Shown here: positions 1 to 64,000 of the stretch, in pieces
How the letters are laid out: each line of letters begins with the position of its first letter
Position numbering within the stretch: the first letter of the stretch is position 1
NCBI RefSeq assembly: GCF_900156505.1
Contig: NZ_FTPR01000001.1
Span: forward strand, 124,001-188,000
DNA from: Yoonia rosea
GTDB taxonomy: Bacteria > Pseudomonadota > Alphaproteobacteria > Rhodobacterales > Rhodobacteraceae
DNA length: 64,000 nucleotides
Reading direction: 5' to 3'
Program-made: the position numbers and the translations under genes
The notes under the pieces: generated by a model
What the model saw: the letters and a program-made list of their open reading frames with translations, nothing else
Database searches by the model: none
Told to the model about the DNA's origin: nothing

Positions 1-289
1 TGATGCGGTGAGCGTTCATGATCCCGTCAAAGAGACCCTTGGCCGGGTTGTCGCCTGCCATGTCCTTCATCTGTGCAATCACGTTCAGGTCCATGCCGCC
101 TGCAAAGCTGCCGGGCTTGCCGGATGTGATGATGGCGCCTTTGATGGCGTCATCGGCCAACACCTGATCGACAAGCGCCTCAAGGTCGTCCCAGGCCACG
201 AGGGTCATCACGTTCATGGACTTGCCGACAGTGTCCCAGACGATGGTTGCGACGCCATCTGCGTCTGTGGTCATTGTGAAATCGGTCAT
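1..289 (-). CDS. fadJ: 3-hydroxyacyl-CoA dehydrogenase/enoyl-CoA hydratase FadJ, N-terminal part (runs off left edge)
   Basis: Only the first 96 or so residues are in the window. They form the start of a crotonase (enoyl-CoA hydratase) domain: a beta-strand reading GVATIVWD, then an oxyanion-hole segment with FAGGMDLN near residue 70. In FadJ/FadB proteins this domain hydrates trans-2-enoyl-CoA and is followed by an NAD-dependent 3-hydroxyacyl-CoA dehydrogenase domain, which would lie outside the window. The chosen ATG at 289 is preceded by AGGAAG at a good distance; a second ATG lies 15 bases downstream. It is the last visible gene of a minus-strand fatty-acid oxidation operon behind the thiolase. 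A stand-alone enoyl-CoA hydratase cannot be excluded from the visible part. Confidence 0.75.
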   Translation of the reverse strand, partial: MTDFTMTTDADGVATIVWDTVGKSMNVMTLVAWDDLEALVDQVLADDAIKGAIITSGKPGSFAGGMDLNVIAQMKDMAGDNPAKGLFDGIMNAHRI

Positions 290-336
290 TGTGTTCTTCC
301 TTTCGCAGCAGCCGTTTGTGCTGGCTTAGATGTTCG

Positions 337-801
337 TTAGTTCAGGGCGTCGCGGGCCGAGGTATCGGCCTTTGACAGGGCATGGGTCTGCATGCTGTCC
401 GCCTTCATCACGTATTCGCCGCCGGTGACCTTCCAGGTCCCGTCGATCTTTTCGATGGTCGAAAAGACGGGGTAGGGGCCTTCAATTTTGCCGTCAGCAG
501 TGCGGGTTTCGCCCACATGGGTGGATTCAATCCTGATGTTCGAAATATAGCGGGCGTCCGTCACTTCACGGCGCAATTCGGTAACGCCGGTCTCCTGAAA
601 GCAGCGATGCATCGCATCGAAGGCGCGGCGCATGTCTTCGTGCGTTTCCATGTAGATCCGGCCGATGATGGTCGCCATGTGCTGCGGCACATGAAAGACG
701 GCGGCGAAGGCGTCAAAGTCACCTTTGAGCAGCGCCTCGCCCGTGATCTCAAGGATTGCTTTCGCAATATCCTCGGCCGCGATTTCCATCCGTTCCGCCA
801 T
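337..801 (-). CDS. Small SnoaL/NTF2-like hypothetical protein in the beta-oxidation operon
   Basis: A 154-residue protein with no signal peptide or membrane segment. The pattern of an N-terminal helix with GDFDAFAAVFHVP, a central THVG strand and a C-terminal strand IDGTWKVTGGEYV is what an NTF2/SnoaL-like alpha+beta barrel looks like; this is a fold guess from pattern, not a proven family. A longer reading frame extends upstream to 996 but overlaps the thiolase gene, so I chose the ATG at 801, four bases past the thiolase stop, with translational coupling likely. The function is unknown. Its place between thiolase and FadJ suggests a role in acyl-CoA or side-chain catabolism. Confidence 0.7.
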   Translation of the reverse strand: MAERMEIAAEDIAKAILEITGEALLKGDFDAFAAVFHVPQHMATIIGRIYMETHEDMRRAFDAMHRCFQETGVTELRREVTDARYISNIRIESTHVGETRTADGKIEGPYPVFSTIEKIDGTWKVTGGEYVMKADSMQTHALSKADTSARDALN

Positions 802-805
802 GACC

Positions 806-2017
806 TTACACCCGCTCGATAATCGTCGCCGCCCCCATGCCCGAGGCGATGCAGAGCGTGGCAAGGCCGGTGCCCTGACCGGTGCGCTCAAGCTCGTCCA
901 GTAGGGTGCCGATGATGATCGCACCGGTCGCACCAAGCGGGTGACCCATGGCGATGGAGCCACCGTTGACGTTGACCTTGCTGTTGTCCACATCAAAGGC
1001 CTGCATGAAACGCAGCACGACCGAAGCGAATGCCTCGTTCACCTCAAACAGGTCGATGTCGCTGATGCTCATGCCAGAATCCTTGAGGATTTTCTCGGTC
1101 ACGGGCACAGGCCCTGTCAGCATGATCGTCGGATCGGTCCCGATCTTGGCGGTTGCTTTGATGCGCGCGCGCGGTTTCAGGCCCATCGCCTCGCCCCATT
1201 CCTTGGACCCGATCAGCACGCCAGCGGCGCCATCTACGATACCGGATGAGTTACCGGCGTGGTGGATATGGTTGATCTTCTCAAGGTGCGGGTACTTCAT
1301 CAGCGCGACCTTGTCGAAGCCGGGCATGACTTCGCCCATGGCCTGAAACGCAGGGTTCAGTGAACCCAGAGTTTGCATGTTCGTCTCGGGGCGCATGTAT
1401 TCGTCGTGATCCAGAATGGCCAAACCGTTGATATCGCGCACAGTGACGACGGATTTATCAAAGCGCTTGTCATCCCAAGCGGCTTTGGCGCGTTTCTGGC
1501 TTTCCATCGCCAGCTGGTCGGCGTCATCACGGCTGAAACCATACTCGGTGGCGATGATATCGGCAGAGATACCCTGCGGGACAAAATAGGTCTCCATCGC
1601 GATGGATGGATCAACCGCAATCGCCGCACCGTCCGAGCCCATGGCCACACGGCCCATCATTTCCACGCCGCCCGCGATATAGGCCTGACCTGCGCCGCCT
1701 TTGACTTGGTTGGCGGCGAGGTTCACGGCCTCCATGCCCGAGGCACAGAACCGGTTGATCGCGAGACCGGGGATGGACTGGTCCAGATCCGAGGCCAGCA
1801 CGGCCGTGCGCGCAAGACAGCCGCCCTGTTCGCCGACTTGGGTGACGTTGCCCCAGATCACATCTTCAACGGCGTGACCCTCAAGGTTGTTGCGCTCTTT
1901 CAGCGCGTTCAGCACGCCCGCGGACAGGCGCGCAGATGTCACCTCGTGCAGGCTTCCGTCCTTGCGGCCCTTACCGCGCGGGGTGCGGATGGCATCATAG
2001 ATATAGGCTTCGGTCAT
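806..2017 (-). CDS. fadA: Acetyl-CoA C-acyltransferase (thiolase)
   Basis: A 403-residue thiolase, which cleaves 3-ketoacyl-CoA with CoA to acetyl-CoA and a shortened acyl-CoA, or runs in reverse as acetoacetyl-CoA thiolase. The catalytic residues are visible: nucleophilic Cys91 in NRFCASGM, His359 in AMGHPLGATG and the second Cys389 in LCIASGMG. Length is normal for the family. It sits between a GST gene and a small NTF2-like gene in the same direction, followed by FadJ, so the degradative role in fatty-acid or branched-acyl oxidation is favoured over PHB synthesis. Chain-length preference cannot be read from the sequence, so the symbol is by context. Confidence 0.9.
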   Translation of the reverse strand: MTEAYIYDAIRTPRGKGRKDGSLHEVTSARLSAGVLNALKERNNLEGHAVEDVIWGNVTQVGEQGGCLARTAVLASDLDQSIPGLAINRFCASGMEAVNLAANQVKGGAGQAYIAGGVEMMGRVAMGSDGAAIAVDPSIAMETYFVPQGISADIIATEYGFSRDDADQLAMESQKRAKAAWDDKRFDKSVVTVRDINGLAILDHDEYMRPETNMQTLGSLNPAFQAMGEVMPGFDKVALMKYPHLEKINHIHHAGNSSGIVDGAAGVLIGSKEWGEAMGLKPRARIKATAKIGTDPTIMLTGPVPVTEKILKDSGMSISDIDLFEVNEAFASVVLRFMQAFDVDNSKVNVNGGSIAMGHPLGATGAIIIGTLLDELERTGQGTGLATLCIASGMGAATIIERV

Positions 2018-2029
2018 AGTGTCCTCCGG

Positions 2030-2665
2030 TTACGCAGGCGCAGGAAAGGCGCGCTGCATCAATTCATAAGGTGGTTTCCAACCGGGCTGGGCGGCGATGG
2101 CATCAAGCCAGCGGTTGATATTGGGGTAATCGGCACGGTCAAATGTGAACGGCTCGGGGTAAAACAGGTAGCCTGCGCAACTCAGGTCCGCGACGGTGAT
2201 GTCATCACCGGCAAGCCACGCGTGATTGCTCAACTGATCGTCCAGCGTTTTGAGTGCGCTGGACAGACGCCCCGCCAGAAAGGCGATAACATCGGCGTTG
2301 CGTTTCTCTTCCGGCAGATAGTTCATCTGGAACCGCAGAACGCCAGCAATGCTCGAGACTTTGTGGTTGTCAAAGAACATCCACCGCAGCACTTCACGGC
2401 GTGCATCGGCGGAGCGGCCGCCCATCTTGCCGGTCTTTGAGCTGAGGTAATCAAGGATCACGCCCGATTGCGTCAGGGTCAGGTCACCGTCTTCCAGCAC
2501 GGGCGCTTCGCCCATGATGTTCAATTCGCGGTATTCCGGGCTGCGGCTCTCGCCTTTGAAGAAGTCGATGAAAACTGGCTCCCATTCGACATCCATCATC
2601 GAGAGCGCCATCGCGACCTTGTACGAATGGCCGCTTTCGCCAAAACAATGCAGTTTCATGGTCAT
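2030..2665 (-). CDS. Glutathione S-transferase family protein
   Basis: A 211-residue cytosolic protein with the two-domain GST plan. Residues 1-80 form a thioredoxin-like domain (KLHCFGESGHSYKV, then EAPVLEDGDLTLTQSGVILDYL, with the cis-Pro and Gln-Ser glutathione-binding residues). A helical C-terminal domain follows, with ITVADLSCAGYL as the usual N-capping motif. GSTs conjugate or exchange glutathione on electrophiles; the substrate is unknown. It lies 12 bases upstream of the thiolase and downstream of the acyl-CoA dehydrogenase in one operon, which hints at handling a reactive or thiol-bound intermediate. The start at 2665 follows GGGAGG; a second ATG two codons on is possible. Confidence 0.88.
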   Translation of the reverse strand: MTMKLHCFGESGHSYKVAMALSMMDVEWEPVFIDFFKGESRSPEYRELNIMGEAPVLEDGDLTLTQSGVILDYLSSKTGKMGGRSADARREVLRWMFFDNHKVSSIAGVLRFQMNYLPEEKRNADVIAFLAGRLSSALKTLDDQLSNHAWLAGDDITVADLSCAGYLFYPEPFTFDRADYPNINRWLDAIAAQPGWKPPYELMQRAFPAPA

Positions 2666-2751
2666 AGTGTAGGCCTCCCAACCCGTATCGGGGAATTCTG
2701 CGGGCAGAAATCCATTGAGGGCGCACCAAAAGCGGTGCGCCCTCAGAGAGC

Positions 2752-4527
2752 TTAGAAGTTCGCAGCCTCAAGCGCCATGATTGTATCGCCGCCCGTGTTG
2801 ATGCGTGCAAGGTGCATCGCAGTGGCGGGCAGTTGGCGGGCCATATAGTAACGGCCAGTGGCGATCTTGGTCTCATAGAATGCGGTGTCGGATGCGCCGC
2901 TTTCCAGTGCTTCCATTGCCGCTTTCGCCATACGCGCCCACATCAGGCCAAGGCAGACATGACCCATCATGTGCATGAAGTCATATGACCCCGACAGCGC
3001 GTTGTTCGGCTTGGTCGCGTTCTGCATGAAGTACATGCCAGCGGCCTGAAGATCCTTTGACGCCGCTTTGAGTGGCACCAAGAAGTCCTTGTTCAGGGCC
3101 TCATTGCCTTCGTTTTCCTTGATGAAGGTTTTGATCATCTCGAAGAACGCCATCACATGCTTGCCGCCATTGAGCGCCAGCTTGCGGCCCACAAGGTCGA
3201 GCGCCTGCACACCGTTTGCGCCTTCATAGATCATCGCAATCCGTGCATCGCGGGCATATTGGGACATACCCCATTCTTCGATATAGCCGTGACCGCCGTA
3301 CACCTGCTGGGCGGCAGTGGCGTATTCAAAGCCTTTGTCGGTGAGGAAGCCTTTGATCACAGGCGTCATCAATGAGATCAGGCCATCGGCATCCGCGTCT
3401 TGGTTCTTATGCGCGCGATCGATCAGATAGGCGCCCCAATATGTGAACGCGCGTGCGCCCTCGACGAATGACTTCTGGTCCATCAGGTTGCGGCGGATAT
3501 CAGGATGCACGATCAGCGGATCGGCAGGCCCGTCGGGGTTCTTTGCACCGGTCACATCGCGCCCTTGCAGGCGGTCGTTGGCATAGGCCACGGCATTCTG
3601 ATAGGCACTTTCGGCCTGGGCATAACCCTGCAGGCCAACACCCAGACGCGCTTCGTTCATCATTGTGAACATTGCGCGCATGCCCTTGTGCTCTTCGCCG
3701 ACAAGGAAACCGGTCGCTTCGTCATAGTTCATCACACAGGTCGAGTTGCCGTGGATGCCCATCTTTTCTTCGATCTTGCCCACGGACACGCCGTTGCGTG
3801 CACCCAGCGAGCCATCCTCGTTGACCATGAACTTGGGGACGATGAAGAGCGACACACCTTTGATGCCCTCAGGCCCGCCCTGAATTTTGGCCAGAACAAG
3901 GTGGATGATGTTTTCGGCCATGTCGTGCTCACCAGCCGAGATAAAGATCTTCTGACCAGAGATTTTGTAGGATCCATCACCGTTCGGCACGGCCTTGGTG
4001 CGCATCAGGCCCAGATCGGTACCGCAATGCGGCTCGGTCAGGTTCATTGTACCGGTCCACTCACAGGTGGTCAGCTTGGGCAGGTATGTCTGCTTTTGCG
4101 CGTCAGAGCCGTGCGCATAGATCGCCGAATAGGCGCCGTGGGTCAGGCCCTGATACATGTTGAATGCCATATTGGCCGAGACAAACGGTTCCTGTGCTGC
4201 CGTGTGCATCACGTAAGGCAGACCCTGACCACCATATTCGGGGTCACAGTCCATGGCGGTCCAGCCGCCGTCTTTCATCTGCTGGAAGGCGTCTTTGAAG
4301 CCGGTTGGCGTGCGCACAACACCGTTTTCCAGCACACAGCCCTCTTTGTCGCCGACCACGTTCAGCGGATGCAGCACTTCAGTGGCCACTTTGCCCGCCT
4401 CTTCGATCACAGCGGCGGTAAAGTCGCGGTCAAGGTCCTCGAATCCTGGAATGTCCTGTTCGCTGACCTTTAGCAGGTCATGCAGTACAAACTGGATGTC
4501 TTTGGTGGGTGCATTGTAGATTGGCAT
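2752..4527 (-). CDS. Acyl-CoA dehydrogenase (FadE/DmdC-type, ~590 aa)
   Basis: A 591-residue FAD enzyme that introduces the trans-2 double bond into an acyl-CoA and passes electrons to ETF. The order is an N-terminal cap of about 40 residues, a helical domain, the FAD and substrate strand domain ([19 protein letters not shown] near 161-180; [13 protein letters not shown] near 189), a C-terminal helical bundle with the catalytic base Glu435 in [13 protein letters not shown], and an extra C-terminal domain of about 130 residues typical of the long family that includes DmdC. The start at 4527 follows CGGAGA. It is the first enzyme of a degradative operon with thiolase and FadJ. Family position alone cannot separate a straight-chain enzyme from a methylmercaptopropionyl-CoA enzyme; the context favours general beta-oxidation. 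Confidence 0.9.
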
Positions 4528-4568
4528 CTGAAGTCTCCGGTTGGTCGTTTTGGGGCGGCGCCTATGTG

Positions 4569-4970
4569 TCAGGCAGCCGCCGTTTTTTCTTTGGCCAGTT
4601 GGGCAAGCTTTTCAGCACCCCAGGCCATCTGCTCTTTCAACTCGCCAATCGCCTCTTCCAACTCGGCCTTCTGGGCCTCCATGTCGGCAAGGTGGCGTTC
4701 AGCAAGAACGTAGGTCTTTGACAGTTGGGCCTCTTGCCCGTCATCCATGTGGTAGAGGTCAAGCAATTGGCGGATTTCTTCCAACGAGAAGCCAAAGCGT
4801 TTGCCGCGCAAAATCAGCTTCAGGCGCGCGCGGTCGCGTTTGGTAAAAAGGCGGCGCTGGCCTTCCCGAATTGGAAACAGCAGTTCTTTGGCTTCGTAAA
4901 AACGAAGCGTGCGTGGTGTGACATCAAAGGCGTCACACATCTGACGAATGTTCAATGTATCGGTCGTCAT
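4569..4970 (-). CDS. MerR family transcriptional regulator (upstream copy of a tandem pair's operon-proximal gene)
   Basis: A 133-residue DNA-binding protein. The winged HTH is at residues 7-75 ([20 protein letters not shown], then [32 protein letters not shown]). A long coiled coil follows at 80-125 with the [18 protein letters not shown] heptads, and the tail is Ala-rich. There are no Cys residues in the C-terminal part, so it does not look like a metal sensor; it resembles the LiuR-like MerR proteins linked to acyl-CoA catabolism. It lies 41 bases upstream of the acyl-CoA dehydrogenase in the same direction, so it likely heads and controls this operon. The effector, possibly an acyl-CoA, is inference. 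Confidence 0.88.
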
Positions 4971-5046
4971 CTCTCAGATCTCTCCGTGCATGGGGTAACG
5001 AATGCCACGCAACTGCAAAGGATATAGGCAGCATACAAGTAAAGTT

Positions 5047-5074
5047 GACGCGCACGTAAACGTAACGTGGCGTC
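5047..5074. promoter_or_regulatory. Dyad upstream of the first MerR gene, candidate MerR operator
   Basis: The arms GACGCGCACGT (5047-5057) and ACGTGGCGTC (5065-5074) are complementary apart from one bulged base, around the centre AAACGTA. It lies about 75 bases upstream of the MerR start at 4970. On the minus strand, TTTACG and TATGCT are placed 19 bases apart, the long spacer typical of MerR-controlled promoters. The inner ACGTAAACGT resembles sites of acyl-CoA-linked MerR regulators. Confidence 0.4.
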
Positions 5075-5126
5075 ACGGCTCAGTTGACGAAAGGTCAGGA
5101 AAGGTGACGCAGGGTCATGCGCAATA

Positions 5127-5160
5127 AAAAAACGGGGAAAACGCCGTGTTTTTCCCCGTA
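5127..5160 (-). terminator. Rho-independent terminator of the second MerR gene
   Basis: On the minus strand an ACGGGGAAAA stem pairs with TTTTCCCCGT across a short loop (arms 5151-5160 and 5133-5142) and is followed by seven T (5127-5133 read on minus). It lies about 55 bases past the stop at 5214, so it separates the upstream MerR gene from the beta-oxidation operon. Confidence 0.8.
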
Positions 5161-5213
5161 AATTACAAATTTTTTTGATCGCGCTGCTGAGTCGCGTTGA
5201 CGGGCGCTGTTGC

Positions 5214-5582
5214 CTATCCGAGCGTCTTTGCGGTCTCGTCGCGCAGATTCTGGAGTTCGGCAATCGTATCTTCAAGCTGCTTTTTCTGCTCAGCAAGCTC
5301 GACCAATTGCTTGTCCGCCAGTGTCACCCATTCGCGCATCTGCGCCTCGGTGCCCTCATGTTCGTAGATCAGCAGCCATTGGCGGATATCCTCCAACGAA
5401 AAGCCGAACCGGCGTCCGCGCAGGATCAGTGTCATGCGTGCAAGTTCTTTTGCGCCATAAAACCGCGACCGCCCTTCGCGTTCGGGCCGCAAGAGTTCGA
5501 TATACTCGTAATAGCGCAATGTGCGCGGCGTGACGTCGAATTTCGCGCACATCTCTTTGAATGACAGCCGTGTGTCGGACAT
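5214..5582 (-). CDS. MerR family transcriptional regulator (second copy)
   Basis: A 122-residue paralogue of the neighbouring MerR gene: winged HTH ([44 protein letters not shown]), then a coiled coil (ADKQLVELAEQKKQLEDTIAELQ). It lacks cysteines in the sensor region. The frame opens further upstream to 5633, but the ATG at 5582 has GGGAGAAG just ahead and gives the family's usual N-terminus, so I chose it. It is transcribed alone, with a strong terminator after it, and divergently from a thioesterase gene. The two MerR proteins share the DVTPRTLR and RRFGFSLE blocks, so they probably arose by duplication and may bind similar sites. Confidence 0.87.
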   Translation of the reverse strand: MSDTRLSFKEMCAKFDVTPRTLRYYEYIELLRPEREGRSRFYGAKELARMTLILRGRRFGFSLEDIRQWLLIYEHEGTEAQMREWVTLADKQLVELAEQKKQLEDTIAELQNLRDETAKTLG

Positions 5583-5657
5583 CTGCTTCTCCCTCTCTTC
5601 AATGGTAACGCCAACAAAGAAACGGGGCAACATGGATTGCTGTTCGCTGGGCGCGTA

Positions 5658-5674
5658 GAGGTGGTCAAAACCTC
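5658..5674. promoter_or_regulatory. Dyad GAGGT-N7-ACCTC between divergent MerR and thioesterase genes
   Basis: The inverted repeat GAGGT (5658-5662) and ACCTC (5670-5674) lies in the 134-base divergent region. It is flanked by a wider pair GGTAACGC (5604-5611) and GCGTTACC (5681-5688). Size and position fit a MerR-type operator controlling both directions; this is inference only. Confidence 0.35.
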
Positions 5675-5716
5675 AATTCAGCGTTACCCATCGCAAGAAC
5701 CTTTTCAGGAGCACAC

Positions 5717-6157
5717 ATGTCTGATCCGCAGAAAACCCGCCGCGATACTCTGGCCCGCCAGTTCATAGCGGCCATCCCGCATGCGCAGGCTTTGGGGATG
5801 CAGGTGACCGACATTGATGACGGCAAGGCTGTGATCGCCATGGATTATGATGCCCGTTTCATCGGTGATCCCGAAACCGGGGTCATCCACGGGGGCGCTG
5901 TTTCGGCGCTCATGGATACCTGCGCAGGGGCGGCCGTGATGGCGCATCCGGCGGCAGCACTTGCGACGGCGACGCTGGATTTGCGCATCGACTATATGCG
6001 CCCCGCCACCCCCGGTGACCGGATCACGGCGACGGCAGAGTGCTATCACGTGACCCGTTCGGTTGCTTTTGTGCGCGCCACGGCTGTGGATGCAGACCCC
6101 TCGCGCCCGGTCGCCACGGCAACGGGCGCCTTTACGATTGAAAGGGGCAAATCATGA
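5717..6157 (+). CDS. PaaI family thioesterase (hotdog fold)
   Basis: A 146-residue single hotdog-domain protein. The signature stretch [20 protein letters not shown] (residues about 58-77) is the PaaI-type motif, with the hydrophobic helix and the HGG that holds the thioester. The strands [12 protein letters not shown] and [17 protein letters not shown] complete the fold. Such enzymes hydrolyse acyl-CoA thioesters in the cytosol as homo-oligomers. RBS CAGGAG precedes the ATG. It overlaps the next hotdog gene by four bases (ATGA), so the two are coupled and may work as a pair. The substrate is unknown; the neighbouring acyl-CoA genes suggest an acyl-CoA. Confidence 0.85.
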
Positions 6158-6648
6158 GCCGTCGCCCTGAACCCGTGCAAGTCATCAAACAGCGTCGCGA
6201 TGCGACCCTTGCTGCGCTCGTTGCCGGCGTGCCTTACATCCAGTTTCTGGGTATTCGGATTGACCGGCGCGGCGATGAGCTTACGGCTATTTTGCCTTAT
6301 GACGACAAGCTGATCGGCAACCCGATGTTGCCTGCCTTGCACGGCGGTGTCACGGCCGCCTTTCTGGAAGTGACCGCGATTGTTGAACTGAGTTGGGCCA
6401 TGATCTGGGAGGATATGGAGGCGGGCAAGTACACGGACGATACGCCGCGCATTCAACTGCCCAAGACAATCGACTTTACCGTCGATTATCTGCGCTCGGG
6501 TCTGCCGCGTGATGCCTATGCGCGCGCGCGCGTCAATCGTTCGGGCCGCCGCTATGCCTCTGTCCATGTCGAGACATGGCAGGATAACCGCAGCCGTCTT
6601 TTTGCCTCTGCCACGGGTCATTTCCTGATGCCCGAACGCGATGGCTAG
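6154..6648 (+). CDS. PaaI family thioesterase (hotdog fold), second copy
   Basis: A 164-residue hotdog protein. The motif [18 protein letters not shown] is the counterpart of the HGG segment of the gene before, and [24 protein letters not shown] is the central strand pair. An insert of about 25 residues ([20 protein letters not shown]) distinguishes it from its neighbour. It starts inside the stop of the upstream thioesterase and ends eight bases inside the MATE gene, so the three are one transcript. The tandem arrangement could give a heteromeric enzyme; its substrate is not readable. Confidence 0.82.
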
Positions 6649-7978
6649 CGTGCTTACCCACAAACGGGTGCTTGCGATTGCATTGCCGATTGTGTTGTCG
6701 AACGCGACGGTTCCGATTTTGGGGGCCGTCGACACAGGTGTTGTCGGACAATTGGGCGAAGCCGCACCGATTGGCGCGGTGGGCATCGGCGCGATCATCC
6801 TGTCTGCGGTCTACTGGATTTTCGGTTTCCTGCGGATGGGGACCACGGGTCTGACATCTCAGGCAAGCGGGGCAGGGGACAGGGATGAGGTCGATGCGCT
6901 TTTGGCGCGCGCGCTCTTGATCGGGATATCGGCGGGTATTGTGATGATCATCGCGCAGGTCGCGATTTTCAACGCAGCCTTTTGGATATCCCCCGCCAGC
7001 GCCGAGGTGGAAGCACTGGCGCGCGATTATATGGTGATCCGCGTCTGGTCTGCCCCTGCCACAATTGCGCTTTATGGTATTACCGGCTGGCTGATCGCGC
7101 AGGAACGCACACGGGCGGTGCTGGTCATTCAGGTGGGCATGAATGGCGCGAATATCGCCTTGAGTTTCTGGCTTGGCCTGCAACTGGGCTGGGGTGTCGA
7201 GGGGGTGGCTTGGGCCACGTCCATAGCGGAATGGGGCGGTCTGGCGTTGGGCCTGTGGTTTTGCCGCGGTGTCTTTGGGCGCGCGGCCTGGCTGTCGGCG
7301 GCGCGGGTGTTTGATCTGATACGGCTGCGGCACATGGCGCTGGTCAACTCTGACATCCTGATCCGCTCGGTTTTGTTGCAGGCGATCTTTGTCAGCTTCC
7401 TGTTTTTCGGGTCAGACTTTGGCGATGTGCAATTGGCTGCCAACCAGATCCTGATGCAGTTTTTGCAGGTCACCGCCTACGCGCTTGATGGGTTCGCCTT
7501 TTCTGCCGAAGCGCTCGTTGGTCAGGCGCTGGGCGCGCGTGCGCGGGCTGCGTTGCGGCGCAGCGCGTTACTGAGCAGTCTGTGGGGCAGCATTGTCTGT
7601 GCAATCCTCGCGCTGAGTTTCGCGCTTTTTGGCGGGCATGTGATTGATATTATGACAACTGCACCCGAAGTGCGCGAGGTCGCGCGCATTTACCTGCCCT
7701 ATATGGTGCTGGCCCCGATTGTGGGCGTTGCGGCATGGATGCTGGACGGGATTTTCATAGGTGCCACCCGCACCAAGGACATGCGCAATATGATGATCGT
7801 TTCGGCGGTGATCTATTTCGCCACGGTCCTGCCGCTGATGGCGCTGTTCCAGAACCACGGGCTCTGGATGGGCTTGTTGCTCAATTTCGTGGTGCGCGGC
7901 GTAACGCTGGCGTGGAAATACCCCAGTCTTGAGGCCGAGGCCGACCGGCCACGTTCAGGTCCAGTCGCCGCGCCCTGA
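6641..7978 (+). CDS. MATE family efflux transporter (DinF-like)
   Basis: A 445-residue inner-membrane protein with about twelve hydrophobic segments in two bundles. The N-terminus ([33 protein letters not shown]) matches the MATE start, and the second half repeats it ([34 protein letters not shown]), typical of the DinF branch. MATE proteins export organic cations or drugs in exchange for H+ or Na+. It is the third gene of the thioesterase unit and overlaps the previous gene by eight bases. Its last 24 bases overlap the end of pyrD on the other strand. The substrate is unknown. Confidence 0.92.
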
Positions 7979-9007
7979 TCCCACAGCGTCGGCCACAGTC
8001 GCGAAACCATCGCGTTGCAGCAGAGTGTCGAGGCCTTGTGCGATCTCACCTGCAAGTGAAATGCCGCCGTAAACAAGGGCTGTGTAAAGCTGCACCGCAG
8101 AGGCCCCTGCGCGGATTTTCTGATAGGCCTGTTCTGCCGATCCAACGCCGCCCACACCGATAATCGGCAGTGTCGTCAGCCCTGCCAGTTGCGCGAGCAC
8201 CCGCGTGGATTTTTCAAACAGCGGTCGGCCGGAGAGCCCGCCCATTTCTGCCTTATGTGGCCCATGCAATCCTGCGCGATCCAGTGTGGTGTTCGTGGCG
8301 ATAATGGCGTCGATGCCCGAAGCATTTGCGACCTCGGCCACTTCGGCAATCTCGTCGGTGCTCAGGTCAGGTGCGATTTTCAGGAAAACAGGAATTGGGT
8401 TTGCCAGCGCGGCGCGTGCCTGCATCACCCCGTCAAGCAGTGCGGCAAGGGCGGCTTTGCCCTGCAAGTCGCGCAGCTTTTCGGTGTTGGGCGAGGAGAC
8501 ATTGACCGTCGCAAAGTCCACGACCGGTCCGCAGCGCGTCAGTACCGTTGCGAAATCTGCGGCCTTGTCGGCACTATCCTTGTTGGCCCCGAGGTTCAGG
8601 CCGATCACCGCACCTTTGGGGCGCTGGGCAAGGCGTGCCGCAATCGCTTCCATCCCGTCGTTGTTGAAGCCGAAACGGTTGATCGCGGCGCGGTCCTCGG
8701 TCAGACGAAACAGGCGGGGTTTCGGATTGCCGGGCTGGGCGCGGGGCGTGGCGGCACCAACCTCAAGAAAGCCAAAGCCGGTGCGTGAAAGCGCATGCAG
8801 CGCTGTTGCGTTCTTGTCAAAACCGGCGGCAAGACCGACAGGGTTTAGCAGGTCCAATCCGGCCAAGGCGGTCCGCAAGCGTGGTGAAGTCACCGGACCA
8901 CTGCGCGGACCAAGTCCTGCGTTCAATGCCTTGAGCGCGAGGCCATGTGCCGTCTCGGGGTCAAGCAAGCGCAGCGCGGGCAGGCCAATTTTTTCTAGCG
9001 CCTTCAT
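7955..9007 (-). CDS. pyrD: Quinone-dependent dihydroorotate dehydrogenase (class 2)
   Basis: A 350-residue enzyme oxidising dihydroorotate to orotate in pyrimidine synthesis, passing electrons to ubiquinone at the membrane. Class 2 traits: an amphipathic N-terminal helix ([22 protein letters not shown]), FMN-site blocks [29 protein letters not shown] and IGLNLGANK, the catalytic serine in [12 protein letters not shown], and [18 protein letters not shown] near the C-terminus. The ATG at 9007 shares one base with the stop of the upstream DUF952 gene (TGATG); a GTG one codon earlier is also possible. It converges with, and overlaps, the MATE gene by 24 bases. Confidence 0.95.
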
Positions 9008-9336
9008 CACAACTCCGGAAACTGATGCACGCCGTCAACCACAGGCAATGGCTTGCTCCACACCACATCATCCATGCGCAGGGTGCGGTAAAGATGCGGG
9101 AACAGTACGTTTTCGCGGGCTGGCTCCCATTTCAGCGGATCAAGCGTATCGGCTTCGACAGCAAGAAGCACCAGCCCTTCAACGCCGGCAAAGTATTTGG
9201 CCGCCGTCTCGGCCACGGTCGCTGCGGTCGAGAAATGGATATAGCCATCCGCGACATCAATCGGTGCACCGACAGTTTCGCCGTCGGCCTGCAGTGTGGC
9301 CCATTCATCGGCCCGGAATATTTTATAAATCAGCAT
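9007..9336 (-). CDS. DUF952 domain-containing protein
   Basis: A 109-residue cytosolic protein. It opens with [18 protein letters not shown], followed by the [22 protein letters not shown] segment and [13 protein letters not shown], the usual DUF952 layout, a family with an ADP-ribosyltransferase-like fold and no settled function. I took the ATG at 9336 because it gives the family N-terminus; ATG 9360 in the same frame is an alternative and neither has a strong RBS. It is coupled to pyrD by a one-base stop/start overlap, a pairing that recurs in Rhodobacterales as far as I recall. Confidence 0.82.
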
Positions 9337-9488
9337 GTGGGTGTCATGGCTTTTACACATGCGTTGGTCAAGCATCCACGCAGGGGATACTTGACGTAAG
9401 GGCCGCAAATCTAGGCAGTTATTAAATTTGACTCTCGCAAATCGCCTCGCCACTCTGACAATATTCCAACCTTGGGGGACCTAGACCT

Positions 9489-11051
9489 ATGATGTTACGT
9501 ATCATGACAACGACCTGTGCCATGGCCATGATGGCAAGCACAGCTATGGCCGAATACACTTTGCACGTTATTCACACCAATGACCTGCACAGCCGGATCG
9601 AGCCGATCAACCGTTTCGATTCGACCTGTAATGCCGAAGATAACGCAGCGGGCGAATGCTTTGGCGGCATTGCGCGGGTCATTACGAAAATCAACGAGCT
9701 GCGCGAGGAACTGGCAGGCGAAAACGTCATTCTGCTTGATGCGGGCGACCAGTATCAGGGCAGCCTGATGTACACGACCTATAAGGGTGATGTGGAAGCC
9801 GAATTCATGGAACTGATCGGCTATGATGTAATGGCTGTTGGCAACCACGAATTCGATGACGGTGACGAAGGTCTGCGCAAACTGACCGACGCGGTTTCCT
9901 TCCCTGTCATCTCCGGCAACATCGACGTTTCAAGCTCGAACATTCTGGCAGGCCAGGTCGACAACCATGTTGTTCTCGAAGTTGGTGGCGAGCGGATCGG
10001 CATCATCTCGGCACTTGCTGTTGATACGGCTGAAACATCCAGCCCGTCGGACGCGGTGATTTTCACGCCCGAGACCGAGAGCCTTGCGGCGGACGTCGCG
10101 GCTCTGGAAGCGGACGGTGTGACAAAGATTATCGCGCTCAACCACGTTGGTGTGACAAAGGATATGGTGATTGCCGAAAGCGTCGCAGGCATTGATGCGG
10201 TTGTAGGTGGTCACTCGCACACGCTGTTTTCAAACACGGAAGAAGGCGCGATGGCTTATCCGACGATGGTTGGTGATGTGCCTGTTGTGCAGGCCTATGC
10301 CTATTCCAAGTACATTGGCCACCTGACACTTGTCTTTGACGATTCAGGCAATCTGACATCTGCAACAGGTGATACCATTCTGCTGGATGCCAGCGTGGCC
10401 GAGGATGAAGCCGCTGTGGCGCGTGTCGCCGAACTGGCAGGTCCGATTGAAGAAATGAAGACCCGCATTGTCGCCGAGGCGGCAGATGTGATCACGGGTG
10501 ACCGTGAGGTCTGCCGTGCGATGGAATGCCCGATGGGTAACCTTGTGGCGGATGCGATGCTTGATCGCGTCAAAGATCAGGGCATCCAGATTGCAATCCA
10601 GAACGGTGGTGGCTTGCGCGCAACCATCGACGCTGGCGAAGTGACCATGGGCGAAGTGCTGTCGGTGCTTCCGTTCCAGAACACGCTGTCGACGTTCGAG
10701 GTGACTGGCGCAGATATCGTGGCGGCGCTTGAAAACGGTGTTGGCCAGATCGAAGAAGGGGCAGGCCGCTTCCCTCAGGTCGCAGGCATGTCCTTTGCAG
10801 TGGATGCCGCGGCAGCACCCGGTGCGCGTGTTTCTGATGTGATGGTCGGCGGCGCGCCGATTGATCTGGCAGCGACCTACGGCGTGGTTTCAAACAACTA
10901 CGTGCGCAATGGTGGTGATGGCTACAGCATGTTCGAGGATGCAATGAATGCCTATGACTATGGTCCCGACCTCGCTGATGTGACGGCAGAATACCTTGCC
11001 GCGAACGCACCCTATCAGCCTTATACGGACGGTCGCATTACCATGCGCTAG
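9489..11051 (+). CDS. Exported bifunctional metallophosphatase/5'-nucleotidase (UshA-like)
   Basis: A 520-residue periplasmic enzyme. A signal peptide of 21 residues ends at AMA before EYTLHV. The N-terminal calcineurin-like metallophosphatase domain carries HTNDLHSRIEP, DAGDQYQGS, VGNHEFDDGD and GGHSHT, the metal ligands. The C-terminal 5'-nucleotidase domain (from about residue 330) has MGNLVADAML, IQNGGGLRATIDAGEVTMGEVLSVLPF and VVSNNYVRNGGDGYSMF for base stacking. It releases phosphate and nucleosides from external nucleotides. It is transcribed alone, with a terminator after it. A pair of cysteines early on (CNAEDNAAGEC) may form a disulfide. Confidence 0.92.
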   Translation: MMLRIMTTTCAMAMMASTAMAEYTLHVIHTNDLHSRIEPINRFDSTCNAEDNAAGECFGGIARVITKINELREELAGENVILLDAGDQYQGSLMYTTYKGDVEAEFMELIGYDVMAVGNHEFDDGDEGLRKLTDAVSFPVISGNIDVSSSNILAGQVDNHVVLEVGGERIGIISALAVDTAETSSPSDAVIFTPETESLAADVAALEADGVTKIIALNHVGVTKDMVIAESVAGIDAVVGGHSHTLFSNTEEGAMAYPTMVGDVPVVQAYAYSKYIGHLTLVFDDSGNLTSATGDTILLDASVAEDEAAVARVAELAGPIEEMKTRIVAEAADVITGDREVCRAMECPMGNLVADAMLDRVKDQGIQIAIQNGGGLRATIDAGEVTMGEVLSVLPFQNTLSTFEVTGADIVAALENGVGQIEEGAGRFPQVAGMSFAVDAAAAPGARVSDVMVGGAPIDLAATYGVVSNNYVRNGGDGYSMFEDAMNAYDYGPDLADVTAEYLAANAPYQPYTDGRITMR

Positions 11052-11070
11052 GCCCGATAGGTTGAAAATC

Positions 11071-11106
11071 AAATGCGCTGCGGGAAACCGTGGCGCATTT
11101 TTTGTT
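11071..11106 (+). terminator. Rho-independent terminator after the 5'-nucleotidase gene
   Basis: The stem arms AAATGCGC (11071-11078) and GCGCATTT (11093-11100) enclose a second small stem CGG-GAAA-CCG and run into a T tract at 11098-11103. It starts 20 bases past the stop codon. Confidence 0.85.
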
Positions 11107-11138
11107 TCGGTGTGTAAAGAATTAATCAAACTTCATTC

Positions 11139-11152
11139 TTGACGCGCGCAAA
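11139..11152. promoter_or_regulatory. Candidate operator of the LacI-type regulator at its own promoter
   Basis: TTGACGCGCGCAAA matches 12 of 14 positions of the perfect palindrome upstream of the polyol operon (12239-12252). Its first six bases are also a good -35 box (TTGACG), so binding would block transcription of the regulator gene. Autorepression is inferred. Confidence 0.5.
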
Positions 11153-11201
11153 GAAATTGTTTCCGATAGAAAAGTGCGCTCGGTACAAAGGATGGGTCGC
11201 G

Positions 11202-12227
11202 ATGGCCGAGAAAAAGATCAAGAACATGGAAGAGTTTTCAGCCGTCAGCGGTATCTCGCGCCCGACGGTGTCAAAGTTTTTCAACAATCCCGATAGCGTG
11301 CGCCAATCGACCCGTGCCAAGATCGAAGCGGCGGTCGAGAAATACGACTACCGCCCAAATATTTTCGCGATGAACCAGAACCGCAAGCTGACCAAGAATG
11401 TCGGGATTGTGGTCCCATTGCTGACAGACCCGTATTTCGCCGAAATCGCGCGCAACCTGGAACAGCGCTGTCTTGATGCGGGCTATCGGCCCACGCTGTT
11501 CAGCGCGCATGGCGATCCTGCTCTCGAAGTCGAGGTTCTCGACAACCTTCGGTCGATGAAGCCGGCAGGTGTTCTATTGGCACCCTTAGGGCGCGCATCG
11601 GACCGCGTCGCCTTGGAGAAATTCTGTCGGGATGTGCCGACTTTGATTTTTGACAGTAGCGTGGATCAGTTGGGCCTTGCCTTTGTGGGATCGGACAACG
11701 TCCAGTTTACATCGCACATAACGGATTATCTTTGCCGCACTGGTGAACCCCCATGCTTTTTCGAGATGAAGACACCGGCAAACCCCAACGCGCACAGGCG
11801 CAGACAAGCCTATCTGACCGCCATGGAAACCTTTGGGTATACGCCGCAGGTGATTTCGGTCGATGGCGAAGGCTGGGGCTTTGAAGAGATCGGGCGTCTA
11901 GGGGGGCATCAGGCCTTGGCGAACCGGAGCTTTGGCACCAATACGGTGCTTTGCAGCAATGACCGGTTGGCGATCGGTCTTTTGACGGCCTGCTACGAGC
12001 GGAACGTCCGTGTGGGGCGCGGTCCTGACTGTGCGATTCGTGTGGCGGGGCAGGACGGGCATCCGCATTCGCGCTATACCTGCCCGCCGCTCACGACGAT
12101 ATCACATGACTACGACGCCGTTTCCAAACGCGCTGCAGAGGCGCTTTTTGAGGCGATTGACGGCGATGTATCACCTTGGAAAAGCACGCGAATAGAAGGC
12201 AAGCTGGTTCTGCGGGACTCGGCCTAA
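11202..12227 (+). CDS. LacI family regulator of the polyol operon
   Basis: A 341-residue repressor-type protein. The N-terminal HTH (residues 6-50: NMEEFSAVSGISRPTVSKFFNNPDS) and hinge (YRPNIFAMNQNR) are followed by a periplasmic-binding-like sensor domain (VGIVVPLLTDPYFAEIARNLEQRCLDAGY; NTVLCSNDRLAIGLL). The frame is open upstream to 11139, but the ATG at 11202 with AAAGGA ahead gives the right HTH position. The gene stops 95 bases before smoE. A palindrome between them and a close copy at its own promoter suggest it controls itself and the polyol operon, with a hexitol as likely inducer. The region around residue 240-260 is less typical of LacI proteins. Confidence 0.88.
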   Translation: MAEKKIKNMEEFSAVSGISRPTVSKFFNNPDSVRQSTRAKIEAAVEKYDYRPNIFAMNQNRKLTKNVGIVVPLLTDPYFAEIARNLEQRCLDAGYRPTLFSAHGDPALEVEVLDNLRSMKPAGVLLAPLGRASDRVALEKFCRDVPTLIFDSSVDQLGLAFVGSDNVQFTSHITDYLCRTGEPPCFFEMKTPANPNAHRRRQAYLTAMETFGYTPQVISVDGEGWGFEEIGRLGGHQALANRSFGTNTVLCSNDRLAIGLLTACYERNVRVGRGPDCAIRVAGQDGHPHSRYTCPPLTTISHDYDAVSKRAAEALFEAIDGDVSPWKSTRIEGKLVLRDSA

Positions 12228-12238
12228 TCGCCAAATAC

Positions 12239-12252
12239 TTTACGCGCGTAAA
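12239..12252. promoter_or_regulatory. Perfect palindrome TTTACGCGCGTAAA, LacI-type operator
   Basis: A 14-base perfect dyad with a central CG pair, the hallmark of LacI-family operators. It lies between the regulator stop and the polyol promoter, ending 7 bases before the -35 box. A near copy lies at 11139. Confidence 0.65.
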
Positions 12253-12259
12253 TTTTTGA

Positions 12260-12288
12260 TTGACGTCGCGTTGCTCTTTCCCTTAGCG
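12260..12288 (+). promoter_or_regulatory. Candidate sigma-70 promoter of the polyol operon
   Basis: TTGACG (12260-12265), a 17-base spacer and TTAGCG (12283-12288). The start of smoE follows 35 bases later, with GGGAGG as the ribosome site. Confidence 0.5.
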
Positions 12289-12322
12289 TGAGTACATCAC
12301 ATCCAATAGGGAGGAACACCGG

Positions 12323-13636
12323 ATGTCTTTGAAGAGCACTCTTTGTGCTGCCACTGCGCTTACGCTGGTTACAGCTGGCGGCGCTTTCGCAGACGCACAC
12401 TCCGCAACAATCACAATCGCGACTGTGAACAACGGCGATATGATCCGTATGCAGGGTTACACCGATCAATTCACCGCAGAAACAGGGATCGCCGTTGAAT
12501 GGGTGACGCTGGAAGAAAACGTTCTGCGCCAGCGTGTGACTACAGACATCACCACAAACGGTGGCCAGTTCGACATCATGACAATCGGCATGTACGAAAC
12601 ACCGATCTGGGGTGCGAACGGCTGGCTGGTTGCACTGGATGATCTGTCCGCAGAATACGATGCGGCCGACATTCTGCCTGCAATGGCCGGTGGTCTGTCC
12701 TATGACGGCACGCTTTACGCGGCACCGTTTTATGGCGAAAGCTCCATGGTGATGTACCGCACCGACCTGATGGAAGCGGCCGGTCTGGAAATGCCGGCGG
12801 CGCCGACATGGACATTTATCCGCGAAGCTGCGGCTGCGATGACTGACCGCGACGCGGAAATCAACGGTATCTGCCTGCGCGGCAAGGCCGGTTGGGGTGA
12901 GGGCGGTGCTTTCATCACAGCAATGTCCAACTCTTTCGGCGCACGCTGGTTCGACATGGACTGGAACGCACAGTTCGACACCGAAGCATGGGCGAACACG
13001 TTGAACTTCTTTAAGGGCATGATGGATGAATCCGGCCCTGCCGGTTACGCGACCAACGGTTTCAACGAAAACCTGTCGCTGTTCAACCAGGGCAAGTGCG
13101 GCATGTGGATTGACGCGACTGTTGCGGCATCCTTTGTGACAGGTGCTGACTCGACTGTTGCTGACAGCGTTGGTTTCGCACTGGCACCTGATAACGGTCT
13201 GGGCAAGCGTTCCAACTGGCTCTGGGCATGGGCGCTGGCAATTCCTGCGGGCACACAGCAGGAAGCAGAAGCCAAGCAGTTCATTGAGTGGGCCACGTCC
13301 AAGGACTACATCGAGCTGGTTGCAGCCAACGAAGGCTGGGCAAATGTGCCTCCCGGTGCGCGTACATCCCTGTACGAAAACCCCAACTATCAGTCTGTTC
13401 CTTTCGCACAGATGACATTGGACTCGATCTTGTCGGCTGATCCAAACGACAGCACCGTAGAGCCAAGCCCGTATGTCGGCATCCAGTTCGCGGCGATCCC
13501 CGAATTTGCAGGCATCGCGTCCGAAGTAAGCCAGGAGTTCTCTGCCGCTTATGCTGGTCAGCAGACTGTTGAAGAGGCGCTCGCCAAAGCGCAGGCGATC
13601 ACCAACGAAGCAATGGAAGCTGCTGGTTACCGCTAG
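12323..13636 (+). CDS. smoE: Polyol ABC transporter, periplasmic substrate-binding protein
   Basis: A 437-residue family-1 extracellular solute-binding protein. A signal peptide of about 24 residues ends at AFA before DAHSATITIATV. The mature protein shows the two-lobe sugar-binding pattern: FTAETGIAVEWVTLEENVLRQRV, then GQFDIMTIGMYETPIWGANGWL and YAAPFYGESSMVMYRTDLM. It binds sorbitol/mannitol-type polyols in the periplasm and hands them to SmoFG; the substrate is inferred from the dehydrogenases downstream. It is the first gene of the operon and is followed by a stem-loop that may set its excess over the permeases. A cysteine pair (GICLRGK, QGKCGMW) may form a disulfide. Confidence 0.9.
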   Translation: MSLKSTLCAATALTLVTAGGAFADAHSATITIATVNNGDMIRMQGYTDQFTAETGIAVEWVTLEENVLRQRVTTDITTNGGQFDIMTIGMYETPIWGANGWLVALDDLSAEYDAADILPAMAGGLSYDGTLYAAPFYGESSMVMYRTDLMEAAGLEMPAAPTWTFIREAAAAMTDRDAEINGICLRGKAGWGEGGAFITAMSNSFGARWFDMDWNAQFDTEAWANTLNFFKGMMDESGPAGYATNGFNENLSLFNQGKCGMWIDATVAASFVTGADSTVADSVGFALAPDNGLGKRSNWLWAWALAIPAGTQQEAEAKQFIEWATSKDYIELVAANEGWANVPPGARTSLYENPNYQSVPFAQMTLDSILSADPNDSTVEPSPYVGIQFAAIPEFAGIASEVSQEFSAAYAGQQTVEEALAKAQAITNEAMEAAGYR

Positions 13637-13649
13637 CACTCCTCCCAGG

Positions 13650-13680
13650 CCAAGGGGCAGTACCCGTAGCTGCCCCTTGG
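13650..13680 (+). promoter_or_regulatory. Intercistronic stem-loop after smoE
   Basis: A perfect 11-base stem, CCAAGGGGCAG (13650-13660) with CTGCCCCTTGG (13670-13680), and a 9-base loop. No T tract follows, so it is more likely an mRNA 3'-end stabiliser that raises smoE product over the permeases than a full terminator. Confidence 0.6.
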
Positions 13681-13763
13681 TACAAAACCCTTCTGCACTT
13701 ACACTTTCACCTGACAGCAGCGCGTGAATTAAATGCGCCTGTGACCAGAGGAGATGCATCCAA

Positions 13764-14627
13764 ATGGCGACCAAAGCTTCCCGATCCGCTGCCAGACTAA
13801 TGATGGCACCCGCTGTGATCCTGCTCTTGGGCTGGATGTTGGTTCCCCTCATTATGACCTTGTGGTTCTCGTTCCGTGTCTACCTGCCGCTGCGTGGCGG
13901 TGACCAAGGCTGGGCCGGATTTGACAACTACACCCGCTTTGTGACCTCGAGCGCCTTCTGGCCCTCGGTCCAGACCACCCTGATTATTGTGCTGGGTGTC
14001 TTGGTAATCACTGTCGTCTTCGGCATCTTGATCGCACTCTTGCTGGATCAGCCGATCTGGGGGCAGGGAGTTGTCCGTATCCTTGTTATCGCACCTTTCT
14101 TTGTCATGCCGACCGTGTCGGCACTGGTGTGGAAGAACATGTTCATGGATCCTGTGAACGGTCTTTTCGCCCATCTGTGGCGCTTTTTCGGGGCCGAGCC
14201 CGTCAGTTGGCTATCGGATGCCTCGTTGCCCTCGATCATCATGATCGTCAGCTGGCAGTGGCTGCCGTTCGCCACGCTTATCCTGCTCACGGCTGTGCAG
14301 TCGCTGGACAGTGAACAACTCGAAGCCGCCGAAATGGATGGCGCACCCTGGCACAAGCGCTTCTGGTTCCTTGTGCTGCCGCATCTCAGCCGCGCGATTA
14401 CGATTGTGATCCTGATCCAGACCATCTTCCTGCTTGCGATCTTTGCCGAGATTTTCGTGACCACAGGGGGCGCTTTTGGGACACGGACGCTGTCATATCT
14501 TATCTTCCAGCGAGTGCTGGAAAGCCAGAACATTGGTCTTGGTTCCGCCGGTGGTGTCTACGCCATCATCCTTGCAAACATCGTCGCGATCTTCCTGATG
14601 CGGATCGTCGGTAAGAACCTGGATTAA
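13764..14627 (+). CDS. smoF: Polyol ABC transporter permease
   Basis: A 287-residue inner-membrane subunit of the MalF type with about six membrane segments, the first at residues 11-37 (LMMAPAVILLLGWMLVPLIMTLWFSF). The EAA loop that docks on the ATPase is visible as EAAEMDGAPWHKRFWFLVLPHL. It forms the translocation pore with SmoG. It is preceded by AGAGGAG. It ends four bases before smoG starts, in the same transcript as smoE. Confidence 0.92.
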   Translation: MATKASRSAARLMMAPAVILLLGWMLVPLIMTLWFSFRVYLPLRGGDQGWAGFDNYTRFVTSSAFWPSVQTTLIIVLGVLVITVVFGILIALLLDQPIWGQGVVRILVIAPFFVMPTVSALVWKNMFMDPVNGLFAHLWRFFGAEPVSWLSDASLPSIIMIVSWQWLPFATLILLTAVQSLDSEQLEAAEMDGAPWHKRFWFLVLPHLSRAITIVILIQTIFLLAIFAEIFVTTGGAFGTRTLSYLIFQRVLESQNIGLGSAGGVYAIILANIVAIFLMRIVGKNLD

Positions 14628-14631
14628 TATC

Positions 14632-15462
14632 ATGGCACGTTCTGTTACCCCCCGCCGGAAGCTGATCAATACCACCATCGCCTGGGCGATTGGCCTGCTC
14701 ATCTTCTTTCCGATCCTCTGGACGATCCTGACCAGCTTCAAGACCGAGGCACAGGCGATTGCAGCGCCACCGATCTTTCTCGGGTTTGAGTGGACGCTTG
14801 AAAACTATCGTGTTGTATTGGAGCGCTCGGACTATGCCCGTTTCTTGTGGAACTCGATCATCATCGCCGGTTTGTCCACGCTGATTGGCGTTGCGATTGC
14901 GGTGCCTGCCGCGTGGTCGATGGCATTCGTGCCCTCCAAGCGGACCAAAGACATCCTGCTCTGGATGCTCTCGACCAAGATGTTGCCAGCGGTCGGTGTG
15001 CTTTATCCGATCTACCTGTTGTTCATTGAACTGGGTCTTCTTGATAGCCGCGCCGGTTTGGTGGTTGTCCTGATGCTGATCAACCTGCCGATCATCGTCT
15101 GGATGCTCTATACCTACTTCAAGGAAATTCCCGGTGAAATCCTCGAGGCGGCCCGGATGGACGGTGCGACCTTGCCACAGGAATTACTTTATGTGCTGAC
15201 GCCAATGGCCATTCCGGGCATTGCATCAACTATGTTGCTCAACTTCATTCTGGCATGGAACGAAGCCTTCTGGACCCTCAACCTGACAGCCGTCAATGCA
15301 GCACCATTGACTGCCTTTATCGCCAGTTATTCCAGCCCCGAGGGTCTGTTCTTTGCCAAGCTTAGCGCGGCCTCGACCATGGCGATTGCGCCGATCCTCA
15401 TCCTTGGCTGGTTCAGCCAGAAACAACTTGTCCGCGGCCTGACGTTCGGCGCGGTGAAATAA
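14632..15462 (+). CDS. smoG: Polyol ABC transporter permease
   Basis: A 276-residue MalG-type permease with six membrane segments, beginning at residues 15-32 (IAWAIGLLIFFPILWTIL). The EAA motif is EAARMDGATLPQELLYVLTPM, and the end FSQKQLVRGLTFGAVK is the classic C-terminus of this group. It pairs with SmoF; both feed on SmoE and are driven by SmoK. There are 12 bases between its stop and smoK. Confidence 0.92.
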   Translation: MARSVTPRRKLINTTIAWAIGLLIFFPILWTILTSFKTEAQAIAAPPIFLGFEWTLENYRVVLERSDYARFLWNSIIIAGLSTLIGVAIAVPAAWSMAFVPSKRTKDILLWMLSTKMLPAVGVLYPIYLLFIELGLLDSRAGLVVVLMLINLPIIVWMLYTYFKEIPGEILEAARMDGATLPQELLYVLTPMAIPGIASTMLLNFILAWNEAFWTLNLTAVNAAPLTAFIASYSSPEGLFFAKLSAASTMAIAPILILGWFSQKQLVRGLTFGAVK

Positions 15463-15474
15463 GGAACCTGACAC

Positions 15475-16479
15475 ATGGGACAGATCCAACTTAAACAGGT
15501 CACGAAAAGCTTCGGCGATGTGCAGGTCATTCCACCCCTTGATCTGACCATTCAGGATGGCGAATTCACGGTCTTTGTCGGCCCTTCGGGTTGCGGTAAA
15601 TCCACGCTTCTGCGGCTGATTGCAGGGCTTGAGGATATCACATCGGGCCATATCGAGATTGACGGCAAAGACGCCACCGATCTGGTACCTGCGAAACGCG
15701 GCCTTGCGATGGTGTTCCAGTCCTACGCGCTTTATCCGCATATGTCGGTGCGCAAGAACATCGCCTTTCCGTTGCGCATGGCCAAGATGGATCCCGCCGA
15801 AATTGACCGCCGCGTCAATGCCGCCGCCGAGGTTTTGAACCTTGCCGATTATATCGACCGGCGTCCGGGGCAGTTGTCCGGTGGTCAGCGTCAGCGCGTG
15901 GCAATTGGCCGTGCCATTGTGCGTGAACCATCTGCCTTCCTGTTTGACGAACCTCTATCCAACCTTGATGCGGCCTTGCGTGTTGGCATGCGGATGGAAA
16001 TCTCAGAGCTGCATAAAAAGCTTAAAACGACCATGGTTTACGTGACCCACGATCAGGTCGAAGCGATGACAATGGCCGATAAAATCGTCGTGTTGCAGGC
16101 CGGTGTGATCGAACAGGTTGGCTCTCCGCTCGAACTCTACCGCCGCCCGCGCAACACCTTTGTGGCAGGCTTTATTGGCTCGCCCAAAATGAACCTGATC
16201 GACGGTGAAGAGGCTGCCAAACATGACGCCACTACGATCGGAATTCGTCCCGAACATATCGACGTGGTCGAAAGCGGCGGCATGTGGCAGGGCACTGTTG
16301 GCGTGGCCGAACACCTCGGCTCTGACACCTTCTTCCATATCCATAACACCGGTCTGACGGAGACGATCACTGTGCGTGCCATTGGTGACATCAACCTGAC
16401 ACATGGTGACACGATCCATCTGAACCCGCGCATGAACGAACTGCACCGCTTTGATGCCCAAGGCCTGCGGATCGACTGA
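15475..16479 (+). CDS. smoK: Polyol ABC transporter ATP-binding protein
   Basis: A 334-residue MalK/UgpC-type ATPase. Walker A is [13 protein letters not shown] (about residue 37), the Q-loop is in [12 protein letters not shown], the signature is [14 protein letters not shown], Walker B is [12 protein letters not shown] and the switch is [10 protein letters not shown]-terminal regulatory domain (from about residue 235; [11 protein letters not shown]) is of the TOBE/OB type. It powers import through SmoFG at the inner face of the membrane. RBS AAGGAA lies ahead, and its stop shares one base with smoS. Confidence 0.94.
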
Positions 16480-17246
16480 TGCAACTGGCCGGGAAAACTG
16501 CGCTGATTACAGGGGCCGCACGTGGTATCGGGCTTGCCTTTGCCAAGGCTTACACGGCTGAAGGCACGCGCGTTGCGATTGCGGATATTGATCTTGCGCG
16601 CGCGCAGGCGGCGGCATCTGAAATCAAAGGTGCCGTCGCTGTAAAGATGGATGTGTCTGATCAGGCCAGCATCGAAGCGGCGGTTGCCGAGGCGGCCAAT
16701 GCACTGGGGCAGATTGATATTCTGATTAACAACGCCGCTATTTTCACGGCGGCCCCGCTTTCAGAGATCACGCGCGCCGACTATCAGCGGGTCTTTGATA
16801 TCAACGTCGCGGGCACGCTTTTTACGATGCAGGCCGTTGCAGCCCATATGATCGAGCGCGGTATCAAAGGCCGCATCATCAACATGGCGTCGCAGGCAGG
16901 CAGGCGGGGCGAGGCCCTTGTTGCGGTCTACTGCGCGTCCAAGGCGGCGGTGATTAGCCTGACGCAATCTGCGGGGCTGAACCTGATCGCCCACGGGATC
17001 AACGTTAACGCTATCGCGCCCGGCGTGGTGGACGGCGAACACTGGGACGGGGTGGACGCGTTCTTTGCCAAATACGAAGGCAAAGCCCCCGGGCAGAAGA
17101 AAAAAGAAGTGGGCGATGCTGTGCCCTATGGCCGGATGGGCACTGCCGCGGACCTGACAGGGATGGCCGTCTTTCTGGCCAGCGATGCAGCGGAATACAT
17201 CGTCGCGCAAACCTATAACGTCGATGGCGGAAATTGGATGAGCTGA
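16479..17246 (+). CDS. smoS: Sorbitol (L-iditol) 2-dehydrogenase, SDR family
   Basis: A 255-residue classical short-chain dehydrogenase. Cofactor motif TGAARGIGLAFA at 11-22, NNAA at about 85-88, the catalytic Tyr-Lys in VYCASKAAVISLTQS, and a C-terminal VDGGNWMS. It matches the SmoS type, which oxidises D-glucitol (and galactitol) to a ketose with NAD+ in the cytosol. Asp38 in ADIDL after the second strand favours NAD over NADP. It sits between the transporter ATPase and mtlK with one-base overlaps on both sides. Confidence 0.9.
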   Translation: MQLAGKTALITGAARGIGLAFAKAYTAEGTRVAIADIDLARAQAAASEIKGAVAVKMDVSDQASIEAAVAEAANALGQIDILINNAAIFTAAPLSEITRADYQRVFDINVAGTLFTMQAVAAHMIERGIKGRIINMASQAGRRGEALVAVYCASKAAVISLTQSAGLNLIAHGINVNAIAPGVVDGEHWDGVDAFFAKYEGKAPGQKKKEVGDAVPYGRMGTAADLTGMAVFLASDAAEYIVAQTYNVDGGNWMS

Positions 17247-18745
17247 TGAATATCCGGCAAAATACTGATCTGATCAAACTGAGTAATGCAACGCTTGCAG
17301 CGTTGCCTGGTGATATTGCACGCCCAACCTATGATCGCTCTGCGCTCACGGCGGGGATTGTCCATATCGGTCTGGGCAATTTTCACCGTGGCCATCAAGC
17401 ATGGTACCTGCATTCCCTGATGCAAAAAGGCCTGGCCCATGATTGGGCGATTGTCGGTGCCGGTGTACGCGCAGGCGACGCGGCGCAACGTGAACGATTG
17501 GCCGCACAGGATTATCTGACAACACTGATTGCCTTGGATCCGGCAGGCAGCACAGCCGAGGTCGTGGGGTCGATGATCGACTTTGTGCCGGTCGAGGAAA
17601 GCAACGGCGCGTTGATCGCGCAGATGGCCGACCCTGCAATCCGCATTGTCGCGCTGACCGTCACCGAAGGTGGCTATTATCTGGATCCTGCCACCAAGGG
17701 ATTTAACGCCGCACACCCCGATATCCTGCATGACGCAAAGACGCCGGATATGCCTGTCACCGCTTTTGGCGCGATGATTGCGGCCCTTAAGAAGCGTCGT
17801 GCCGCAGGCGTTGGTCCTTTCACCTGCCTGTGTTGTGACAACCTGCAAGGCAATGGCGCGATCTTGCGGCAAACAGTTGTGTCCTTGGCGCGCCTGTCCG
17901 ATCCCGACCTTGCGGACTGGATCAACGACAACGCCAGTTTCCCCAACTCTATGGTCGATTGCATTGTGCCTGCCACGGGTCCGAATGAGCTCGCACTTGT
18001 GCGCAGTCTCGGGATTGATGATGCCTGCCCTGTGACGCACGAGACCTTTCGCCAATGGGTGATCGAGGATGATTTTTGCGCAGGCCGCCCCGATTGGGAC
18101 CTTGTTGGTGCGACGTTCACCGATGATGTGCATGACTTTGAGGCGATGAAGATCCGCGTGCTGAACGGCGGCCACCAGATCATCGCGAATGCGGGCGAGT
18201 TGCTGTCGATCGAGACGATCTCGGGATGTATGGCCAATGACGATATTCGTGCGCTTTTTGAAAAGGTCGCTACACGCGAAATCCTGCCACACCTCAAGGC
18301 GGTGCCTGGCATGGAGCCGCATGCCTATGTTGATCTGATCTCGCGCCGTTTCTCCAACACACGGATCGTCGACACGACGCGGCGTGTGGCCTTTGACGGC
18401 TCATCGCGGCACCCCGGTTTCTTGATCCCGTCAATTCAGGACGGGCTGGCCGCAGGAACGCCCGTTGCAGGGCTTGCGTTGGTTGAGGCGATCTGGGCGC
18501 GTATGTGTGCAGGCCTGCGCGAAGATGGCAGCGCGATTGCACCAAACGATCCTGATTGGGATGCGTTGCAGGCAATGGCGCAAGAAGCGCGCGAAAATCC
18601 GGTGCTGTGGCTGAAACAGGCAAAGTATTATGGCACGCTCGGCCAAGAGGCACGTTTCGCCGATGCCTTTGCCGCGTGGCTCGACATGCTCTGGACAAAA
18701 GGCACGACGGCAACGATCCGCGCCTATCTCGCGGTCGCGGGCTAG
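17246..18745 (+). CDS. mtlK: Mannitol 2-dehydrogenase (long-chain polyol dehydrogenase)
   Basis: A 499-residue enzyme oxidising D-mannitol to D-fructose with NAD+. The N-terminal Rossmann segment is IVHIGLGNFHRGHQAWYLHSL. The central part holds VTEGGYYLD and TCLCCDNLQGNGAILRQTVV, and the catalytic region is IVPATGP followed by VLNGGHQIIA with the Lys-Asn-His type active site in KIRVLNGGHQ. Length fits the long-chain family (about 490). The ATG at 17246 shares a base with the smoS stop; a longer open frame runs back into smoS. The product fructose would need a kinase, and none is encoded here. Confidence 0.93.
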   Translation: MNIRQNTDLIKLSNATLAALPGDIARPTYDRSALTAGIVHIGLGNFHRGHQAWYLHSLMQKGLAHDWAIVGAGVRAGDAAQRERLAAQDYLTTLIALDPAGSTAEVVGSMIDFVPVEESNGALIAQMADPAIRIVALTVTEGGYYLDPATKGFNAAHPDILHDAKTPDMPVTAFGAMIAALKKRRAAGVGPFTCLCCDNLQGNGAILRQTVVSLARLSDPDLADWINDNASFPNSMVDCIVPATGPNELALVRSLGIDDACPVTHETFRQWVIEDDFCAGRPDWDLVGATFTDDVHDFEAMKIRVLNGGHQIIANAGELLSIETISGCMANDDIRALFEKVATREILPHLKAVPGMEPHAYVDLISRRFSNTRIVDTTRRVAFDGSSRHPGFLIPSIQDGLAAGTPVAGLALVEAIWARMCAGLREDGSAIAPNDPDWDALQAMAQEARENPVLWLKQAKYYGTLGQEARFADAFAAWLDMLWTKGTTATIRAYLAVAG

Positions 18746-18826
18746 CTTTCCGGTCTTGCATCACGATCAAGGAACCCCGCATATTTGGTCTGCTGCGCAA
18801 GACAGCCAAAGCAGGGTGCCGAAGCA

Positions 18827-20068
18827 ATGATGACTGACATGCAAAGTGGAAATCTCGGGCCCGCTGACGCAGAGGGCTTTTGGATAGACGATCCGGACCA
18901 CTGCGCTTGGCTTGCTGCCCAAAGCGACAGCCAGCTGGAGTTTTTTGCGGCCAGTGCGGGGGATGCACCGGGGTTTTCACAATTGGATCACGCGGGAAAA
19001 CCGCTGGGTTCGGATGTGCAGGAACTGCATGCGACCACGCGGCTAATCCATGCCTACAGCCTTGGCCACGCGCGCGGGTATCAAGGGGCAGACCGGATCA
19101 TTGATCGGGGCATGGCTTATCTTGCCAGTCACCACAAAGACCCTGTGCATGGCGGCTATTTTTGGGCGCTGTCAGGTCACGGTGTGCAGGATGATCGCAA
19201 GCTGACTTATGGCCATGTTTTTGTTTTGCTGGCCGCGAGCAGTGCAAAAATCGCGGGCCATCCAGATGCCGATGCGCTTCTGGCGGATATCGCCGAGGTG
19301 CTGGATCAACGGTTTTGGGAAGAGGGCGCGGGTCTGTTCAGCGATGAATGGAACCGCGACTGGACCCCGTTTTCCACCTATCGCGGGATGAACGCCAATA
19401 TGCATGGTGTCGAGGCTTTGCTGGCGGCCTTTGAGGCCACGGGCGAGGCGCTGTTTCTTGACCGCGCCGGACGTATTCTTAAATTTTTTGTCCATCAGAT
19501 GGCGCCGCAGAATGGGTGGCGCTTGCCCGAGCATTACACGGAGCACTGGCAGACTGATCGCAGCTACGCGGGTAATCACATGTTCCGCCCTGCGGGCACA
19601 ACGCCGGGGCATGCGTTTGAATTCGGGCGTTTGGCGCTGCAGCACTGGGATTTATCCGGGCGGCCTGCGAATGGCGCGCCCCAAGCTGCGCGCAATCTGA
19701 TTGAACGTGCCCTTGCCGATGCATGGCTGCCCGAGGGGGGCTTGGCCTATACGCTTGATTTTGACGGAAAGGTTGCCGATGGATCGCGGTTCTGGTGGCC
19801 TGTCACCGAGGCGATTGGTGCGATGGCGGCCCTGATTGTCATGGACCGCGATCCTGCGGATGAAATCTGGTACCGGCGCTTGTGGGCTTTCGCGGATGCG
19901 CATTTCATCGATCACGCGCGCGGCGGCTGGTATCCTGCCATCGACGACCATGGCCAACCGACGAGTTCGATCTTCACTGGCAAGCCTGATATCTACCACG
20001 CCTTACAGGCCTGTCTATTGCCTTTGGCGGGCCGTTTGTCGCGTCTGGCGCTTGCACCCGGGGCATAA
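18827..20068 (+). CDS. AGE family epimerase/isomerase (mannose isomerase-like)
   Basis: A 413-residue (alpha/alpha)6-barrel protein of the N-acylglucosamine 2-epimerase group. Supporting blocks are TRLIHAYSLGHARG, YLASHHKDPVHGGYFWALS, FSTYRGMNANMHGVEALLAA, TPGHAFEFGRLALQHWD and the late HARGGWYPAIDDHGQ, with the histidines expected at the barrel centre. Family members interconvert mannose and fructose, or epimerise at C2; mannose isomerase would fit a fructose-yielding polyol operon. It starts 81 bases after mtlK in the same direction, and the two ATG codons at 18827 and 18830 are both possible. Substrate assignment is inference. Confidence 0.83.
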   Translation: MMTDMQSGNLGPADAEGFWIDDPDHCAWLAAQSDSQLEFFAASAGDAPGFSQLDHAGKPLGSDVQELHATTRLIHAYSLGHARGYQGADRIIDRGMAYLASHHKDPVHGGYFWALSGHGVQDDRKLTYGHVFVLLAASSAKIAGHPDADALLADIAEVLDQRFWEEGAGLFSDEWNRDWTPFSTYRGMNANMHGVEALLAAFEATGEALFLDRAGRILKFFVHQMAPQNGWRLPEHYTEHWQTDRSYAGNHMFRPAGTTPGHAFEFGRLALQHWDLSGRPANGAPQAARNLIERALADAWLPEGGLAYTLDFDGKVADGSRFWWPVTEAIGAMAALIVMDRDPADEIWYRRLWAFADAHFIDHARGGWYPAIDDHGQPTSSIFTGKPDIYHALQACLLPLAGRLSRLALAPGA

Positions 20069-20083
20069 GTCGGGTCATGTTGC

Positions 20084-20095
20084 GTTAGCGCTAAC
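20084..20095. promoter_or_regulatory. Perfect palindrome GTTAGCGCTAAC upstream of glgB
   Basis: A 12-base perfect dyad with a central CG-type core, of the LacI-family operator form, about 90 bases ahead of the glgB start. TTGACG at 20103 could be a -35 box just downstream. The same core stands upstream of the GH13 gene at 30464. Confidence 0.6.
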
Positions 20096-20185
20096 CATTT
20101 GGTTGACGTGGCGGTGTGGCCTTGCTTGGGTTGGCGTCATCAAGTGCAGTGTCTTGCAGATAAAGAAATTCGTCGGAGTGATACC

Positions 20186-22384
20186 ATGGCAAATTCTGAT
20201 CGCGTCGACAGACCGGATTATCTGACGCAGGAAGTATTGGTTGCGCTGAACGGTGGGGGACATGCGGCACCCTATGAGGTCTTGGGGCCCCATAAGAGTG
20301 GTAACAAACGCTGGGTTGTCACGTTCCAACCTGCCGCGGTTGAGGTCTGGGCGACTGTCGCAGGAAAAGACACCCCTTTGCCGCGTATTGCCGGCGATGT
20401 TTTTGCCGCACCGGTGGCGGGCAAAACCTATACGCTGACCATGCGCTATCCAGATGGCGCTACCTTTACGACACGCGATCCATATGCCTTTGATCCGGTG
20501 CTGAGCGATTTTGATCAGTATCTGATCGGCGAAGGCACCCACAAAGAGCTTTGGCGCGCGTTGGGTGCGCATGTGACGAAACACCAAGGTGTTGCGGGTA
20601 CCCATTTTGCGGTGTGGGCACCCAACGCCCAACGCGTCAGTGTGATTGGCGATTTCAATACATGGGACGGACGCCGCCACCCGCTGCGCCCTGTCGGTGA
20701 AACGGGCGTGTGGGAGGTCTTTATCCCGCAAGTTGGTGACGGTGCCCTCTATAAATACCAGATCATCGGTATCGACGGACAGTCGCGTGACAAGGCCGAT
20801 CCGATGGGATTTGGCTCGCAACATCCGCCGGAACAGGCGTCGGTCGTGCGGGATCTGGCGGGCTATGGCTGGAAAGACAAAGCATGGATGAAGTCCCGCG
20901 CTGCGCGGGCCGACCGTGCCAGCCCGATGGCGATCTATGAGGTGCATCTGGGATCATGGCGGCGGCGCTACGATGATGGCGGGCGACCACTCAGTTACAA
21001 GGAACATGCCCGCGATCTGGTTTCCTACGTCAAATACATGGGCTTTACCCATATCGAATTGTTGCCCGTCTCCGAATTTCCTTTTGACGGATCATGGGGC
21101 TATCAGCCCGTTGGCCTTTATGCGCCCACGATCCGTTTTGGTCCGCCCAATGAATTCCGTGATCTGGTGGATACCGCCCATGCCGAAGGCATCGGCGTGC
21201 TGCTGGACTGGGTGCCGGGGCATTTTCCGACCGACGCGCATGGTCTGGCGAAATTTGATGGCACGGCGCTTTATGAACACGCCGATCCGCGCGAAGGGTT
21301 CCATCAGGATTGGAACACCTTGATCCCGAACTACGGACGACGCGAGGTCAAGAATTACTTTGTCGCCAACGCGTTGTATTGGTTGGAGGAATACCACCTT
21401 GATGGCTTGCGCGTCGATGCCGTGGCCTCGATGCTTTACCGAGATTATTCGCGCAAGGATGGCGAATGGGTCCCCAACAAAGACGGCGGACGCGAGAATT
21501 ATGAAGCGATTTCATTTCTTCAGGACATGAACATCGCGGCCTATGGCGCTGACGCAAGCATCATGACCGTGGCCGAAGAAAGCACATCTTTCCCCGGCGT
21601 GTCGCAGCCCGTGCATACTGGCGGGCTTGGCTTTGGATATAAGTGGAACATGGGGTGGATGAATGACACCCTGCGTTACATGGAAAAAGACCCGATTTAT
21701 CGTCAGTATGATCACCATCTGATGACCTTTCCCATTGACTGGGCCTTTACCGAAAATTTCATTCTGCCGATCAGCCATGATGAGGTGGTCCATGGCAAAG
21801 GCTCTATGATCGCCAAAATGCCCGGAACCGAATGGGAGAAATTCGCCAACCTGCGCGCCTATTATGCGTTTATGTGGACGCAGCCGGGCAAAAAGCTTTT
21901 GTTTATGGGGTGCGAGTTCGCCCAGCCCGAGGAATGGAACCACGACGCCGAACTGAATTGGGGTGCCGCCGAACAGCCCGCCAACAAAGGCGTGCAGCAA
22001 TTGGTGCGTGATCTGAACCGGCTCTACCGCGAGACCCCTAGCTTGCATTTCAAAGACTGCGAAGCGGCGGGGTTCCAGTGGGTGAGCAACGATCCGAGCC
22101 AATCGACAATTGCCTTCCTGCGCCGTGGCAACGCGGGTGATGCACCGGTTGTGGTCGTTTGCAACTTTACGCCCGTGACCCGTGAGGGCTTTCAGGTCGG
22201 CGTGCCAGAGGCCGGTTTCTGGGAGGAAGTGCTGAATACTGACGCGGCGATCTATGGCGGGGACAACCGTGGCAATCTGGGAGGATGCACGACGGAAAAT
22301 AGCCCCGCCGATGGGCAGGCGCGGTCGATCCGGCTGACGCTGCCGCCATTGTCGGTGGTCGTTTTGCGCAAGCAAACTACGTAA
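20186..22384 (+). CDS. glgB: 1,4-alpha-glucan branching enzyme
   Basis: A 732-residue GH13 enzyme that makes the alpha-1,6 branches of glycogen. N-terminal carbohydrate-binding modules (to about 220; [21 protein letters not shown]) precede the (beta/alpha)8 barrel with [13 protein letters not shown], the nucleophile in [12 protein letters not shown], the acid/base Glu in [13 protein letters not shown] and [16 protein letters not shown]-terminal beta domain ends at LSVVVLRK. The frame is open from 20099, but the ATG at 20186 with CGGAGTG upstream gives the family N-terminus. It is the first gene of glgB-glgC-glgA-glgX-pgm and 28 bases ahead of glgC. Confidence 0.96.
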
Positions 22385-22412
22385 AATTAAAGATAAAAGA
22401 GGGGGAGACGAC

Positions 22413-23669
22413 ATGCCAACAAAGCGTATCACACAACGATCTATGGTTTTCGTGCTGGCAGGGGGACGGGGAAGCCGCCTGAAAGAACTCACCGACCGCC
22501 GCGTGAAACCTGCGGTACCTTTCGGCGGCAAGGCGCGGATCATTGATTTTGCCCTGTCGAATGCCGTCAATTCCGGCATCCGCAAAATGGCGATTGCTAC
22601 GCAGTACAAAGCGCACAGCCTGATCCGTCATACCCAGCGCGGCTGGAACTTTTTTCGTGCTGAACGCAACGAGTTTCTCGATGTGCTGCCCGCCTCCCAG
22701 CGCGGAGGCAATGAAAGCTGGTACAAGGGCACTGCCGATGCCGTGACCCAGAACATCGACATCGTCGACAGTTATAATGTTGATTACGTGATCATCCTTG
22801 CGGGCGATCATATCTACAAGATGGATTACGAAATCATGCTGCGCCAGCACGTGGAATCCGGCGCTGATGTCACCGTGGGCTGCCTGACCGTGCCGCGCCA
22901 AGAGGCGACTGCCTTTGGCGTTATGGCGACCGATAACGACGGGCGGATCACCAGTTTTCTGGAAAAACCGGCCGATCCGCCCGCGATGCCCGACAACCCC
23001 GATATGGCGCTGGCATCAATGGGGATTTATGTCTTTGACTGGAAATTCCTGCGTGATCTGTTGATCAAAGACGCCGAAGATCCCAATTCCTCGAATGATT
23101 TCGGCAACGACCTCATCCCCGACATCGTCAAAAACGGCAAAGCCATGGCGCACCGGTTCGATGAAAGCTGTGTGCGGGCCGAGGGCGCGCCTGCCTATTG
23201 GAAAGATGTCGGTACAGTTGATGCCTTCTGGCAGGCCCATATCGATCTGACGAATTTCACGCCCGAGCTTGATCTGTGGGACAAGAGTTGGCCGATCTGG
23301 ACCTATAACGAGAGCGTCCCGCCTGCAAAATTCATCCATGATGAACGGGACAGACGCGGGATGGCGATTTCGTCGATGGTGTCAGGTGGGTGTATCATTT
23401 CAGGCACCGAGGTGCGCAATTCGGTGCTTTTCACCAATGTGCACACCAATTCTTACGCGGTGCTGGATCATGCGGTGATCCTGCCCGATGTGGTGGTCCA
23501 TCGCTCGGCCAGATTGCGTCAGGTCGTCGTCGACGGTGGCGTTGTGATCCCCGAGGGTCTTGTGGTGGGTGAGGACCCGCATGAGGATGCCAAGTGGTTC
23601 CGTGTCACCGACCGCGGTATCACCCTGATTACCCAGGATATGCTGAATAAAAGGGCCGCTGCTTTATGA
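22413..23669 (+). CDS. glgC: Glucose-1-phosphate adenylyltransferase (ADP-glucose pyrophosphorylase)
   Basis: A 418-residue nucleotidyltransferase making ADP-glucose from glucose-1-phosphate and ATP, the committed step of glycogen synthesis. The N-terminal catalytic site is [25 protein letters not shown], and ISFNR-type regulatory and substrate segments include [11 protein letters not shown] and [10 protein letters not shown]. The C-terminal left-handed helix ([22 protein letters not shown]) carries the allosteric site. RBS GGGGGAG lies ahead. The stop overlaps glgA by four bases. Allosteric activation by fructose-6-phosphate, known in the Rhodobacter enzymes, would tie it to the polyol-derived fructose next door. 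Confidence 0.96.
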
Positions 23670-25096
23670 CCAAAGCCCTCTTTGTCGTCTCGGAATGCGC
23701 GCCGCTGGTGAAGACCGGCGGGCTCGCGGATGTGGCGGGCGCTTTGCCCGGCGCATTGGCGCAGCACGGTGTGGCTGTGCGCGTTCTGCTGCCCGGATAC
23801 CGTGTGGTGCTGGGGCAGATTGGCAAGGCAAAGGTGGTGGCGACCTACAAAGACCTGTTTGGCGGCACGGCGAAACTGCGCGCCTGCAACATCGTGGGTG
23901 TTGATCTGCTGATCCTTGACGCCCCGCATCTTTATGATCGCGATGGTGCGATTTATGGTGATGCCACGGGCCGTGACTGGCCGGATAACCCCGAACGCTT
24001 TGCCGCGCTTTGCAAAGTGGGCGCAATGATCGCGGCCGAAGGGGTGGACGGCTGGACGCCCGACATCGTGCATGGTCATGACTGGCAAGCGGGCCTTACG
24101 CCTGAATATATGCGGGCCTTGGGCGTTGATGTGCCCTTTGTTTTTACCATCCACAACATCGCCTTCCACGGGAATGCGGATGCAGGCAAGCTGAAAGCGC
24201 TTGGTCTTGATCCAGCGCGCTTTACGACTGAGGGCTTTGAATTCTGGGGGCAGATATCGGCCCTCAAGGCGGGCTTGGTCGGGGCGGCCAAGATCAATAC
24301 GGTCTCGCAAACCTATGCAGAAGAATTGCTGACGCCTGAATTCGGCATCGGCATGGACGGCGTTTTACGTATGCGACAGGCGGACTTGTCGGGGATTGTG
24401 AACGGGATTGATCTGGATGCGTGGAATCCGCTGACCGATCCGAATATCACACCATACAAAACGGCAAGCGGGAAAGACGCGAACAAGAAAGCGCTCCGCA
24501 AAACCTTCGGACTTGGCAAAGCGGATGGTCCGCTCTGTGTGCTCGTCTCACGTTTGACCGAACAGAAGGGAATTGATCTGTTGTTGGAGGCGCTGCCTGC
24601 GCTGTTGGATCGCGGCGGTCAGTTGGCGCTGCTGGGATCGGGCGACCCCAAGCTTGAGGTGGCTTTATTGGAAGCCGCAGCAAGTCACGCGAATGTGGCT
24701 GTCAAAATCGGCTATGACGAAGCGCTGTCCCACAAAATGATGGCAGGGGGCGATGCAATCCTTGTGCCTTCACGGTTCGAACCCTGCGGCCTGACCCAGC
24801 TTTACGGCTTGCGCTATGGCACCGTGCCACTGGTGGCGCTGACAGGTGGTCTGGCCGATACGGTGATCAACGCCTCACCCGCAGCCCTTGCGCGTGGTGT
24901 TGCAACTGGCGTCCAGTTCTTTCCGATCAATGCACAGGCGCTGGCCAACGCATTCACCCGCCTTGGCGACCTTTACGCGGACAGCAAAACGTGGAAAGCG
25001 ATGCAGCGCAACGCCATGAAACAACCTGTCGGCTGGGAAACCTCGGCCTTGGCGTATAAAGCCATCTATGCAGATCTCACTGGGGCAACATCTTGA
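23666..25096 (+). CDS. glgA: Glycogen synthase (GT5)
   Basis: A 476-residue GT-B glycosyltransferase extending alpha-1,4-glucan from ADP-glucose. The ADP-glucose loop is [20 protein letters not shown] at 9-28. The second Rossmann half has [19 protein letters not shown] and the nucleotide/catalytic segment [18 protein letters not shown] followed by TGGLADTV. Length is standard (about 477). The ATG is nested in the glgC stop (ATGA), and its own end overlaps glgX by four bases, so the four glg genes are tightly coupled. Confidence 0.96.
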
Positions 25097-27177
25097 ACCT
25101 TGGACCTTTCGCAATCCGGCCCGGCCGCCCGACGCCTCTTGGGGCAACGGTGGACCCAGACGGTGTGAATTTCGCAATCTTTTCGCGCCATGCCACCAAG
25201 GTGATGCTGTGTCTGTTTGATGAAAACGGCAATGAAAACCAGATCATCACGCTGCCTGAACGCGAAGGTCATGTCTGGCACGGCTATTTCCCCGGTATGA
25301 AGGCGGGCCAGCAATACGGCGTCCGTATGGACGGGCCATATGCGCCTGAAGAGGGGCATCGGTTCAATCCATACAAGCTTTTGATTGATCCCTACGCCAA
25401 ACAACTGACGGGCCATCCGACGTGGCATAATGCGCTCTTCGGATATCAAACAGGGCATAAAGACAAAGACCTCAGTTTCGACAAGACCGACAGCGCGCCT
25501 TTCATGCCGCGCTGTGTGGTTGTTGATCCAACGTTCAACTGGAACAACGCGAACGCGCCCCACCATGCGATGGAAAGCACAGTCATCTACGAGGCCCATG
25601 TCAAAGGCCTGACAGCCGGTCGTCCCGATATTCCCAATCGCGGAACCTATCTGGCGATGGCCTCGGACCCGATCCTTGAGCATCTTAATAATCTTGGTGT
25701 TACGGCCGTCGAGCTTTTGCCTGTCCAGGCCTTTATCAACGATAAATTCCTGCTGGATCGCGGGCTGACGAATTACTGGGGCTATATGACCTACGGGTTC
25801 TTCGCCCCCGATCCTCGCTATATGCAGGGCACGGATATTGCCGAGTTCCAGCAGATGGTGCGTCGCTTCCATTCCGCCGATATCGAAGTGATTTTGGATG
25901 TGGTCTACAACCACACCGCTGAGGGATCCGAGCTTGGGCCGACACTGATGTTCCGTGGTCTGGATAACGCAAGCTACTACCGTTTGGCTGACAACCCGCG
26001 CTATTACATTGATGATGCGGGCTGCGGTAACACGCTCGATTTCGAGAACCCCTTTGTCATCCGGCTTGTCATGGACAGCCTGCGCTATTGGGTTGAAGTC
26101 ATGCATGTGGATGGCTTCCGCTTTGATCTCTGCACCGCACTTGGGCGCACAGCGCGGGGGTTTGAACGCGACGGGCCATTCTTCCGCGCGATTGGCCAAG
26201 ACCCTGTGCTGAACAAGGTCAAGCTGATCGCGGAGCCTTGGGATATCGGGCCGGGGGGCTATCAACTTGGTGCATATCCGGCACCCTTTGCCGAATGGAA
26301 CGACAAATACCGCGACAATGTGCGTGAATTCTGGCGCGGGGATGCGGGCAAGGTGCCGGATATGGCGGAACGGCTCACAGGCTCGGCGCCCTATTTCGAT
26401 CATGACGGGCGGGCCGCGACATCGTCGCTGAATTTCCTGACGGCCCATGATGGTTTCACGCTGCAAGACACCGTCAGCTATAGCCGCAAGCATAACCTGG
26501 CCAATGGCGAGGATGACCGCGACGGGCATTCCAATAACCACTCCGACAATATGGGGGTTGAGGGGCCAACCAAGGACGCCGCAATCAATGCCGCCCGGAT
26601 GCGCCGCAAGCGCAATATGATGGCCACATTGATGCTGTCCCAAGGCACGCCGATGGTGCTGGCGGGGGATGAGCTCAGCAATTCGCAAGGTGGCAACAAC
26701 AATGCCTATTGTCAGGACAACGAAATCGGTTGGGTGAACTGGCCTGACAAAGAAGACCCGTTCTTTACCTTCTGCCAGCAGGCGATTGCCTTTCGCAAAA
26801 TGCATCCGCTGTTGCGCCAGAGCCGCTTTCTGCATTCGCGCCAGCGCCTGATTGATGGCGAGCCTGATTTGTTCTGGCGGCGTGTCGATGGCAAGCCGAT
26901 GAGCCAAGAGGATTGGGACGATGCGGGCCTTGATACCTTGGTGGTTGAAATGCGCATGGCATCGGGTTCACCGGAATATGTCAAACGTGAAGGCGCTTTG
27001 TTGGTCGTTCTGAACCGCGGGGAGGCGGTTGAGATTACGGCACCGGAACTGCCTGAAGGTGACGCTTGGGTGCGCCGCTTTGACACCAGCCAGGATGATG
27101 CCATCGCGGTAACGCCCGGCCTGCGTGTTGCGGCGGACAGTGTTGTGGTATTTTCACAAGAGAGCGCAGAGAGGTAA
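25093..27177 (+). CDS. glgX: Glycogen debranching enzyme (isoamylase type)
   Basis: A 694-residue GH13_11 enzyme hydrolysing alpha-1,6 branches of phosphorylase-limit glycogen. Start codon TTG in the four-base overlap with glgA. A CBM48 module comes first (GVNFAIFSRHATKVMLCLFDENG), then the catalytic barrel: VILDVVYNHTAEG, the nucleophile in HVDGFRFDLCTALGR, the acid/base Glu in LIAEPWDIGPGGYQ and the third acid in FLTAHDGFTLQDTV. The late AYCQDNEIGWVNW is typical of GlgX. It allows the same operon to both build and mobilise glycogen; no glgP phosphorylase is present in the window. Confidence 0.95.
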   Translation: MNLGPFAIRPGRPTPLGATVDPDGVNFAIFSRHATKVMLCLFDENGNENQIITLPEREGHVWHGYFPGMKAGQQYGVRMDGPYAPEEGHRFNPYKLLIDPYAKQLTGHPTWHNALFGYQTGHKDKDLSFDKTDSAPFMPRCVVVDPTFNWNNANAPHHAMESTVIYEAHVKGLTAGRPDIPNRGTYLAMASDPILEHLNNLGVTAVELLPVQAFINDKFLLDRGLTNYWGYMTYGFFAPDPRYMQGTDIAEFQQMVRRFHSADIEVILDVVYNHTAEGSELGPTLMFRGLDNASYYRLADNPRYYIDDAGCGNTLDFENPFVIRLVMDSLRYWVEVMHVDGFRFDLCTALGRTARGFERDGPFFRAIGQDPVLNKVKLIAEPWDIGPGGYQLGAYPAPFAEWNDKYRDNVREFWRGDAGKVPDMAERLTGSAPYFDHDGRAATSSLNFLTAHDGFTLQDTVSYSRKHNLANGEDDRDGHSNNHSDNMGVEGPTKDAAINAARMRRKRNMMATLMLSQGTPMVLAGDELSNSQGGNNNAYCQDNEIGWVNWPDKEDPFFTFCQQAIAFRKMHPLLRQSRFLHSRQRLIDGEPDLFWRRVDGKPMSQEDWDDAGLDTLVVEMRMASGSPEYVKREGALLVVLNRGEAVEITAPELPEGDAWVRRFDTSQDDAIAVTPGLRVAADSVVVFSQESAER

Positions 27178-27209
27178 TCTGCGACAAAGACGAAAAGGGA
27201 GGACGAGAT

Positions 27210-28841
27210 ATGCCGATGCAAAATGTACGGACCACTCCGATCGAAGGGCAGAAGCCTGGAACGAGTGGGCTGCGCAAGAAGACAGCTGTATTCCGCCGTC
27301 CGCACTTTCTGGAAAACTATGTACAGGCGATCTTTGACGGGATCGGTGGTGTTGTAGACAAAACGCTGGTCGTGGGTGGCGATGGGCGGTTCTTCAATGA
27401 TGACGCGGTTCAGATCATTTTGCGTATGGCCTCTGCGAATGGTGCCGCGAAATGCATCGTCGGGCAGGGCGGTATTCTGTCCACGCCTGCTGCGTCGCAT
27501 ATGATCCGCCTGCGCAATGCCGATGGCGGATTGATCCTTTCGGCCAGCCATAACCCCGGTGGCGCGGACGCGGATTTCGGCTTGAAATACAATGGTCCAA
27601 ACGGTGGGCCCGCGTCCGAGGCGGTTACGGATAAAATCTACGAGCGCACCAAAACGCTCGACCTTTACCGTATTGTTGCGGCCTCGGATATCGACCTTGG
27701 CGCGCTGGGCGAACAGTCAGTCGCAGGGATGAGGGTCGAGATTGTCGATCCGGTCGCCGACTATGCGGCTCTTATGCAAACAATCGTTGATTTCGACAAA
27801 ATTCGCGCGCTGTTTGCCGGTGGTTTCACGATGTGTTTTGATGCCATGCATGCGGTGACAGGCCCTTATGCCCACGCGATCCTTGAGGGGATGTTGGGCG
27901 CGCCCAAAGGCACCGTGATCAATGGCATTCCAAGCCCCGATTTCGGCAAGGGCCACCCTGATCCCAACCCTATCTGGGCGAAAACCCTGATGGACAAGAT
28001 GTATGGCCCGGGCGCTCCCGATTTCGGCGCTGCGTCTGACGGGGACGGTGACCGCAACATGATCGTGGGCCGAGGGGCCTATGTCACACCGTCCGACAGT
28101 CTGGCGCTGCTGACAGCCAAGGCGCATCTGGCCCCGGCCTATCGCGGCGGTCTGGCAGGTGTGGCGCGGTCGATGCCCACATCGCGCGCAGTGGACCGTG
28201 TGGCGGACAGCCTCGGGATTGATTGCTTTGAAACGCCAACAGGGTGGAAGTTTTTTGGCAACCTGCTGGATGCCGGCAAGGTCACGCTCTGCGGCGAGGA
28301 AAGCGCCGGCACCGGATCAGACCACGTGCGCGAAAAAGACGGGCTATGGGCGGTCCTGTTGTGGCTGAATATTCTGGCCGAGACCGGGCAATCTGTCTCC
28401 GATTTGATGGCGGATATGTGGAAGACCCACGGACGCTGCTATTATGCGCGCCATGACTATGAGGATGTGGAAAGCGCACCAGCCCAAGACATGATGGATG
28501 CTTTGCCTGGCAAGCTCGCCACGCTGGCAGGCACCACGATTGGCGGTATGACCGTTTCAGAAGCGGATGAATTCGCCTATCTCGACCCCGTTGATGGCTC
28601 AAAATCCACAGGCCAGGGCATCCGGATCAATTTTGAAGGCGGCGCACGTGCGGTATTCCGCCTCTCAGGGACAGGCACGCAAGGTGCTACGATCCGGCTT
28701 TATCTGGAACAGCTGGTGACCGATCCGGACCGTCTGATGGACGATCCGGAACAGGTGCTGGCTGCTGTGCGCGATGCGGCCTTGGCGCTGTCGGACTTGC
28801 AGGCGCTCACCGGACGCGATGCGCCCGATGTGATCACCTAG
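27210..28841 (+). CDS. pgm: Alpha-D-glucose phosphate-specific phosphoglucomutase
   Basis: A 543-residue enzyme interconverting glucose-6-phosphate and glucose-1-phosphate, the feeder of GlgC. The active-site phosphoserine is Ser113 in SASHNPGGAD, the Mg site is SDGDGDRNMI, sugar specificity is carried by the CGEESAGTGSDHVREKDGLWA segment, and the phosphate-binding tail is RLSGTGTQGATIRLYLE. Length fits the eukaryote-like PGM type. RBS GGGAGG lies ahead. Its stop codon overlaps that of the converging GH13 gene: both TAG codons share the bases CTAG at 28838-28841. Confidence 0.95.
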   Translation: MPMQNVRTTPIEGQKPGTSGLRKKTAVFRRPHFLENYVQAIFDGIGGVVDKTLVVGGDGRFFNDDAVQIILRMASANGAAKCIVGQGGILSTPAASHMIRLRNADGGLILSASHNPGGADADFGLKYNGPNGGPASEAVTDKIYERTKTLDLYRIVAASDIDLGALGEQSVAGMRVEIVDPVADYAALMQTIVDFDKIRALFAGGFTMCFDAMHAVTGPYAHAILEGMLGAPKGTVINGIPSPDFGKGHPDPNPIWAKTLMDKMYGPGAPDFGAASDGDGDRNMIVGRGAYVTPSDSLALLTAKAHLAPAYRGGLAGVARSMPTSRAVDRVADSLGIDCFETPTGWKFFGNLLDAGKVTLCGEESAGTGSDHVREKDGLWAVLLWLNILAETGQSVSDLMADMWKTHGRCYYARHDYEDVESAPAQDMMDALPGKLATLAGTTIGGMTVSEADEFAYLDPVDGSKSTGQGIRINFEGGARAVFRLSGTGTQGATIRLYLEQLVTDPDRLMDDPEQVLAAVRDAALALSDLQALTGRDAPDVIT

Positions 28842-30448
28842 ATCGGCGTTGTTGGCCCGTGCTTGAGGTAGGCAAACCCGTTGCCTTCCAGCGTGAAGGT
28901 GTCACTGCTGATCGATGCTGATTGACCCAAAGCAATCTCTGCAGGGGCTTTCATTGCCAGTTCATGGGTGTCCTTGGACAGGTTGAAAACGCAGGTCAGC
29001 GTTTCGTCCTCAGCCTGACGGGTGAAGGCCAAAAGCGGTTCCGGAAGGTTGATGAACGTTGTCTTGCCGCGTGCCAGCGCGGGGCTGTTTTTCCGGTAGG
29101 CGATCATGTCCTTGTAGTAGGACAGGATGCTGTCTGGCCCTTGCTGCTGATCCACCGCTTTTGCGGCTTGTGGTGCCTTGACGGGCAGCCAGGGCTTACC
29201 GGTTGAAAAGCCCGCATTCGGCGCGTCTTTTTCCCAGACCATCGGCGTGCGGCAGCCGTCACGGCCTTTGACCGACGGCCAGAAGCGCAATGCGGGTGGA
29301 TCGGTCAGCTCGTGATACTCCATCTCGGTTTCGGTCTGGCCCAATTCCTCGCCCTGATAGATGCCGATGGTACCTTCAAAGGACATGAGCATCGCGCAGG
29401 CAAACCGCGCCATACTGTCTTCTGACACCGCATGTTCGGCCCAGCGGGTGACCTGCCGTGGCACATCATGGTTGCTGAATGACCAATAGGGGTGCCCGTC
29501 AGGGGCGCCGCGCTGAAAACCTTCGATGCAATTGCGGAAATGCTCGGCGTTGAAATCGGGGCCCAGCATCGCAAAGCTATAGGCCATGTGCAGACGGGTA
29601 TTGCCTGCGGTATATTCGCCCATGATCTCGATGGACCGGTGGCCCATTTCGCCCACTTCGCCGACCATCATGATGTCGTCGTATTGATTGGTCAGCTTGC
29701 GCAGCTTTTCCAGAAAGCCGATGTTTTCGGGCCGTGTCTTGTTATAAAGGTTGCGCTGCATCCCATAAAGATCGGTCGCCATCACCTGTGGACGTGTTTG
29801 TGCCGGCGGGTTTGAACGCAACTCTTTATCGTGGAAATAATAGTTCACCGTATCAAGGCGGAACCCGTCCAGCCCGCGATCCAGCCAGAATTTGCAGGTC
29901 TCGAGGATTGCCTCAACGACATCAGGATTGTGGAAGTTCAGATCAGGCTGCGAGGTCAGAAAGTTGTGCTGGTAATACTGCCCGCGCTGGGGATCGAATT
30001 CCCATGCGGGGCCACCAAAATGGCTGTGCCAGTTTGTTGGGGGCGAGCCATCGGGCAGCGGATCGGCCCAGACGTACCAGTCTGATTTGTCATTATCGCG
30101 GCTCAGACGCGATTGCTTGAACCATTCATGCTTGTCCGAGGTATGCGATAGCACCTGATCGACGATCACCTTCAGGCCGCGCGCGTGCGCCTGCGCGATC
30201 ATTTCGTCAAAATCCTCCAGATCACCGAACAGCGGATCAACGGCCAGATAGTCAGACACGTCATATCCCATATCTGCCTGTGGGGATTTGAAGATCGGCG
30301 ATAGCCAGATGCAATCGACCCCAAGTTCCGCGATATGGTCAAGGCGGCTTGTGATGCCGCGCAGATCCCCGACGCCATCGCCGGTGCTGTCCTGATACGA
30401 ACGCGGATAGACCTGATAAATCACGGCACTTCGCCACCATTCGCGCAT
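28838..30448 (-). CDS. GH13 alpha-glucosidase (AglA-type)
   Basis: A 536-residue cytosolic alpha-amylase-family enzyme, likely releasing glucose from maltose, sucrose-like or isomalto-oligosaccharides. Early blocks are WWRSAVIYQVYPRSYQDSTGDGVGDLRGI and DCIWLSPIFKSPQADMGYDVSDY. The nucleophile is in GFRLDTVNYYFHD, the acid/base in MMVGEVGE and the third acid in SFSNHDVPR. The ATG at 30448, with AAGGAG ahead, is clear although the frame is open to 30727. It is divergent from urease and convergent with the glycogen operon. The operator just upstream has the same core as the one before glgB, so both units probably answer to one LacI-type regulator outside the window. Confidence 0.92.
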   Translation of the reverse strand: MREWWRSAVIYQVYPRSYQDSTGDGVGDLRGITSRLDHIAELGVDCIWLSPIFKSPQADMGYDVSDYLAVDPLFGDLEDFDEMIAQAHARGLKVIVDQVLSHTSDKHEWFKQSRLSRDNDKSDWYVWADPLPDGSPPTNWHSHFGGPAWEFDPQRGQYYQHNFLTSQPDLNFHNPDVVEAILETCKFWLDRGLDGFRLDTVNYYFHDKELRSNPPAQTRPQVMATDLYGMQRNLYNKTRPENIGFLEKLRKLTNQYDDIMMVGEVGEMGHRSIEIMGEYTAGNTRLHMAYSFAMLGPDFNAEHFRNCIEGFQRGAPDGHPYWSFSNHDVPRQVTRWAEHAVSEDSMARFACAMLMSFEGTIGIYQGEELGQTETEMEYHELTDPPALRFWPSVKGRDGCRTPMVWEKDAPNAGFSTGKPWLPVKAPQAAKAVDQQQGPDSILSYYKDMIAYRKNSPALARGKTTFINLPEPLLAFTRQAEDETLTCVFNLSKDTHELAMKAPAEIALGQSASISSDTFTLEGNGFAYLKHGPTTPI

Positions 30449-30463
30449 GATGCGGCTCCTTGT

Positions 30464-30475
30464 TTTAGCGCTAAC
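30464..30475. promoter_or_regulatory. LacI-type operator upstream of the GH13 gene
   Basis: TTTAGCGCTAAC on the plus strand, 11 of 12 bases identical to the perfect palindrome at 20084. It lies 15 bases ahead of the GH13 start, covering the expected transcription start, where a repressor would act. A weak TTTACC-17-TACGCA promoter can be drawn just upstream on the minus strand. Confidence 0.6.
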
Positions 30476-30803
30476 ATTCCTGAATTGCGTAGAGCGAAAC
30501 ACGCAAGAGGTAAACCGTCTCGGATGTAAGGCCACAGGATTTATTGCCGCGGGTGATAAATTGCCTGTTGTGGCGTGTTTTGCCTCTGCCTGTTCTCTAT
30601 GCTGCCGTGGGTTCGCTGCCAATCTAGCAGGCAGTTTACAGGTTTCCTGCGCAATAATTGTGCATCTGGCAAAAGCCGTCTCGCATCCCCTCTGAAGACC
30701 TGCCTTCGCCGCGCAGACTATGCGCAAACTCTAAGCGAAATAAGAATCCCCGGAGCATCAGATTAACCGTCCCGTCCATATCACGCCGCAAGACGCGCAA
30801 GCA
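30476..30803. other. Gene-free divergent region between alpha-glucosidase and urease genes
   Basis: No supported gene here; the short frames have no RBS or family pattern. It must hold the promoters of the GH13 gene (minus) and the urease operon (plus). I see no clear sigma-70 pair for the urease side. Confidence 0.5.
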
Positions 30804-31604
30804 GTGCAACCGCGTGCGCGGGGCAGTGCGTTTTTGACTGTGGCAGGGGATGTGACTGGGCGAACGGGGCTTGTTGATCTGCGCCATGCGGGATCGTCCA
30901 AACTGGTTTTTCCGCGCAATTTCAATGACAGCTTAGAAGCAATCCTTGTGAATACCGCAGGCGGGATCACGGGGGGCGATCACTATACACTAGCCGCGAC
31001 GGTCAAGGCCGGCGGTGCGCTGACACTGACAACACAGGCCGCCGAGCGGGCCTATCGCGCGCAAGTCAGCGAAATTGGCCGCGTTGAAACCGCCTTGACG
31101 GTCGACGCAGACGCGACGCTTCACTGGCTCCCTCAGGAATTAATCCTCTTTGATCATTGCGCTCTGCGCCGTCAGTTGCAGATCGACCTGCACGGCAATG
31201 CGAGCCTGCTGATGGTTGAACCCATCGTGCTGGGCCGTGCGGCGATGAAAGAAACACTACGCCAGATTCATTTTCAGGATCGCATTCGCATTCATCGTGA
31301 TGGTGCGCCGATCTATATTGACGGCATAGATTTTTCTGGCGACGCCGCCGCCCATGTTGCCCGCCGGGCGATTGCGGATGGTGCACGTGCGATGGCGAGC
31401 CTTGTTTTGGTCCGCTCTGATGCGGCCGCACAACTGGATACGCTGCGTGCCATGCTGCCGCCCACCGCAGGCGCCAGCCTGCTGGCCGATGATGTGCTGG
31501 TCATACGCCAGCTGGCCGAAGACAGCTTTGTGTTGCGGCGTGATCTGATGCCGATCCTCAGCCATCTGACAAATAATTCCCTGCCCATTTCATGGAGGCT
31601 TTGA
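30804..31604 (+). CDS. ureD: Urease accessory protein UreD
   Basis: A 266-residue scaffold that, with UreF and UreG, delivers nickel to the urease apoenzyme. The family blocks are visible: GRTGLVDLRHAGSSKLVFPR, LVNTAGGITGGDHYTLAATV (the ITGGD signature), LTTQAAERAYRA and LHWLPQELILFDHC. The start is uncertain: the GTG at 30804 has no good ribosome site, while an in-frame ATT at 30762 has CGGAG seven bases ahead and would add 14 residues. First gene of ureDABCEFG, 3 bases ahead of ureA. Confidence 0.9.
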   Translation: MQPRARGSAFLTVAGDVTGRTGLVDLRHAGSSKLVFPRNFNDSLEAILVNTAGGITGGDHYTLAATVKAGGALTLTTQAAERAYRAQVSEIGRVETALTVDADATLHWLPQELILFDHCALRRQLQIDLHGNASLLMVEPIVLGRAAMKETLRQIHFQDRIRIHRDGAPIYIDGIDFSGDAAAHVARRAIADGARAMASLVLVRSDAAAQLDTLRAMLPPTAGASLLADDVLVIRQLAEDSFVLRRDLMPILSHLTNNSLPISWRL

Positions 31605-31607
31605 GCC

Positions 31608-31910
31608 ATGCAACTGACCCCCCGCGAAAAAGACAAATTGCTGATCGCCATGGCCGCCGAGGTGGCGCGCAAGCGGCTGGCGCGCGGCGTGAAACTCAAC
31701 CATCCCGAGGCGATTGCCCTGATCACCGATGCGGTGGTGGAGGGCGCACGCGATGGCCGCTCTGTCGCTGATATGATGGAGGCGGGCGGGCGAGTTGTCA
31801 GCAAAGAGCAGTGCATGGAGGGCATCGCCGAGATGATCCACGAAGTGCAGGTCGAGGCCACGTTTCCCGACGGCACAAAACTTGTCACAGTTCACAACCC
31901 AATCAGGTAG
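31608..31910 (+). CDS. ureA: Urease subunit gamma
   Basis: A 100-residue structural subunit, near identical in layout to other bacterial gamma subunits: [22 protein letters not shown] at the start, [26 protein letters not shown] in the middle and [21 protein letters not shown] at the end. It packs with the beta and alpha subunits into the (abc)3 enzyme in the cytosol. Separate gamma and beta genes, rather than the Helicobacter-type fusion. Six bases separate it from ureB. Confidence 0.96.
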
Positions 31911-31916
31911 GCGCAT

Positions 31917-32222
31917 ATGATCCCCGGAGAACTCTTTCCCGCTGACGGCAATCTTGTTTTGAACGCAGGCGCGGCCGCAATCACCCTGATGGTGGCCAAC
32001 ACAGGTGACAGGCCGGTGCAGGTCGGTAGCCATTACCATTTTGCCGAAACCAACCCTGCGCTCGATTTTGATCGTGCTGCGGCCCGCGGTATGCGTCTTG
32101 ATATCGCATCCGGCACGGCGGTGCGGTTTGAACCGGGCCAGCGCCGCGAGGTGCAGCTGATCCCGATCAGTGGCGCGCGCCGCATTTTCGGCTTTAACCA
32201 ACAAATCATGGGGGACCTGTAA
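31917..32222 (+). CDS. ureB: Urease subunit beta
   Basis: A 101-residue structural subunit. [17 protein letters not shown] begins the protein and the core [28 protein letters not shown] carries the family signature; [13 protein letters not shown] closes it. It has no catalytic residues of its own and stabilises the alpha subunit's active-site flap. Its TAA stop overlaps the ureC ATG by one base, so the structural subunits are translationally coupled. Confidence 0.96.
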
Positions 32223-33931
32223 TGCCTGTTGAGATTTCCCGCGCGCATTACGCCGCAATGTACGGACCGACCACGGGCGACAAGCTGCGCCTTGCCGATA
32301 CCGATCTGGTGATCGAGGTTGAGCGCGACCTGACCACCTATGGCGAAGAGGTGAAATTCGGCGGCGGCAAGGTGATCCGCGATGGTATGGGCCAATCACA
32401 GGTCACGCGTGCCGGTGGTGCAGTTGATACCGTCATAACCAACGCGCTGATCGTCGATCACTCCGGCATCTACAAGGCTGATGTTGCGCTCAAAGACGGT
32501 TTGATCCACGCCATCGGCAAGGCAGGCAACCCTGATACCCAGCCCGGTGTCGACATTATCGTCGGCCCTGGGACCGAGGTCATTGCTGGTGAGGGCCGTA
32601 TCCTGACCGCAGGCGGCATGGACAGCCATATCCATTTTATCTGCCCGCAGCAGATGGAAGACTCGCTGCATTCCGGTGTCACCACCTGCTTTGGTGGCGG
32701 TACGGGGCCAGCGCATGGCACATTGGCGACGACCTGCACCCCCGGTCCGTGGCATATCGGGCGGATGCTGCAAAGCTTTGATGGTATTGCGATGAATATC
32801 GGCCTGTCGGGCAAAGGCAACGCCAGCCAACCCGAGGCTTTGGTCGAAATGGTCAAAGGTGGCGCCTGTGCGCTGAAACTCCACGAGGATTGGGGCACAA
32901 CACCTGCCGCAATTGATTGCTGTCTGTCGGTGGCCGATGACATGGATGTGCAGGTCATGATCCATACCGATACGCTGAATGAATCCGGCTTTGTGGAGCA
33001 CACCGTCGGCGCGATCAAAGGCCGCACGATCCATGCCTTCCATACTGAGGGCGCAGGTGGCGGCCATGCCCCTGATATCATCAAGATTTGTGGTGATGCC
33101 AATGTGCTGCCGTCCTCAACCAACCCGACACGGCCTTTCACCGTCAATACGCTGGAAGAGCATCTCGACATGCTGATGGTCTGTCACCATCTGGACAAAT
33201 CCATCCCCGAGGATATCGCCTTTGCCGAAAGCCGTATCCGTCGCGAAACGATTGCCGCCGAGGATATTTTGCATGATATCGGTGCGTTCTCGATTATCGC
33301 CTCGGACAGTCAGGCCATGGGCCGCGTGGGCGAGGTGGTTATCCGTACTTGGCAGACTGCCGATAAGATGAAGAAACAACGCGGGCGTCTGGCTGATGAA
33401 ACAGGTGAAAACGACAACATGCGTGTGCGCCGCTATATTGCGAAATACACGATCAACCCTGCAATCGCCCAAGGTGTAAGCCATGCCATTGGTGATATCA
33501 GTGTCGGTAAACGCGCCGATCTGGTGCTGTGGTCGCCTGCGTTTTTCGGGGTCAAGCCCGAGATGGTGTTGATGGGCGGTATGATCGTTGTGGCGCAGAT
33601 GGGTGATCCCAATGCCTCGATTCCCACACCGCAGCCTGTTTATACGCGGGCCATGTTCGGCGCTTACGGCAGCGCGCTGCGCAACACATCCGTAACCTTT
33701 ATTTCGGGTGCGGCCGAGACGGCGGGATTGCGTGACAATCTTGGTTTGGCCAAGCAAACCGTGGCGATCAAGAACACGCGCAACATCAGTAAGGCGGATA
33801 TGGTGCTGAACACGGCCTTGCCGAAAATCGAAGTGCATCCTGAAACCTATGAGGTGCGCGCCGATGGTGAATTGCTGACCTGTGAACCTGCGCAAAGCCT
33901 TCCGATGGCGCAACGCTATTTCATGTTCTGA
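32222..33931 (+). CDS. ureC: Urease subunit alpha (catalytic)
   Basis: A 569-residue nickel amidohydrolase that splits urea to ammonia and carbamate. The active site is complete: His136 and His138 in [11 protein letters not shown], the carbamylated Lys219 in [15 protein letters not shown], His248 in MIHTDTLN, His274 in [15 protein letters not shown], His322 in [12 protein letters not shown] (mobile flap) and Asp362 in [10 protein letters not shown]. Length is standard for bacterial UreC. The operon around it carries ureD, E, F and G for nickel insertion, but no nickel or urea transporter is present in the window. Confidence 0.98.
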
Positions 33932-33939
33932 GGGACGCC

Positions 33940-34413
33940 ATGCAACAGATACCCATCGGGCAAACTATTCACCGTGCCGGGCAATGGTCCGGTGGGGTCG
34001 CAGTTTGCGAACTGGATTATGCAGCCAGATTCTTGCGCCGCAAGCGGTTGACAACGACAGAGAATGAACCTTTTTTGATTGATCTCGCGCAGACCACATC
34101 ACTTAATCATGGGGATGCTCTGGAACTTGATGACGGGCGCTTGGTTGAAATCCGTGCGGCAGAAGAGGCGCTCTACCGTGTGACTGCACCGGACCTTGTG
34201 CGCGTCGCGTGGCATGTGGGCAACCGCCATACGCCCTGCCAGATTGCTGGCGATCATCTGTTGATCCTCGCTGATCCGGTGATCGGACATATGCTGGAAC
34301 ATGTCGGTGCAACGGTCACACCTGTGACGGCGGCCTTTACGCCCGAAGGTGGCGCATACGGTCACGGGCGGACCCATTCGCACGAACACGTTGCCACGGC
34401 CCATGACCACTAA
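33940..34413 (+). CDS. ureE: Urease accessory protein UreE (nickel chaperone)
   Basis: A 157-residue protein that carries Ni2+ to the UreDFG complex. The N-terminal peptide-binding half (RAGQWSGGVAVCELDYAARFLRRKRLTTTENEPFLIDL) is followed by the metal-binding half with WHVGNRHTPCQIAGDHLLILADPVIGHML. The C-terminus ends in a His-rich tail ([16 protein letters not shown]), seven histidines in 16 residues, a nickel store as in several UreE proteins. Its last 11 bases overlap the start of ureF. Confidence 0.93.
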   Translation: MQQIPIGQTIHRAGQWSGGVAVCELDYAARFLRRKRLTTTENEPFLIDLAQTTSLNHGDALELDDGRLVEIRAAEEALYRVTAPDLVRVAWHVGNRHTPCQIAGDHLLILADPVIGHMLEHVGATVTPVTAAFTPEGGAYGHGRTHSHEHVATAHDH

Positions 34414-35050
34414 CCGCGATATTCTGACCTTGGCGCAATGGTTGTCGCCTGCCTTTCCTGTGGGGGCCTTTGCCTATTCGCACGGGCTAGAGGCGGCGGT
34501 GCGGGCGGGGTGGGTTGCCTCGGGGGCCGACCTTGCGGAATGGCTGGAGGATGTGATTGCCAACGGTAGTGGGCGCAATGATTGTATCCTGTTACGCGCG
34601 GCTTACGCCGCCGAAGATGATGCAGCGCTGGGCGGTGTTGACGCATTGGCGCGTGCGTTTGCCGCGTCGCGCGAACGGCAGTTGGAACAAGCCCAGCAAG
34701 GGGCCGCATTTTGCAAAACTTCAGCGGCGATTTGGGGGGGTGACGCGGTCGCTTACCTTTATCCCGTGGCCGTCGGGGCCGCAGCTGCCAAGCTGCGGAT
34801 TGATCCGGAATTGACGGCGGCGATGTACCTGCAAGCGGTGGCCAGCAATCTGATTGCCGCCGCGCAACGTCTGATGCCGCTGGGCCAGACAGAAGGGCAG
34901 GCGGTGCTCTCGGCCCTTGCCCCGCTCTGCGAAGAGGTGGCGCAATCGACAGCCAGCCTGGCTTGTGATGATCTGCAAAGCACCGCCTTTCTGTCCGATA
35001 TCGCCGCCATGCGGCATGAAGTTCAACAACCAAGGATATTTCGCACATGA
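34403..35050 (+). CDS. ureF: Urease accessory protein UreF
   Basis: A 215-residue all-helical protein that bridges UreD and UreG. The family start [29 protein letters not shown] is clear and fixes the ATG at 34403, even though the frame is open from 34349. The late motif [23 protein letters not shown] is also typical. It overlaps ureE by 11 bases and ureG by four (ATGA). Confidence 0.92.
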
Positions 35051-35670
35051 CCAGAATGAACGGTCCGCTGCGGGTCGGGATCGGTGGCCCCGTGGGTGCG
35101 GGCAAGACGACATTGACAGCCGCACTCGCCCGCGCACTGCACCCCGCCTATTCGATCGGGGTGATCACAAATGATATCTATACCCAAGAAGACGCCGAAG
35201 CCCTGATGCGGATGCAAATTCTGCCGCAAGACCGTGTGATCGGTGTGGAAACAGGCGGTTGCCCGCATACGGCAATCCGCGAGGATGCCTCGATCAATCT
35301 GGCGGCTGTGGCCGAGATGCAAAAGCGCCACGCCGTGCTTGATCTGGTGTTGATCGAAAGCGGGGGTGACAATCTCTCTGCCACGTTCAGCCCCGAACTG
35401 GCCGATCTGACGATCTATGTCATTGATGTTGCCGCAGGCGAGGAAATTCCGCGCAAAGGCGGACCTGCGATTACACGCTCCGACCTTTTGGTGATCAATA
35501 AGACCGATCTTGCCCCCCATGTGGGTGCCTCACTTGACGTGATGGAACGCGACAGCAAACGCATGCGCGGTGATGGCCCGTTCGTGTTTTGCGCGCTGCG
35601 ACACGGCAAAGGCGTTGAGGCTGTGGTGGATTTTATCAAACAAGCGGGCGGGCTCAGGGTCGCAGCATAG
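35047..35670 (+). CDS. ureG: Urease accessory GTPase UreG
   Basis: A 207-residue SIMIBI GTPase that powers nickel insertion. The P-loop is [17 protein letters not shown] at residues 10-26; [15 protein letters not shown] and the metal-linked [19 protein letters not shown] (Cys-Pro-His motif) follow; [16 protein letters not shown] is the guanine-binding segment. It is the last gene of the urease operon. Its final 17 bases overlap the end of the LysE gene on the other strand, so no separate terminator is seen. Confidence 0.96.
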
Positions 35671-36253
35671 GGTAAAGCGAGACCACCAGAAGCACCGCCA
35701 TTGTTATATTGAACACGCGGAGCCGCCGCGCAGAGCCAAGCCAGCGGCGCACCTGCACCCCCATCCACGCCCAGATCGTGACTGAAGGCAGATTTACAGC
35801 AGAAAAGATCAGCGCGACCATCACCGAGCCGAGGATGACGCCCCGATCTTGGGGTGCGTAGGCGCTGATTGCGGTGATTGCCATGAACCACGCTTTGGGG
35901 TTGACCCATTGAAAAGCTGCGGCCTGCAGGAATGTAAACGGTTTGCCGGTAACTTCCTTTGCCTCGGGCGGGACAGCATTGGCGATTTTCCAAGCCAGCC
36001 ATAACATATAGGCAGCGCTGAGGACCTTCAGGACGATGTTCAGGACAGGGTAGGTGGTAAAGATCTGGAGCAAGACAATACCAACCATTGCAACCATAAA
36101 CGCATGGCCAATTGATATCCCCAGCATATGCGGGACAGTGCGCCGTAAACCGTAATTTGCACCCGAGGCCATGAGCATCAGGTTATTGGGGCCGGGTGTG
36201 ACCGAACTTGCAAAGGCAAAGCCGACGAGCGCGATAAGGATTTCGTATGTCAT
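35654..36253 (-). CDS. LysE/RhtB family amino-acid exporter
   Basis: A 199-residue inner-membrane protein with about six hydrophobic segments. The family start ([43 protein letters not shown]) and the middle block [16 protein letters not shown] are diagnostic. It likely exports a neutral or basic amino acid. ATG 36253 was chosen over earlier starts because it places the first helix correctly. It is divergent from an Lrp/AsnC gene, the usual partner that turns such exporters on when the amino acid accumulates. Confidence 0.92.
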
Positions 36254-36261
36254 TGCGCAAT
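36252..36261. promoter_or_regulatory. Palindrome ATTGCGCAAT in the divergent exporter/Lrp region
   Basis: A 10-base perfect dyad that overlaps the exporter's start codon. ATTGCC repeats follow nearby, as expected for Lrp-type multi-site binding. Weak evidence on its own. Confidence 0.3.
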
Positions 36262-36325
36262 AATACGCGTCAACGGGCACAATGAAATTGCCAAGATGCG
36301 GTGTATTGCCGTAAATGTGCAACCT

Positions 36326-36778
36326 ATGGCGAAGATTGATCAAATGAACGACAGAATATTGCGAGCTTTATCGCGCGACGGCCGCATCAGCAATCTGCAA
36401 TTGGCAGACGAGGTCGGCCTGTCGCCATCGGCCTGCCTGCGGCGGGTGCAGGAACTGGAACGCAGCGGCGTGATCAAAGGCTACCGCGCGCGTCTTGATC
36501 CGGTGCTGACGGGGCGGGCCTATGTGGTTTACGTCGCGGTGGGGCTATCCGAGCATACCAAAGCGGCGCAAACCGGTTTCGAGCAGGCGATGGCATACGC
36601 TGACGAAGTCACAGAGTGTCATAATGTAGCTGGGGCGTTCGAATACATGCTGCGCGTCGAAGTGGCCGATTTGCCAGCGTATAAGGCGTTTCACACGGAA
36701 ACGCTGGGCACTGTACCGCATGTGCGGTCGATCACGAGTTATATGGTCATGGGCTCGCCGAAGGATGTAAGAGGGTAG
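36326..36778 (+). CDS. Lrp/AsnC family transcriptional regulator
   Basis: A 150-residue regulator. The N-terminal HTH (KIDQMNDRILRALSRDGRISNLQLADEVGLSPSACLRRVQELERSGVIKGYRA) is the classic Lrp domain. The C-terminal RAM sensor domain (VYVAVGLSEHTKAAQTGFEQAM; VTECHNVAGAFEYMLRVEVADLPAYKAF) binds amino acids. ATG 36326 places the HTH at residue 3; earlier starts are less likely. It is divergent from the LysE exporter 72 bases away and is likely its activator. It is followed within 5 bases by a small membrane protein gene. Confidence 0.93.
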   Translation: MAKIDQMNDRILRALSRDGRISNLQLADEVGLSPSACLRRVQELERSGVIKGYRARLDPVLTGRAYVVYVAVGLSEHTKAAQTGFEQAMAYADEVTECHNVAGAFEYMLRVEVADLPAYKAFHTETLGTVPHVRSITSYMVMGSPKDVRG

Positions 36779-36782
36779 CGTT

Positions 36783-37328
36783 TTGCCAGTTCTGGAACCA
36801 AGGACCATCCGCTCAGGCAGGAAAGGCCCTGCCGTTGTTACGGCCGCAGTCTTTCTTTTGATGGCGGCGTTTCCGGCAATGCTCTTGTGTTTCACGGTGT
36901 ACTTCACGGGTTGGCGTCCAGGTGATCCGGTCGTCAGGGCCTTGATGGGGGCCACGTTCATGCTTGTGATGTTGTCGTGGCTGGCTTGGCGTTTCTTGCC
37001 GATGCGCGTGGCGGAAGTGACGTTTGACGTGACTGGGATCACGTTTTGCGAGATGCAAAATGGCAAGACCCGCTTCGTGCGTCAGACAATTGCATGGTCC
37101 GAAATTTACGCGCTGTTGGGGACCGGAAGAAAGAGTTTCTTTGGTGTCGAATTGCACACCAATGGCCCGCCGCCAGGGCGTCGGATCGTGACGTCGGTTT
37201 CGGGCGGCGGTTTCGTTGTCCGCATCGCAGTCCCCTATGCGAAGACAGCAGGGTACCATGTTAAACCGGTCTTCACGGACGGATTTTTGTCAGAAGAAAT
37301 CTGGAAGCTGTTCAAGACCGATAGCTGA
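36783..37328 (+). CDS. Hypothetical membrane protein with two transmembrane segments
   Basis: A 181-residue protein, not recognised. It has hydrophobic segments at residues about 16-40 (AVVTAAVFLLMAAFPAMLLCFTVYF) and 53-71 (ALMGATFMLVMLSWLAWRFL). A soluble C-terminal domain of beta-type follows (VTFDVTGITFCEMQNGKTRFVRQTIAWSEIYAL), in the style of small PH-like membrane-anchored domains. The start is a TTG at 36783 with GAGGG about ten bases ahead; no ATG gives a sensible N-terminus. It lies 5 bases after the Lrp gene, so it may be co-transcribed. Confidence 0.65.
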   Translation: MPVLEPRTIRSGRKGPAVVTAAVFLLMAAFPAMLLCFTVYFTGWRPGDPVVRALMGATFMLVMLSWLAWRFLPMRVAEVTFDVTGITFCEMQNGKTRFVRQTIAWSEIYALLGTGRKSFFGVELHTNGPPPGRRIVTSVSGGGFVVRIAVPYAKTAGYHVKPVFTDGFLSEEIWKLFKTDS

Positions 37329-37343
37329 ATTGCTTGCTTGCCA

Positions 37344-37384
37344 TAAAAAAACGGCCATGCCCGGGAGGAGGTGGACATGACCGT
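37344..37384 (-). ncRNA. CcsR-like hairpin, last unit, doubling as terminator
   Basis: A 9-pair stem with one G-U (arms 37376-37384 and 37351-37359) presents CCTCCTCCC (37363-37371). A run of T on the minus strand (37344-37351) follows directly, so the hairpin also ends the transcript. Confidence 0.82.
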
Positions 37385-37396
37385 CTTTATTTATCA

Positions 37397-37436
37397 GCGC
37401 CTCCTTGCGTCTCGGGAGGAGAAGAAGCAAGGCGCG
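37397..37436 (-). ncRNA. CcsR-like hairpin, sixth unit, with a shortened loop motif
   Basis: A CCTTGC/GCAAGG stem (37403-37408 and 37427-37432) with outer GCGC pairing. The loop has CTCCTCCC (37414-37421), preceded by TTCTT instead of the C of the other units, so one repeat of the motif is eroded. Confidence 0.7.
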
Positions 37437-37440
37437 TCCT

Positions 37441-37480
37441 CGCTGGCGTTGCTCGGGAGGAGGTGAGCGCGGCCTGCGGT
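37441..37480 (-). ncRNA. CcsR-like hairpin, fifth unit
   Basis: A short GCTC/GAGC inner stem (37451-37454 and 37465-37468) closes a loop with CCTCCTCCC (37455-37463). The outer pairing is partial, so this is the weakest stem of the array. Confidence 0.65.
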
Positions 37481-37484
37481 ATCA

Positions 37485-37519
37485 TCGGTTCCACCCGGGA
37501 GGAGGATGGGCGGTTCCGA
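37485..37519 (-). ncRNA. CcsR-like hairpin, fourth unit
   Basis: Stem of TCGG/CCGA, an AA-AA internal loop, two GC pairs, a G-U pair and CCC/GGG closing a loop with CCTCCTCCC (37497-37505). The G-U is a mismatch on the plus strand. Confidence 0.72.
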
Positions 37520-37536
37520 AACTGGTGTTATAAAGC

Positions 37537-37566
37537 GGCGGCACCCGGGAGGAGGTGGATGCCGCC
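37537..37566 (-). ncRNA. CcsR-like hairpin, third unit
   Basis: A perfect 7-base GGCGGCA/TGCCGCC stem (37537-37543 and 37560-37566), extended by two more pairs past a bulge. CCTCCTCCC is at 37547-37555. Confidence 0.78.
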
Positions 37567-37577
37567 ACCTTATTGCT

Positions 37578-37619
37578 GACCCAAAGCCTCGGGAGGAGGT
37601 GAAGCGATGGGCCTTGGTC
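37578..37619 (-). ncRNA. CcsR-like hairpin, second unit on the transcript
   Basis: The stem GACCAAGGC pairs with GCTTTGGGTC with one bulged G and one G-U pair on the minus strand. The motif CCTCCTCCC is at 37591-37599 within a wider loop. Confidence 0.72.
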
Positions 37620-37653
37620 CAGATCTGCCTAAAGGGAGGAGGTAGCAGATCTG
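37620..37653 (-). ncRNA. CcsR-like hairpin, unit nearest the DUF1127 gene
   Basis: A perfect 9-base stem, CAGATCTGC with GCAGATCTG (arms 37645-37653 and 37620-37628). The loop carries CCTCCTCCC at 37634-37642. It begins 10 bases past the DUF1127 stop. Confidence 0.78.
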
Positions 37654-37663
37654 AATTCGTGAA

Positions 37664-37891
37664 TTACTTTCCGTATGCCGCTTCATAGGCGACGGACTTG
37701 ATCATGCTGCGCGACATGCCCAAATCGTTAAGGTCACGTGACGACAAGCTCTGCAGTTCGCTCAGCGTCTGGTTATAAACGCGGCGCTTTGCAGCTTTTA
37801 CGGCGAGCTCTGCGCGGAATGACGCAATGCGCTCACCCAGAGAAGTGCCAGCGAAGAATGTTTCGGTACGAACGGTCATTTTACTACTCAT
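37664..37891 (-). CDS. DUF1127 domain-containing small protein heading the sRNA array
   Basis: A 75-residue protein. The DUF1127 core is at the C-terminal half: LSELQSLSSRDLNDLGMSRSMIKSVAYEAAYGK, a short helical, Arg-containing motif that in R. sphaeroides (CcaF1) has RNA-binding activity and matures or protects the CcsR RNAs. The N-terminal part has a long basic helix (SFRAELAVKAAKRRVYNQTL). The ATG at 37891 was taken; ATG 37879 has about as good a context. It is divergent from mrp and 10 bases ahead of the first hairpin, so protein and RNAs share a transcript. I could not define its promoter; heat-shock sigma control is expected from the known relative. Confidence 0.88.
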   Translation of the reverse strand: MSSKMTVRTETFFAGTSLGERIASFRAELAVKAAKRRVYNQTLSELQSLSSRDLNDLGMSRSMIKSVAYEAAYGK

Positions 37892-38125
37892 TGTCTATTG
37901 CGTTGCGGTCTGTGCCGCTGTGTTGTGACCAAGATGTATGATGATGCTGCAGTTGCACAATAGATCATTCTGCAATGCAGCTATGCGGTAAATGCATAAG
38001 CATTCCTGACCTATTGTTAAGAAACTGTCACAAAATTGGGCATCGGCGCCCGAGGCCTTGCGCTCCTACATAAACCTGCCAAAGGTTGGCGCGAATTTGA
38101 ACACAAACGAAACAAGGGTCCTGCA

Positions 38126-39199
38126 ATGGCTGTCACACGCGATGAAATTTTAGGCGCTCTGTCCCGACTCACTTTGCCCGGTGGCGAGGATCTCGTGTCG
38201 CGCGACATGATCCGTGCCTTGACGATTGAGGGTGGTGCGGTGCGTTTCGTGATTGAGACGACCGATCCGGCCGAGGCCGCCAAAATGGATGGGATCCGCC
38301 GCGCAGCCGAGGATATCGTGCGCCGCCTGCCGGGGGTAGAGACGGCCTCAGCCGTTCTCACGGCGCATGGTCCGGCACCAAAACCCGCCGCGCCGCCTTC
38401 GCTGAAGGTCGGGCGCCACCCGACGCCGCAGGCCGGGCCCGCAAAGGTGTCCGGTGTTGATCGCATTCTGGCGATTGGTTCAGGCAAGGGCGGGGTCGGT
38501 AAATCAACCGTGTCTTCCAATCTTGCGGTTGCACTTGCGCGCGAGGGGCGTCGGGTGGGCCTGCTGGATGCGGATATCTATGGACCTTCTCAGCCCCGCA
38601 TGATGGGCGTGAACAAACGCCCCGGCAGCCCCGATGGCAAAACCATCATTCCCTTGCAGGCGCATGGTGTGACCATGATGTCCATCGGTCTGATGATGGA
38701 AGAAGGCAAAGCCGTTGTCTGGCGTGGACCAATGTTGATGGGGGCATTGCAGCAGATGCTCGGGCAGGTCCAATGGGGTGAACTTGACGTGCTGATCGTC
38801 GATCTGCCGCCCGGGACAGGTGATGTACAGTTAACGCTTTGCCAGAAAACAGAGCTGACCGGTGCGATCGTCGTTAGTACGCCGCAGGATGTGGCGTTGA
38901 TTGATGCACGTAAGGCGCTTGATATGTTCAACAACCTAGGCACACCTGTTCTGGGGCTGATCGAGAACATGTCGACTTTCCACTGCCCGAACTGCGGGCA
39001 TGAATCGCAGATATTCGGTCATGGTGGCGTTGCGGCCGAGGCTGACAAGATCGGAGTTCCGTTTCTGGGCTCTTTGCCGATTGATCTTGATACGCGTCTT
39101 GCGGGGGATGGTGGCACGCCGATTGCGGCGGGCGATGGGCCGATGGCCGATGCCTACCGCGCCTTGGCGCGCCGCTTTATCACAGGTGGCATGGCCTGA
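38126..39199 (+). CDS. apbC: Mrp/ApbC family Fe-S cluster carrier ATPase
   Basis: A 357-residue P-loop protein that carries and transfers [4Fe-4S] clusters. An N-terminal MIP18 (DUF59) domain (residues 1-85: [20 protein letters not shown]) is followed by a proline-rich linker. The deviant Walker A is [21 protein letters not shown] (from about 115), with [27 protein letters not shown] and the cluster-binding CPNC in [19 protein letters not shown]. The ATG at 38126 was chosen from the family N-terminus; the frame is open further upstream. It overlaps the GNAT gene by one base. Confidence 0.94.
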
Positions 39200-39681
39200 T
39201 GATCCGCAAGGTGCAGCCTGCGGATTTTGATGCCATCTGGCCGCTGCTGCGTGATGTGTTCCGTGCCGGCGATACCTATGCCGTCGATCCCGCAATCAGC
39301 AAGGCGGACGCGCTGCGCTATTGGACGGGTGGTGTGGCCTGTTACGTGGCCGAGGACGCGCGGGGGATCATCGGCACCTACTATATCAAGACAAACCAGG
39401 CTGGCGGCGGCGCGCATATCTGCAACTGCGGCTACATCGTGGCACCCGCCGCGCGCGGGCAGGGACTGGCCGCGCAGATGTGCGTGCACAGCCAGAACGC
39501 GGCCCGCGCGCTGGGCTACCTTGCGATGCAATTCAATTTTGTCCTTGCCAGCAATACCGGCGCTGTCCAGCTGTGGCATCGGTTGGGTTTTACCACGGTT
39601 GGTACGATCCCCGATGCGTTTGCGCATCCGGCACAGGGCTTTGTTGACGCCTATGTCATGCATAAACGCCTGAGTGATTAG
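39199..39681 (+). CDS. GNAT family N-acetyltransferase
   Basis: A 160-residue single-domain acetyltransferase. Segment ICNCGYIVAPAARGQGLAAQMCVHSQNAARALGYLAMQFNFV holds the acetyl-CoA pyrophosphate loop (R-G-Q-G-L-A), then NTGAVQLWHRLGFTTVGTIPDAF is the usual late motif B. The substrate is unknown; relatives act on small amines or protein N-termini. Its ATG shares one base with the mrp stop. A hairpin with T tail about 80 bases after its stop probably ends the unit. Confidence 0.88.
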   Translation: MIRKVQPADFDAIWPLLRDVFRAGDTYAVDPAISKADALRYWTGGVACYVAEDARGIIGTYYIKTNQAGGGAHICNCGYIVAPAARGQGLAAQMCVHSQNAARALGYLAMQFNFVLASNTGAVQLWHRLGFTTVGTIPDAFAHPAQGFVDAYVMHKRLSD

Positions 39682-39763
39682 CGCGGCGGCGATGAAAACC
39701 GCGTCAGACCGCCAGCAAGCGGGTCCGGCTCTCTCTTTTTAGATTCACTTCGGGATTTCATGG

Positions 39764-39791
39764 AATCCGGTTCTGATACGAATCGGATTTT
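39764..39791 (+). terminator. Candidate rho-independent terminator after the mrp-GNAT unit
   Basis: AATCCGGTTC (39764-39773) pairs with GAATCGGATT (39780-39789) with one G-U, six-base loop, followed by TTTTG TTG. A second, weaker hairpin lies at 39707-39725. Confidence 0.5.
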
Positions 39792-40069
39792 GTTGAGATT
39801 CGGCAGACAACGCGGGTAAAGTGAACGTCTCGCCCGTCTTCAACAGCGGTGGCTACCGGTCGTATCTGAAAAAAGTGCCGTTTTACAGCTCATCGTCGAA
39901 ATCATTTTTTCGCACTACATATTGTGCCATATCCACAAAGTTTTCCCACAAATATGATCTATCTGCTCAATTTCTTCTAGATGTTGTTCGCGGTGTAGCC
40001 CTGAAACACCATGTAGTACCATAAAATCCCAAAAAACTGTTGATCGAAGCGGCAACTGGTGCCACAACT
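39792..40069. other. Gene-free stretch upstream of the mraZ leader RNA
   Basis: AT-richer than its surroundings. The only reading frame of note (39821-40024) has no RBS or family pattern. It should contain the promoter of the leader RNA and of the dcw cluster, but I could not fix a confident -35/-10 pair. Confidence 0.5.
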
Positions 40070-40278
40070 GTTTCACGGTAATGACGAACACGACTTCAAA
40101 GGGGCATCTTAAGAACCCCAACCGGCAAAAGCAGGTTTCATACAGGCTTCGCCATTACCGAAACTAGATCCGGCGCGTGAGCGAGCAGACATCCCCCCAG
40201 GTGGCACGCGCAGTCGGACTTCCCTTCAAGGGACGAGGCGGCGGATTGATCAGTGGCAGCAGATCAATCCGCCGTTTT
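40070..40278 (+). ncRNA. UpsM-like small RNA from the mraZ 5' leader (5' end approximate)
   Basis: In R. sphaeroides the abundant UpsM RNA is made from the leader upstream of mraZ and ends at a strong terminator. Here the same position holds a short internal hairpin (TCCCTT-c-AAGGGA around 40221-40233) and a perfect terminator at 40239-40278, 45 bases ahead of mraZ. The 5' end is set only by assuming a similar length of about 200 nt. Position and terminator are seen; identity is inferred. Confidence 0.55.
40239..40278 (+). terminator. Perfect 13-base terminator hairpin between the leader RNA and mraZ
   Basis: CGGCGGATTGATC (40239-40251) and GATCAATCCGCCG (40262-40274) pair without mismatch around a 10-base loop, followed by TTTT. 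Strong enough that dcw transcription from upstream must be read-through or attenuated. Confidence 0.8.
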
Positions 40279-40323
40279 CACATCTAAGGCAAATTTCGGG
40301 GGTTATTGAGGGCGCAGGGTACA

Positions 40324-40815
40324 GTGGTTCTGAGTTTTACAGGCACACACACCCAAAAGGTGGACGGAAAGGGGCGCATGTCGATCCCTGCTGATTTCCG
40401 CCGTGTGCTTGAAGCTGGCGATCCTGAATGGACCCCTGGTCTTTTCCCGCGCATGTATCTGCTTTACGGCGACCACCTGAAAAATAATTTGCAGGGCTAC
40501 ACCGTTGAGGAATTCAACGCGCTGGCCGCCCAGATCAAAGCCTTGCCGCGCGGGTCTGCGCGCAAGCACAAATTGTCCCTTCTGGTTTTGGGCCAGTCGA
40601 TCAAGCTCGACATTGATAAAGACGGGCGCACCGTCATGCCGCTCAAGCAGCGCGAAAAGCTGGGCCTGACCGATGGCGAACTGACCTTCGTGGGTCTCGG
40701 TGACTATTTCGAGATTTGGAAAGCGGATGTCTTTGGGAAAGTAAGCGAGACTGTCACTGACTGGCTGGACGAGCAGGGGGAAGATTTTGACCCGCTCATC
40801 CTCTTGGATGAATGA
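40324..40815 (+). CDS. mraZ: Transcriptional regulator MraZ
   Basis: A 163-residue DNA-binding protein with two AbrB-like repeats that sets the level of dcw transcription. The first repeat has THTQKVDGKGRMSIPADFRRVL, the second SIKLDIDKDGRTVMPLKQREKLGL followed by FVGLGDYFEIWKADVF. Start: GTG 40324 with AGGG five bases ahead gives the family N-terminus (VVLSFTGTHTQKVDG); a TTG at 40306 would add six residues. First gene of the cluster, 3 bases ahead of rsmH. I see no clear MraZ box in the leader. Confidence 0.93.
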   Translation: MVLSFTGTHTQKVDGKGRMSIPADFRRVLEAGDPEWTPGLFPRMYLLYGDHLKNNLQGYTVEEFNALAAQIKALPRGSARKHKLSLLVLGQSIKLDIDKDGRTVMPLKQREKLGLTDGELTFVGLGDYFEIWKADVFGKVSETVTDWLDEQGEDFDPLILLDE

Positions 40816-40818
40816 CCC

Positions 40819-41799
40819 ATGTCTGCTGCCGCTGAAAAATCACCACATATCCCCGTACTGATCAGACCGCTCATTGCAGCGGTCTCGCCCGTTTCCGGGG
40901 TCTGGCTGGATGGCACGTTTGGAAACGGTGGCTATACGCGCGCACTTCTGGCGGCGGGGGCGGATAAGGTCATTGGCGTAGACCGTGATCCTTTGGCCTT
41001 TGAGATGGCTGCGGACTGGATCGCCGACTATGGCGACCGGATTGAAACAGTCGCGGGTGTCTTTTCGAAACTGGACGAATATGGCGCTGATCTCGATGGT
41101 GTTGTGCTCGATCTCGGGGTCAGTTCCATGCAGCTTGATCTGGCAGAGCGCGGCTTTTCTTTCATGCGCGATGGGCCGCTCGATATGCGGATGTCGCAGG
41201 ACGGCCCCTCTGCGGCTGATCTGTGCAATGGCGCGGATGAGGCCGAATTGGCCGACATCATCTATCTCTACGGCGAAGAACGTGCATCGCGGCGGATCGC
41301 CAAGGCGATTGTCGCGGCGCGTCCGCTGACAACGACCCTGCAACTGGCCAAAATCGTTGAAGGCTGCCTGCCGCGCGCCAAACCCGGCCAATCGCATCCC
41401 GCGACGCGCACTTTTCAGGCCCTGCGCATTGCGGTGAACAACGAATACGGCGAGTTGGCGGAAGGGCTGATGGCCGCTGAACGCGCCTTGAAACCTGGTG
41501 GTCAACTGGCTGTCGTGACCTTCCATTCCGTCGAGGACCGGATGGTCAAACGGTTCTTGCAGGCGCGGTCCGGCAACACGGCCAATGCGAACCGCTATGC
41601 GCCAGAGATAGAACAGGTGACGCCTGCATGGCGGATTGAAAAGCGCAAGGCGATCGGGCCGGATGAACAGGAACTGGCCGAAAATCCAAGGTCGCGTTCC
41701 GCCAAGTTGCGGGTCGCCATCCGCACCGATGCACCAGCCGAAGCGATTGATCCCGCTGACTTGGGTATGCCGATGAAAAAGAAGAAAGGGGGCAGATAA
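40819..41799 (+). CDS. rsmH: 16S rRNA (cytosine(1402)-N(4))-methyltransferase
   Basis: A 326-residue SAM-dependent enzyme that methylates C1402 in the ribosomal P site. SAM motif [22 protein letters not shown] (about residue 26), the acidic [10 protein letters not shown], the [32 protein letters not shown] block and [40 protein letters not shown] are all family landmarks. The end is basic (MKKKKGGR). Its TAA is followed at once by the GTG of ftsL. Confidence 0.96.
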
Positions 41800-42159
41800 G
41801 TGCGTGGTTTGTTTTATGTTCTGACTGCTTTGGCCGTCATGGGGCTCGCGTTTTGGGCCTATCAGGAGAATTACAAAACCCAGGCGGCGATCGCCGAGGT
41901 GCGTGGTCTACATGGGGAAATCGGCGCGGCACATGAACGGATCAGCATGTTGCGTGCCGAATGGGCCTATCTGAACCGCCCTGATCGTCTGGCCGATCTT
42001 GCGGACCTGAATTTCGATCGCTTGGGCCTTTTGCCACTGATGCCAGACGCTTTCGGCGCGGTCGATCAAATCATCTATCCACTGCCGCCCATCTTGCCGA
42101 TCACAAACCCGATCGAACTGTCGTATGATCAACTCAAAGCGATGGAGAACGATCTGTGA
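41800..42159 (+). CDS. ftsL: Cell division protein FtsL
   Basis: A 119-residue bitopic inner-membrane protein of the divisome. GTG start straight after the rsmH stop; a single membrane helix at residues 3-22 (LFYVLTALAVMGLAFWAYQE), then a periplasmic coiled coil (QAAIAEVRGLHGEIGAAHERISMLRAEWAYLNRPDRLADLADL). It recruits FtsWI together with FtsB and FtsQ. Low sequence conservation is normal for FtsL; order between rsmH and ftsI decides the call. Its stop overlaps the ftsI start by four bases (GTGA). Confidence 0.9.
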   Translation: MRGLFYVLTALAVMGLAFWAYQENYKTQAAIAEVRGLHGEIGAAHERISMLRAEWAYLNRPDRLADLADLNFDRLGLLPLMPDAFGAVDQIIYPLPPILPITNPIELSYDQLKAMENDL

Positions 42160-43940
42160 GCCGCATTCCCCTTCGTCCGCTGGCCCGTATCCTCAAAGCG
42201 CGCGCACGGGGTGAAAACCCCGACGCGATCGAAGCCGAAAACCGTGCCCGCCGGCACGAGGCAATGGCCGACAAGCAACGCCACCGTGCTGAAGGGCGTC
42301 TGCTGGTGCTGGGGCTTGCGTTTTTCTGTGCCTTTGGTGTCATTGGCATGCGCATGGGCACCTTGGCATCATCTGTGCCGGAAGAGCCGCGGGCCTCGGC
42401 CGTTGGCAACCCGATTATCGGGCAGCGCTCTGATATTGTTGATCGCAACGGACGTATTCTGGCGACCAACTTGCAAACGCATTCACTTTATGCGCATCCG
42501 CGCGACATGCTTGATCCGGCCAATGCGGCCAAACAGCTTGCGCAGATTTTCCCCGAGCTGGATGAAGCAGAGCTTTTGAAGGATTTCCAGGGCGACCGCC
42601 GTTTCCTGTGGATACGGCGTCAGATTAGCCCCGAGCAGATGCAGGCTGTGCATGATATCGGCTCGCCCGCTCTGCTTTTTGGGCCGCGCGAAATGCGGCT
42701 ATACCCCAACGGTCCTGTTGCGTCGCATATTCTGGGCGGTGCCAGCTATGGCCGCGAAGGTGTCGCCAGCGCTGAAGTCATCGGTGTGGCCGGGGTTGAA
42801 CGCCAGTTCGACAGCTATTTGCGTGATCCCGCGAATGAAGGCGCGCCACTGCAGTTGTCGCTTGATCTGACCGTTCAGGCCGCAGCCGAGCAGGTGTTGG
42901 CCGGTGGCATGTCGATCATGAATGCCAAAGGGGCTGCCTCGGTTCTGATGGATATCCACACCGGCGAGATCATTTCGATGGTCTCACTGCCCGACTTTGA
43001 CCCCAACAACCGCCCGCGTGTCCTGACGACAGGCGACCAGTCGGATAGCCCCCTGTTTAACCGCGCGGTGCAAGGCGTTTATGAGCTTGGTTCGGTCTTC
43101 AAGATATTCACGACCGCACAGGCGATGGAGCTTGGCCTTGTCAACGCCAATACCATGATCGACACCCAAGGTCCGCTGACATGGGGCCGGTTCCGCATTC
43201 GTGACTTCCATGATTACGGCCCGGAGCTCAGCACCACGGACGTGATTGTCGAAAGTTCAAACATCGGGACGGCACGGATCGCGATGCAGATTGGCGCCGA
43301 ACGTCAGCGTGCGTTTCTGGGTTCGCTCGGATTTCTGGAACCGACGCCATTGGAAATGGTTGAGGCGCCAACCGGGCGCCCCTTGCTGCCACCAAATTGG
43401 TCCGAGATTTCGACAATGACGATTTCTTATGGTCACGGTCTGTCCACGTCGCCGGTCCATCTGGCGGCGGGCTATGCCTCGCTCTTGAATGGCGGAACGC
43501 GCGTCACGCCAACTCTGCTGCGCCGGACCACTACAGAGCAAGGCCCGCGGGTCGTGTCCGAGGCTGTGAGTGCGGCGTCGCGCAGCATGCTACGGCAGGT
43601 GGTTGAGCGCGGAACGGCCTCTTTCGCAGAGGTCGAGGGCTATGCTGTCGGTGGCAAAACGGGAACTGCAGATAAGCCGCGCGCCGCAGGTGGCGGATAC
43701 TATGATGATAAGGTCATCTCGACTTTTGCATCTGTGTTCCCTGCCAATGATCCGCAGTACGTTCTGGTCGTCACGCTGGACGAGCCATCAGAGAATTCAG
43801 GCGCCGAGCCGCGCCGCACTGCGGGTTGGACTGCCGTGCCGATTGCAGCCGAAATGATCCGGCGGACAGCGCCTCTTTTGGGGCTGCGACCACAAGTAGA
43901 CAGGCCTCAGCCGGTCGGTGTAACACTGACCTCAAACTGA
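42156..43940 (+). CDS. ftsI: Peptidoglycan transpeptidase FtsI (PBP3)
   Basis: A 594-residue septal class B penicillin-binding protein, GTG start. One membrane helix at about 48-68 (LLVLGLAFFCAFGVIGMRM) is followed by the dimerisation domain (RSDIVDRNGRILATNLQTHSLYAHP). The transpeptidase domain has the active Ser-X-X-Lys in YELGSVFKIFTTAQ, SSN in VESSNIGTARIAM and KTGT in VGGKTGTADKP. A long N-terminal cytosolic part of 45 basic residues is present. It cross-links septal peptidoglycan with FtsW. Confidence 0.95.
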   Translation: MSRIPLRPLARILKARARGENPDAIEAENRARRHEAMADKQRHRAEGRLLVLGLAFFCAFGVIGMRMGTLASSVPEEPRASAVGNPIIGQRSDIVDRNGRILATNLQTHSLYAHPRDMLDPANAAKQLAQIFPELDEAELLKDFQGDRRFLWIRRQISPEQMQAVHDIGSPALLFGPREMRLYPNGPVASHILGGASYGREGVASAEVIGVAGVERQFDSYLRDPANEGAPLQLSLDLTVQAAAEQVLAGGMSIMNAKGAASVLMDIHTGEIISMVSLPDFDPNNRPRVLTTGDQSDSPLFNRAVQGVYELGSVFKIFTTAQAMELGLVNANTMIDTQGPLTWGRFRIRDFHDYGPELSTTDVIVESSNIGTARIAMQIGAERQRAFLGSLGFLEPTPLEMVEAPTGRPLLPPNWSEISTMTISYGHGLSTSPVHLAAGYASLLNGGTRVTPTLLRRTTTEQGPRVVSEAVSAASRSMLRQVVERGTASFAEVEGYAVGGKTGTADKPRAAGGGYYDDKVISTFASVFPANDPQYVLVVTLDEPSENSGAEPRRTAGWTAVPIAAEMIRRTAPLLGLRPQVDRPQPVGVTLTSN

Positions 43941-43953
43941 TCGAGGGCGGGCA

Positions 43954-45441
43954 ATGAAATCACTGGCGGAACTTGGGCTGACAGCACGCGGTGGCGCTGA
44001 GGCGCAGATCACGGGGCTGACCGTGGATAGCCGCGAGGTGAAGCCGGGGTATCTCTTTGCCGCGCTGCCCGGTGCCCGTGTACACGGCGGCGAATTTATC
44101 CAATACGCATTGCGCATGAAGGCCGCCGCTATTTTGACCGATGCGAAAGGTGCCGAGATTGCCGCCAAAGAGCTGGCTGGTAGCGATGCTGCACTGATCG
44201 TGGCGCAAGATCCGCGTGCAACGCTCGCGCAAGCAGCGTCGCTTTGGTTCGGCGCGCATTCTGCCACAGTCGTGGCCGTCACCGGCACCAATGGCAAAAC
44301 ATCTGTCACGACGTTTTGCCGCCAAATCTGGGAAGAACTGGATTTGCCTGGTGTGAACCTTGGCACGACTGGCGTAGAGGGCGCGTGGAACCACCCGCTC
44401 AAACACACCACGCCGGAACCGATCACGCTGCACCGTGTGCTGGCCGAGGCGGCACAAAACGGTATCACCCATGTCGCGATGGAGGCTTCATCGCACGGGT
44501 TGGATCAGCGCAGGCTGGATGGCGTGATTTTGGCGGCGGCGGGGTTTTCGAACTTCAGTCAGGACCACCTTGATTATCATGAAACCTTTGAGGCCTACTT
44601 CGACGCCAAGATGGGTCTGTTTCGCCGTGTCCTGTCCGAGGATGGCGTCGCAGTCATCAATCTGGACGATCCTAAAGGGCCGGAAGTTGCAGCAATCTGC
44701 ACCGCCCGCGGCCAAGAGGTGATCGGCGTCGGCCGCCACCCTGATGCACGCTTGCGCCTGACCGGACAGCGCTTTGATGCAACAGGGCAGGACCTGCTTT
44801 TTGAATGGCAAGGGCGCGCGCGCCAGACACGGCTTGACCTGCTTGGCGGGTTTCAGGCCGACAATGTCTTGCTGGCTGCCGCCTTGGTCATTGCAGCAGG
44901 TGCAGACGCGGCGGATGTGTTCGATACCTTGCAGTACCTTACGACGGTACGGGGCAGGATGGAGCTTGCTGCGACACGCGAAAGCGGCGCTGCGGTATTT
45001 GTGGATTATGCCCATACCCCTGACGCGATTGAAACCGCCCTGAAGGCGATGCGCCCGCATGTGTTGGGGCGGATCGTTGTCATTGTCGGCGCGGGTGGTG
45101 ACCGCGATGTGGGCAAGCGGCCTTTGATGGGGGCGGCTGCGGCACGCAATGCGGATACGGTGATCGTGACCGATGACAACCCGCGCTCTGAGGACCCCGC
45201 TGCAATCAGGTCAGCCGTGATGGCGGGTGCGCTGAACGCAGGTGGCACGCAAAGCATCAGCGAAGTAGGCGACCGCGCCGAAGCAATTTTGCGCGGCATA
45301 GATATGCTGGGGGCAGGGGATGCCTTGTTGATCGCGGGCAAGGGCCACGAAACAGGTCAGACCGTGGGGGACACCGTCCTGCCATTTGATGACGTGGAAC
45401 AGGCGAGCGTGGCTGTCGCTGCGTTGGAGGGTTGGGTATGA
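43954..45441 (+). CDS. murE: UDP-MurNAc-tripeptide synthetase (meso-DAP adding)
   Basis: A 495-residue Mur ligase that adds meso-diaminopimelate to UDP-MurNAc-L-Ala-D-Glu with ATP. The order is an N-terminal UDP-binding domain (VDSREVKPGYLFAALPG), the ATP site VTGTNGKTSVTTFC, NFSQDHLDYHETFEAYFDAK, and the C-terminal domain with FVDYAHTPDAIETAL. The DAP-binding motif is present as TDDNPRSEDP, pointing to DAP and not lysine. Its TGA overlaps the murF ATG. Confidence 0.96.
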   Translation: MKSLAELGLTARGGAEAQITGLTVDSREVKPGYLFAALPGARVHGGEFIQYALRMKAAAILTDAKGAEIAAKELAGSDAALIVAQDPRATLAQAASLWFGAHSATVVAVTGTNGKTSVTTFCRQIWEELDLPGVNLGTTGVEGAWNHPLKHTTPEPITLHRVLAEAAQNGITHVAMEASSHGLDQRRLDGVILAAAGFSNFSQDHLDYHETFEAYFDAKMGLFRRVLSEDGVAVINLDDPKGPEVAAICTARGQEVIGVGRHPDARLRLTGQRFDATGQDLLFEWQGRARQTRLDLLGGFQADNVLLAAALVIAAGADAADVFDTLQYLTTVRGRMELAATRESGAAVFVDYAHTPDAIETALKAMRPHVLGRIVVIVGAGGDRDVGKRPLMGAAAARNADTVIVTDDNPRSEDPAAIRSAVMAGALNAGGTQSISEVGDRAEAILRGIDMLGAGDALLIAGKGHETGQTVGDTVLPFDDVEQASVAVAALEGWV

Positions 45442-46862
45442 CCCCGCTCTGGACCTCAGCCGAGGCGGCTGCGGCGACGGGTGGGCACGTCACCCAACCA
45501 TGGCAAGCGACAGGCGTTTCGATTGACACGCGAACCTTGCAAAAGGGCGATCTTTTCGTGGCGCTGGCTGATGTGCGCGATGGTCACGATTTCGTCGCGC
45601 AAGCGTTGGAAAAAGGCGCTGCTGCCGCTTTGGTGACGCATGTCCCCGAGGGTGTGGCCGCCGACGCGCCGCTTATGATCGTGCCGGATGTCCTGGATGC
45701 ACTCGGCGCACTGGGTCGCGCCGCCCGTGCGCGCACGGCTGCGAAAGTCGTCGCGATCACCGGCTCTGTCGGCAAGACATCGACCAAAGAGATGTTGCGC
45801 GCTGTGCTGGCGCGCCAAGGCAAATGCCACGCGGCAGAGGCCTCATACAACAACCACTGGGGTGTGCCTCTGACGTTGGCGCGGATGCCCGCCGATACCG
45901 ACTTTGCCGTGATCGAAATCGGGATGAGCAACCCCGGCGAGATCACGCCGCTGTCGCAAATGGCGCGTCCGCATGTGGCGATGGTGACGACAGTGGCCGC
46001 GGCACATCTGGCATCATTTGAAAGCCTTGCAGGAATTGCTGAGGAAAAAGCCTGTATCATGGACGGGCTGGAGACGGGTGGTATTGCCATCCTGAACGGC
46101 GATATCGAGACCAGCCAGATTTTGCAGGACCGTGCCAAAGCATTGGGGGCCACGCAGGTCCTTTTTGGCGAGACTGCCCCCGACTGGGTGGTCAAAGACG
46201 TGCGCATCGCAGGCGATGTCACGGTCATCACCGCTGTGGGCGATGGCGTGGATTATCTGTTCAAGCTCTCCGTCCCGGGCCGTCACTTTGCGATGAACGC
46301 CGTGGGGGTGCTTGCTGCGGCAGAGGCGCTCGGGGCCGATCCGGTGGCGGCGTCACTTGATATCGCCGCTTGGGTGCCGCCTGCCGGACGGGGCACGCGC
46401 GAAATCATTGTCACAGATATGGCCAATGACGGCGAAAGCCTCGAGTTGCTCGATGATGCTTTCAACGCGAACCCGACATCGCTTGCCGCGTCACTTGAGG
46501 TGCTCGCGGCGTCCACACCCGCCGATAACGTCGGACGGATTATCAAGGGCCGGCGTGTCGCGATCTTGGGTGATATGCTGGAGCTGGGCGCAGCCGAGGT
46601 CGCAATGCACCGCGACATGGCGCAAAACGAACACCTGAAGTCGCTTGACCTGATCCATTGCGCGGGTCCCTTGATGCGCAACCTCTGGGACGCGTTGCCA
46701 GAAGCCCAACGGGGCCGCTGGGCCGAAACGGCGGCAGAGCTTGTACCGCAAGCGTCGCAACTGGTGGATGCCGGCGATGTTGTGCTGGTCAAAGGCTCAA
46801 AGGGTAGCAAAGTCAGCCTGATTGTTGACGCCATACGAAAACTGGGGCATCGCCGCCTGTAA
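45438..46862 (+). CDS. murF: UDP-MurNAc-pentapeptide synthetase
   Basis: A 474-residue Mur ligase that adds D-Ala-D-Ala to the UDP-MurNAc tripeptide. N-terminal TGVSIDTRTLQKGDLFVALADVRDGHDFV, ATP loop AITGSVGKTSTKEMLR, EASYNNHWGVPLTLARM, and DDAFNANPTSLAASLEVL are family blocks. The ATG at 45438 lies in an ATGA overlap with murE; an in-frame TTG two codons earlier is less likely. mraY follows after 18 bases. Confidence 0.96.
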   Translation: MTPLWTSAEAAAATGGHVTQPWQATGVSIDTRTLQKGDLFVALADVRDGHDFVAQALEKGAAAALVTHVPEGVAADAPLMIVPDVLDALGALGRAARARTAAKVVAITGSVGKTSTKEMLRAVLARQGKCHAAEASYNNHWGVPLTLARMPADTDFAVIEIGMSNPGEITPLSQMARPHVAMVTTVAAAHLASFESLAGIAEEKACIMDGLETGGIAILNGDIETSQILQDRAKALGATQVLFGETAPDWVVKDVRIAGDVTVITAVGDGVDYLFKLSVPGRHFAMNAVGVLAAAEALGADPVAASLDIAAWVPPAGRGTREIIVTDMANDGESLELLDDAFNANPTSLAASLEVLAASTPADNVGRIIKGRRVAILGDMLELGAAEVAMHRDMAQNEHLKSLDLIHCAGPLMRNLWDALPEAQRGRWAETAAELVPQASQLVDAGDVVLVKGSKGSKVSLIVDAIRKLGHRRL

Positions 46863-46880
46863 CAAGATTAAGGTATCAAA

Positions 46881-47963
46881 ATGCTCTATTGGCTCACGGC
46901 ACTTTCGGACGGCGGCGACTTTTTCAACCTGTTCCGCTATATCACGTTCCGCGCAGGTGGCGCGTTCATGACGGCGCTGGTCTTCGGGTTTATCTTTGGG
47001 CCTCCGCTGATCAACGTGCTGCGGCGCAAACAGGGCAAGGGCCAACCGATCCGCGATGACGGCCCCGAAGGACATTTTGCCAAAGCAGGCACACCAACGA
47101 TGGGTGGTTTGCTGATCGTGGGTGCATTGACATTTTCGACCCTGCTTTGGGCGCGGCTGGATAATCCCTTTGTCTGGATGGTCCTTTTTGTGACGCTGTC
47201 CTTTGCGGCCATCGGTTTTGCGGACGACTATGCAAAGGTCTCCAAGCAGAACACCTCGGGGGTATCAGGCAAGGTACGGATTTTGCTGGGAATTTTGATC
47301 GCAGGCATCGCGGGATATTGGGCGGCGGCCTATCATCCCGATGATCTGACCAATCAGCTGGCACTGCCGATTTTCAAAGATACGCTGATCAATCTTGGCA
47401 TTCTCTTCATTCCCTTCGCGATTGTGGTGATTGTCGGGGCGGCCAATGCGGTGAACCTCACCGACGGGCTGGACGGGCTTGCTATCATGCCGGTGATGAT
47501 CGCTGCAGGCACATTTGGCGTGATTGCCTATGCTGTCGGGCGCACCGATTTTACCGAATATCTGGACGTGCATTATGTGCCGCAAACCGGCGAAATCCTG
47601 ATCTTTACCATGGGCCTGATCGGGGGCGGTCTGGGCTTTTTGTGGTACAATGCGCCACCCGCTGCGGTCTTTATGGGCGATACAGGCTCGCTTGCCTTGG
47701 GCGGTGCGCTGGGTGCGATTGCCGTGGCCACCAAGCACGAGATCGTGCTCGCGATTGTTGGCGGGCTTTTTGTGGTCGAGGCGCTCTCGGTTATTATTCA
47801 GGTGCTCTATTTCAAGCGCACCGGGAAGCGCGTGTTCCTGATGGCTCCGATCCACCATCACTATGAGAAGAAAGGCTGGGCCGAGCCGCAGATCGTGATC
47901 CGGTTCTGGATCATCTCGCTGATCCTTGCGATGATTGGCCTTGCGACGCTGAAGGTACGGTAA
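46881..47963 (+). CDS. mraY: Phospho-N-acetylmuramoyl-pentapeptide transferase
   Basis: A 360-residue inner-membrane enzyme with about ten membrane segments that makes lipid I. Signature blocks: [38 protein letters not shown] with the Asp-Asp-Tyr of the active site, [15 protein letters not shown], and [17 protein letters not shown] followed by [26 protein letters not shown], the histidine loop. Length is standard. Its TAA shares a base with the murD ATG. Confidence 0.97.
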
Positions 47964-49363
47964 TGATACCTGTTCAGGGATATGCGGGCCAAACCGTTGC
48001 CGTCTTGGGGCTTGGCCGGTCGGGGCGCGCCACAGCGGCGGCTTTGCAAGCGGGCGGTGCACATCCTGTTGTTTGGGATGACAGCGCTGTGGCCCGCGAT
48101 GCGGCAGAGCAAGCCGGTTTTGATCTGCGTGACCTGACCAAGCCGCGTGCGTTTGAAGGCGTGTCTTTGCTGGTTGTCAGCCCCGGTATTCCGCATCTTT
48201 ACCCAACGCCAAACCCTGTGATCGCGGCCGCTTGGGACGCAGACGTGCCGGTAGATAACGACATTGGCCTGTTTTTCCGCTCCTTTGCGACCGCGGAATG
48301 GGAAGAGTTCGATACGATGCCGCGCGTGATTGCCGTGACGGGGTCGAACGGGAAGTCCACGACTTCGGCGTTGATCCACCATATTCTGGTCGAAAACGGC
48401 CGTCCCGCGCAACTCGCAGGCAATATCGGGCGCGGTGTTCTCGATATCGAACCGGCGCATGACGGCGAAGTGGTGGTGCTGGAACTCTCCTCATACCAGA
48501 CCGATCTAGCGCGCAGCCTGACGCCGGATGTCGCGGTTTTCACGAATCTCAGCCCCGATCACCTTGACCGGCACGGCGGGCCGGGTGGCTATTTTGCCGC
48601 CAAGCGTCGGCTATTTGCCGAAGGCGGACCGGATCGCGCGATCATCGGAGTGGATGAGGTCGAAGGGCGCTACATGGCCAATCAGCTGAGCGAAGGTCCG
48701 GGGGATGACCGCGTGATCCGGATTTCCTCGGGCCAGAAGCTGACGGGTGAGGGCTGGAACGTTTTTGCGCGCAAGGGGTTTTTGGCCGAGCACCGCAAAG
48801 GGCGGCAGGTCGGGTCGATTGATTTGCGCGCGATTGCCGGATTGCCGGGCGCGCATAACCATCAAAATGCCTGTGCGGCCTATGCGGCCTGCCGGACTTT
48901 GGGGTTGGGGCCCAAGGGGATCGAAGCTGCGATGCAAAGCTATCCCGGATTGCCACATCGCAGTCAGGTGGTTGCCGTGAAAGATGGCGTCACTTTTGTC
49001 AATGACAGCAAAGCGACGAATGTGGACAGTGCCGCCAAGGCGCTGGCGGCTTTCCCGAAGATCCGCTGGATTTGCGGTGGTTTGCAGAAAGAGGGCGGGC
49101 TTGACGGTCTGCTGCCATATCTGGACCACGTCAGCAAAGCCTATGTCATCGGGCGCGAGGCAGAAGGCTTTGCCCGCCAGTTGACCGGCGCTGATGTCGA
49201 GGTTTGCGGCACGATGGCCACGGCTGTGGCGCAGGCCGCGGCGGATGCCGCGGCCGGGGAGGTCGTACTCTTGGCGCCTGCGGCGGCATCGTTTGATCAG
49301 TATGACAGTTTTGAGCGGCGCGGCGAGGATTTCATCCGCTGTGTGACAGAAGCGGTGGGGTAA
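47963..49363 (+). CDS. murD: UDP-MurNAc-L-alanine:D-glutamate ligase
   Basis: A 466-residue Mur ligase. N-terminal Rossmann-like domain ([22 protein letters not shown]), ATP loop [19 protein letters not shown], central [35 protein letters not shown], and C-terminal [22 protein letters not shown] with [14 protein letters not shown]. It is the last plus-strand gene before an inverted FAD oxidoreductase. The stop codon lies inside a perfect inverted repeat shared with that converging gene. Confidence 0.96.
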
Positions 49364-49385
49364 GGTGGATTGAAATCCACCTTAC
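49360..49385. repeat. Perfect 12-base inverted repeat over two converging stop codons
   Basis: GTAAGGTGGATT (49360-49371) and AATCCACCTTAC (49374-49385) with a two-base centre. It contains the TAA of murD and the TAA of the FAD gene. No T tract on either side; it could act as a two-way RNA 3'-end hairpin or a cruciform. Confidence 0.65.
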
Positions 49386-50560
49386 GGGTTGGCAATGGCT
49401 TGCCCAGCCGCCCACCCCGAGGACCATGCCCACTGGAAATTATAGCCGCCCAGCCAGCCGGTGACATCCACGCATTCACCGATAAAATAAAGTCCTGGCA
49501 CTGATTTTGCGGCCATGGTTTTGGACGACAGCGCGTCTGTATCAACGCCGCCCAAAGTCACCTCTGCCGTGCGGTAACCCTCTGATCCGGCAGGCGTCAG
49601 GGTCCAGTCGGCCAATCTGTCACAAAGTGCGGTCAGCTTTGCATCGCTCTGATCGGCGATATTGCCGTCAAGCGGCAACTCTGCCTTGAGGTGATCCACA
49701 AGTCGGGCAGGCAGGTGTTGCGCCAGTACAGTGGTCAGTGCCTTGCGCCCGTCGCTTTGACGCTGGCTTTGCAGGGCGGCCAAAAGATCACCTTTTGGGT
49801 TCAGGTTCACGCAAATTGCCTCGCCCTCGTGCCAATAGGATGAGGCTTGCAATACCGCAGGCCCCGAAAGGCCGCGGTGGGTGAAGAGGATCGCTTCGTC
49901 AAAGCTGGCGTCATTGGCCGATACGCGCGCATGGGTTGCGACACCTGCAAGCGGTTTGAATTTTTCATCCGAGAAAGTCAGCGGCACCAGCCCCGGACGC
50001 GGGTCGATCACGGGCAGGCCGAATTGCGTGGCGATTTGATAGCCCATCCCCGTCGCGCCCATCTTCGGGATGGATTTGCCGCCACAGGCCACGACCAGGT
50101 TGCGCGCGGTCACCGTTTGGCTGCGTCCCTCACGGGTCAGGGTCGCGCGAAAGGCGCTGCCGTCGTGGCTGATCTCGCTCACAGCGGTTTGCAACCAAAG
50201 CTGCGCACCGGCCTTGTCCATTTCGGCACGGAGCATGGCGATAATGTCTTTGGCGCTATTGTCGCAGAAAAGCTGGCCCAGCGTTTTTTCATGCCATGCG
50301 ATCCGGTACTGATCGACCAGCGCAATGAAATCCCACTGCGTATAGCGCCCGAGGGCGGATTTGCAGAAGTGTTTGTTCTGACTGATGAAGTTCTGCGGGC
50401 TGGCGTAGAGGTTCGTGAAATTGCACCGTCCGCCGCCCGAGATCCGGATCTTTTCACCGGCCGCTTTAGCATGATCGACAACGAGCACGCCGGGCCCTGC
50501 GTGGGCCGCGCACATCATGCCTGCAGCACCTGCGCCGATGATCAGAGTTTCAACTTTCAT
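49382..50560 (-). CDS. NAD(P)/FAD-dependent oxidoreductase, HI0933/YhiN (BaiN) family
   Basis: A 392-residue flavoprotein of unknown substrate. FAD is bound by TLIIGAGAAGMMCAAHAG at residues 4-21 and the family segment AAGEKIRISGGGRCNFTNL. The middle has LVVACGGKSIPKMGATGMGYQIA, and the end is GLYFIGECVDVTGWLGGYNFQWAWSSGWAAGQAIA, the usual C-terminal FAD contact. Reported relatives act as flavin-dependent reductases in bile acid metabolism, but this does not carry over. It is inserted in reverse between murD and ftsW, splitting the dcw operon. The ATG at 50560 was chosen from the family start. Confidence 0.93.
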   Translation of the reverse strand: MKVETLIIGAGAAGMMCAAHAGPGVLVVDHAKAAGEKIRISGGGRCNFTNLYASPQNFISQNKHFCKSALGRYTQWDFIALVDQYRIAWHEKTLGQLFCDNSAKDIIAMLRAEMDKAGAQLWLQTAVSEISHDGSAFRATLTREGRSQTVTARNLVVACGGKSIPKMGATGMGYQIATQFGLPVIDPRPGLVPLTFSDEKFKPLAGVATHARVSANDASFDEAILFTHRGLSGPAVLQASSYWHEGEAICVNLNPKGDLLAALQSQRQSDGRKALTTVLAQHLPARLVDHLKAELPLDGNIADQSDAKLTALCDRLADWTLTPAGSEGYRTAEVTLGGVDTDALSSKTMAAKSVPGLYFIGECVDVTGWLGGYNFQWAWSSGWAAGQAIANP

Positions 50561-50590
50561 AGCGGCCCATATGGCGCAAGCGCCGCGGGA

Positions 50591-50613
50591 GATCAAATTC
50601 AGAAAATTTGATC
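50591..50613. repeat. Perfect inverted repeat between the FAD gene and ftsW
   Basis: GATCAAATT (50591-50599) and AATTTGATC (50605-50613), five-base loop, with partly paired GC flanks (CGCC and GGCG). No T tract. It lies in the divergent region holding the promoters of the FAD gene and of ftsW, so an operator is as likely as a hairpin. Confidence 0.5.
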
Positions 50614-50746
50614 ATGCCTCCGGCGGAAGTTTGATCGGACATGGAAAGTGGCAGGGGGCGGTTTTTCAGTGGAATCGTGGTCAATTGACGGTTAAGGTGA
50701 CAGCAGACCCGGCAAACGGGCGATGTAGGCAAATGAGCGGTGATCC

Positions 50747-51916
50747 ATGACGGAAATGGTCTATGGGACGGTCCCGGTGCAATCCGGCGACCCGGTTCTG
50801 CCCCGATGGTGGCGGACGATTGATAAATGGACAATGTCCTGCATCCTGATCCTTTTCGGGATCGGGTTGTTGCTGGGCCTCGCCTCATCGCCGCCGTTGG
50901 CTGACCGAAACGGGCTTGAGCCATTTCACTACGTCACCCGACAGGCCATTTTTGGCGGGATGGCGATGATCGTCATGTTTATCGTGTCGATGATGTCGCC
51001 CACGCTGGTGCGGCGTCTGGCGGTCTTGGGGTTCCTGTGTGCGTTTGTGGCTTTGGCCTTTTTGCCGGTCTTTGGGACCGATTTCGGCAAGGGCGCAACC
51101 CGTTGGTATTCACTGGGCTTTGCGTCGGTGCAGCCGTCCGAGTTTCTCAAACCCGGTTTTGTGGTGATGGCGGCGTGGCTTTTGGCGGCGTCCCAGCAAT
51201 TGGGTGGACCGCCCGGCAAGGCCTATTCTTTTGTGCTGACGATTATGATTGTTTTGATGTTGGCACTGCAGCCCGATTTCGGGCAGGCCGCTTTGATCCT
51301 CTTTGCCTGGGGGGTGATGTATTTCGTGGCCGGTGCGTCAATGTTTTTTCTGATCATTCTGGCCGGTCTGGTCGTGTTTGGTGGAACGGTCGCCTATTCC
51401 TATTCCGAGCACTTTGCCCGTCGTATCGACGGCTTTCTATCGCCTGACCTCGATCCCAATACGCAGTTGGGTTACGCCACAAATGCGATCCGCGAGGGTG
51501 GATTTTTTGGCGTCGGTGTTGGCGAGGGCCAAGTGAAATGGTCGCTGCCTGATGCGCATACCGATTTCATTATCGCGGTCGCTGCCGAGGAATACGGGTT
51601 GATCTGCGTTTTGGTGATTATTGCGCTTTACGCTGTGATTGTGGTGCGCTCTTTGCTGCGGCTGATGAAAGAGCGCGACGTGTTTATCCGTCTTGCGGGC
51701 ACGGGGCTGGTTTGCATCTTCGGGGTGCAGGCGATGATCAACATGGGCGTTGCTGTGCGCTTATTGCCTGCCAAGGGGATGACCCTGCCTTTCGTATCCT
51801 ATGGCGGCTCTTCGCTGATCGCGGGCGGCATTGCTGTCGGGATGCTCTTGGCGTTCACGCGCAGCAGGCCGCAGGGTGAGATGGCTGATATTCTGATGCG
51901 CAGGGCGAACCGCTGA
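50747..51916 (+). CDS. ftsW: Peptidoglycan glycosyltransferase FtsW
   Basis: A 389-residue SEDS protein with about ten membrane segments that polymerises lipid II at the septum with FtsI. Landmarks are [26 protein letters not shown] (the SEDS active region), [36 protein letters not shown] and [31 protein letters not shown]. Start at ATG 50747 after GCGGTGATCC; no strong SD. Since the FAD gene reads the other way, ftsW must have its own promoter in 50561-50746. Confidence 0.96.
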
Positions 51917-53010
51917 TGGCGCCGCTTCTGATCATTGCCGCTGGTGGCACGGGCGGGCATATGTTTCCGGCACAGGCCCTCGCTGAAGCGATGCTTGAAA
52001 AAGGCTGGTGTGTGCATCTGTCCACTGATGCGCGCGGCGCGCGGTACACGGGTGGTTTCCCCGATGCGGTCGAGGTCAATGTCGTCGGTAGCGCGACCTT
52101 CGCCCGTGGCGGGATCATGCAAAAGCTGGTGGTGCCGTTGCGTATTGTGGGCGGCATCGCCGCAGCGAAATGGCGGATGCTCCGGGACCGGCCCGCTGTC
52201 GTGGTCGGCTTTGGTGGTTATCCTGCGATTCCCGCGATGACGGCGGCCTGGGCGCTGCGTGTCCCGCGCATGATCCACGAACAAAATGGTGTCTTGGGCC
52301 GCGTGAACCAGCTTTTTGCCAAACGGGTCAACCAGATCGCCTGTGGCACATGGCCGACCGAATTGCCAGGTGCGGTGGAGGGTGTGCACACGGGTAATCC
52401 TGTGCGGGCAGCGATTTTGGAACATACCGGTTCGCCCTATATTCCACCGGGTGATTACCCCATGTCGATCCTTGTCATGGGGGGGTCGCAGGGGGCCCGT
52501 GTCATGTCGGACATCGTCCCGCCTGCCATCACAGCCTTGCCGGAACACATCCGCCGCAATATCCGGGTCAGCCATCAGGCCCGCCCCGAGGATCTTGAGC
52601 GCGTCTCTGCCTATTACGAGGCCGAGTTGATTTCAGCGCAGGTCCAGACATTTTTTGAGGATGTGCCGCGCCGGATGGCGGATGCACAACTGGTGATTTC
52701 CCGCTCGGGGGCTTCAACCGTTGCGGATGTCAGCATCATTGGCCGCCCCGCGATCTGGGTGCCCTATGCCGGTGCAATCCGTGATGAGCAGACCGCAAAT
52801 GCGCGCCAGCTTGTCGAGGCGGGGGCGGCGGTGCTGATGCCTGAGGCGGAATTCGAGGTGGCGGCTTTGACGGCTAAGCTGACCGAGCTGTTGTCCGATG
52901 AGATTGGCATGCTGCAAATGGCTCAAAAGGCACTGGCCTGTGGTGTGCCGGACGCCACGACGCGGCTTGTACAATTGGTTGAAAATCTGGCAGAGGCGGG
53001 AAAGAAATAA
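51916..53010 (+). CDS. murG: UDP-GlcNAc:MurNAc-pentapeptide transferase MurG
   Basis: A 364-residue GT-B enzyme on the cytosolic face of the inner membrane that makes lipid II. Glycine loop [21 protein letters not shown] at 6-26, [51 protein letters not shown], then [15 protein letters not shown] and [24 protein letters not shown] for UDP-GlcNAc. Its start overlaps ftsW and its end overlaps murC by one base each. Confidence 0.97.
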
Positions 53011-54425
53011 TGGATGGGAACCCTGTGATGAGCGCTGCAACCAAACTGCCACTTGATGTGGGCCCGATCCATTTTGTGGGCATTGGCGGGATCGGGATGT
53101 CCGGCATTGCCGAGGTCTTGCTGAACCACGGCTATACGGTTCAGGGGTCTGATCTGAAGGCATCGAAGATTACGGACCGGCTGAAGTCACTGGGTGCGAT
53201 CATCTTTGAAGGTCAGCGTGCGGATAATCTTGAAGGCGCGGAAGTGGTTGTCATTTCCTCTGCCATCAAACCAGGTAATCCCGAGCTGGATGAGGCCCGT
53301 GCCAAAGGGCTACCTGTGGTGCGCCGCGCCGAAATGCTGGCTGAATTGATGCGCCTCAAATCGAACGTCGCGGTTGCCGGAACCCATGGCAAGACGACGA
53401 CCACCACCATGGTTGCGGCACTTTTGGATGAGGGCGGGATTGATCCGACAGTCATCAATGGCGGCATTATCCATGCCTATGGCTCGAACGCACGTATGGG
53501 GCAGGGCGAGTGGATGGTGGTTGAGGCCGACGAGAGCGACGGGACATTCAACCGTTTGCCCGCGACCATCGCGATTGTCACCAATATCGACCCCGAGCAT
53601 ATGGAACATTGGGGCACCGAAGAGGCGCTGCACAAGGGCTTTTACGACTTTGTCTCGAATATTCCGTTTTATGGGCTGGCGGTATGCTGCACGGACGATG
53701 CCGATGTGCAATCGCTTGTCGGCAAGATTACTGACCGGCGTGTAATTACCTATGGTTTTAACGCACAGGCCGATATCCGTGCAGTGAACCTGACGTATCA
53801 GGCAGGCGTGGCACATTTCGATATCGCGCTTCAGGCCGAAGGTGCGCTGATCGAGGATTGCGAATTGCCAATGCCGGGTGACCATAATGTGTCGAACGCG
53901 TTGTCGGCTGTGGCGGTCGCCCGTCATCTTGGCATGAAGAAAGAGGAAATTCGTGCGGCGCTGAAAGGGTTCAAGGGCGTGAACCGCCGCTTTACCAAAG
54001 TGGGCGAAGTGAATGGCGTGACAATCATTGATGATTACGGTCACCACCCTGTTGAAATCGCCGCTGTGTTGAAAGCTGCGCGTCAGGCCACCGAAGGCCG
54101 CGTGATTGCGGTGCATCAGCCGCATCGCTTTACCCGCCTGTCGCATCACTTTGACGAATTCTGCGCCTGCTTCAACGATGCCGATGTTGTAGGGATCGCC
54201 GAAGTCTTTTCGGCAGGCGAAGCCCCGATTGAAGGCGCGAGCCACCGTGATCTTGTTGCCGGTCTGATCCGCCACGGTCACCGCCACGCGCGCGTGGTGG
54301 AAAGCGAAGATGATCTGGAACGACTGGTGCGCGAGCAGGCAGGGCCGGGTGATATGGTTGTCTGCCTCGGGGCAGGGACGATCAGCACTTGGGCGAATGC
54401 CTTGCCGGCCCGTCTCAAAACGTGA
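53010..54425 (+). CDS. murC: UDP-N-acetylmuramate--L-alanine ligase
   Basis: A 471-residue Mur ligase adding L-Ala to UDP-MurNAc. [23 protein letters not shown] is the N-terminal domain, [18 protein letters not shown] the ATP loop, [11 protein letters not shown] and [20 protein letters not shown] the central and C-terminal blocks. ATG 53010 shares a base with the murG stop and has GGAAAG ahead; ATG 53028 (MSAATKLP) matches the usual N-terminus and is an equal candidate. The final TGA overlaps the GTG of the next gene. Confidence 0.96.
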
Positions 54426-54673
54426 CAGACCCGTTTATTCTGATCGGGCTTTGGGTCGTGCTGGCATTTGCTATGTCGGCATTTCCCTCAAACGACAATC
54501 ATTGGCGGCGGGCTTACGTGCTGCTGGCAATCGGCGTGCCGCTTCTGGTTTGGATTACAATCCAGCACGGGTTTGTCATTGGTTTGCTTGGATTGGTGGT
54601 TGGCGGCCTCGTGCTGCGCTGGCCGGTTTACTATCTGTGGCGCTGGATCAAGAACACCATTGCGAGGTCCTGA
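54422..54673 (+). CDS. DUF2484 family small membrane protein
   Basis: An 83-residue protein with two or three membrane segments ([58 protein letters not shown]). The [12 protein letters not shown] end is the recognisable DUF2484 signature, a family that in Rhodobacterales sits between murC and murB. GTG start in a four-base overlap with murC (GTGA). The function is unknown; position suggests a role at the membrane with cell-wall synthesis. Confidence 0.82.
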
Positions 54674-54961
54674 GTGACAGATCTGTGGATTTTCCTTCTT
54701 ATGCTGCTCTGCGCGATGATCCCTTTCGCCGCGTTGACACGGTTTATGCGGGCGGGGCAATCCGGTCTGTCACTGAGTATCGTGTCAGCCATCGGTGCTG
54801 TGCTGGTCATTGCAATCTACGCGAGCGGCCGCCCATTTGGCGTTGATCCGGTGCTTGCCATAACTGTCGCCATGCTGGCCTGTGTCCCCGCGCTTCTCGG
54901 CGCTTTGGCAGGGGCGCTTCTGGGCTGGTTGCTGCGGCGTCGGGATGACCGTCGGCCCTAG
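54674..54961 (+). CDS. Hypothetical small membrane protein (dcw insert, first of three related)
   Basis: A 95-residue protein, GTG start immediately after the DUF2484 stop. Three hydrophobic segments (LWIFLLMLLCAMIPFAALT, LSIVSAIGAVLVIAIYASG, VLAITVAMLACVPALLGALAGALLGWLL). It ends with the pattern PALLGALAGALLGWLLRRRDD, which resembles the ends of the two small proteins downstream (GGLIGGLVGWARANQ and [15 protein letters not shown]), though weakly. No function can be assigned. Confidence 0.68.
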   Translation: MTDLWIFLLMLLCAMIPFAALTRFMRAGQSGLSLSIVSAIGAVLVIAIYASGRPFGVDPVLAITVAMLACVPALLGALAGALLGWLLRRRDDRRP

Positions 54962-55010
54962 ACGACGGTTGCGCTCTCGCAAAAAAATTTACATGTGCTT
55001 CTAACAGGTA

Positions 55011-55053
55011 TTGAACATTGTTCACAATTCGCTTATGAATTGAACATCGTTCA
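55011..55053 (+). promoter_or_regulatory. Internal promoter with two flanking TGAAC-N3-GTTCA operators
   Basis: TTGAAC (55011-55016) and TATGAA (55034-55039) are 17 bases apart. TGAACATTGTTCA (55012-55024) overlaps the -35 and TGAACATCGTTCA (55041-55053) lies just past the -10, at the start site. The dyads are 12 of 13 bases identical and 29 bases apart. The pattern is that of a repressor, TetR-like by site form, whose gene is not in the window. It drives the two genes at 55070 and 55411 and probably murB. Confidence 0.6.
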
Positions 55054-55069
55054 TAAATGGAGCAGAATC

Positions 55070-55414
55070 ATGGGTGGCGAAGAAATTGCATTGATCTGGA
55101 TCGGGTGTGGCAGCTTTTTGATCCCGCTGGGTCTGACCTATCTGGCAGGCTTGCGCCAAAGCAAGATGGCACTGGCCGCGATGACCTTCCTTTGGGCGGG
55201 ATTTACAGCGCTCATGTCTTATCAATTGAGCATCACCGGAGGATGGGATGTGCTTCTTTATATTTTTCTGCTGCTTTTTGTCAGTGCACCTTCGGCGGTG
55301 GGCGGATTGATCGGCGGCCTTGTTGGATGGGCCAGAGCAAATCAGGCTAGACCAGAAGAGGCGACACATGCCGAATTGGCCGGCGGTGTTGATGAAAAAG
55401 GGCCAAGGCCATGA
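55070..55414 (+). CDS. Hypothetical small membrane protein (second of three related)
   Basis: A 114-residue protein with three hydrophobic segments (EIALIWIGCGSFLIPLGLTYLAG, MALAAMTFLWAGFTALMSYQL, DVLLYIFLLLFVSAPSAVGGLIGGLVGWA) and a charged cytosolic tail. The block LLYIFLLLFVSAPSAVGGLIGGLVG aligns without gaps with [25 protein letters not shown] of the next gene, so the two are paralogues. ATG 55070 is preceded by GGAG. A repressor-type promoter lies just upstream. It overlaps the next gene by four bases. Not recognised; function unknown. Confidence 0.7.
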   Translation: MGGEEIALIWIGCGSFLIPLGLTYLAGLRQSKMALAAMTFLWAGFTALMSYQLSITGGWDVLLYIFLLLFVSAPSAVGGLIGGLVGWARANQARPEEATHAELAGGVDEKGPRP

Positions 55415-55710
55415 CTTTTGGTGATTATATGGCATACGGAATCCCATTTTCCATCTTTCTTGCCACGGGTTTTGGCAACTACTGGTTGGCGAGGCGCCAC
55501 CTCTTCACCGGCATCAAGATCTACTGGATTGTCTGGGTCCTCTTCACGGTTGGCATGCTTTCTGGCATCGCCGCACTAGGAACTTGGGATGGACTGCTTT
55601 ATGCCGCACTCCTGATCGGCATCAGCGCGCCTGCAGGGCTTGGCGGCGTGGTTGGCGCTCTGGTCGGGCGAGCGAAACAAGAGAGAGCAGAGGATGATCA
55701 CACTCCCTGA
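55411..55710 (+). CDS. Hypothetical small membrane protein (third of three related)
   Basis: A 99-residue paralogue of the gene before: segments [41 protein letters not shown] and [25 protein letters not shown], then a charged end. The glycine-spaced final helix (G-X3-G-X3-G type) suggests helix packing within a complex. ATG in a four-base overlap with the upstream gene. Its last 17 bases overlap murB, so it is tightly tied to cell-wall gene expression. Function unknown. Confidence 0.7.
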
Positions 55711-56632
55711 GGTGCGGGGCACATTGACGGCCAATCGCCCGCTGGCTGATTTGACATGGATGCGCGTAGGCGGTCCTGCCGAGGTGCTGTTTCAGCCCGC
55801 CGATGTGCAGGATCTGTCCGATTTTCTGGCGGCACTTGATCCTGCCGTTCCTGTTTTCCCAATGGGTGTCGGCAGTAATCTGATCGTGCGCGATGGCGGG
55901 ATCAGTGGCGTCGTGATCCGCATGGGGCGCGGCTTTAACGCAATCGAGATCAGCGATGATACTGTAATCGCAGGGGCGGCGGCGCTTGATGCGCATGTGG
56001 CGCGCAAGGCGGCCGATGCAGGTTTCGATCTGACGTTCCTGCGCACGATCCCCGGCACAATCGGCGGTGCGGTGCGCATGAACGCGGGCTGCTACGGCAG
56101 TTATATGGCTGATGTGCTGCGCGCGGTGCAGATGGTGCTGCGCGACGGGACGGTCACCGAAATGTCGGTCGATGCGCTGGAACCCGCCTATCGTCAAAGC
56201 GCTCTGCCCGAGGGTGCCGTAATCGTCTCGGCCATACTGACACCGCCCAAAGGCGCGCCTGCTGATCTGCATCAGCGAATGACCGAGCAACTGGTTAAGC
56301 GCGACGAAACCCAACCGACCAAAGACCGCACGGCGGGGTCAACATTCCGCAATCCTGCAGGTTTTTCCTCAACCGGGCGGGCTGATGACGTGCATGATCT
56401 CAAGGCTTGGAAAGTGATTGATAACGCGGGCATGCGCGGCGCGCAGCTGGGCGGGGCGGTGATGAATACCAAGCATTCCAACTTTCTGACGAACGCAGGT
56501 GATGCGACCGCCGCCGACCTTGAGGATTTGGGCGAATTGGTGCGGAAAAAGGTTTACGATTCCCAAGGGATCACGCTACAATGGGAAATCATGCGGGTCG
56601 GTGATCGTTTGGGCGCAGACACCGCAAAATAA
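55694..56632 (+). CDS. murB: UDP-N-acetylenolpyruvoylglucosamine reductase
   Basis: A 312-residue FAD enzyme that reduces the enolpyruvyl group with NADPH to give UDP-MurNAc. FAD contacts [20 protein letters not shown] and [19 protein letters not shown], then [27 protein letters not shown], the catalytic Ser in [11 protein letters not shown] and [19 protein letters not shown]. It is the short (type II) form. ATG 55694 with AGAGG upstream; it overlaps the small membrane gene by 17 bases. 82 bases separate it from ddl. Confidence 0.96.
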
Positions 56633-56714
56633 CTGGCCAAAAAGGCCGCGATCCGAGGCAAGGATCAAATCAATATGACAGGTCGCAAAAGACCTGCGTT
56701 TAAGGCGGTAGGGT

Positions 56715-57629
56715 ATGTCGAGCAGGACAAACCCGAAAGTTGTTGTCCTGATGGGTGGCCCATCGGCTGAACGCGAAGTGTCGCTCAGCTCGGGCCGTGA
56801 ATGTGCAGCGGCTTTACGGGAAGCAGAATGTGACGTGATGGAGGTCGATGCCGGCCCCGACGTCGCTGCGCGTTTGATCGAGATCGCACCCGATGTTGTC
56901 TTTAATGCGCTCCATGGGCGCTGGGGCGAGGACGGCGCGATACAGGGCGTTCTGGAATGGCTGAGAATTCCTTACACACATTCGGGTATTCTGGCCTCTG
57001 CACTGACATTGGATAAGCAGCGCACCAAAGATGTCTACCGCAAGGTCGGTCTGCCGGTTGTGGATAGTGTTCTGGCATCCGCCGATGCCGTGCGCGCGGC
57101 CCATGTCATGCCGCCGCCCTATGTGGTGAAGCCCTATAACGAAGGCTCCAGTGTCGGCATATACATCGTGGATGAAGCCGCAAATGGCCCGCCGCAACTG
57201 TCCGATGATATGCCCGAACGGGTGATGGTCGAGGCGTTTGCGCCGGGCCGTGAGTTGACCACGACAGTGATGGGCGACCGTGCGCTGACGGTCACCGATA
57301 TCATCACCGACGGTTGGTATGACTATCACGCCAAATATGCGCCCGGCGGATCGCGGCACGAACTGCCGGCCAAAGTGCCCGCCGAGATTTTCGATGCCTG
57401 CATGGAATACGCCCTACGCGCGCATCAGGCGTTGGGCTGTCGCGGTGTCAGCCGGACCGATTTCCGCTGGGATGAAACCCGTGGAATTGACGGGCTGATC
57501 CTGCTGGAAACAAACACCCAGCCAGGGATGACCCCCACGTCTCTGACGCCCGAGCAGGCCGCCCATGTGGGTATATCATTCCCGCAGTTTTGCCGCTGGT
57601 TGGTGGAGGACGCGTCATGCGATCGCTGA
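56715..57629 (+). CDS. ddl: D-alanine--D-alanine ligase
   Basis: A 304-residue ATP-grasp enzyme joining two D-Ala. N-terminal VVVLMGGPSAEREVSLSSGRECAAAL (serine of the first D-Ala site), the GRWGEDGAIQGVLEWLRIPYTHSGILASALTLDKQRTKDVYRKVG block, PYVVKPYNEGSSVGIYIV for ATP and GLILLETNTQPGMTPTSLTPEQAAHVG for the metal and second D-Ala. Product feeds MurF. Its end overlaps ftsQ by 13 bases. Confidence 0.96.
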   Translation: MSSRTNPKVVVLMGGPSAEREVSLSSGRECAAALREAECDVMEVDAGPDVAARLIEIAPDVVFNALHGRWGEDGAIQGVLEWLRIPYTHSGILASALTLDKQRTKDVYRKVGLPVVDSVLASADAVRAAHVMPPPYVVKPYNEGSSVGIYIVDEAANGPPQLSDDMPERVMVEAFAPGRELTTTVMGDRALTVTDIITDGWYDYHAKYAPGGSRHELPAKVPAEIFDACMEYALRAHQALGCRGVSRTDFRWDETRGIDGLILLETNTQPGMTPTSLTPEQAAHVGISFPQFCRWLVEDASCDR

Positions 57630-58516
57630 TCCGCCGTACTTCTCCCGCTGCGCTGCCGCGCGATCCTGCGCCGTCGCGTATGGGGTACCGTTATCAGCGG
57701 ATGATGCTGACCCCTGGGTTTCGCGGGACCGTGCGGATCGGTGTGCCGATCCTGCTAATCGTGATCATTGCGGGCTCTTGGTATTCCAAACTCGAAAACC
57801 GTGCAGCGCTAGCTAAAACAATTGAAGAAACAAAACAGAGCTTTCAGGAACGCCCGCAATTCATGGTGCAAAGCATGAATGTGATCGGCGGTGATTTGTC
57901 AGTGCTGACAGAAGTGGCCGCGCTGCTGCCCTCTGATTTCCCCGTGTCGTCCTTTGATCTCGACCTCGAAAAAATCAGGACTGACATCGAAGCGCTGGAT
58001 CCGATCAAATCGGCCTCTGTTCGCGTGGGGCAGGGAGGTGCGCTGGATGTGCGGCTCACCCCGCGTGTCCCGGTCGCGCTTTGGCGCGATGGCACTTTAT
58101 TGCGGTTGATTGATGCCGATGGTGTGCAATCCGGCGAGATTGCCGCACGCGCTGACCGTCTTGATCTGCCGCTGATTGCAGGGGATGGGGCCGAAGACAA
58201 CATCGCCGAGGCGCTGCGCCTCTTTGCGGCGGCGGGCCCTTTAATTGACCGTGTACGCGGACTTGTCCGCATGGGCGAGCGGCGCTGGGATATGGTGCTG
58301 GACCGTGATCAGCGGATCCTTCTGCCCAGCGAGAATCCTGTTGCTGCGCTGGATCGCGTGATCGCGCTGAATGATGCGCAGGACATGCTGAGCCGCGATG
58401 TTGCCGTTGTGGACATGCGCAATACCAACAGACCCACACTCCGGATGAACGAAGAGGCCGCAGAGGCCCTGCGCCGGAGTACAACAACAATAAGCACAAA
58501 TGAGGCAGGTAACTAA
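57617..58516 (+). CDS. ftsQ: Cell division protein FtsQ
   Basis: A 299-residue bitopic divisome protein. Basic cytosolic N-terminus of about 38 residues, one membrane helix at 41-57 (IGVPILLIVIIAGSWYS), then the periplasmic POTRA domain (FMVQSMNVIGGDLSVLTEVAALLPSDFPVSSFDLDLEKIRTDIEALDPIKSASVRVGQGGALDVRLTPRVPVALW) and the FtsQ/DivIB beta domain. ATG 57617 lies inside ddl. It couples early and late divisome parts with FtsB/FtsL. Confidence 0.93.
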   Translation: MRSLIRRTSPAALPRDPAPSRMGYRYQRMMLTPGFRGTVRIGVPILLIVIIAGSWYSKLENRAALAKTIEETKQSFQERPQFMVQSMNVIGGDLSVLTEVAALLPSDFPVSSFDLDLEKIRTDIEALDPIKSASVRVGQGGALDVRLTPRVPVALWRDGTLLRLIDADGVQSGEIAARADRLDLPLIAGDGAEDNIAEALRLFAAAGPLIDRVRGLVRMGERRWDMVLDRDQRILLPSENPVAALDRVIALNDAQDMLSRDVAVVDMRNTNRPTLRMNEEAAEALRRSTTTISTNEAGN

Positions 58517-59851
58517 ATGGGCGATCTCTACGACAGCCAACGGGCAATGCGGCAAATGCGTAAGGCGGCGATGCAGCGGGGCGTCGTGGCCATTCTGGAT
58601 GTGGGCACTTCCAAAATCGCCTGCCTGGTGCTGCGGTTTGACGGGCCAGAGCAGTTTCGCAGCAGCGACGGTGTCGGCTCACTTGCGGGGCAATCGCAGT
58701 TTCGCGTGATCGGTGCCGCAACCACAAGGTCGCGCGGTGTGCGCTTTGGCGAGATCGACGCGATGCAGGAAACCGAGCGCGCGATCCGTACGGCGGTACA
58801 GGCGGCGCAGAAAATGGCGAATGTCCGGGTGGATCACGTGATTGCCTGTTTGTCAGGCGCACGTCCGCGGTCTTACGGGCTTGATGGTACACTCGATGTC
58901 AGCGGCGGGATGGTCACCGAACAGGATATCAGTCAGGTCATGGCGTCCTGTGATGTGCCGGACTACGGCGCAGACCGCGAAGTGTTGCATGCACAGCCGG
59001 TGAACTTTGCTTTGGATCACCGCTCCGGTCTGGCCGATCCGCGTGGGCAGATCGGTAACCAGTTGAAAACCGATATGCATATGCTGACTGTGGACGCGAC
59101 CGCGATCCACAATCTGTTTTACTGCATCAAGCGCTGTGATCTCGAACTCGCGGGGCTTGCCTCTTCGGCTTATGTCTCGGGCATGTCGTCTTTGGTCGAG
59201 GACGAGCAGGAACTGGGTGCGGCTTGTATTGATCTGGGCGGTGGGTCGACCGGTATCTCGGTCTTTATGAAGAAGCATATGATCTTTGCCGATAGCGTGC
59301 GGATGGGCGGTGATCACGTGACCTCTGATATCTCGATGGGTCTGCAAATCCCTGCGGCAACAGCGGAACGGATCAAGACATTTTATGGTGGCGTTGTGGC
59401 GACCGGCATGGATGACCGTGAAATGATCGAGATCGGTGGTGACACCGGCGACTGGGAACATGACCGCCGCACGGTCAGCCGCGCCGAATTGATCGGCATT
59501 ATGCGCCCCCGTGTCGAAGAAATTCTGGAAGAAGTCCGCGAGCGTCTGGACGCGGCGGGTTTTGAGCATCTGCCGGGCCAGCAGATCGTGTTGACTGGTG
59601 GCGGCAGCCAGATTCCGGGGCTTGATGGATTGGCCAGCAAAATTCTGGGTCAACAGGTCCGTTTGGGGCGTCCGCTGCGCGTGCAGGGTTTGCCACAAGC
59701 CGCCATTGGCCCCGCGTTTTCCAGCGCTGTCGGGCTCACGCTCTTTGCAGCCAATCCGCAAGACGAATGGTGGGATTTCGAGATTCCGACAGAAAATTAT
59801 CCCGCGAGATCGCTCAAAAGAGCGGTTAAATGGTTTAAAGATAACTGGTAA
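58517..59851 (+). CDS. ftsA: Cell division protein FtsA
   Basis: A 444-residue actin-like ATPase that tethers FtsZ to the membrane. Phosphate 1 VVAILDVGTSKIACLVLRF, domain 1C around VRVDHVIACLSGARPRSYG, ACIDLGGGSTGISVFMKKHM for phosphate 2, VLTGGGSQIPGLDGLASKIL for adenosine, and a C-terminal amphipathic membrane helix RSLKRAVKWFKDNW. It begins on the base after the ftsQ stop, with GAGG ahead. 176 bases separate it from ftsZ. Confidence 0.95.
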   Translation: MGDLYDSQRAMRQMRKAAMQRGVVAILDVGTSKIACLVLRFDGPEQFRSSDGVGSLAGQSQFRVIGAATTRSRGVRFGEIDAMQETERAIRTAVQAAQKMANVRVDHVIACLSGARPRSYGLDGTLDVSGGMVTEQDISQVMASCDVPDYGADREVLHAQPVNFALDHRSGLADPRGQIGNQLKTDMHMLTVDATAIHNLFYCIKRCDLELAGLASSAYVSGMSSLVEDEQELGAACIDLGGGSTGISVFMKKHMIFADSVRMGGDHVTSDISMGLQIPAATAERIKTFYGGVVATGMDDREMIEIGGDTGDWEHDRRTVSRAELIGIMRPRVEEILEEVRERLDAAGFEHLPGQQIVLTGGGSQIPGLDGLASKILGQQVRLGRPLRVQGLPQAAIGPAFSSAVGLTLFAANPQDEWWDFEIPTENYPARSLKRAVKWFKDNW

Positions 59852-59936
59852 TGCGCAAGATATTGCCCATGGGCCGAAATCCGGCGGTAAAGCCAAGATT
59901 TTTGTCCAGATTTGGTGGCGATTTTGTGTTTTTGTC

Positions 59937-59965
59937 GTGACCTTTCGGCATCACTTGGTTATTAT
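59937..59965 (+). promoter_or_regulatory. Candidate ftsZ promoter
   Basis: GTGACC (59937-59942), 17 bases, TATTAT (59960-59965) in the 176-base ftsA-ftsZ gap, leaving a leader of about 55 bases. No CtrA-type TTAA-N7-TTAA box was found. Confidence 0.4.
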
Positions 59966-60027
59966 GAGTCCCAATAAGCAGTAATGGCCCGCGGGCACGG
60001 GCAATTTTAAAACAGGCGGATCGCGTT

Positions 60028-61620
60028 ATGACATTGAACCTCTCCCTTCCGGGACACGACGAACTGAAACCACGGATTACTGTGTTTGGTGTTGGTGGCG
60101 CGGGCGGCAACGCCGTGAACAACATGATCGAGCAACAGCTCGATGGCACTGAATTCGTTGTCGCCAATACCGACGCGCAAGCACTGCAGCAGTCGCGTGC
60201 CACTGCGAAAATCCAGATGGGTCTGAAGGTCACTGAAGGACTGGGCGCAGGGGCCCGTGCATCCGTCGGTGCAGCCGCTGCCGAAGAGAGCATCGAACAG
60301 ATTGTTGATCACCTCGCGGGCGCGCACATGTGTTTCATCACCGCAGGCATGGGCGGCGGTACCGGAACCGGTGCGGCACCGATCATCGCGCAAGCTGCGC
60401 GTGAACTGGGCGTTCTGACCGTCGGTGTTGTGACCAAGCCCTTCCAGTTCGAAGGTGCAAAGCGCATGAAGCAGGCTGAAGAAGGCGTTGAAGCCCTTCA
60501 GAAAGTTGTCGACACGCTGATTATCATTCCGAACCAGAACCTTTTCCGTCTGGCGAATGAAAACACCACATTTACCGAAGCTTTCGCGCTGGCCGATGAC
60601 GTGCTTTACCAAGGTGTCAAAGGCGTGACCGACCTGATGGTCCGTCCGGGCCTGATCAACCTTGATTTCGCCGATGTGCGCGCTGTCATGGACGAGATGG
60701 GCAAGGCGATGATGGGTACCGGCGAAGCCGAAGGCGAAAACCGTGCCATTCAAGCCGCCGAAAAGGCCATCGCGAACCCGCTTCTGGATGAGATTTCGCT
60801 GGAAGGTGCAAAGGGTGTGTTGATCAATATCACAGGTGGCTATGACCTGACGCTCTTTGAACTGGACGAAGCCGCCAACAAGATCCGCGAAAAGGTTGAT
60901 GGCGATGCGAACATTATCGTCGGTTCGACACTTGATCCAAGCATGGAAGGCCGGATGCGTGTGTCTGTTGTTGCCACAGGTATTGACGCGCTGGCCAAGA
61001 CGACAGTGACACCTGTGCCACGTCGTTCGATGGCGGCTCCGCTTGCTCCTGTTGCTGAAGTTGCTGCGCATGTTGAAGAGACACTGCACGAAGTGCCGGC
61101 CGCAACCGTTGCCGAACCTGTCGCGCAAGAGCGGACGCTTTTCGAGGAATTCGAAGCTCCTGCGCCGGTGCAGGAACAACCAGCGGCGGCCTCTCAACCG
61201 GCACCACAGCCACGGGCCGTTGCCGATGATCTGCCGCCGCCTGCATACACGCCGCGCCAAGAGCCGGAAATGACCGAAGCCGACAACTTTGTTGCACCAC
61301 GTGCAGCAGCGGCGCCGGGAACACCTTCACCCGAGGCGCTTGCCCGCCTGCAGGCCGCTGTAAACCGCGTTCCCAATAGTGGTGGCGCGGTCCCACAGCA
61401 GCGGACATCCGCGCCCGCATCTGCAACGACGGAAGCCGATAAACCGCGCTTCGGGATCAACTCTTTGATCAATCGCATGACGGGTGCACAGGCCGAGGCT
61501 GCGCCGCGTCAACCAGCACGTGCGCAGCCACAGGTTACCGCGCTTCGCGAGGAACCAGAGCACAATGAGGAGCAGGATAAGATCGAAATTCCTGCATTCT
61601 TGCGCCGTCAGGCAAACTAA
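60028..61620 (+). CDS. ftsZ: Cell division protein FtsZ
   Basis: A 530-residue tubulin-like GTPase forming the division ring. GTP-binding core [15 protein letters not shown] and the tubulin signature GGGTGTG at 109-115; the T7 loop region [20 protein letters not shown] completes the site between subunits. After about residue 320 a 190-residue linker rich in Ala, Pro and Gln leads to a terminal peptide [14 protein letters not shown] for FtsA binding. The long linker is usual in this order. RBS is weak; a terminator follows. Confidence 0.97.
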
Positions 61621-61664
61621 GCGCAGCGCTCATGTTGCGTTGATGTTACGTCAACGTTGATAAG

Positions 61665-61690
61665 AAGGCCGCCCTCGTGCGGCCTTTTTT
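61665..61690 (+). terminator. Rho-independent terminator after ftsZ
   Basis: AAGGCCGC (61665-61672) pairs with GCGGCCTT (61679-61686) and runs into T (61685-61690). It starts 45 bases after the ftsZ stop and so isolates lpxC from ftsZ. Confidence 0.9.
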
Positions 61691-61841
61691 GTATCTTTGC
61701 CAAGGGCTTATGCGGGCAACATTCAAATCGCGATCGTTTGTAACACAAGTGTTTCAGTCCGTCGCAAAGAGTGAGTTGAGTGATGTGACCTCGCACCATA
61801 ATTGTGAAGGACAGAAAAATTGCTGCAAGGGCGAAACAGGC

Positions 61842-62759
61842 GTGCAAACGACACTGACATCTGACGTTGTTTTTGAGGGTACTGGTTTGCACTCGGGCGA
61901 AGCTGTGCGTGTCGTTCTCAAACCCGCAGCGGCCAACACAGGTATCGTTTTCCGCCGGACCGATATTGCGGGCCAGCCCAAGCTGCCTGCCGATTTTCGC
62001 AATGTGATTGTCTCGCCGCTGAATACACGTCTCAGCAATGACACCGGTGCGATCGTTTCGACGATTGAACACCTTATGGCGGCACTTGCCGGTTGCGGTG
62101 TGCATAACGTGCTGATCGACATTGATGGACCAGAAGTGCCAATCCTTGACGGCAGCGCGGCCAGCTTTGTGCGCGGGATCGTGGCGGCGGGTCTGGTGCG
62201 CTTGTCAGCACCATTAAAGGCGATTGAGATTCTACGTGACGTCGAAGTGAGTGATGGTGAGGCATGCGCAAAGCTGTCGCCCTCCACCACGCTGCAGATC
62301 GATTTTGAAATTGCCTTTGCCGATGCCGCGATTGGCCGTCAACACAAGACATTGAATATGGCCAATGGGGCTTTTGTCCGCGAACTTTGCGATAGCCGGA
62401 CATTCTGCCGCGCGGCTGATGTTGATGCCATGCGCGCAAATGGGCTTGCCTTGGGCGGCACCTACGAAAATGCGGTGGTTGTTGATGGCGACAAGGTACT
62501 GACTCCCGGTGGTCTGCGCCACGCCGATGAGGCTGTGCGCCACAAGATGCTTGATGCCTTGGGCGATCTCTACACCGCGGGTGCGCCGATCCTTGGGCGC
62601 TACACAGGTGCGCGTGCAGGTCATGCGATGACGAACAAGCTGTTGCATGCCTTGTTTGAGCAACCCGACGCATGGCGTTTTGTGACCTGTGATGTGCAGA
62701 TCGCGGCCCGTTTGCCAGGCGTGGGCGTCAGTTTGGCTGATCTGGACGCAGTCGCCTAA
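61842..62759 (+). CDS. lpxC: UDP-3-O-acyl-N-acetylglucosamine deacetylase LpxC
   Basis: A 305-residue Zn enzyme, the committed step of lipid A synthesis. QTTLTSDVVFEGTGLHSGEAVRV opens the first domain, the Zn ligand His77 is in IVSTIEHLMAALAGCGVHNVLIDIDGPEVPILDGSA, and the other Zn ligands follow in DEAVRHKMLDALGDL, with the catalytic His in ARAGHAMTNKLLHALF. The frame is open from 61677, but the GTG at 61842 with AAGGGCG ahead gives the standard length and start. It has its own transcription since ftsZ is terminated. bamD follows after 139 bases. Confidence 0.95.
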   Translation: MQTTLTSDVVFEGTGLHSGEAVRVVLKPAAANTGIVFRRTDIAGQPKLPADFRNVIVSPLNTRLSNDTGAIVSTIEHLMAALAGCGVHNVLIDIDGPEVPILDGSAASFVRGIVAAGLVRLSAPLKAIEILRDVEVSDGEACAKLSPSTTLQIDFEIAFADAAIGRQHKTLNMANGAFVRELCDSRTFCRAADVDAMRANGLALGGTYENAVVVDGDKVLTPGGLRHADEAVRHKMLDALGDLYTAGAPILGRYTGARAGHAMTNKLLHALFEQPDAWRFVTCDVQIAARLPGVGVSLADLDAVA

Positions 62760-62898
62760 ATCCTACCCCGCACCGACAGTTGATCACCAGTGCTGTCAAA
62801 AGGCATTTTGCACCCGATTTTTCTATGTTAGACCAAGGCGAAACGACGCGGGGCTACTCCGCAGGTCAAGCAGCCATTGTGTGAGTGAGGACGCGAAA

Positions 62899-63747
62899 AT
62901 GTCAGTCAAGAAGGGCACCGCCAGCCGTTGGGTGTTTCGCGTTGGCGCCGCCGTCAGCTTGGCCGTTTTGGTGGCCTGTAGCACCGAAACAAGCGGTGAA
63001 CCGCTGGATAGCCTCAGCGCACAAGAGATTTTTGAACGCGGTGAGCGGCAGATCGAGAACGGCAATCCGGATAATGCAGCCTTTACATTTGGCGAAATTG
63101 AACGGCTTTACCCCTATTCGGAATTCGCAGAGCGTGCGCTGATCATGCAGGCCTTTGCCTATCATCGCGATGAAGACTACCCGAACAGCCGCGCCTCGGC
63201 GCAGCGCTATCTGGATTTCTATCCCGCCGAAGAAGATGCCGCCTATGCGGCCTATCTTTTGGCACTCTCATATTATGATCAGATTGATGAAGTCGGTCGC
63301 GATCAGGGTCTGACCTTTCAGGCCTTGCAGTCCCTGCGCCGCGTGATCGAGCAGTATCCAGACAGTGAGTACGCACGCACATCAGTGCTCAAGTTCGATC
63401 TTGCTTTCGATCACCTTGCCGCCAAAGAGATGGAGATCGGGCGTTTCTACCTCAAGCGTGGCCACTATGTTGCTGCCGCCAACCGGTTCCGTACGGTGGT
63501 TGAGGATTTCCAGACCACAACCCACACGCCTGAGGCGCTGCACCGTCTGGTGGAAAGCTACCTGTCTTTGGGCCTCGTCGAAGAGGCACAAACCGCTGGT
63601 GCGATTCTGGGCTATAACTACCAATCTAGCGAATGGTACGAATCCAGTTTTGCTTTGCTCACAGGCAGGGGTCTGGCTGCTGAGGCTGCGGGCGACAACT
63701 GGCTGGCCTCGATTTACCGGCAGGTGTTGCTTGGTGAGTGGTTGTAA
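62899..63747 (+). CDS. bamD: Outer membrane protein assembly factor BamD
   Basis: A 282-residue outer-membrane lipoprotein of the BAM complex. Signal peptide with lipobox LVAC, lipidated Cys27, then five TPR-like repeats: SAQEIFERGERQIENGNPDNAAFTFGEIERLYPYSEFAERALI, DYPNSRASAQRYLDFYPAEEDAAYAAYLLALSYYDQI, and YVAAANRFRTVVEDFQTTTHTPEALHRLVESYLSLG. The ATG at 62899 has GTGAGGACG ahead. recN follows after 36 bases. Confidence 0.93.
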   Translation: MSVKKGTASRWVFRVGAAVSLAVLVACSTETSGEPLDSLSAQEIFERGERQIENGNPDNAAFTFGEIERLYPYSEFAERALIMQAFAYHRDEDYPNSRASAQRYLDFYPAEEDAAYAAYLLALSYYDQIDEVGRDQGLTFQALQSLRRVIEQYPDSEYARTSVLKFDLAFDHLAAKEMEIGRFYLKRGHYVAAANRFRTVVEDFQTTTHTPEALHRLVESYLSLGLVEEAQTAGAILGYNYQSSEWYESSFALLTGRGLAAEAAGDNWLASIYRQVLLGEWL

Positions 63748-63783
63748 TCATCGCGGGGACATCCCCGCCCTTTGGGCTCTGAC

Positions 63784-64000
63784 ATGCTCCGCGGATTAGA
63801 CATCAGGGACATGCTGATCATTGACCGGTTGGAACTTGCGTTTCAGCCGGGCTTGAACGTGCTGACTGGTGAAACCGGTGCGGGGAAATCCATCTTGCTT
63901 GATGCTTTGGGCTTTGTGTTGGGCTGGCGTGGCCGTGCCGAATTGGTCAGGCAGGGGGCAGACCAGGGCGAGGTGACAGCATGGTTTGATCTACCCGCAG
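63784..64000 (+). CDS. recN: DNA repair protein RecN, N-terminal part (runs off right edge)
   Basis: The first 72 residues of an SMC-like ATPase used in double-strand break repair. LRGLDIRDMLIIDRLELAFQPGLNVLTGETGAGKSILLDALGFVLGWRG includes the Walker A loop GETGAGKS at about 30-37, and DLVRQGADQGEV-type text follows, as in RecN. Order bamD-recN is the standard one in Rhodobacterales. The rest lies outside the window. Confidence 0.92.
   Translation, partial: MLRGLDIRDMLIIDRLELAFQPGLNVLTGETGAGKSILLDALGFVLGWRGRAELVRQGADQGEVTAWFDLPA

Follow-up and report, generated by a model that had tools for sequence, protein, structure and literature searches.

A seven-hairpin CcsR/cuckoo/ar14-type small RNA array behind a DUF1127 gene of Yoonia rosea and its predicted LsrB/VtlR-type promoter box

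The minus strand of the analysed stretch of the Yoonia rosea genome (64,000 nucleotides, here called the window) carries seven hairpins at 37347-37655, each with CUCCUCCC, and the first stem starts eight bases past the stop codon of a DUF1127 gene (37664-37879). The array is a CcsR/cuckoo/ar14-type small RNA (sRNA) operon, a conserved member of an already known kind of sRNA. From a conserved promoter box upstream of the gene, we predict that the array is under LsrB/VtlR-type control. A ccaF1-CcsR-type operon with LsrB/VtlR-like promoter control is, with good confidence, the best explanation of the locus as a whole.

The array and its strand

The motif CTCCTCCC occurs eight times in the window (1.34 expected; eight copies reached in none of 100 shuffles), and seven of these copies are on the minus strand, spread over 37363-37641 at spacings of 41-51 bases. 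A search of the whole 3.51-Mb genome for two CTCCTCCC motifs 25-55 bases apart gave no second place. The minus strand of the array folds at -136.8 kcal/mol (z -7.18) and none of 100 shuffles is as stable; the plus strand folds no better than its shuffles (z -0.15; 46 of 100 equal it). These motif counts and fold statistics, with the PF06568 match of the upstream gene, confirm the seven minus-strand hairpins behind a DUF1127 gene described in the sequence-only reading, an earlier annotation made without database searches.

That reading had the motif exposed in all loops, which holds for six of them in the free fold; in unit 6 the motif is partly paired. With all seven motifs constrained open, the array energy is still -136.8 kcal/mol (over a slightly longer stretch), and unit-wise folding under the same constraint gives a hairpin around every loop. 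Units 4, 5 and 6 have a modest advantage when folded singly, with 2, 5 and 1 of 20 flank shuffles as stable. The full 9-mer CCUCCUCCC stands in six loops, those of hairpin 1 (37618-37655), hairpin 2 (37578-37613), hairpin 3 (37530-37573, with a 17-bp stem), hairpin 4 (37485-37519), hairpin 5 (37441-37478) and hairpin 7 (37347-37388), all on the minus strand and assigned by folding, with covariation in hairpins 3, 4, 5 and 7. Hairpin 6 (37396-37439, minus strand) carries UCUCCUCCC and is given as folded with the motif constrained open, since the unconstrained fold pairs differently.

Hairpin 7 has a 16-bp stem that runs into seven U, the shape of a Rho-independent terminator and the role that its U tract had suggested in the sequence-only reading. 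Six of its 16 pairs are changed on both sides, and 98.9% of cells are paired. A simple terminator scan did not list this hairpin, probably because the scan allows loops of 3-8 bases and the loop here has 10. A convergent ORF of 181 aa with no Pfam match lies at 36783-37328 on the plus strand, and hairpin 7 may also terminate that gene.

The strand was also examined across related arrays. We dropped 22 loci before the energy, mismatch, loop-conservation and promoter counts: duplicates of the window array and of L039, loci of low complexity or outside the family (L037, L040, L043), motif-less DUF1127 loci (L051, L057), and short or second loci (L009, L010, L012, L018, L065, L066). Some strains are counted twice in the remaining rows, probably L047/L071, L048/L069 and L049/L077. 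The 475 units of 64 arrays have a median energy of -19.3 kcal/mol on this strand and -17.8 on its complement, with -9.8 in flank shuffles, and 355 units beat all 20 of their flank shuffles by energy. By the number of enclosing pairs 100 of the 475 units do so, and this measure does not tell units and flank shuffles apart. Single mismatches inside stems, counted with G-U pairing switched off so that the test is strand-neutral, are G-U in 169 cases and A-C in 30 among 416 distinct units; 81 G-U and 17 A-C come from the genus, 82 and 13 from other members of the family. The six to zero of the window stems bears out the earlier remark that plus-strand C-A mismatches are G-U pairs on the minus strand.

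In 22 genus arrays, chosen for having seven hairpins, 24 of 47 pairs have two-sided changes against 10.0 expected (0 of 500 shuffles). Pairing holds in 95.7% of cells, and in 28-44% when partners are slid by 1-3 columns, a comparison that favours the structure because it was derived from the same alignment. This count covers hairpins 2-5 and 7; its 47 pairs are the 49 of RNAalifold minus two long-range ones, and hairpins 1 and 6 were not recovered by RNAalifold from the full alignment, which loses register at these two units. Fold energy, G-U excess, covariation and Rfam matches all place the array RNA on the minus strand.

Family identity and hairpin number

Rfam ar14 matches the array at 54.1 and 50.1 bits (gathering score 58.8; E 2.5e-9 and 2e-8), CcsR1 matches hairpins 2-3 end to end at 30.7 bits (gathering score 65.3; E 7.9e-6), and ar7 matches at E 2.5e-4, below its gathering score. 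All four matches with E < 0.001 are on the minus strand, and none in the array reaches a gathering score. The C-rich loops also weakly match unrelated families, for example Scr3202 (E 0.026). A search with the CcsR/cuckoo family models, proposed in the sequence-only reading, does give matches to ar14 and CcsR1, though below gathering score. Elsewhere in the window, the urease region contains an Rfam RF02514 5_ureB_sRNA match at 32375-32663 on the minus strand (93.8 bits, gathering score 40).

Several known systems come close to this one. The array has in common with the CcsR1-4/ccaF1 operon of Rhodobacter sphaeroides (Rfam RF02791 CcsR1) a 71-aa DUF1127 gene, anti-Shine-Dalgarno (aSD) hairpins and a Rho-independent terminator. 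It differs in its even spacing of 41-51 bases instead of pairs with long linkers, in a score far under the gathering score of the CcsR1 model, and in its predicted promoter, the published one in R. sphaeroides being RpoHI/RpoHII. With ar14/NfeR1 of rhizobia (Rfam RF02344) it shares the CCUCCUCCC loops and the LsrB box TGCA-N6-GCAT in the promoter, but ar14 has three hairpins and the array here has seven, downstream of a gene. The cuckoo RNA family (Reinkensmeier and Giegerich 2015, as cited by PMC10253847 and PMC10746234) also has tandem hairpins with an identical loop motif, divergent stems and a DUF1127 link (the CIN1 locus), and differs in hairpin number.

The DUF1127 gene (37664-37879, minus strand; PF06568, E 5.7e-10) encodes a CcaF1-like protein. 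Alignment with relatives indicates that it probably starts at 37879 (71 aa) and not at 37891 (75 aa), and the published length of CcaF1 is also 71 aa (PMC10253847). The closest proteins in named relatives are from Loktanella sp. PT4BL (96%), Loktanella sp. 5RATIMAR09 (90%) and a Yoonia MAG (65%). Nine of 11 DUF1127 loci of named genomes have an array and two do not.

With one genome sampled per genus, 161 of 198 family genomes show a motif-pair pattern; among those of good quality it is 146 of 174. Within the genus the pattern is present in 54 of 56 members, and in 51 of 51 whose genomes are of good quality. A compact three-motif pattern, which looser arrays escape, matched in four of 289 genomes of the class: this one, one genus member, G285 and G317. 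G285 is doubtful since the reversed control matches too, and G317 is doubtful as its match is a repeat with 18/21-base steps, probably coding.

Hairpin counts range from 2 to 26 over 64 arrays, and seven motifs are found in 24 of 32 measured genus loci (L047-L049 and L058-L086, with three strains probably present twice). The largest array (L014/L207, genome G165) has 26 motifs, every one exact. Its spacings follow a near-repeat with a period of three hairpins, a pattern expected from tandem duplication. Spacing is even in this genus; in many others it alternates between short (about 40) and long (about 65-80), so that hairpin pairs are set apart by linkers. In paired arrays (L050, L031, L017 and others) the long linkers form an additional small hairpin that lacks the aSD motif. 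In genome G493, an array of eleven hairpins (C7:57121-57488, L208) includes some identical stretches, which points to recent internal duplication, and motif pairs lie on two further contigs.

We take the R. sphaeroides transcript RSs0680a to be the later-named CcsR1. It has two aSD stem-loops (PMC3927594), and the Rfam CcsR1 model has two loops. At two aSD hairpins per CcsR RNA, the four RNAs of R. sphaeroides should make about eight hairpins. The sequence-only reading had called seven units an expansion, which compared hairpins with RNAs. We reject this: R. sphaeroides should itself have about eight, counting units in related genomes gave seven as the genus norm, and arrays of up to 26 exist elsewhere.

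The promoter box and a candidate regulator

The sequence-only reading did not include a promoter feature. Upstream of the DUF1127 gene and on the minus strand, ATGCATTTACCGCATAGCTGCATTG is followed by ATTGTGCA and then by TACATC. The dyad TGCA-N6-GCAT, a T-N11-A LysR-type box, lies at 37983-37996. It is overlapped by CGCATAGCTGCATTG (37973-37987), which differs at one position from TGCATNGCNGCATTG; read on the opposite strand, TGCATNGCNGCATTG is the reported VtlR motif CAATGCAGCCATGCA (PMC12595884). Eleven bases past the box is the conserved -35-like element ATTGTGCA (37954-37961), and the putative -10-like element TACATC (37933-37938) is placed by its position and by conservation judged by eye. 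Counted from this predicted -10, the dyad would span about -70 to -57. TGCA-N6-GCAT is the LsrB box that was found by gel shift in PnfeR1, the promoter of the aSD sRNA NfeR1, at -72 to -57 (PMC10746234). A sigma-70 scan found no promoter here.

The box is conserved with the arrays. Within 650 bases upstream, the 15-mer occurs with at most one mismatch at 58 of 64 arrays and with at most two at 61; the reversed control box has no match at two mismatches or fewer upstream of the same arrays, and three with three mismatches. Among the 61 arrays there are 56 unique promoters, of which 46 contain TGCA-N6-GCAT and 53 have TTGTGC 12-13 bases past GCATTG. The exact 15-mer is present in 91 of 120 family genomes (control, a single match). 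Thirty exact-box loci divide into 15 with a downstream DUF1127 gene or array and 15 with neither, the latter including L152, which is near a contig start and was missed by the position filter.

A 25-base block from this promoter has 15 sites in the Y. rosea genome at three mismatches or fewer (control, none). One is the array operon (1 mismatch), two are at further DUF1127 genes (1 and 3 mismatches), so that the box is found at three of the six DUF1127 genes of this genome, and one (2 mismatches) lies between a LysR gene and an Rfam SorX sRNA. Ten of the 15 sites, all with 3 mismatches, are tied to no gene or element.

This LysR gene (L131:1606-2554, minus strand) encodes a protein whose best solved-structure match is LsrB of A. 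tumefaciens (PDB 9HH1, PMC11975290; E 6.6e-70), and the next LysR protein reaches 2.5e-28. Identity to LsrB is 116 of 284 aligned residues (41%), rising to 49 of 66 (74%) at the N-terminal DNA-binding end. Matches at E 1e-70 or better occur in 192 of 198 family genomes. LsrB has been called unique to Rhizobiales in a study with R. sphaeroides among its tree species (PMC11975290). No trxB was seen beside the gene, which has a divergent oxidoreductase-like ORF upstream and a purL-like ORF downstream (names by eye), and we therefore call the protein LsrB-like only.

SorX lies directly downstream of the LsrB-like LysR gene in 14 of 20 family loci scanned (in Y. rosea at L131:1366-1449, minus strand, by Rfam); the R. 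sphaeroides literature places it in the 3' UTR of ompR-1. The box adjoining SorX is weak, with at most three mismatches in 18 of 29 loci (reversed control, 0 of 29). The VtlR/LsrB regulon of Rhizobiales, which in Brucella comprises AbcR2 and three DUF1127 genes, has in common with Y. rosea the box, an LsrB-like regulator, several DUF1127 genes and an sRNA adjacent to the regulator. It differs in that no trxB partner was seen here, the adjacent sRNA is SorX and not AbcR, and the control here is predicted. None of the papers among the matches listed joins LsrB/VtlR with CcsR or cuckoo RNAs in Rhodobacterales, in a search that did not extend to the founding cuckoo and CcsR papers.

Of 68 array rows, in which L014/L207 and L035/L211 each stand for one array, 63 have a DUF1127 gene directly upstream. 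The exceptions are L016, L020, L059, L209 and L210; the box is retained with 0-1 mismatch in four of them, and L016 shows it with 3 mismatches only. In L020 and L059 the box is 147 and 104 bases ahead of the first loop, with no DUF1127 gene between. L016 (genome G120) is a three-hairpin array with a DUF1127 frame downstream of the first hairpin and none before the array. Loci with promoter and array but without an intervening DUF1127 gene allow the roles of protein and RNA to be separated.

Loop pairing, alternatives and proposed mechanism

The loop core CCUCCUCCC is conserved in 145 genus units and 211 other family units, with the first C at 83-91%, the second at 95-99% and the final C at 99%; the middle six bases are invariant by design, since TCCTCC served to anchor the units. 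Conservation ends at the final C of CCC. Loop positions outside the search core are thus 83-99% conserved and the flanks are variable, in agreement with the earlier observation that stems diverge and loops stay fixed. The 16S rRNA gene of this genome ends in GGATCACCTCCTTTCT, with the exact mature 3' end assumed. The loop contains the 16S aSD core CCUCCU, and given this gene end its last three C extend past the ribosome's own core.

Searching ATG starts over the whole genome, we found no GGGAGGAGG just before ATG outside the array. The shorter GGGAGGAG lies 3-10 bases ahead of ATG at eight places outside the array, and every downstream frame has at least 198 aa. Seven of the eight genes were scanned, and they include a TRAP substrate-binding protein, an acyl-CoA synthetase, an acetoacetyl-CoA reductase and an alkanesulfonate-monooxygenase-like enzyme, functions in transport and metabolism that run in the same direction as the reported NfeR1 targets. 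These eight sites (control 1) compare with 16 matches at 15 sites (control 3) for A/C/T-GGAGGAG, only a mild excess of GGGAGGAG per base, on which we claim no enrichment among ribosome sites. A conserved extended match at phaB is not supported, with GGGAGGAG in 9 of 30 genus orthologues. On these matches we favour selective pairing over bulk masking, and regard the genes as candidate targets only.

The sequence-only reading had suggested that the RNAs may mask ribosome sites in bulk. Such masking of Shine-Dalgarno sites, damping translation globally under stress, would suit loops that hold the aSD core of a 16S gene ending as above, but conservation extends beyond the 16S core as far as the final C of CCC (99%) and no further, which favours a longer and rarer target. 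Since no full 9-nt complement stands just before ATG outside the array, masking at that strength is unlikely, and the eight GGGAGGAG sites are few beside the 16 A/C/T-GGAGGAG matches; we consider this explanation improbable. Somewhat less so, though still unlikely, is that the main partner of the loops is a protein, such as the DUF1127 protein or Hfq, for which they act as a sponge, without mRNA pairing. CcaF1 binds RNA and affects CcsR maturation according to the R. sphaeroides papers, the loop is fixed while the stems vary, and the missing 9-nt complements fit as well. However, mutation of the same loops in NfeR1 abolishes ntrB repression (PMC10746234), and box and array persist at four loci that lack an intervening DUF1127 gene. 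A protein-coding or DNA-level repeat with no sRNA is hardly credible: plus-strand ORFs of 42-81 aa do overlap the array, but the spacings of 43, 44, 50, 42, 41 and 51 keep no single reading frame, and the strand asymmetry of folding and G-U content and the covariation speak against it. We reject a plus-strand RNA or coding repeat on the shuffle-like plus-strand fold and the minus-strand G-U excess.

The promoter has the strongest competing explanation, a possible but less favoured one, in which the same operon is served only by the stress sigma factors RpoHI/RpoHII and the block combines a core promoter with the site of another LysR-type or an unrelated factor. The sections of PMC10253847 on the R. 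sphaeroides CcsR operon describe an RpoHI/RpoHII promoter, not LsrB, and the ATTGTGCA ... TACATC part of the block resembles -35/-10 elements. Yet the block reaches about 35 bases upstream of the -35-like element and takes in both the T-N11-A dyad and, at one mismatch, the VtlR 15-mer, it recurs over 25 bases at the two other DUF1127 genes, and an LsrB-like protein is encoded in the same genome. LsrB-type and RpoHI/RpoHII controls may coexist.

For the operon under LsrB/VtlR-like control, we propose a single transcript that would start upstream of the DUF1127 gene and end at hairpin 7. By analogy with R. sphaeroides, where RNase E processing and a role of CcaF1 in CcsR maturation are described (PMC10253847, PMC8625941, PMC8307010), RNase E may cut the 3' part into stable short RNAs with involvement of the DUF1127 protein. 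As for NfeR1 of S. meliloti, the loops may block the translation of a restricted group of mRNAs for transport and metabolism by pairing with their Shine-Dalgarno regions, and each loop may be redundant, so that hairpin number could set the dose. Promoter conservation suggests that the LsrB/VtlR-like LysR regulator would activate the array and the two other DUF1127 genes, and possibly SorX, alone or alongside stress sigma factors.

The promoter box names a candidate regulator and is the unexpected part of an otherwise ordinary-sized array. A wider proposal, which we rate about as likely as not, is that an LsrB/VtlR-type regulator controls CcsR-type arrays across the family, with DUF1127 genes and SorX, as one ancient alphaproteobacterial redox regulon, in which the arrays change by tandem duplication (2 to 26 hairpins) that tunes dose and can outlive loss of the DUF1127 gene. 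The conserved box would unite the stress RNAs of R. sphaeroides and the AbcR/NfeR1/DUF1127 circuit of rhizobia, which we found described only separately.
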